23,335 bases of DNA from a virus: positions 1 through 23,335 of the IMG/VR virus record IMGVR_UViG_3300043395_000572; one strand, 5' to 3'. The notes under the pieces are model-generated. The model did no database searches and was not told the origin of the DNA. It saw nothing but the letters and a program-made list of their open reading frames with translations. The stretch's first letter is position 1; the number at the start of each line of letters is the position of its first letter. The position numbers and the translations under genes are program-made. Below, piece by piece: positions 1 through 23,335 of the stretch.

Positions 1-1
1 T

Positions 2-583
2 GTAACGCCTGCGGCGTCGAGTGGTACCCCGGGGAGCACTGTTGTAGTGAACCTCACTGGATACAGTGGGACTCCGACTAGCGTTACCTTCAAAAGCGTA
101 GCGTGTAGTTTTACTGGAAATAGCTCATCGATCACCGTTACCCTTCCCGCCCTCAGCGCGTTTGTAAATGGTGGGGCCCACGAGGCTACTCGTTGGGATA
201 CTAATTACGTTCTTCAAGTGAACGAGTCTGGTGGGAATGCTACCGCTAACTTCCAAATTGATCCCCCCGATACCGATGGACCGACGTACTGGTTCTACGC
301 AGCCGCTGCTGGCCCGTACCCGGGAGATACTCTTCATCCAACGGTCACCGCATCGGGAGATGACGTGTTCGTGGAAGTAACTGCTGGCACTGTATCCGCT
401 ATCGATACTTCAGGGTCTCCTTCGTTTACTGCGATTCCTGCGATTCTAAAGGTACGCATCTTTGATGCATCTGTTCCGAAGTGGAGTTCAGTTACTTCGT
501 GGACCTTCTCTGATACAGTCTCTCTTGGATCTTCCGTTCGCGGCGTCGGAACTGGTGCCGTTGGCAAACTAGGCGCAGCATAA
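2..583 (+). CDS. Beta-rich virion protein, 5' end outside window
   Basis: The frame is open from the first bases of the window, so this gene begins upstream. A GTG at 47 is only an internal possibility with no good ribosome binding site. The visible 193 residues are rich in Thr, Ser, Val and Gly with short alternating hydrophobic strands, as in Ig-like or fibre-type phage surface proteins. No signal peptide, membrane segment or catalytic motif is seen. Its stop codon overlaps the start of the tail fibre gene in a TAATG junction, so the two are probably translationally coupled and belong to the same adsorption block. I do not recognise a named family. A tail or baseplate-associated structural protein is inferred from composition and position. 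Confidence 0.6.
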   Translation, partial: VTPAASSGTPGSTVVVNLTGYSGTPTSVTFKSVACSFTGNSSSITVTLPALSAFVNGGAHEATRWDTNYVLQVNESGGNATANFQIDPPDTDGPTYWFYAAAAGPYPGDTLHPTVTASGDDVFVEVTAGTVSAIDTSGSPSFTAIPAILKVRIFDASVPKWSSVTSWTFSDTVSLGSSVRGVGTGAVGKLGAA

Positions 584-1716
584 TGGCTTTACAATATACC
601 CCTTCTAATATCGATTCAGGATTCCAAACTACGGAGTCCCTGAATCAGAACTTTGCTGACATCGAAGATGCGCTCACCGATGGCCTGTCGCGCTCTGGCG
701 CCAGCCCGAATGCAATGGGCGCTGATATCGATATGCAAGCGAATCGGATCTATAACCTTCCGAACGCTGTCAGTAACGGTGAACCTGTAACGTACCAGCA
801 GCTGGTCTCCCAGTTCGCCGGCGCTGTTGAGTTCACTGGGTACCTTCAGGAACTTCAGACGGCCACTGATGGCCAAACTTCGTTCACCCTTGGGAACCAG
901 TACACCCCGGGCCTTGGCGCTCTGCGTGTATTCGTGAACGGTCTTCATTATCCTCCGTCCGAGTACAGCGAGGTTGACGAAGAGACCGTTCTGTTCAGCT
1001 CTGCAATGACCGAGGGCGATGAAGTTGCATTCATCATCACTTCGTTCTCCGAGGCGAACTACGATACGGCAGCTACGGTAACGTACACCGATATCGATAA
1101 TAACAATACGAATCTCCAAACGTACCTCGACGCTCTGGCAGCAGATGTACTTCAGTACTATGATGCCACCGACGGCAATGTTCTCGTGGGGAACGGCACT
1201 ACGTTCGTGGAAGAGTCCGGCGCAACCGCGCGAGCAAGCCTCGGTCTTACGATTGGTACTCACGTACAAGCGTACGATGCGGATCTGACGAACCTCGCAG
1301 CGCCCGTTTCGATGTCTGAACTCGATGCAAGTACTCTTGCTGGCGACGATTCGCTGATTGTATACGATCTCTCCGCTACGGCATACAAGAAGGTCCCTCT
1401 TCAATCTATGGGCTCTCGTGTGCAGGCAGCAGCCACCCAGACTCTCGCTATCGATGACGGGAACTCCTTGATGGTAAACACGGGTGCTAGCACGTACACT
1501 GTGACTGTCCCTCCGAATGCATCTGTTGCATTCCCGATTGGAACCGAACTCGGTTTCCTGTGTCAGTCCACGGGCAAGATCACTCTCGCTCAGGGCGCTG
1601 GCGTGACCATCACGTCGCTCTCCTCGTACAAGAGCGTGAAGGCTAGCGGCGGTGCAGCGTACCTTGTTAAGACTGCTACGAACACGTGGCATCTCGCTGG
1701 GGACCTTGAAGCGTAA
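583..1716 (+). CDS. Tail fibre protein
   Basis: A 377-residue protein with the build of podovirus and siphovirus tail fibres. Near the N-terminus is the LNQNFADIEDAL segment (about residues 20-31), followed by a DIDMQANRIYNLPNAV-type segment (about 49-64) that recurs in many phage fibres. The middle has a TARASLGLTIGTHVQAYDADL-like stretch (about 215-235), also common in fibres. The C-terminal 90 residues resemble a widespread fibre tip domain with strands around FPIGTELGFLCQSTGKITL and an ending of the type NTWHLAGDLEA. No enzyme motif is visible. The ATG overlaps the previous stop (TAATG), and the stop overlaps the next start in the same way. Role in host attachment is inferred from these motifs and from the neighbouring spike gene. 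Confidence 0.8.
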   Translation: MALQYTPSNIDSGFQTTESLNQNFADIEDALTDGLSRSGASPNAMGADIDMQANRIYNLPNAVSNGEPVTYQQLVSQFAGAVEFTGYLQELQTATDGQTSFTLGNQYTPGLGALRVFVNGLHYPPSEYSEVDEETVLFSSAMTEGDEVAFIITSFSEANYDTAATVTYTDIDNNNTNLQTYLDALAADVLQYYDATDGNVLVGNGTTFVEESGATARASLGLTIGTHVQAYDADLTNLAAPVSMSELDASTLAGDDSLIVYDLSATAYKKVPLQSMGSRVQAAATQTLAIDDGNSLMVNTGASTYTVTVPPNASVAFPIGTELGFLCQSTGKITLAQGAGVTITSLSSYKSVKASGGAAYLVKTATNTWHLAGDLEA

Positions 1717-2183
1717 TGAAGTTGAAGTCTCTCATAGTTGGACACGGGAAGTCTACCGTTCCTAGTGGCCCTGTAATTGCGTACTCGAACCGAACTATCA
1801 CGGCCAGTCATGTAGGCCCCGGCGGTCGTCAGTTCGCAATGACGTACCAAGGCGACGGCACGATCTACTATAACACGTGGGATAACTTTGATCCGGGCGA
1901 TTCTCTTGTTCTCTCCCCCGCACATCTAGCAACCGAGTGGCTGGTTAATACAGAAGATCCGGCCGACTGGGAGATCAAGGCTACTTGGACAGGCACTGCC
2001 CCAGATAGCCATTTTTCAAACACCTGGGAAGATATAGCAAGCGGCGGACTTTTTGCATGGACTCGCGGAAGTCCCGGTACTACTACTTGTACTCTTGCGA
2101 TTTCTTTTAGAAGTACGCTCGATCCGGGAACTGTGTACACCTTTTCAAACATTCAAGTTAGCTATACGCTGACTGCTGGTTAA
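1716..2183 (+). CDS. Small unknown protein between fibre and spike
   Basis: A 155-residue protein, beta-rich with several Trp residues, without a signal peptide or membrane segment. I do not recognise a family. It starts at an ATG overlapping the fibre stop (TAATG) and ends five bases before the spike gene, so it is made together with the two receptor-binding candidates. Repeated short strands with Trp-Thr pairs (ATWTGTAPD, NTWEDIA) look like a compact beta-sandwich. Small genes in this position often encode a fibre accessory, a fibre chaperone or a second tip subunit, but nothing in the sequence separates these options. A cell-surface or virion-surface role is inferred from context only. Confidence 0.65.
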   Translation: MKLKSLIVGHGKSTVPSGPVIAYSNRTITASHVGPGGRQFAMTYQGDGTIYYNTWDNFDPGDSLVLSPAHLATEWLVNTEDPADWEIKATWTGTAPDSHFSNTWEDIASGGLFAWTRGSPGTTTCTLAISFRSTLDPGTVYTFSNIQVSYTLTAG

Positions 2184-2188
2184 TACAT

Positions 2189-3859
2189 ATGACACAAGCA
2201 AGACTTAACGTAGAAAAGCTTCGGTACTTCGATCTCACCGATGAAGAAGTTACGGCGAACATCACAAGCGTAGACTGGGGTTATCCGGCCGGCGACATCC
2301 GTCGATATGGCGCTGTCTCTGGCGACGATTGTACTGTCGCTTTCAATACTGCCTGTAATCTCACTGGCAGCATCTACGTTCCTTCGGGCACGTGGACTGT
2401 AGACCCGGACGCAATCACTCTGAAATCCGATACGCGCCTGTACGGCGATGGATGGTCGAGCAAGATCGTACTCGCCTCTGCAGGTAAATGTATCAAGAAC
2501 GTACACTGGGGTACGACTACGGCACAAGATTCGAACATCATCATTGAGAACTTGATGATCGATGGCGGAGACTTCTCGTCTACCGCTGTACCGACGATCG
2601 CTCTGAAGTACGTTAAGAACTGTCTTATTAAGAATGTTCTCATTAAGGACGCTGCTACCCAAGCAATCCTTGTAGCAGGTCTTCTGGATACTAGCGTTCA
2701 TTATCCATCTGAGTACGTAACGGTTGAGAACTGTCGCGTAGATGGTACGAATGGTACCGGTATCACATTCTTTGGCGAATGTAAGTACTGCAAGAGTATC
2801 GGGAACGTGGTTATTAACCACGAAGACGATGCCTTCGCATTCGACGCAGAGACCTCTACTGCATGTTATGGGAACTCCAGCATCGGAGATACCACGTACA
2901 ACGGCCTTGAGAATGATCCTGCAGCTGGCGGACGTGGTCTTGAACTCGGCGGTCAACGTCAGTTCACCTGTACTGGATTCAGCACGCGTACTCTCGCAAG
3001 CAGTGGTATTGTACTTGAGTACGGCACTGGCGGTTCTACCGCATGCGATAACGTAGTAATCAGCGGGTTCAACATCTATGGCGCTGGTACTCTTGATACT
3101 GACGCTGACTCGATTGGATACGGGATTAACATCGGCCGTGTAAGCGGTTTGATGCTGACCTCTGGACAAGTGATTGGGTCGCAAGATAACGGTGTACATG
3201 TTGCAAGTACCGCTGCAAAGGTTGTGATCTCTGACGTCATCGCTGCCAGCAATGGTGGCCATGGTATTAACGTAACGGCAAATGGTACCTCTGTATCCGA
3301 CTGCCGATGCTACTCTAATACTACCCACGGCATCATCATTAACAACGCCGACTACTGCCAAGTATATGATAACGTTTGCTTCGACAACGGATCTGACGGT
3401 ATTCGTGGTGCTGACTCAGATTACATTGTGATCTCTGGGAACCACTGCTACGATAGCGGTGCTGCTACTCAGGACAATGGAATCTATATCTCGAACTGTG
3501 ACCGGTCTACTGTATCTTGGAATACCGCTCACGGGAACGTAACCGATCAGATCGTGCCGCAGAACTTCGGCCCGTCTACCGACTCTACGTACATCACGAT
3601 GTGTGGGAACGTCCGCGATCTCGGCGCGAGCTTGAAGGGATCGGCAACGATCTCGAGCGGCCAGTCGAACGTAACCGTTACTAACGCTAACGTTACTCTT
3701 GGATCGGTTATCACAATCACCCCGACGAATGCAACCATGGCTGCCGCAGTGGCTGCTGCTAACGGGATGTATGTAACTAAGGTTAACAAGACGTCGTTCA
3801 CTTGTACTGTAACTTCTGCCCTTGGAGCAGATGGCACGTTCGATTATGTAATAATGTAA
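2189..3859 (+). CDS. Tail spike with right-handed beta-helix (pectate lyase-like fold)
   Basis: A 556-residue protein. Residues about 36-100 match the opening of the pectate-lyase-3 / spike type: GDIRRYGAVSGDDCTVAF, then IYVPSGTW and LYGDGWSSKIV. From about 110 to 470 it is a ladder of short turns of the form NCLIKNVLIKD, NCRVDGTNGTG, GHGINV, HGIIINNADYCQVYDN and NGIYISNC, the repeat pattern of a parallel beta-helix. The last 75 residues form a separate module (GSATISSGQSNVTVTN to FDYVIM) of a kind found at many phage fibre ends, probably for trimerisation or attachment. Such spikes usually bind or cut capsular or O-antigen polysaccharide. The catalytic residues cannot be assigned by eye because they vary between spikes. 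The N-terminus is short, so a separate virion-anchoring part may be minimal. The Shine-Dalgarno site is weak, suggesting coupling to the upstream gene. Confidence 0.82.
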   Translation: MTQARLNVEKLRYFDLTDEEVTANITSVDWGYPAGDIRRYGAVSGDDCTVAFNTACNLTGSIYVPSGTWTVDPDAITLKSDTRLYGDGWSSKIVLASAGKCIKNVHWGTTTAQDSNIIIENLMIDGGDFSSTAVPTIALKYVKNCLIKNVLIKDAATQAILVAGLLDTSVHYPSEYVTVENCRVDGTNGTGITFFGECKYCKSIGNVVINHEDDAFAFDAETSTACYGNSSIGDTTYNGLENDPAAGGRGLELGGQRQFTCTGFSTRTLASSGIVLEYGTGGSTACDNVVISGFNIYGAGTLDTDADSIGYGINIGRVSGLMLTSGQVIGSQDNGVHVASTAAKVVISDVIAASNGGHGINVTANGTSVSDCRCYSNTTHGIIINNADYCQVYDNVCFDNGSDGIRGADSDYIVISGNHCYDSGAATQDNGIYISNCDRSTVSWNTAHGNVTDQIVPQNFGPSTDSTYITMCGNVRDLGASLKGSATISSGQSNVTVTNANVTLGSVITITPTNATMAAAVAAANGMYVTKVNKTSFTCTVTSALGADGTFDYVIM

Positions 3860-4350
3860 TGGATACTTCTAAGTTCTACTACAGTGATGGCGTTCCGTTC
3901 CATGGGATCTTTCGAGAGGTTCCGCTCTCCGGCCAATGGATTAAGAACGAACCGAAAGAGCCAGTGTACACCACTAAGCATGAAGATGATGACCTCCCTT
4001 CTGCTTATAAAATCTATATGGATTGCGTTAATGAGTACGAAGCGGCAGTAGCCCTCACCCCATCGTGGGAGTACTGGAAGAATATGCTGAAGATCTGTGT
4101 TAAGATCCGGCGCGTTATCGAGGACTGGCGCGAAGAGAAGTACCAACGGGATCAGGCTATTGCTCGCCGACTTCTGTGGGATGCCGCACAGAAAGGGAAT
4201 GTCTCGGCACAGAAACTTCTGTACGAAGCCCGTAAAGAAGAGCGCGAACAAAAGATTCGCGAAAAGATTCAACAAGATCAGTCGACTAAAGAAACTGAAA
4301 TGCTCGAGAATAGGCTTGCGCGCCTATCGGAACTTAAGATCGTTAAATGA
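3859..4350 (+). CDS. Candidate terminase small subunit
   Basis: A 163-residue, mostly helical and highly charged protein ending four bases into the large terminase gene (ATGA overlap), the usual place for a small terminase. The ATG at 3859 overlaps the spike stop (TAATG). An upstream in-frame ATG at 3802 would overlap the spike by 58 bases and add an unlikely Cys-rich leader, so it was not used. Residues about 71-127 form helices, with LLWDAAQKGNVSAQKLLYEA (about 105-124) resembling the helical repeat seen in small terminases; the remainder is a charged coiled coil. The small subunit recognises the phage DNA end and delivers it to the large subunit. I see no clear N-terminal helix-turn-helix, so the assignment rests mainly on position and helical character. 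Confidence 0.6.
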   Translation: MDTSKFYYSDGVPFHGIFREVPLSGQWIKNEPKEPVYTTKHEDDDLPSAYKIYMDCVNEYEAAVALTPSWEYWKNMLKICVKIRRVIEDWREEKYQRDQAIARRLLWDAAQKGNVSAQKLLYEARKEEREQKIREKIQQDQSTKETEMLENRLARLSELKIVK

Positions 4351-5966
4351 CTCCGGAACTCCTGAAGCTTCATAAACAGAAGCGGGCGTACCAGCAAGAG
4401 ATCATCGAGGCTTGCGAGAACAACCTTTATGCTTTTGCGACTACAATCAATCCCGCGTATCTGTACGGCGATATCCATCGCGATGTATTCGCATGGCTGT
4501 CTGCCCCTGACGCTAATGAGCGTCAGCTTCTATTGCTTCCTCGCGGTCACCTCAAGAGTCATTGTATCGCGGTGTATTGCACTTGGAAGATCACGTATGA
4601 GCCGTGGACTACAATAGTTTATCTAGCGTCACAGGACGATCTGGCTAAAGCCCAGCTGTTTGCAATCAAACAGATGATGACTTCTGATATCTATACATCT
4701 CTTTGGCCTGAGATGTTCTCTGAACAACGAGGTATTAAAGGTGAGAGAGGTACGTGGTCCGCTTTCGCGTTCGATGTTGACCATCCATCTCGGAGAGAAA
4801 GAAGCATCCGAGATCACACGATGCTCATTAAGACTGTCAAGAGTAATGCCCACGGTTTGCACTGCGATGGTCTTATCTTTGATGATGTGGTTGTCCCCAT
4901 TTTCGCTGACACTGCCACTGGCAGGGGAGAACTTGCTAGGTCTCTTGGGTATTATAGCTCTATCCTTAATGCTGGTGGATGGATCAAGGCTGTTGGCACG
5001 CGGTATCATCCGGAGGATGCGTACCAATCGATGATTGATGCCACTATCCCTCAATGGAATGAAGAGAAGCAAGACTTCGAAGGAGAAATTCCGGCATGGG
5101 ATGTAATGGAGAAAGTTGTTGAGGACTCCCCTCAGCGCTTAGGCACTGGTAAATTCCTGTGGCCTAGGACCGAATGCCCCAATACAGGGAAGTGGTTCGG
5201 CTTTGATATCAAAGAACTTTCTAAGATTAAAGCAGATTACGTATCCCACCAAGGATTGATTCATTTCTTTTCCCAGTACTATAACGATCCGAACGATGTT
5301 GGTACGCAGCGGATTAGCAGGAGCCTGTTTCAATACTATGATTCGAAATACCTTACTGTCCGGAATGACAAGATTTACTTCCAAAATAAAAAGCTTAACG
5401 TTTACGCCGCAATGGATGTGGCGTGGTCTGAGAGCGAGCGGGCAGACTATACAGCTATTGCTGTTATCGGTATTGATTCCGACGGTTTCATTTATGTGCT
5501 GGAGCTTGACCGCTTTAGAACATCTGACTTCCTCACTTACTACGAGCGTATCGCGGCGATGCACCGACGATGGTTCTTCCGTCAGCTCATTGTCGAAACA
5601 AATGCGGCGGGATCTCTCGTTGCACAAGAAGTTGAAAATTTTATCCGTAGAAACGGAGACTCTCTTGTTGTGGTTAGACGCGCCAAAAATAGCAGAAGCG
5701 GTAGTAAAGTTGAGAACTGGGCAGCAGTCCTTGAACCAAAGTACCACGGCAAAGGTGTACTACATTACTCCGGAGGACTTATCCCGGCACTCGAAGAAGA
5801 GCTAATGTCGGCTAAGCCGCGTCACGACGACCTCAAAGATGCTCTGACTGCCGCTATGAGTATCGCTAAACCCCCCTCTGCTGGACGTGGAGTGGACTAC
5901 GATAATCTGAACTCCCGCTCAAACGTGGTTGTTGGGCGGTTCGGCGGACGAGTACGCAGTAGATGA
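4347..5966 (+). CDS. terL: Terminase large subunit
   Basis: A 539-residue packaging motor: an ATPase that drives DNA into the procapsid joined to a nuclease that cuts the concatemer. The ATPase part shows a variant Walker A loop LLPRGHLKSH (about residues 63-72) and a Walker B segment DGLIFDD (about 174-180). The RuvC/RNase H-like nuclease part shows the three expected acidic positions: Asp in AAMDVAWSE (about 357), Glu in IVETNAAG (about 417) and Asp in RHDDLKDAL (about 494-498). The length is normal for the family. It starts in an ATGA overlap with the candidate small subunit and ends in an ATGA overlap with a small membrane protein, then portal, so motor and portal are co-translated. Unlike T7, the terminase precedes the head genes. 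Confidence 0.96.
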   Translation: MTPELLKLHKQKRAYQQEIIEACENNLYAFATTINPAYLYGDIHRDVFAWLSAPDANERQLLLLPRGHLKSHCIAVYCTWKITYEPWTTIVYLASQDDLAKAQLFAIKQMMTSDIYTSLWPEMFSEQRGIKGERGTWSAFAFDVDHPSRRERSIRDHTMLIKTVKSNAHGLHCDGLIFDDVVVPIFADTATGRGELARSLGYYSSILNAGGWIKAVGTRYHPEDAYQSMIDATIPQWNEEKQDFEGEIPAWDVMEKVVEDSPQRLGTGKFLWPRTECPNTGKWFGFDIKELSKIKADYVSHQGLIHFFSQYYNDPNDVGTQRISRSLFQYYDSKYLTVRNDKIYFQNKKLNVYAAMDVAWSESERADYTAIAVIGIDSDGFIYVLELDRFRTSDFLTYYERIAAMHRRWFFRQLIVETNAAGSLVAQEVENFIRRNGDSLVVVRRAKNSRSGSKVENWAAVLEPKYHGKGVLHYSGGLIPALEEELMSAKPRHDDLKDALTAAMSIAKPPSAGRGVDYDNLNSRSNVVVGRFGGRVRSR

Positions 5967-6250
5967 ATGAAGTTACCCATTCCGATATTATACGGCGGGT
6001 AGAGAAAGTAGAAGTAGATATAGCAGTATTAAGTTCTCAGTTCGGTAGGCATAATGATGACATGAAGACTCTACTTAAGAAAGTAGACGATGTCAAAGAT
6101 ACTACTATTAATAAGCTTGAGAATCTTAGAGATATCACTGAAGCAAATGGGAATACGGCCCGACAAGCAAAGACCCTTGTTCTAGCTGTTCCCTCTGTCA
6201 TAGCCGGTATATACACATTAATACAAATTATTGAAGCGATGCATAAATGA
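5963..6250 (+). CDS. Small coiled-coil protein with C-terminal membrane segment, possible holin-type protein
   Basis: A 95-residue protein. Residues 1-65 are a charged heptad-like helix (RRVEKVEVDIAVLSSQ, DMKTLLKKVDDVKDTTIN), and residues about 71-92 form one hydrophobic segment (TLVLAVPSVIAGIYTLIQII) followed by a short tail. This layout resembles XhlA-like haemolysin/holin-accessory proteins and the single-span holins that T7-like phages place next to the large terminase gene. It overlaps terminase and portal by four bases on each side, so it is expressed with the head genes. Holins set the time of lysis by permeabilising the inner membrane. No endolysin or spanin is in the window to confirm a lysis cassette. 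Alternatively it could be a membrane-linked assembly factor. Confidence 0.55.
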   Translation: MNEVTHSDIIRRVEKVEVDIAVLSSQFGRHNDDMKTLLKKVDDVKDTTINKLENLRDITEANGNTARQAKTLVLAVPSVIAGIYTLIQIIEAMHK

Positions 6251-8016
6251 GCGGTGCGAATACACTAGATTTTGAATTGATTCCTGAGCAGCCGATCGCT
6301 ACTGAGATCGCCGGTCTCTGGAATACATGGAACGGCGCACGCTCTGAGTGGCGGGCACGCGTAGAAGAAAATAAGAAGTACGTGTATGCTACTAGCACAC
6401 GAGAAACTACGAACGTAGTTAACGCACATGCGCATAGTACGCACATCCCGAAGGTTGCGCAGATCTTTGATAACCTCTCTGCGAACTACATGAGTGCATT
6501 ATTTCCTCATGAAGACTGGTTGAAATTCCAAGGGCATGATCCGCAAGCTGAGGCTTTCGATAAGAAGCAGGCTGTTCTTGCCTACATTCAAACAAAGCAC
6601 CGCATGAACGGCTTTGAAAATGAAGTTCAAAAGCTAATTAATGACTGGATTCTATACGGTAACTGCTTCGCCGGTATCACTTATGTACAAGAATACCATG
6701 TAAATCCTGAGTCAGGCGAAGCAATTCAGGGGTACGTCGGGCCCAAAGTGTACCGAATCTCCCCGGATGACATTGTTTTTAATCCGCTAGCGACTGATTT
6801 TAAGTCCACTCCCAAAATTATCCACTGTTTGAAGACGCTCGGCGAGCTTCACAGGGACCTTGAAGAGAATCCTACGCTTGGATACTCTCGCGAAATCATT
6901 AATACAGTTACTAAGCATCGTGAAATCCTCAAAAATTTCACCGATACGTCAATCAATAAGCACATCCAGATGCAATACGACGGCTTTGGCAGTGCATCTG
7001 TGTACTTCAAGTCTGGATACGTCGAGATTCTTGAGTTCTACGGCGATATTTACGACACTAGTGAAGGCGTATTCTACAAAAATCACGTAATTACTGTAGT
7101 TGACAGGATGTATGTGATTCGAAATGAACCTTTGAACACGTGGAGCGGGCGTCCATACATTCATCACTGTGGATGGAGGCTCCGCCCCGACAATCTGTGG
7201 GCAATGGGCCCGCTTGATAACCTAGTGGGCATGCAATACCTGATTGACCACCTCGAGAATGCTCGCGCTGATGCATTCGATCAGATGATTGACCCTGATA
7301 GAGTGATCAAAGGTGACGTAGACATCGAAAACCGTGGGGGCGCGGTCGATTACTACGTGAATGACCCGAGTATTGGTGGAGATGTTCGATATCTCGCGCC
7401 TGATACCACTGTAATGAATGCTGATTTCCAGATCCAGCGCAAAGAACAGCAGATGGAAGAGTACGCTGGTGCTCCTCGTGAGGCTATGGGCATCCGTACC
7501 CCCGGCGAGAAGACGGCATTCGAAGTTAACTCTTTGCAGAACGCTGCAGGCCGTATATTCCAGAATAAGACTCAGTATTTCGAATCTGAATTCCTTGAAA
7601 AAGTAATTAACGACGAGATAGAAATCTCTCGATTGAATATCGACGGCACTGATCTTGTTCGTATCATAGATGACGACTTCGGCGTCACTGAGTTCCTGCA
7701 AATAACCAAAGCAGATCTCGCATCTAATGGAACTCTAGTTCCCATTGGCGCTCGACACTTTGCACGAGAAGCTACGCTAGTACAGAATCTGATGCAATTC
7801 AGCCAAGCTATGGCTGGCGATCCAATGCTGCAGCAACACTTCCCCGCTGAGAATCTTGCACGAGCTTGGGAGGATCTCCTCGGCTTCAAGCGGCTTGAAC
7901 TCTTTAAGAAGTACGGTCGCATTGAAGAACAGCTTGAATTAGCTAGACTACAGTCTGCAGCACAAGAACAATTAGCCGTAGAGCAAGCGGCAGTAAGTCC
8001 GGAAGAGATGCCTTGA
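6247..8016 (+). CDS. Portal (head-tail connector) protein
   Basis: A 589-residue protein of the podovirus head-to-tail connecting type. The N-terminal third carries RSEWRARVEENKKYVYAT and ALFPHEDWLKFQGHDP. The middle has GPLDNLVGMQYLIDHLENA (about residues 321-339), and the next part has TPGEKTAFEVNSLQNAAGR (about 418-436) followed by IFQNKTQYFESEFLEK, both hallmarks of T7-like and marine podovirus portals. The C-terminus is helical and Gln/Glu-rich, as expected for the crown or barrel. Twelve copies form the ring at one capsid vertex where the terminase docks and through which DNA enters and leaves. Scaffold and coat follow shortly. It begins in an ATGA overlap with the upstream membrane protein. 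Confidence 0.94.
   Translation: MSGANTLDFELIPEQPIATEIAGLWNTWNGARSEWRARVEENKKYVYATSTRETTNVVNAHAHSTHIPKVAQIFDNLSANYMSALFPHEDWLKFQGHDPQAEAFDKKQAVLAYIQTKHRMNGFENEVQKLINDWILYGNCFAGITYVQEYHVNPESGEAIQGYVGPKVYRISPDDIVFNPLATDFKSTPKIIHCLKTLGELHRDLEENPTLGYSREIINTVTKHREILKNFTDTSINKHIQMQYDGFGSASVYFKSGYVEILEFYGDIYDTSEGVFYKNHVITVVDRMYVIRNEPLNTWSGRPYIHHCGWRLRPDNLWAMGPLDNLVGMQYLIDHLENARADAFDQMIDPDRVIKGDVDIENRGGAVDYYVNDPSIGGDVRYLAPDTTVMNADFQIQRKEQQMEEYAGAPREAMGIRTPGEKTAFEVNSLQNAAGRIFQNKTQYFESEFLEKVINDEIEISRLNIDGTDLVRIIDDDFGVTEFLQITKADLASNGTLVPIGARHFAREATLVQNLMQFSQAMAGDPMLQQHFPAENLARAWEDLLGFKRLELFKKYGRIEEQLELARLQSAAQEQLAVEQAAVSPEEMP
8001..8007 (+). promoter_or_regulatory. Ribosome binding site for TTG-started gene
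   Basis: GGAAGAG lies five bases before the TTG at 8013, inside the portal 3' end. It supports this rare start codon, because the frame contains no other ATG at all. Confidence 0.5.
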
Positions 8017-8258
8017 GAATTTCAACACTCCTCTCTCGTGGACTGACTGAAGAACAACTGAAGCAGCTTGAGAAAGAAATCAAAGGAAGCGTACTAGCCA
8101 AGCAGCTACGTACCTTTCTTCGTGAAGAGATCGAAAGATCTTATAAAGCAGAGGAATCTTTGGAGCACGACTCTCTTCCTCTTTATTTAAAGGAGGTCGG
8201 GGCTAGACGAGGGCACCGACAAGTACTCCATCTTATTCTCGATGAGGAATCGAAATGA
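8013..8258 (+). CDS. Small charged protein of unknown function, TTG start
   Basis: An 81-residue helical protein rich in Lys, Arg and Glu, with no Met after the start and no membrane segment. I do not recognise it. The only plausible start is TTG, in a TTGA overlap with the portal stop and preceded by GGAAGAG. The end overlaps the scaffold start by four bases (ATGA). Its place between portal and scaffold suggests a helper of head assembly or a minor virion protein, but this is inference. A full Shine-Dalgarno string AAAGGAGGT lies inside it at 8189-8197 without a start codon at suitable distance. Confidence 0.65.
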   Translation: MRISTLLSRGLTEEQLKQLEKEIKGSVLAKQLRTFLREEIERSYKAEESLEHDSLPLYLKEVGARRGHRQVLHLILDEESK

Positions 8259-9022
8259 CTGGCGACAACCAGAACACCGGGGACACCGGTACTACGAACC
8301 AAGCTAAGTTCGGATCTGACCAAGGTACAACTCAAGGCGGTTCGTTTAGCTCAGAGGACATCGCACGTATCGTGAAGCAGAATGCTTTTGCACAGGACCA
8401 CATCAAGACTCTAGAGTCTGAGACGGCCGCTATGCGGGCAGAACTTCAACGTGCACAAGAAGAACTCGCGAAAGCGCGTTCGATTGATGATCTTCTTGAC
8501 GCTATGCGGCAACAAGAATCTAATCAGCCTGGGACGACATCCCCGCAGATAGATCAACAAGAGCTGCTCAATAAGCTGAAGACTGAAGTCTTCTCGGAAC
8601 TGACTGCTGCGCAACAGCAAGCGGCTGAGATGCAGAACTGGAACACGTCCATCGGGATGCTCAAAGAGCGTCACGGTGATGGGTTCGCGGTGTATGTGGA
8701 CCAGCGTGCTGCCGAGCTCGGCATCCCTGTAACTAAGCTCGAGGAGCTCGCTAAGACCTCCCCGAACGCGTTCATGGAACTGGTTAGTCCGAACAAGACT
8801 AGGACTGCAGCACCAACCACGGGCTCGCAATACGTGCCGGCTAATGCCGATGCGGAGACGGAAGCTTATTTCACAAAGATTAGCACCCTTCGATTCCGGA
8901 ATACTCCGGAAGGTAACGATGCTAAGCGTGTGTGGGCTGATCCTGATTTCCAATCTCGGTACAGGATGCATATCCTGGAGAAGGCAAAGAAAAGCGGGTC
9001 TACCTTCGGTAACACAATATAG
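8255..9022 (+). CDS. Capsid scaffolding protein
   Basis: A 255-residue protein with a disordered Gly/Thr/Asn/Gln-rich N-terminus (about residues 1-30), a coiled coil (about 47-75, TLESETAAMRAELQRAQEEL), a Gln-rich central helix and a basic C-terminus (YRMHILEKAKKSGSTFG). This build and its position directly between portal and coat genes are typical of podovirus scaffolds, which guide coat assembly and leave before or during DNA packaging. The positively charged C-terminal helix would be the coat-binding part by analogy with T7 and P22 scaffolds. No protease motif is visible, so release without cleavage is likely. A GAGGAA site at about 8245-8250 precedes the ATG, which overlaps the upstream stop (ATGA). 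Confidence 0.87.
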   Translation: MTGDNQNTGDTGTTNQAKFGSDQGTTQGGSFSSEDIARIVKQNAFAQDHIKTLESETAAMRAELQRAQEELAKARSIDDLLDAMRQQESNQPGTTSPQIDQQELLNKLKTEVFSELTAAQQQAAEMQNWNTSIGMLKERHGDGFAVYVDQRAAELGIPVTKLEELAKTSPNAFMELVSPNKTRTAAPTTGSQYVPANADAETEAYFTKISTLRFRNTPEGNDAKRVWADPDFQSRYRMHILEKAKKSGSTFGNTI

Positions 9023-9032
9023 GATATAAACC

Positions 9033-10001
9033 ATGGCACTTGATAGCACATGGGGTAATAACCATTTTCATCGCAACGAAATCTTCAACACCCAGTTGAA
9101 GGAAGTTCTGCGCGATGATGTGTTCGCTGAGCAGTGGGTTAACTATATCGGCGATTTCACCGACGGAGCGAACTACAAGATCAACTCTGTTGGCGAACTC
9201 ACGATTGACCAAATGGCTGAAGCAACTAGCCTGCCGGATCGTCGTCCTGACTCGGGTCAGTTCGTATTTAACATCAACGAATTCGTTGGCGTTAAGACGG
9301 CTTTCACCGACGTCTTCCTGGAAGACGACTTCATGGCCCCGCAAGTTCTCAGCACACTGCCGGATCGCATGAACCGTGCATTCCAAGAATATATGGAAAC
9401 GCGCGTTCTGCATCTGCAAGCTGAACAAACGGCTAACAACTCCAACACGATTAACGGCGCTTACCACCGCTTCACGGCGAATGGCTCGAGCCGCGTAATC
9501 ACCATCCAAGACCTCGCTTACGTGAACTATGTTCTGAAGAAGGCTAACGCAGGCAACACCGCAATCGTCGGTATCGTTGACCCGTCGTTCGAATTCAACA
9601 CGAACATCAGCTCGCAAGTAGTTACATCGGAGAACCCGATGTACCAAGGTATCATCAACACTGGTATCGGAAGTGGCTACCGCTTCATCCGTAACATCTA
9701 CGGTGTTGACCTGTATACCTCGAACTACCTCGACGTCCTGACCTCGGCTGAATCGTCTCTGACGGACTACCAAGGCAACACGACGGCGGGCGCAGTAAGC
9801 GATGTCGTTAACGTTTTCTTCTCGGCCTCGGACCGCCAGAATCTGCCGTTCATCGGTGCATGGCGTCGCCGTCCCACGATTAAGTCGTGGCGGGATGAAG
9901 ACAAAGAGACTGAATACCACCAGATGTCGGCACGTTTCGGCCTTGCGCTGTACCGTCCGGAGAACCTGGTGTGCATGGTCTCGTCGACCACCCTTAGCTA
10001 A
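9033..10001 (+). CDS. Major capsid protein
   Basis: A 322-residue coat protein following the scaffold gene. It starts with a helical N-arm region (NHFHRNEIFNTQLKEVLRDD), has a long central helix (ALSTLPDRM-like LSTLPDRMNRAFQEYMETRV, about residues 109-128), and strands around IVGIVDPSFEF and GVDLYTSNYLD, in keeping with the HK97-type fold of podovirus coats. Length is normal. The codons are strongly selected: no AGA, AGG, ATA, CTA, TTA or TCA, as expected for the most abundant virion protein. AGGA at 9021-9024 lies eight bases before the ATG. No protease or cleavage signal is seen. Assignment combines gene order, length and codon bias with family-like sequence. Confidence 0.92.
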   Translation: MALDSTWGNNHFHRNEIFNTQLKEVLRDDVFAEQWVNYIGDFTDGANYKINSVGELTIDQMAEATSLPDRRPDSGQFVFNINEFVGVKTAFTDVFLEDDFMAPQVLSTLPDRMNRAFQEYMETRVLHLQAEQTANNSNTINGAYHRFTANGSSRVITIQDLAYVNYVLKKANAGNTAIVGIVDPSFEFNTNISSQVVTSENPMYQGIINTGIGSGYRFIRNIYGVDLYTSNYLDVLTSAESSLTDYQGNTTAGAVSDVVNVFFSASDRQNLPFIGAWRRRPTIKSWRDEDKETEYHQMSARFGLALYRPENLVCMVSSTTLS

Positions 10002-10002
10002 T

Positions 10003-10008
10003 AGGAGG
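10003..10008 (+). promoter_or_regulatory. Strong Shine-Dalgarno site AGGAGG
   Basis: A full AGGAGG just after the coat stop codon, five bases before the ATG at 10014. It is the strongest correctly spaced site in the window and predicts high expression of the following gene. Confidence 0.75.
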
Positions 10009-10013
10009 CTATT

Positions 10014-10580
10014 ATGACGCGTGCAACTACGTGGACTAATAACGATGGCCTCAGCGTTGGCTACGGTCGTCGGACTTCGCGAAACAAGAACGCTGGCACT
10101 GTTCGTACCCAAGGGAACGAAGAGATGCTCGTCATGGAAATCAACTATGCCGCGATGCCTCTGGCTTCGGGCACGGCTCGTATTTCCAAGGACACGGCGA
10201 TTCCTGCAGGTTCGTACATCACTAAAGCAACCCTGAACGTCCTCTCGACGTTTGCAGATGCTGACGCTAACCCGACGATGACTATTGGTCTCGTTAACAG
10301 CGCCGGCACGGCAATCGACGTAGACGGTCTGTTCGCAGGTCTGACGGAAGCGTCGGGCCAGCTCACGGCTCCTCAAGTAGTTGAGGGTGACGTAGCTACG
10401 TACGGCGGTGCTCTGGTGAACGGTGTGGACCACATCGGTTCGTCTGATGGCTACATCAACGTAGACCTCGACACGGGCGCTTGGGACTCTGGCCTGGCTC
10501 AGCTGACGGTATGGTACCTGAAGCCGACCCCGGACAGCACTCCGACTGAACCGGTCGACTCCATCGTAGGTTCGCTGTAA
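10014..10580 (+). CDS. Probable capsid decoration or minor head protein
   Basis: A 188-residue soluble protein, beta-rich in its centre (YITKATLNVLSTFADAD, PTMTIGLVNSAGTAIDV, YINVDLDTGAWDSGLAQLTV) with a Pro/Thr/Asp-rich tail. It directly follows the coat gene, has the best ribosome binding site in the window, and shares the coat gene's codon choice (no AGA, AGG, CTA, TTA or TCA). Similar small genes behind coat genes in podoviruses are found in virions, often as surface decoration. The final strand LTVWYLKPTPD is a common ending of such proteins. It ends with a double stop TAATAG, followed by a structured hairpin. A tail or neck role is less likely but not excluded. Confidence 0.68.
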   Translation: MTRATTWTNNDGLSVGYGRRTSRNKNAGTVRTQGNEEMLVMEINYAAMPLASGTARISKDTAIPAGSYITKATLNVLSTFADADANPTMTIGLVNSAGTAIDVDGLFAGLTEASGQLTAPQVVEGDVATYGGALVNGVDHIGSSDGYINVDLDTGAWDSGLAQLTVWYLKPTPDSTPTEPVDSIVGSL

Positions 10581-10589
10581 TAGCGAACT

Positions 10590-10650
10590 AATGGTCAAAC
10601 GGGGGTCGCAGCTCAGCTGCCTCGGACTCTAGGGTCGGCCCCCGACCATT
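10590..10650 (+). terminator. GC-rich structured hairpin behind capsid genes, candidate terminator or RNA-processing element
   Basis: The only intergenic gap of note. AATGGT (10590-10595) pairs with ACCATT (10645-10650), and CGGGGG (10600-10605) pairs with CCCCCG (10639-10644), leaving a CAAA bulge on the 5' side. Inside sits a perfect small hairpin GCAGC-TCA-GCTGC (10608-10620). A competing hairpin GGTCGG-CCC-CCGACC (10633-10647) uses the 3' arm of the long stem. There is no U-run after it, so a classical intrinsic terminator is not shown. T7 places its late terminator at the same point after the capsid gene. A barrier that lowers transcription into the tail genes, or an mRNA-stabilising 3' structure, would fit. 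Confidence 0.55.
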
Positions 10651-10665
10651 CAAAGAGAATTAAAT

Positions 10666-11160
10666 ATGGCTGAACATAGAGACTTAACTGGCGCATCCTT
10701 GCACGAATGCAAGCTTATCGACTCTGCCGGTACTGGTGACGCTGGCAAAGTCATCACCCCCTCTAGCACTGATGCTGGGGTTGGTGAACTCCGTCAGCTT
10801 ACGGAGACTGAGATCTCCGACAAGACTTATGCGCTCACCGCAAAACTTAAAGATGTTGGCGGTACTAACGTAGCGTACGTAGTGGCCCCATTTGATGGCA
10901 CTATCACTAAGGTTTATACTGCTATCGATCAAGCAATTGCTACGGCAGATGCAGTACTTACTGTGGCTATCGGCGGCGTGAGCACCACCCCTGCCACTAT
11001 CACTATAGCTTACAGCGGTTCTGCTGCGGGCGATATCGACTCTGTCACTATCACAAACAATAATACTGTGGTAGCTGGCGATAAAATTACTATCACATCT
11101 GATGGCGGCACTAGCACTGCAGCGGATGTGTTCTGCACTCTCGTATTCACTAAGGTTTAA
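10666..11160 (+). CDS. Beta-rich structural protein, possible head fibre or decoration
   Basis: A 164-residue soluble protein. The N-terminus (HRDLTGASLHECK, residues 4-16) resembles the short capsid-binding leader of phage head-fibre or decoration proteins. Residues about 50-164 alternate strands rich in Thr, Ala, Val and Ile (VAPFDGTITKVYTAID, VLTVAIGGVSTTPATITIAY, DKITITSDGGTSTAADVFC), a compact beta domain typical of virion surface modules. It lies behind the hairpin element and before the tail adaptor. Its codon usage is looser than that of the two genes before the hairpin, suggesting lower expression. The ribosome binding site is only AGAGAA-like. I infer a virion-surface protein; a neck component is the main alternative. 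Confidence 0.62.
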   Translation: MAEHRDLTGASLHECKLIDSAGTGDAGKVITPSSTDAGVGELRQLTETEISDKTYALTAKLKDVGGTNVAYVVAPFDGTITKVYTAIDQAIATADAVLTVAIGGVSTTPATITIAYSGSAAGDIDSVTITNNNTVVAGDKITITSDGGTSTAADVFCTLVFTKV

Positions 11161-11162
11161 TC

Positions 11163-11987
11163 ATGGCACGGAATAGGATGTCTCTTCTTCAGATCGTCCA
11201 GCGTACTCTGGATGCTATGAACCACGACAGTGTGAATAGTATCTCGGATACTATCGAGTCCAGACAGATCGCGGAAGAAGCTCGAGTAGTGTACTACGAG
11301 CTCATGGATCGTGAAGATTGGCCTCATTTGATGAAGCTGATCACGCTTGAGCCGACCGAAGATATCGATCATCCGAATTACTTGGTCATTCCCGAAGATG
11401 TAGTACGTATTGATGAGATCAAATATGAGACGACGACGACGGACGACACCCGTCGACAGTTCAGGACTGTTATGTATCTTGATCCTAACGATTTCCTCGA
11501 TCATGTCTATCTGCGTAATACAGATGATACTAACATAGATGAGATAGAAGATTACGGCGGCACGGTGCTATTCATTCTGAATGATATCGCCCCGACGTAC
11601 TGGACTACGTTCGATGACGAACATATCGTGTTCGACTCGTACGACTCTGATATCTCTGATACTCTTCTGCAAGATAAGTCTTCGGTGTTGGCTAAGTACA
11701 TCCCGCCGTGGACTAGTGCTGATTCCTTCATCCCGGACATGCCAGACCAGATGTTCAGCACGTACGTGGCAGAGGTAACTGCCTCCGCATTCACGTATTG
11801 GAAGCAAGGACAATCGATTAAAGATGAACAACGCGCTGCACGTGGGATCTCCCGCCTTAGAAAGGATGCCCGTAAGATCAGCGCAACAAGGAGCAAAGTA
11901 AATTATGGAAGACCAGGACCTTACAATTATGTCCGAAGCGAAGATGGAACAAGAGGAAGTATTCGAGACTCCCTCGCAAGATACTGA
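11163..11987 (+). CDS. Tail tubular protein A (gp11-like head-tail adaptor)
   Basis: A 274-residue protein with the pattern of T7 gp11-like adaptors: an N-terminal helical part (SLLQIVQRTLDAMN, then SISDTIESRQIAEEARVVYY), a strand-rich middle with a YLVIPEDVVRIDEIKYE stretch (about residues 77-93), and a C-terminal helical part ending in a basic RLRKDARKISATRSK tail. These proteins form a twelve-fold ring below the portal and carry the nozzle. The downstream nozzle genes support this. Start ATG is two bases after the previous stop. Its last 83 bases are shared with the next gene in another frame. Confidence 0.86.
   Translation: MARNRMSLLQIVQRTLDAMNHDSVNSISDTIESRQIAEEARVVYYELMDREDWPHLMKLITLEPTEDIDHPNYLVIPEDVVRIDEIKYETTTTDDTRRQFRTVMYLDPNDFLDHVYLRNTDDTNIDEIEDYGGTVLFILNDIAPTYWTTFDDEHIVFDSYDSDISDTLLQDKSSVLAKYIPPWTSADSFIPDMPDQMFSTYVAEVTASAFTYWKQGQSIKDEQRAARGISRLRKDARKISATRSKVNYGRPGPYNYVRSEDGTRGSIRDSLARY
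11888..11893 (+). promoter_or_regulatory. AAGGAG site deciding an overlapping start
   Basis: AAGGAG lies eleven bases before the ATG at 11905, within the adaptor gene. It favours that start over a later in-frame ATG at 11929, which has no comparable site. Confidence 0.5.
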
Positions 11988-12378
11988 GATTCCGTTGGAG
12001 GATCAATATGATTTTCTTCCCCAAGAAGAAGCGGCCCCCGATAATGCGCCCAAAAAACAAGAAGAAGTAACATTCCGTGAGCCCACGGAAGAAGAGCTCC
12101 CGCGCGAGCGCGTAGCTCGTAGTGATTCCGGATTCATTGGCCAGAACTTCTTTGGCGAAGGCGATGATTGGGTGGCTACTGTGGTAGGGACTTCCCCCAC
12201 TGGGAATTCTCTTCAAGTAACTAAGAAGCAGGATGGTGTAGGCTATCAACTCAATTGGAGGGACGGCGGCAGTATGCCGGCACACCTTACTGGTTGGTAC
12301 ACCACATTCGATAAGGCTGAAGTAGCGGCTCGGGTGCATCTCCATGAGCTTTGGGAAAAGGCTCGTAAGGCAGGCTAA
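11905..12378 (+). CDS. Unknown acidic two-part protein overlapping the tail adaptor gene
   Basis: A 157-residue protein that I do not recognise. Residues 1-70 are very acidic, Glu/Pro/Gln-rich and probably disordered. Residues about 74-157 look like a small folded domain with strands (DWVATVVGTSPTGNSLQVTK, GVGYQLNWRDGG) followed by a C-terminal helix (KAEVAARVHLHELWEKARK). It starts 83 bases inside the adaptor gene in a different frame, supported by AAGGAG at 11888-11893, and ends just before the nozzle gene. The overlap is long for this tightly packed genome, where other overlaps are 1-8 bases. Position suggests a virion or tail-assembly accessory. An internal ATG at 11929 remains an alternative start. 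Confidence 0.7.
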   Translation: MEDQDLTIMSEAKMEQEEVFETPSQDTEIPLEDQYDFLPQEEAAPDNAPKKQEEVTFREPTEEELPRERVARSDSGFIGQNFFGEGDDWVATVVGTSPTGNSLQVTKKQDGVGYQLNWRDGGSMPAHLTGWYTTFDKAEVAARVHLHELWEKARKAG

Positions 12379-12380
12379 TT

Positions 12381-13055
12381 ATGCCGCGACAGGCAACACG
12401 AAAGAATGTAGTAACGTTAGCGGGCGGTCTCAATACAGAGGCTAGCCCGCTTACTTATCCTGAGAACTCAGCGAAGGATCTGCTAAATATAGATCTGAAT
12501 CGCGACGGTAGTGCTCGGCGTAGACGCGGGTTAGAATATGAAGTGGGGTACGAGTACTCCGACGAGGAGTTCGATCCTACGCTATTGGCCGAATCCGCTG
12601 TTACTGTGCATGAGTGGCAATCTGTTCAGGGCGATGATAGCCTGAACTTTCTTGTTATTCAGATAGGGCACTATTTGTACTTCCATAATCTTGGAAACGA
12701 TTCAGTATCCTCATCTTATCTTGGAAAGATAGATCTAACTCCTATTAGGATAGGGGATGCTGTAGATCATACTGCGCCTATCAGTGCAGCTGCTGGAAAG
12801 GGTAAGCTGTTCATTGTAAGCAGAGGGATTTCTCCGGCATACATTTCGTACGATAAAGATACTCAATCCTTTACCGGTGTGAAGCTAACGCTGAAGGTTC
12901 GGGACATTGATGGTATTCCAGAAGATGATGAATCCCCGCCGGTATTTGGGGATGACGTTACCCCGCCAGCTGCTCTTGATCCTGCTGATAACGTGTACGA
13001 TGTTCCGTTCCCGCTCGAGATCCCTGACTTCAGTAACTGGTTCCCTAGGATTTAA
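12381..13055 (+). CDS. Tail tubular protein B (gp12-like nozzle), N-terminal part of a split gene
   Basis: A 224-residue protein. It opens with a segment typical of gp12-like nozzle proteins: LAGGLNTEASPLTYPEN (about residues 13-29) and NIDLNRDGSARRRRGLEYE (about 36-54). It continues through strands with LFIVSRGISPAYISYDKDT and the LKVRDIDGI motif (about 170-178), then passes into an acidic, Pro-rich stretch (SPPVFGDDVTPPAALDPADN) and stops. Complete nozzle proteins are usually around 800 residues, and here the rest is in the next frame, two bases downstream. The two products sum to 794 residues. They probably fold together as one nozzle subunit. A recent disruption is less likely, because both parts look intact and the second has its own start. 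Confidence 0.82.
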   Translation: MPRQATRKNVVTLAGGLNTEASPLTYPENSAKDLLNIDLNRDGSARRRRGLEYEVGYEYSDEEFDPTLLAESAVTVHEWQSVQGDDSLNFLVIQIGHYLYFHNLGNDSVSSSYLGKIDLTPIRIGDAVDHTAPISAAAGKGKLFIVSRGISPAYISYDKDTQSFTGVKLTLKVRDIDGIPEDDESPPVFGDDVTPPAALDPADNVYDVPFPLEIPDFSNWFPRI

Positions 13056-13057
13056 TA

Positions 13058-14770
13058 ATGGCAGTTGATACCAGACCTACTACTTTAACGGCCGCGCATA
13101 ACTATAATCTTCGCAATCAAGGGTGGCCTACTAGATGCTCGCTTCCTAATAAGATTGATGGTGACGACGGTCTGTTTGAAGGCGACCCTGTATCCTATAC
13201 GAAGACTATTAATGGGTACTATCCTTCAAATGCAGACATCATGTATTACAGCAAGATGGCTGCAGCCACTGATCCGCAAGCGCTGAATGTGTACTCTCCG
13301 TGGGAACTCAGGAAGCAGATCTTTGGTAACACGCCTGCCGCTAAAGGGCATTTTATTCTTCCGTACTTCGACAAGAATCGGCAATTGGCGGCCAATATTT
13401 CCAGCATCTACGATCCAACTAGAGATCAGATAGATGAGCGCCCTATATCCGTAGCCTTCATGACAGGTAGGGTTTGGTACTTGATGCCTTTCGGCGAACT
13501 TCTGTACTCTCAAGTGCTGACTGAAGTATCTCGCTGTGATAAGTGCTATCAAGAAGCTGACCCAACTGCTGAAGATATCAATGAGCTTGTGGCCACAGAT
13601 GGCGGCACGCTTGATATCACCGGTATAGGTAAGGCGCAAAAGCTGGTTGTAGTAGGAAACACTATGGTGATCCTGGCCGACAACGGCGTGTGGGGAGTAT
13701 CTGGGTCTGGGGACGAAAGTTTCTCTGCAGTCTCTCAAGAGATCAGGAAGATCACTAGTGTAGGTTGTATAGGGCTAGAGAGCGCGATCGAAGTAGAGAA
13801 CTCCTTGTTCTTCTGGTCTCAAGGCGGCATATATGTGCTAGTCCAGGATCAGGTAACTGGATACTTGACTGCACAAAACATCACTGATACTACTATTCTA
13901 TCGTATTATCTCGATATAACTCCTATCGCTAGGGCGAATGCTCGGGCCTTCTACGACGAAGAAAGCAAGAAGATCTTCTGGTTCTATAATAGCGACCCGG
14001 AATTCGACGGGGTGAACTGGCGGTACAAGTTCGACAAGGCGCTGATCTTCGATATCGTACTAAAGACTTTCTACCCGTACAGTATGGATGCTAGTGCTGG
14101 ACTCCCGTTCATCTCTGCTGCTGCACAGAAGAAGGCTAATAGCTTTGAGAGTGTGGTTGAGAACATCTATGACGCTGATGTCCTTGTAACAGATAGCGCA
14201 GTAACCGTGACTCAGACTATCACCACCGCTGTCACAGCAGAAGTCAAGATCAAACTCCTTACGTTCTTAGAGCAGGCTAACTCGAACTACAAGTACACAT
14301 TCTCTGAGTACAAGAACGATGTTCCGTACGATTGGCAAGAAGAGACAGGCGGTGAGAACTACGAGTCTTATATAGAAATGGGGTACGATCTTTCTGGCGA
14401 TCTGATTTCTGAGAAAGAAACAAATACTATCTATGCATTCTTTAAACGTACTGAGACTGAAACAGTACTGGATGAAAACAACGAATTAACTTTTGACTAC
14501 CCCTCTAGCTGCTACATGCGTGCTAAGTGGGACTGGACTGACTCTGCAGATTCAGGTAGGTGGTCAGAATCTCAACAGATCTACAGACTTAATAGGCATT
14601 GGATCCCCACTGGGATCGGCCCGTTCGAGTACGGTACTGATGTGGTACAGACCATCAATCAGGTCCGTGGTAAAGGGCATGCTGTAAGTCTGAGATTCGA
14701 ATCAGAAGAAGGGAAAGACTTCCACCTCCTTGGTTGGGCTATCCCTTACAGCATTATGGTGGGAGCATAA
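13058..14770 (+). CDS. Tail tubular protein B (gp12-like nozzle), main part of a split gene
   Basis: A 570-residue protein carrying the body of the nozzle that closes the tail and binds fibres. Near the N-terminus is RPTTLTAAHNYNLRNQGWP (residues 6-24), which in complete gp12-like proteins follows the RDxxG motif seen at the end of the upstream part. Later come QKLVVVGNTMVILADNGVWG, SLFFWSQGGIYVL, ARANARAFYDEESKKIFWFY and KALIFDIVLKTFYPYS, matching the beta-propeller-like core of this family. The ATG is two bases after the upstream stop, with AGGA at 13047-13050, so termination-reinitiation is expected. This frame is open only from 13049 and no slippery heptamer is visible, which argues against programmed frameshifting. 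Confidence 0.84.
   Translation: MAVDTRPTTLTAAHNYNLRNQGWPTRCSLPNKIDGDDGLFEGDPVSYTKTINGYYPSNADIMYYSKMAAATDPQALNVYSPWELRKQIFGNTPAAKGHFILPYFDKNRQLAANISSIYDPTRDQIDERPISVAFMTGRVWYLMPFGELLYSQVLTEVSRCDKCYQEADPTAEDINELVATDGGTLDITGIGKAQKLVVVGNTMVILADNGVWGVSGSGDESFSAVSQEIRKITSVGCIGLESAIEVENSLFFWSQGGIYVLVQDQVTGYLTAQNITDTTILSYYLDITPIARANARAFYDEESKKIFWFYNSDPEFDGVNWRYKFDKALIFDIVLKTFYPYSMDASAGLPFISAAAQKKANSFESVVENIYDADVLVTDSAVTVTQTITTAVTAEVKIKLLTFLEQANSNYKYTFSEYKNDVPYDWQEETGGENYESYIEMGYDLSGDLISEKETNTIYAFFKRTETETVLDENNELTFDYPSSCYMRAKWDWTDSADSGRWSESQQIYRLNRHWIPTGIGPFEYGTDVVQTINQVRGKGHAVSLRFESEEGKDFHLLGWAIPYSIMVGA
14758..14765 (+). promoter_or_regulatory. GGTGGGAG site deciding the gp14-like start
   Basis: The site spans the end of the nozzle gene, six bases before the ATG at 14772. 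It favours that start over an in-frame ATG at 14730 that lies inside the nozzle gene. Confidence 0.5.
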
Positions 14771-14771
14771 A

Positions 14772-15317
14772 ATGGTTTTAGAAACTGCACTAGCGATAGC
14801 GGCAATTGTAACAGCTGTGGCTGGTACAGCTGCCTCGATGCAGGCCCAAGCAAAAACTAATGAGGCTCAAGAGAAAGCCCGCAAAATGCAGAATGCTGGG
14901 GCTCGAATTGAAGCGATGCATAGAGCAAGGCGGGCTGTGGCTGAACGTAGAATGATGCAAGCTGAGCTACAGCAAATGGGGGAGACACAAGGCGCCCGCT
15001 CTAGTTCAGCTATTACTGGCGCAGCCGGATCTCTTTCTACCCAAACTGCTGCTAATATTGGCTTTATGAATACGCAGGTCGCTACAGACTGGGGCATTAA
15101 TACTGCACTTACTCGTGGAGCACGGAGCGCAGCCCGATGGGATACTGTGTCAGGCGCGTTCAATGTAGCTAACTCTGTGGTGACTAGTCCTCAATTCGGT
15201 AATTGGGCTAGTAAGAACTTCCAAGGGACTGCTACTGGGCGTTTGGCAACGCCTCAAGAACAGTATAACTGGCGCGTTAATGGGACTCTTCCTCAAGGTG
15301 TAAATCCGAATGGTTAA
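14772..15317 (+). CDS. Small internal virion protein (gp14-like)
   Basis: A 181-residue protein with the build of T7 gp14-type ejection proteins: a hydrophobic, Ala-rich N-terminal segment (ALAIAAIVTAVAGTAAS, residues 6-22), then a Gln/Ala/Arg-rich helix (AQAKTNEAQEKARKMQNAGA, about 25-44; MHRARRAVAERRMMQAELQQ, about 49-68), then a Ser/Gly/Ala-rich part (SSSAITGAAGSLSTQTAANI). In T7 this protein is ejected first and inserts in the outer membrane. I chose ATG 14772 over the in-frame ATG at 14730, because the latter would sit inside the nozzle gene and add an unrelated leader. It overlaps the next gene by eight bases. Confidence 0.8.
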   Translation: MVLETALAIAAIVTAVAGTAASMQAQAKTNEAQEKARKMQNAGARIEAMHRARRAVAERRMMQAELQQMGETQGARSSSAITGAAGSLSTQTAANIGFMNTQVATDWGINTALTRGARSAARWDTVSGAFNVANSVVTSPQFGNWASKNFQGTATGRLATPQEQYNWRVNGTLPQGVNPNG

Positions 15318-18300
15318 AGAACCGTTTGATATTTCAGTTGATGATTTCAGCTGGATCTCCGGCGAGATCAAGCCTGTCGTACCTAAGACAGAACTTGATC
15401 GTCGCCAGTTTCTTACGTCCGTTGCAGCCGGTCCTGAGACTGGGCAGACTGTGCGCGCTGAACTTGAAACATCTAGTACTTCTCCTACCCAAGATAGACT
15501 GAATGCTTTGTTTAAAGAGCAGCAGACAGTTCAGGTACGTCAACAATTAGAATCGATCATAGCGGATCCTAACATTCCTAAGCAGGAAAAGATTCAACAG
15601 GTTCAAGCTGCGCAATCGGCAATAGATTCTCCATTGTTTGAAGAATCTGTTATCGATCGTGCAAAGCGAAACCTCACTGCGCTTAATAATATAGATTCTG
15701 TAAGCGATCTGCAAGCGCAGGACGCACTCGTAGATCATTACCACGAGCTGGCTAAAGTCGATGCAGCTATCAACGAAGCTGCTAATACGCTCACTTGGAA
15801 CACAGATAAGATCGGTCTTCCGGTCGATGTTACTATCGGAATACTAGCTCCTTGGTACGATCAGAATATTAAAGATGTTCTGAATGAAGTTGTTCCCGGG
15901 TTTGTTACTACAACTGGGAGGCTGCCTTGGCCTCTGTCTGATGGCGCTGGCGATCTTAAGGTTCGTTGGAAAGCGCATCTCGATTCACTCTCGCCTGAAG
16001 AAAAGGTACTAACAGTTCGTAGGCTTGCTGAAGCTATTGAGAATAACCCAGTATTTGGGAATGACAATGGCTATACCAAGATGGTCTTGTGGCAAGAACT
16101 GGTGCAAGATATCGATTCGGCGTCTGCTCATAGGGTGTCTGATAACATTTTCGGATCTCTTGATTACATAGGTCTTGGCATAATTAAGGGCGCCGGTATA
16201 CTTGGAGCTAAGGCTCTGCGTCGCGTTATGCTTGGCAAGAAGGTTACGGATACCATTGCCACTGAAAAGGTGGTGGCAACGGTTACTGGCCACGAGAAGG
16301 TGGTGCATGAACTCAAGACTTCTCTCGAAAAGAAATTAGATAAGGCTCTTAATAATACTCTAGAGAATAAACCGGTCGGATCTACAGCATCTGTTATAGA
16401 GCAAGTAGCTCCTACAACGGCTAGAGAGATTCAAATAGGGGCGCTTCAGGATACTACTGGTGAGACTGCTAAGAGTATTGGCGCCACTAATCCGCAAATA
16501 GCAAACGACGGACTACTTCCTAATCCGCCCAATACTAACCCCGGGATAACTCCTAGTCTGCATAGTCTTAATGACACTATGGTGGACTTAGATCCGGGTC
16601 GACAGTTCTTTACCGAAGCCGAAATAAGGGGCGCGGAGGGCACGCTGAATGAGCGGCTCGAATCTCTGGCTTCCGTTAGTCCTAACATCCATCTTCATAA
16701 GATGGAGACTGACATAATCCCCGGCGGATATAGGGCGAACTATCATATTTATGATACGCCTAGCAGCGGTTTCACGTCTCAAAAGATGGCGATGGATACT
16801 GCTAAAACCTTTAAAGAATTCTCTGATACAAGCACTGAATTGATGGTGCGGAACTATACAGATGATGAGTTCGTTCCACTTTCACAAGCTAAGAAGGAAG
16901 GCTGGTTTGATCCTAAGCGTAAGAACGAGTACTCTATTCGCTTATCAGTAGAAGAGCGCTTGATGGCTAATCACGCTCTTGACGATGTTCCGATATTTAC
17001 GGGCAATAATGTTGTTGGTCGCCTTGCTGCGTGGGCAGATAAGAGCGCCACTTTTGTCTCGTGGCTTGTTAATGCCGGGAACGTAGCAACTGATCAACGT
17101 TCGGCTAAGCTAGGCGCCATGACCCGCATGCTTAAGCCGATGACTATCCTGAAGCAGGACGACCAAGCTAAAGTTATTAAGATGCTTGACGAAGGCGACA
17201 GGCAGAAAGAGTGGTGGTCAGACGTCGAGCTGCTTAATGTATGGCAGAATGAGCCGAATGCTGCAGACTTGATTGCTGGATACAAAGCTGTCTTGCACCA
17301 TAATCAAGTTGTCTACAAAGAAATCAATAAGCGAGCCAGGGCTAAACTGGCTAATGAAAACTATAAGCATGTTATTCTGCCTAAAGAAATGTTCGGCGAC
17401 AACTTCTCTCAGATGGGGAAGTACGTTGGCCGGAATGAGCTTAAGACAGTAGCTGGCGATGACTTCACTGCTAAGACTCACGTTCCCCGCGATATCCGCA
17501 GAATCTACGACGCTAATAAAAAGCAAGTACTTAATGTAGATTCTAAGATGCTTGATGATATGGCAGAAGATACTGCTAACAAATTCATTAAGCTGCATAC
17601 TCCGGTATGGATTGATAAGCAGCAGATTCGCTATATCTTTCTTAAGAACGGTGAAGGACTGAAGGTCAAGAATCTTCCTAAGTATGTAGTTAGGAACGAG
17701 CGGGGGTATATCTCGCGAGTGTATGATTCTTCGTACATCCTCCGTCAAGTCAAAGGAGGCCTTGCTGATGGGTATTACCAGCAGCGAGCATCCGCTATCA
17801 GGATGTATGCCACTAGAGGCGAAATGCTGCGCGATCTTGCGAAGCTTCATGCTGAAGAAGAGATCAAGCACGCCGCAGATCCTAAATATAAAATTAAGAA
17901 GTATATCCCCACCGATGCTAGGGAATTGCAGGCGGACAAAGAGTACGCTAACCGTACCTCGCTAGAATACCTCCAAGATTCTGGGATGCTGTTCACTTCT
18001 AGGCGCGGCCAAGAAGTTTTCGGGATTGATGGCGCTCGTAGATTGAAAAGTATCTCCGATAGTCTTCAGCTCAGTCGGAATGTTGCAGCAAGCGCTAACA
18101 CTGTAGAGCCTCTCGTAGACAAGCTCACTAAGAATTGGGAACTGAAGTACGGTAAGAAGTTCAGCACTAATGGCAAGATGCCGTGGCGAGAGCAAGACCT
18201 CACTAGAGTGACTAGCGATATCCGGAAGACCGCCGATTTCGGCGAAGCACTAGCTTTGCAACGCCACATCAAACTTCTTGCCGGCGTAGACGATTCTGCC

Positions 18301-20211
18301 GTCACGCATGCGTTCCGTAATTTCATGATTAATTTTTCCGAGCACTTGAGCACTCGGTGGGATAACGCCTTCGTTAATAAAATAGCCGAAGGTCTGGTCA
18401 ATCATCGACGTAAGAATCCCATTAATGGTGTTAAGGGTGCGGCATTCACTCACTTCATTATCTTTAATCCGATACGTCAGCTTGTTATGCAGGCGCAGCA
18501 GATGTCGATGTATCTCGGTATTGAGGGGGCAATGAAGTACTTCCTTACTAAAGGCATCCCTGAGTACGGCGCATTAATGCACGGGAATGTATGGCGACAT
18601 ACTAAAATGTGGGATGAAGTTAAGCATGTCGGCGCTAAGATGGCTGGCATGGATGTAAAAGAGTACGAGAAATTCATTGATGCGTACAAGAAGACTGGAC
18701 TTCCGGATTCTATCGATCATCATATGTACTCCGTGATGACGAATGTAGAGCGTAGTCATTTGGGATCTCCAACTGCGCTCGGGCTTAATCCGTGGATAGA
18801 CAAGCCTCTAACTGTATGGAGAAATGTCAAGCGCGTGGCTCGTCGTATCGGCTTTGATGCTGGCGAACAGTCTCAGTTGATGGCTGGGTACTTAGCTGCG
18901 CGCAATCGCTGGATGATTCGTAATCCTAAGATTGCTCACCTGTGGGCAGAGGATGATAATCTTCTGAAGATAGCCGGCGATGCTCGCGCGATCTCGCTGA
19001 ACATGAATGAATCAGGCATGTTGCAATCTCAAAAAGGATTGCTTGGCATGATCATGCAGTTCATGAGCCACGCGACTAAGTCCTTCCAAGTTCTGATCCC
19101 TAACACCACTAAAGCAGGATCTCTTGCCGGTCTTTCTAAGTTCTCGAATAAAGCTTTCTCTAACCAAGAGAAGGCCGCTATCTTTGCAAACCAGATGGTA
19201 CTGTACGGTGTCGGTGCATTCGGATTGAACCAGATGTACGAATCGTTTGTTGCGAACCTCGGCATCGAGGTACCGCCTGAAGTGAACTCTAAGATTGAAG
19301 AAGGCCTTATTGGTACTCTGATCAATCTATCGTTCGCTGCAATGGGGGATGAAGATCCGGGAGAACTTAGCACAGATCTAGACGTATCTTCTTCTATCGC
19401 GCCGTTCTCGGGTATTGGCGGCAGAAGCCAGATTGTTGGCATGGGTAACCCATTAGGGTGGCTTATTAACGCTATGTTCATACAGGACATGACGTTAGCT
19501 GAAGCAGTTGGTCCTGCAACGCTGATGATTGAACGTGCTGATAAGGCAATCTCTTTTGCAGCAACTGTCGCTGGCGCAGTGCCGGATCCTGAGATTGGCA
19601 CTGATGCATTCATGGCTATTCTTAACGAGACTGGTAAGCAAATGCTTCCGATCTTTAATAACTTCATGCAAGCTAGGATTGAAGATACTGTTGATAGACA
19701 TATCACGGCTAGTGGTAATCTTGGTACTGAAGTTACGGATGGGGAGACTTGGGCCCGCGCTATCCTAGGATTCAATACTAAGCGGCAACGCGAAGTAAGC
19801 ACTGATCTGATGGAAGTTCGAGGTCTTATGGGCAATCCGAAGAAAGAAGGATTGAAGTCTGAATTGAATGAGGTAGCTGATGATTGGTATAAATTCGCAC
19901 TCTATCAAGCAGTTCAGATTGCAGACGGTAAAGAAGACTTTAAAGCTAGGCACCGTGACCTAAAAAATATCGGTACTATATTGAAGGCATCTCTCGGGGA
20001 AGATGAATACCGGTACGTTATGAATCGTGTACGCGATAAGTACACTTCCCTTGAAAGCGGTGGCCCAGAAAATGAACTGTATCGGAATCTTCTTAGGATA
20101 GGCGGAGACATCCCCTCTATTCTAGACCCATCATTTGCTACCGAAATAAATAACCAACCTAATTTTAAGCACAAGGATAGAATCCTTCAATGGCTTGAGG
20201 ATATTAAATAA
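15310..20211 (+). CDS. Giant internal virion (DNA-ejection) protein
   Basis: A 1633-residue, largely helical protein, the largest in the window. It lies in the position of T7 gp15/gp16. A glycine-rich hydrophobic segment occurs at about residues 281-305 (FGSLDYIGLGIIKGAGILGA). Residues about 385-435 are a Thr/Pro/Asn-rich linker. In the last third are FIIFNPIRQLVMQAQQM (about 1049-1065) and MIMQFMSHATKSFQVLIP (about 1247-1264), motifs I associate with large internal virion proteins of T7-like and marine podoviruses. No lytic transglycosylase motif is recognised, unlike T7 gp16, so peptidoglycan cutting may be done elsewhere. A start at 15310 has AAGGTG nine bases upstream. It is predicted to be packed in the head and to form part of the conduit through the envelope. 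Confidence 0.8.
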   Translation: MVKEPFDISVDDFSWISGEIKPVVPKTELDRRQFLTSVAAGPETGQTVRAELETSSTSPTQDRLNALFKEQQTVQVRQQLESIIADPNIPKQEKIQQVQAAQSAIDSPLFEESVIDRAKRNLTALNNIDSVSDLQAQDALVDHYHELAKVDAAINEAANTLTWNTDKIGLPVDVTIGILAPWYDQNIKDVLNEVVPGFVTTTGRLPWPLSDGAGDLKVRWKAHLDSLSPEEKVLTVRRLAEAIENNPVFGNDNGYTKMVLWQELVQDIDSASAHRVSDNIFGSLDYIGLGIIKGAGILGAKALRRVMLGKKVTDTIATEKVVATVTGHEKVVHELKTSLEKKLDKALNNTLENKPVGSTASVIEQVAPTTAREIQIGALQDTTGETAKSIGATNPQIANDGLLPNPPNTNPGITPSLHSLNDTMVDLDPGRQFFTEAEIRGAEGTLNERLESLASVSPNIHLHKMETDIIPGGYRANYHIYDTPSSGFTSQKMAMDTAKTFKEFSDTSTELMVRNYTDDEFVPLSQAKKEGWFDPKRKNEYSIRLSVEERLMANHALDDVPIFTGNNVVGRLAAWADKSATFVSWLVNAGNVATDQRSAKLGAMTRMLKPMTILKQDDQAKVIKMLDEGDRQKEWWSDVELLNVWQNEPNAADLIAGYKAVLHHNQVVYKEINKRARAKLANENYKHVILPKEMFGDNFSQMGKYVGRNELKTVAGDDFTAKTHVPRDIRRIYDANKKQVLNVDSKMLDDMAEDTANKFIKLHTPVWIDKQQIRYIFLKNGEGLKVKNLPKYVVRNERGYISRVYDSSYILRQVKGGLADGYYQQRASAIRMYATRGEMLRDLAKLHAEEEIKHAADPKYKIKKYIPTDARELQADKEYANRTSLEYLQDSGMLFTSRRGQEVFGIDGARRLKSISDSLQLSRNVAASANTVEPLVDKLTKNWELKYGKKFSTNGKMPWREQDLTRVTSDIRKTADFGEALALQRHIKLLAGVDDSAVTHAFRNFMINFSEHLSTRWDNAFVNKIAEGLVNHRRKNPINGVKGAAFTHFIIFNPIRQLVMQAQQMSMYLGIEGAMKYFLTKGIPEYGALMHGNVWRHTKMWDEVKHVGAKMAGMDVKEYEKFIDAYKKTGLPDSIDHHMYSVMTNVERSHLGSPTALGLNPWIDKPLTVWRNVKRVARRIGFDAGEQSQLMAGYLAARNRWMIRNPKIAHLWAEDDNLLKIAGDARAISLNMNESGMLQSQKGLLGMIMQFMSHATKSFQVLIPNTTKAGSLAGLSKFSNKAFSNQEKAAIFANQMVLYGVGAFGLNQMYESFVANLGIEVPPEVNSKIEEGLIGTLINLSFAAMGDEDPGELSTDLDVSSSIAPFSGIGGRSQIVGMGNPLGWLINAMFIQDMTLAEAVGPATLMIERADKAISFAATVAGAVPDPEIGTDAFMAILNETGKQMLPIFNNFMQARIEDTVDRHITASGNLGTEVTDGETWARAILGFNTKRQREVSTDLMEVRGLMGNPKKEGLKSELNEVADDWYKFALYQAVQIADGKEDFKARHRDLKNIGTILKASLGEDEYRYVMNRVRDKYTSLESGGPENELYRNLLRIGGDIPSILDPSFATEINNQPNFKHKDRILQWLEDIK

Positions 20212-22247
20212 TGGCACCGCCTCGCGACTTAAGGGTAATGGCCCAAGACATCCAAGCACCGCAACTGAATCCATATCTCGGGATGTATCAAAGCGGAGCA
20301 GGCACTGACTTAACAAGGGGAGCGGCTGGAGTAGCTGCCGATCTTAATAATTTTGCTGTGCAGGATGCCCGTCAAGCTGCGGCCGATGAGTCTGCCCGCC
20401 GGTGGAATCAAGAACAACTTGATAGGCAGAGCCGCGGCGTAGGTACTGCTATTGCTGTTGATCAAATGATTCAACTCGGTATGCAACAGGCGGAAGCTAC
20501 TGTAGCTGATCAGCTAGCTGCGGCAGAAGAAGATGCAGCAGCTGCAAGGGCAGGTAGGGTTGCTAATAAGATCAGACTATCAGAGATGCAGAATCCTAAT
20601 TCTACAGCTGCAGTCCTCCAGAAGGGGGCGCAACTGCGTCGTCTGATAGCGCAAGATCCAATGAATGCTGACATCATTATGTCGCAATTCAACGCATCTT
20701 CCGGTAAGGGGATCCTTGAGCAACTGCAAGGTATTGTCTCTAGTCCGGAAGAGCAGCGTCAAAAAATTCTGGAAGAGTACCGCAAAGATGGAAGGCAGCA
20801 GGGGCTTGTTCCAGAAGCTATGTCTGATGGGGAATTGATTGCCCGAGTATCAGCAAACAATTCTCGCATTCTTGCTGGTAAGATTGCAGAAGCTGACACG
20901 CAGCAATTAAGAAAACAAGATCTGCTATCTGAGCGAGATTTTGTAACTAACACTAGAACGGCTATCGCTCCTGGGAAAGCAACAGCTCTCCAAGGATTTA
21001 TGGTGGGACTTATTGGCAGGTACGGGGCAATGCCGGAGAACATGACTCCGGAGCAAAGAACCTCTGCCCTGATGGAATTCGATACTCAAGTGCAGAATGA
21101 TCTGCAGTCTATGCGCGAATCTCAGCCGCCTACTGTTAGTAAAGAAAAGTTCGAGAATGCTATCGCTACATACCGAGAAACTGTAGCTATGCAAAGAGAC
21201 TACCTGAGCGGCAAGGTAAGTAAAGAGCAGTACGAAGTCGGAAAAAGCCTGACTGAGTCTAAGGCGTACCGACAAGTACACGAGACTTACCCGTGGTTAG
21301 CAGACGCAGAAGCCAGGCAAGCCGCCATCAATCTTGTTGGTGACCAGGCTACTAAAGACGGCTTGAGTGCAGATCTAGCTAATAAAGTAGAACCTCTTTA
21401 TGCGCTTATGATCGCGGAACAAGACGGCACAGTTACTGCTGACATCATACGTCGGGATCTTAACACGGCGGAGACGCCACAAGAAAAGTTAGAAGTAGTT
21501 AAGAACTACAAAGACTCCCTTAGTATTCTGGCTAATGGTGCTAACACTACTCCAGACCAGTACCTTGGCGTTATCTCCCAGTTGTGGAGGGATTACAAAC
21601 CTGGCTCCGGGAACCCCGAATACACTAGGATGTTGGATAGCATGATAGAGACAATGGCTAGGCCTGAGTCGCTGCGGCTGATCTCTGCTGGTAAGAACCA
21701 GGATAAGTTCATAGGAGTGCAAGAGGGGCTGAATGCGCACCTTGAGGACCTCTCTAGGTATGTGCAGACTCAAGTCCGCGATAAGTTGAATGAACTCCAA
21801 ATGGTTAACCCGGGCTTCACTGACCCTGTAACAGGCGAACCCACAAGACTCACTGACTTTGTTCAGAGTATGGATGCCTGGTTGGAACCGCAATACCAGG
21901 AGAATGGCGCTGTCAGGTACACAGTTAAGGATACAGTACCGGAGCAGTACAGGAATGCTGCCCGAGAAGCAGCTAGTGCGGCCAATAAGGTAGGCTCCAG
22001 GCTTCCTGATATCATTGCTATCGAAGAAGCCCTCGGGAATACTCGACTTGGGGACCAAGTAATTCCTAAATCTGAAGTTGCCAGGGAGTTCATGGAGAGT
22101 GGGCGGTGGCCATTATCTAATCAGGCTGGGCGCGAACGGATACGCGAACGTTTGACTGGAAAGACTCCAGAACAGCAACGTGCAGCAGAGCGGCCTAGTC
22201 AATTCAATCTTCCTGACTTCAAGTTCACATTCCTGAATGATGTATAA
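20211..22247 (+). CDS. Internal virion protein, helical, gp15-like candidate
   Basis: A 678-residue, almost entirely helical protein rich in Ala, Gln, Glu and Arg. The N-terminus (APQLNPYLGMYQSGAGTDLT, residues 15-34) is followed by long helices such as EATVADQLAAAEEDAAAARA. It ends with a short aromatic tail (FNLPDFKFTFLNDV). No membrane segment, signal peptide or enzyme motif is seen. Size and composition fit the T7 gp15-type middle ejection protein that lines the periplasmic conduit, and it is encoded directly after the giant internal protein. The ATG overlaps the upstream stop (TAATG), with GAGGAT at 20197-20202 as ribosome binding site. Direct family identification is not possible by eye, so the role rests on context and fold type. 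Confidence 0.72.
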   Translation: MAPPRDLRVMAQDIQAPQLNPYLGMYQSGAGTDLTRGAAGVAADLNNFAVQDARQAAADESARRWNQEQLDRQSRGVGTAIAVDQMIQLGMQQAEATVADQLAAAEEDAAAARAGRVANKIRLSEMQNPNSTAAVLQKGAQLRRLIAQDPMNADIIMSQFNASSGKGILEQLQGIVSSPEEQRQKILEEYRKDGRQQGLVPEAMSDGELIARVSANNSRILAGKIAEADTQQLRKQDLLSERDFVTNTRTAIAPGKATALQGFMVGLIGRYGAMPENMTPEQRTSALMEFDTQVQNDLQSMRESQPPTVSKEKFENAIATYRETVAMQRDYLSGKVSKEQYEVGKSLTESKAYRQVHETYPWLADAEARQAAINLVGDQATKDGLSADLANKVEPLYALMIAEQDGTVTADIIRRDLNTAETPQEKLEVVKNYKDSLSILANGANTTPDQYLGVISQLWRDYKPGSGNPEYTRMLDSMIETMARPESLRLISAGKNQDKFIGVQEGLNAHLEDLSRYVQTQVRDKLNELQMVNPGFTDPVTGEPTRLTDFVQSMDAWLEPQYQENGAVRYTVKDTVPEQYRNAAREAASAANKVGSRLPDIIAIEEALGNTRLGDQVIPKSEVAREFMESGRWPLSNQAGRERIRERLTGKTPEQQRAAERPSQFNLPDFKFTFLNDV

Positions 22248-22252
22248 TTAAA

Positions 22253-23335
22253 ATGGGAATAGCTACCCTTTTAAAGAACCTCGGCGAGGTAGTCCCCGAT
22301 CTGGCTAAGTCGGCCAGCATGTCCGCTGACGCTAAGTGGATAATGGAATGGAACCGCGAACTAGCTACTGAAGCTCAGAAGTACTGGACTCCAGGTAAGC
22401 TCAACCAGAATCTGATTGAGTCTACCGAGAACTTCATGGCTAAGTACGGCGTGGATGCCGATACTGCGCAAAGCATGGCGGAGGGGCAGCAAAAATTCTA
22501 CATGACTAATCCTTCTTTGAAGGAACATGATCTTGTTGCTGACATAGCTAAGTTAGATGGGTTCGATGCTGTATCGTACTTGTATAAACTCAAGAGTGAT
22601 AACTGGTACGATCTTGAGGAGCTTAAGGCAGCGCCGCCTAATACAGAAGTGGGGATCATTTCAGCCGCTGAAGCAGACCTAGCGTCTGGGTACCCGGACC
22701 AGGTAGTGGTTGACTCCATCAAGCAGTATATGCTGAATGGAAAACTCCCAGTATTAAAAGAAACAGACGATCCTGACTATATAACTGCGGTGGCTAAGGC
22801 TCATAAAGATCTGAACGTGCACTATATTCCTATGCTGAAGCAATCAAAAGTAGATGTTTCAGCTGTAGATTTAACTGCGCCTATTCCATTTAATGAGCAA
22901 ATGGTCGCGTTCGCAAAAGTCCCCCAAGAAATCATGGACGAGGTGGCTGCTCAGGCGAATGTAGCTCCGCATTTTCTTTACTCTGCACTCAATCAATTCA
23001 AGCCAGGGCCGCTAAAAGTTCAGACGGTAAAAGAAGTTGTAGACTTAGCCTCTGCTCTACACAGAGGTAAAGGGTATCTCCTATCCGATTCATATACACT
23101 GGCTGCTAATAAAGTATTGTTTACTAATGGAAGTCAAGAACTTAAGGACAAAATTCTTAAACAGAAGCTTTATGAATTAGGATTCGAGAAGGATGAAATA
23201 AAAGCATTCATGCTGAATGTGGATACCACCGCTGCGTATCACCATATAGATCCATTAAACAATTCTATTCAAGAACAAGAGAAGGCAGTACTTGAAACCT
23301 TCTTTAGTGCCACTAATACTAGTATTGGTGATGCG
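22253..23335 (+). CDS. Large unknown protein, 3' end outside window, probable ejection or virion protein
   Basis: The frame is open from the ATG at 22253 to the last base of the window, giving 361 residues without a stop, so the gene continues beyond. It begins MGIATLLKNLGEVVPDLAKS, an amphipathic helix, and is mainly helical and charged. No Walker, protease, transglycosylase or polymerase motif is recognised in the visible part. An in-frame stop at 22238-22240 fixes ATG 22253 as the first start, but no clear Shine-Dalgarno site precedes it, so coupling to the upstream gene five bases away is likely. Its place after two internal virion proteins suggests a third large ejection protein. The missing C-terminus could carry a catalytic domain. 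Confidence 0.75.
   Translation, partial: MGIATLLKNLGEVVPDLAKSASMSADAKWIMEWNRELATEAQKYWTPGKLNQNLIESTENFMAKYGVDADTAQSMAEGQQKFYMTNPSLKEHDLVADIAKLDGFDAVSYLYKLKSDNWYDLEELKAAPPNTEVGIISAAEADLASGYPDQVVVDSIKQYMLNGKLPVLKETDDPDYITAVAKAHKDLNVHYIPMLKQSKVDVSAVDLTAPIPFNEQMVAFAKVPQEIMDEVAAQANVAPHFLYSALNQFKPGPLKVQTVKEVVDLASALHRGKGYLLSDSYTLAANKVLFTNGSQELKDKILKQKLYELGFEKDEIKAFMLNVDTTAAYHHIDPLNNSIQEQEKAVLETFFSATNTSIGDA

Follow-up and report, generated by a model that had tools for sequence, protein, structure and literature searches.

Can the tail nozzle of a podophage be encoded by two genes? In the virion the podophage nozzle is a hexamer that lies below the adaptor and retains the phage DNA under pressure. 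The window (the whole stretch of DNA that was analysed, a viral record 23,335 bases long) carries two adjacent open reading frames that each resemble a part of a nozzle protein, and we asked whether they represent a single gene broken by an error, a gene read through by a change of frame, or a nozzle that is divided in the phage itself. The features that bear on this question are as follows.

11163-11987, plus strand: tail protein (phrog_7592, E 8e-75), a neighbour expected of a nozzle gene
12381-13055, plus strand: ORF1, nozzle chain 1 gene, 224 aa
12381-12914, plus strand: body of chain 1, residues 1-178, ending with the G of RDIDG (phrog_8094 1-179); N-terminal part plus two propeller blades of four strands each
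12915-13052, plus strand: acidic, Pro-rich tail (46 codons) added at the C-terminus of chain 1, from clade conservation and codon pattern
13047-13050, plus strand: AGGA, Shine-Dalgarno-like, for chain 2, inside the 3' end of the chain 1 gene
13053-13060, plus strand: junction TAATAATG, made up of the chain 1 stop, two bases and the chain 2 start codon
13058-14770, plus strand: ORF2, nozzle chain 2 gene, 570 aa (phrog_8094 189-761 of 769, E 5.6e-126)
13073-13126, plus strand: RPTTLTAAHNYNLRNQGW motif directly past the break, aligned with intact relatives
15310-20211: internal virion protein (phrog_12003), 1633 aa, downstream

A first-pass annotation of this DNA had described two genes of 224 and 570 residues, two nucleotides apart and in different frames, and these coordinates and lengths are correct. 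Its reading of the pair as one nozzle of normal length is borne out by the PHROGs tail appendage profile phrog_8094 (tubeB, gp12/gp10-like; 769 positions), which is shared out between the two chains, ORF1 matching 1-179 and ORF2 189-761, so that jointly they span it end to end. At least 80% of chain 2 was matched in one place in 99 of 116 matching phage records, and the record labels place 18 of the 19 phage records that we fetched in the Zobellviridae, the other having no family name. The neighbourhood is that of a nozzle gene, with a tail adaptor-like gene upstream and the internal virion protein gene downstream, and a similar gene order is found in single-chain records of the nozzle family. 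Pfam returned nothing for ORF1 or ORF2, no match was obtained when phage records were searched at the DNA level, and single-sequence searches of the PDB gave chance rows only; an alignment-profile search of the PDB found the tail tubular protein B of cyanophage A4 (9k09, E 9e-14). Directly ahead of the nozzle pair is a gene of 157 aa (11905-12378) that overlaps the 3' end of the tail protein gene. It was tried as a marker of the divided phages and rejected: its homologues occur in 9/9 loci of the clade described below, in 2/7 of the sister group and in 0/16 other loci, so it is no clean marker.

The fold of the protein shows where the break lies. In the chain 1 model, residues 61-170 form two four-stranded blades (strands 74-118 and 135-168). 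Foldseek found nothing at E <=0.001 with chain 1 alone; the best row (0.0081) was a phage portal-tail complex and those below it were mostly other beta-propellers. A model of an intact relative, L033 (pLDDT 89), was more informative: its VIA-align search has phage tail or nozzle chains in every one of the first 30 ranks, those of T7 and P22 included, with Z 16.1-27.0, while the next row scores 14.1. Judged by its modelled fold, a propeller with a platform, L033 is a nozzle. This intact relative of the window nozzle matches in fold T7 gp12, P22 gp10, the SU10 nozzle and the A4 tail tubular protein B, all of which are listed as single molecules, whereas the window has two genes. The window's break point, which we call site A, corresponds in L033 to residues 175-193; these have no secondary structure in the model and form a loop leading from a propeller blade into a helical stretch; blade structure resumes with a strand at residue 304. 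The suggestion that the break falls in a loop fits this model. In T7 a loop of blade 3 runs outwards to the tip domain of the nozzle (PMC6702177). The order of strands in the model suggests that the site A loop would occupy the place of that loop.

Is the division an accident of assembly or sequencing? The first-pass annotation had named a sequencing error near 13049-13057 as the finding that would overturn its reading, and in principle the two frames could be merged by a minor local shift. We examined relatives from two scans of viral contigs, one by alignment with the best 80 matches kept and one by an alignment of the clade (26 loci), which gave at least 93 loci (L026-L118) besides a second contig of the window's own phage; division was tested with separate N- and C-terminal profiles against stop-to-stop frames. 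Most relatives are intact, as the error explanation would have it: among the 93 listed loci 79 have one open frame, nine are divided at the window's site and five end at a contig edge, four of the five still having an unbroken N/C boundary. The same split is therefore present in nine other viral-contig loci (L026-L032, L044 and L116 among the matches listed), which represent six further phages, the contig pairs L026/L027, L030/L031 and L044/L116 differing by 1, 0 and 3 mismatches, respectively. The second contig, IMGVR_UViG_3300049846_000516, shares 21,248 bases with the window; the single mismatch, at 21479, is far from the nozzle locus, which is identical in the two. Because the second contig is identical there and relatives with only 47-71% identity are divided alike, an assembly or sequencing error is very unlikely indeed, to the point that we give it almost no weight. 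The six further phages argue strongly against it, since they share the division and have other letters at the junction; moreover, the 46-codon tail of chain 1, which is missing from most intact relatives, would persist even if the frames were one. On the sequence comparison, division at the same site in nine other loci (six further phages) is more than chance.

The divided loci also belong together. The nine are the nearest to the window by identity among the matches listed (47-71%); the next full-length locus among them, L033, has 40% identity and a single chain, and L118, a locus cut by a contig end, has 41% over 65 residues with its boundary unbroken. In a tree of 85 rows, eight site A rows fall on one side of a branch with an SH-aLRT support of 97, adjoined by seven single-chain rows. 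This tree is from a quick search with SH-aLRT and no bootstrap as its support, and it excludes near-copies more than 80% identical, L014, L031, L116 and the five cut loci. As far as these sequences and this tree go, site A division is common to one clade. One scan with the clade alignment, using two peptide patterns only, found no relative in bacterial or archaeal genome contigs, and for that reason no host is assigned.

The first-pass annotation had held that a nozzle of this type is normally one chain. This stands for 79 of the 93 listed viral-contig loci; the rule has exceptions in Melvirus, in VpV262 and in other phages whose nozzle genes are broken elsewhere. It had placed the start of ORF2 four residues ahead of the conserved motif, and here the count needs correcting: there are five (MAVDT), and RPTTL starts at residue 6.

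The junction itself speaks to how chain 2 is made. Its forms over the seven phages fall into the classes TAATG, TGATG and TAA-N1/2-ATG: TAATAATG in the window, TAAGAATG in L026, TAATG in L028, L030 and L032, TGATG in L029 and TAACATG in L044. These letters vary while the position of the chain 2 start codon, ahead of the RPTTL motif or its equivalent, is kept in all seven. Such forms suit stop-and-restart translation. Chain 2 is in the -1 frame relative to ORF1 in six of the seven phages, with an overlap of 7-100 nt between the open frames; these features would be expected if a programmed frameshift, or a bypass, yielded some fused nozzle in addition to chain 1. The seventh phage, L044, has another frame relation (+1). 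In the window the ORF2 frame is open only from 13049 and the overlap is just 7 nt. A scan of -1 sites found an in-phase slippery heptamer in none of the seven phages, the two heptamers of L026 being out of phase, and Rfam gave no match at its gathering score in 12281-14900. A bypass would have no need for a conserved tail on chain 1, and the conservation of the chain 2 start codon also argues against a frameshift. We consider this explanation highly improbable. The earlier statement that no slippery site is visible and that the second frame has its own AGGA and ATG thus holds, at least for -1 heptamers, and the AGGA (13047-13050) sits 7 nt 5' of the ATG at 13058. Matches of this Shine-Dalgarno-like kind before chain 2 have four bases in L028 and L032 and only three in L026, L029, L030 and L044. 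No terminator-like site was found in 12301-13400, and the promoter-like sites there show no excess over shuffles, both being on the minus strand. A clade-wide division in which the position of the second ATG is kept and the letters of the junction vary is best read as stop and restart, with two polypeptides as the products. Independent starting of chain 2 fits best, probably with the help of re-initiation.

Chain 1 does not end where the nozzle profile leaves it. Beyond RDIDG there are 46 further codons, with 11 D/E, 1 K/R and 10 P, in agreement with the earlier description of an acidic Pro-rich end; most single-chain relatives have no such tail. The tails beyond RDxxG in the seven phages have 37-64 residues with 5-18 D/E and 0-2 K/R; all seven are acidic and they are often Pro-rich, that of L044 being short and with two basic residues. 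Elements of the type SPxVFGD, TP and DP recur in most clade tails and the distal end is variable. The window and L026 are 59% identical over the 46 codons, with changes by codon position of 16/11/33 (p 0.0013), and third positions are also the most changed in three other tail comparisons (p 0.0031, 0.022 and 0.021). It is because third codon positions change most in all four comparisons that we take the tail to be read in the ORF1 frame and to be under constraint. In the AlphaFold2 model of chain 1 the tail block has a pLDDT of 56-68, compared with 81-96 for residues 61-170; as an indication of disorder this is weak, since residues 1-60, which are expected to be ordered in a nozzle, score 48-75 too. 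The tail may be flexible and lie near the tip of the phage tail, where it could act as a display or docking element. Its variable distal end, among the sequences compared, leaves a specific partner unsupported.

An addition of this kind might also be expected if chain 1 had left the nozzle body, either as a separate protein that has kept the N-terminal fold or as one in decay, given that it has its own start and its own tail. Between the window and L026, however, the body of chain 1 is 73% identical and chain 2 71%, with third-position changes prevailing, and chain 2 has no N-terminal addition that would replace the missing blades. We therefore hold this explanation to be very improbable. On the sequence evidence each nozzle subunit is probably built from two chains, and both would be present in the virion.

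We think it very likely that a gene fission has been fixed in one phage lineage, giving a two-chain nozzle, presumably with coupled translation, and an added tail on chain 1. The break in the nozzle gene (tubeB, gp12-like) would have fallen in the loop that joins an early propeller blade to the next element, the helical excursion, with a tail of 37-64 residues added to the upstream half and the downstream half beginning at its own ATG. Ribosomes that end the first gene may restart within a few bases so that both chains are made together, and the two chains would then assemble into one nozzle subunit. A nozzle that bears pressure might seem to need one unbroken chain, and a break kept by a lineage, together with comparable breaks in other members of the family, shows which of its loops tolerate being cut; such loops are possible places for display on the phage tail. 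For annotators it means that gene pairs of this type are not to be taken for errors.

Divided nozzle genes are already known from the records of RIO-1 and VpV262: the RIO-1 record states that gp44 matches the N-terminal portion of PA11 gp38 and gp40 its C-terminal portion, and the VpV262 record describes a similarity of ORFP to SIO1 gp27 in the C-terminal region of the latter. On a limited literature search, what appears to be new is a site A break kept by a lineage, a conserved added tail, and break sites that are also insertion sites; we recognised no paper on the division in this clade, which says little as most subscription journals lie outside the coverage of the search. For comparison we fetched 19 phage records, 11 divided and eight not, chosen partly for looking divided so that these numbers are not a frequency. 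Breaks were placed at site A (the N/C boundary before the helical excursion), site B (after the excursion) or site C (before the last ~95 residues).

The Pseudoalteromonas phages RIO-1 (gp44 / gp40) and HP1 (gp18 / gp16), of Melvirus, resemble the window in that each half of the nozzle has its own gene, and the first half has a Gly/Pro-rich tail containing acidic residues that recalls chain 1. Their break is at site B whereas that of the window is at site A, so the window lies outside the Melvirus type of divided nozzle, and the Melvirus nozzles form a separate group from the window clade in the tree (support 99). They also have one gene (HP1 and PQ867853) or three genes (RIO-1) between the halves, where the window has none. 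The intervening regions of three Melvirus records (L017 2436-3473, L018 2436-2978 and L022 492-2443) differ in number and size of genes, and from their sequences the position looks as if it were a cargo slot. HP1 ORF 17 is described as a structural protein and proposed as a host-range factor (PMC5498523); HP1 gp17, which lies between the halves, appears to be this ORF, the two being matched by number only.

Vibrio phage 1.253.O (gp16 / gp17) is broken at the same N/C boundary as the window, with an 8-nt gap, and its first half too has an acidic Pro-rich tail. Its second chain starts within an inserted domain of more than 100 residues, which chain 2 of the window does not, and it groups with single-chain Vibrio phages; its break is probably independent of that in the window clade. 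The nozzle of Vibrio phage VpV262 (ORFN / ORFP) likewise occupies more than one gene, but is broken near the C-terminus, at site C, with ORFO between the parts, and not at site A. Site B breaks were found in the Melvirus records and in two Vibrio phages, and site C breaks in VpV262 and 1.077.O. The first halves of Vibrio phages 275E43-1 and 172P1 have, by eye, no Pro-rich tail, and thus tails are not universal among divided first halves.

Three of the four break sites hold inserts in some of the single-chain relatives: at site A in L013, L014 and L016 (157-162 aa) and in L048 (147 aa), at site B in L112 and L114, and at site C in L114. A candidate insert at site A in L114 was rejected, as it precedes RDFEG and is not at the break. 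The site A insert of L048 (2844-3305) has a sub-threshold NedA-like galactose-binding match (E 0.0004). On these alignments the break and insert loops look like permitted attachment points, and they may serve host contact. It is possible, though we would put it forward only tentatively and think it on balance unlikely, that breaks at loops of the nozzle gene are a recurrent device by which a loop becomes a free C-terminus, available for the attachment of docking peptides or adhesin-like domains. On this view the non-covalent hinge might also ease opening of the channel. Sites A, B and C would then be break points in some phages and insertion points in others, and L044/L116 would supply a fourth site, with a middle chain bearing a PKD/LRR-like extension.

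The nozzle of L044 and L116 (3343-6745 in each) is in three pieces, with a site A break and a further one at site D (TGA TCA GTG), alike in both contigs. At the end of the middle chain is an extension of ~345 residues with sub-threshold matches of PKD and LRR type. Its assignment by eye to BspA/DUF285 was rejected: the Pfam matches are sub-threshold (PKD 0.0027, DUF285 0.043, LRR_5 0.074), NCBIfam gives 31 bits against a cut-off of 300, and the PDB row is weak (E 1.1e-4).

Elsewhere in the window, two long open frames lie on the minus strand, one of 532 aa antisense to the capsid region (9000-10598) and one of 358 aa antisense to the tail-fibre-like gene (616-1692); both are probably a by-product of codon use. 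Two further products are candidate receptor-binding proteins: the tail-fibre-like protein (583-1716) and a right-handed beta-helix protein (2189-3859; Pfam Beta_helix, E 3.2e-14).
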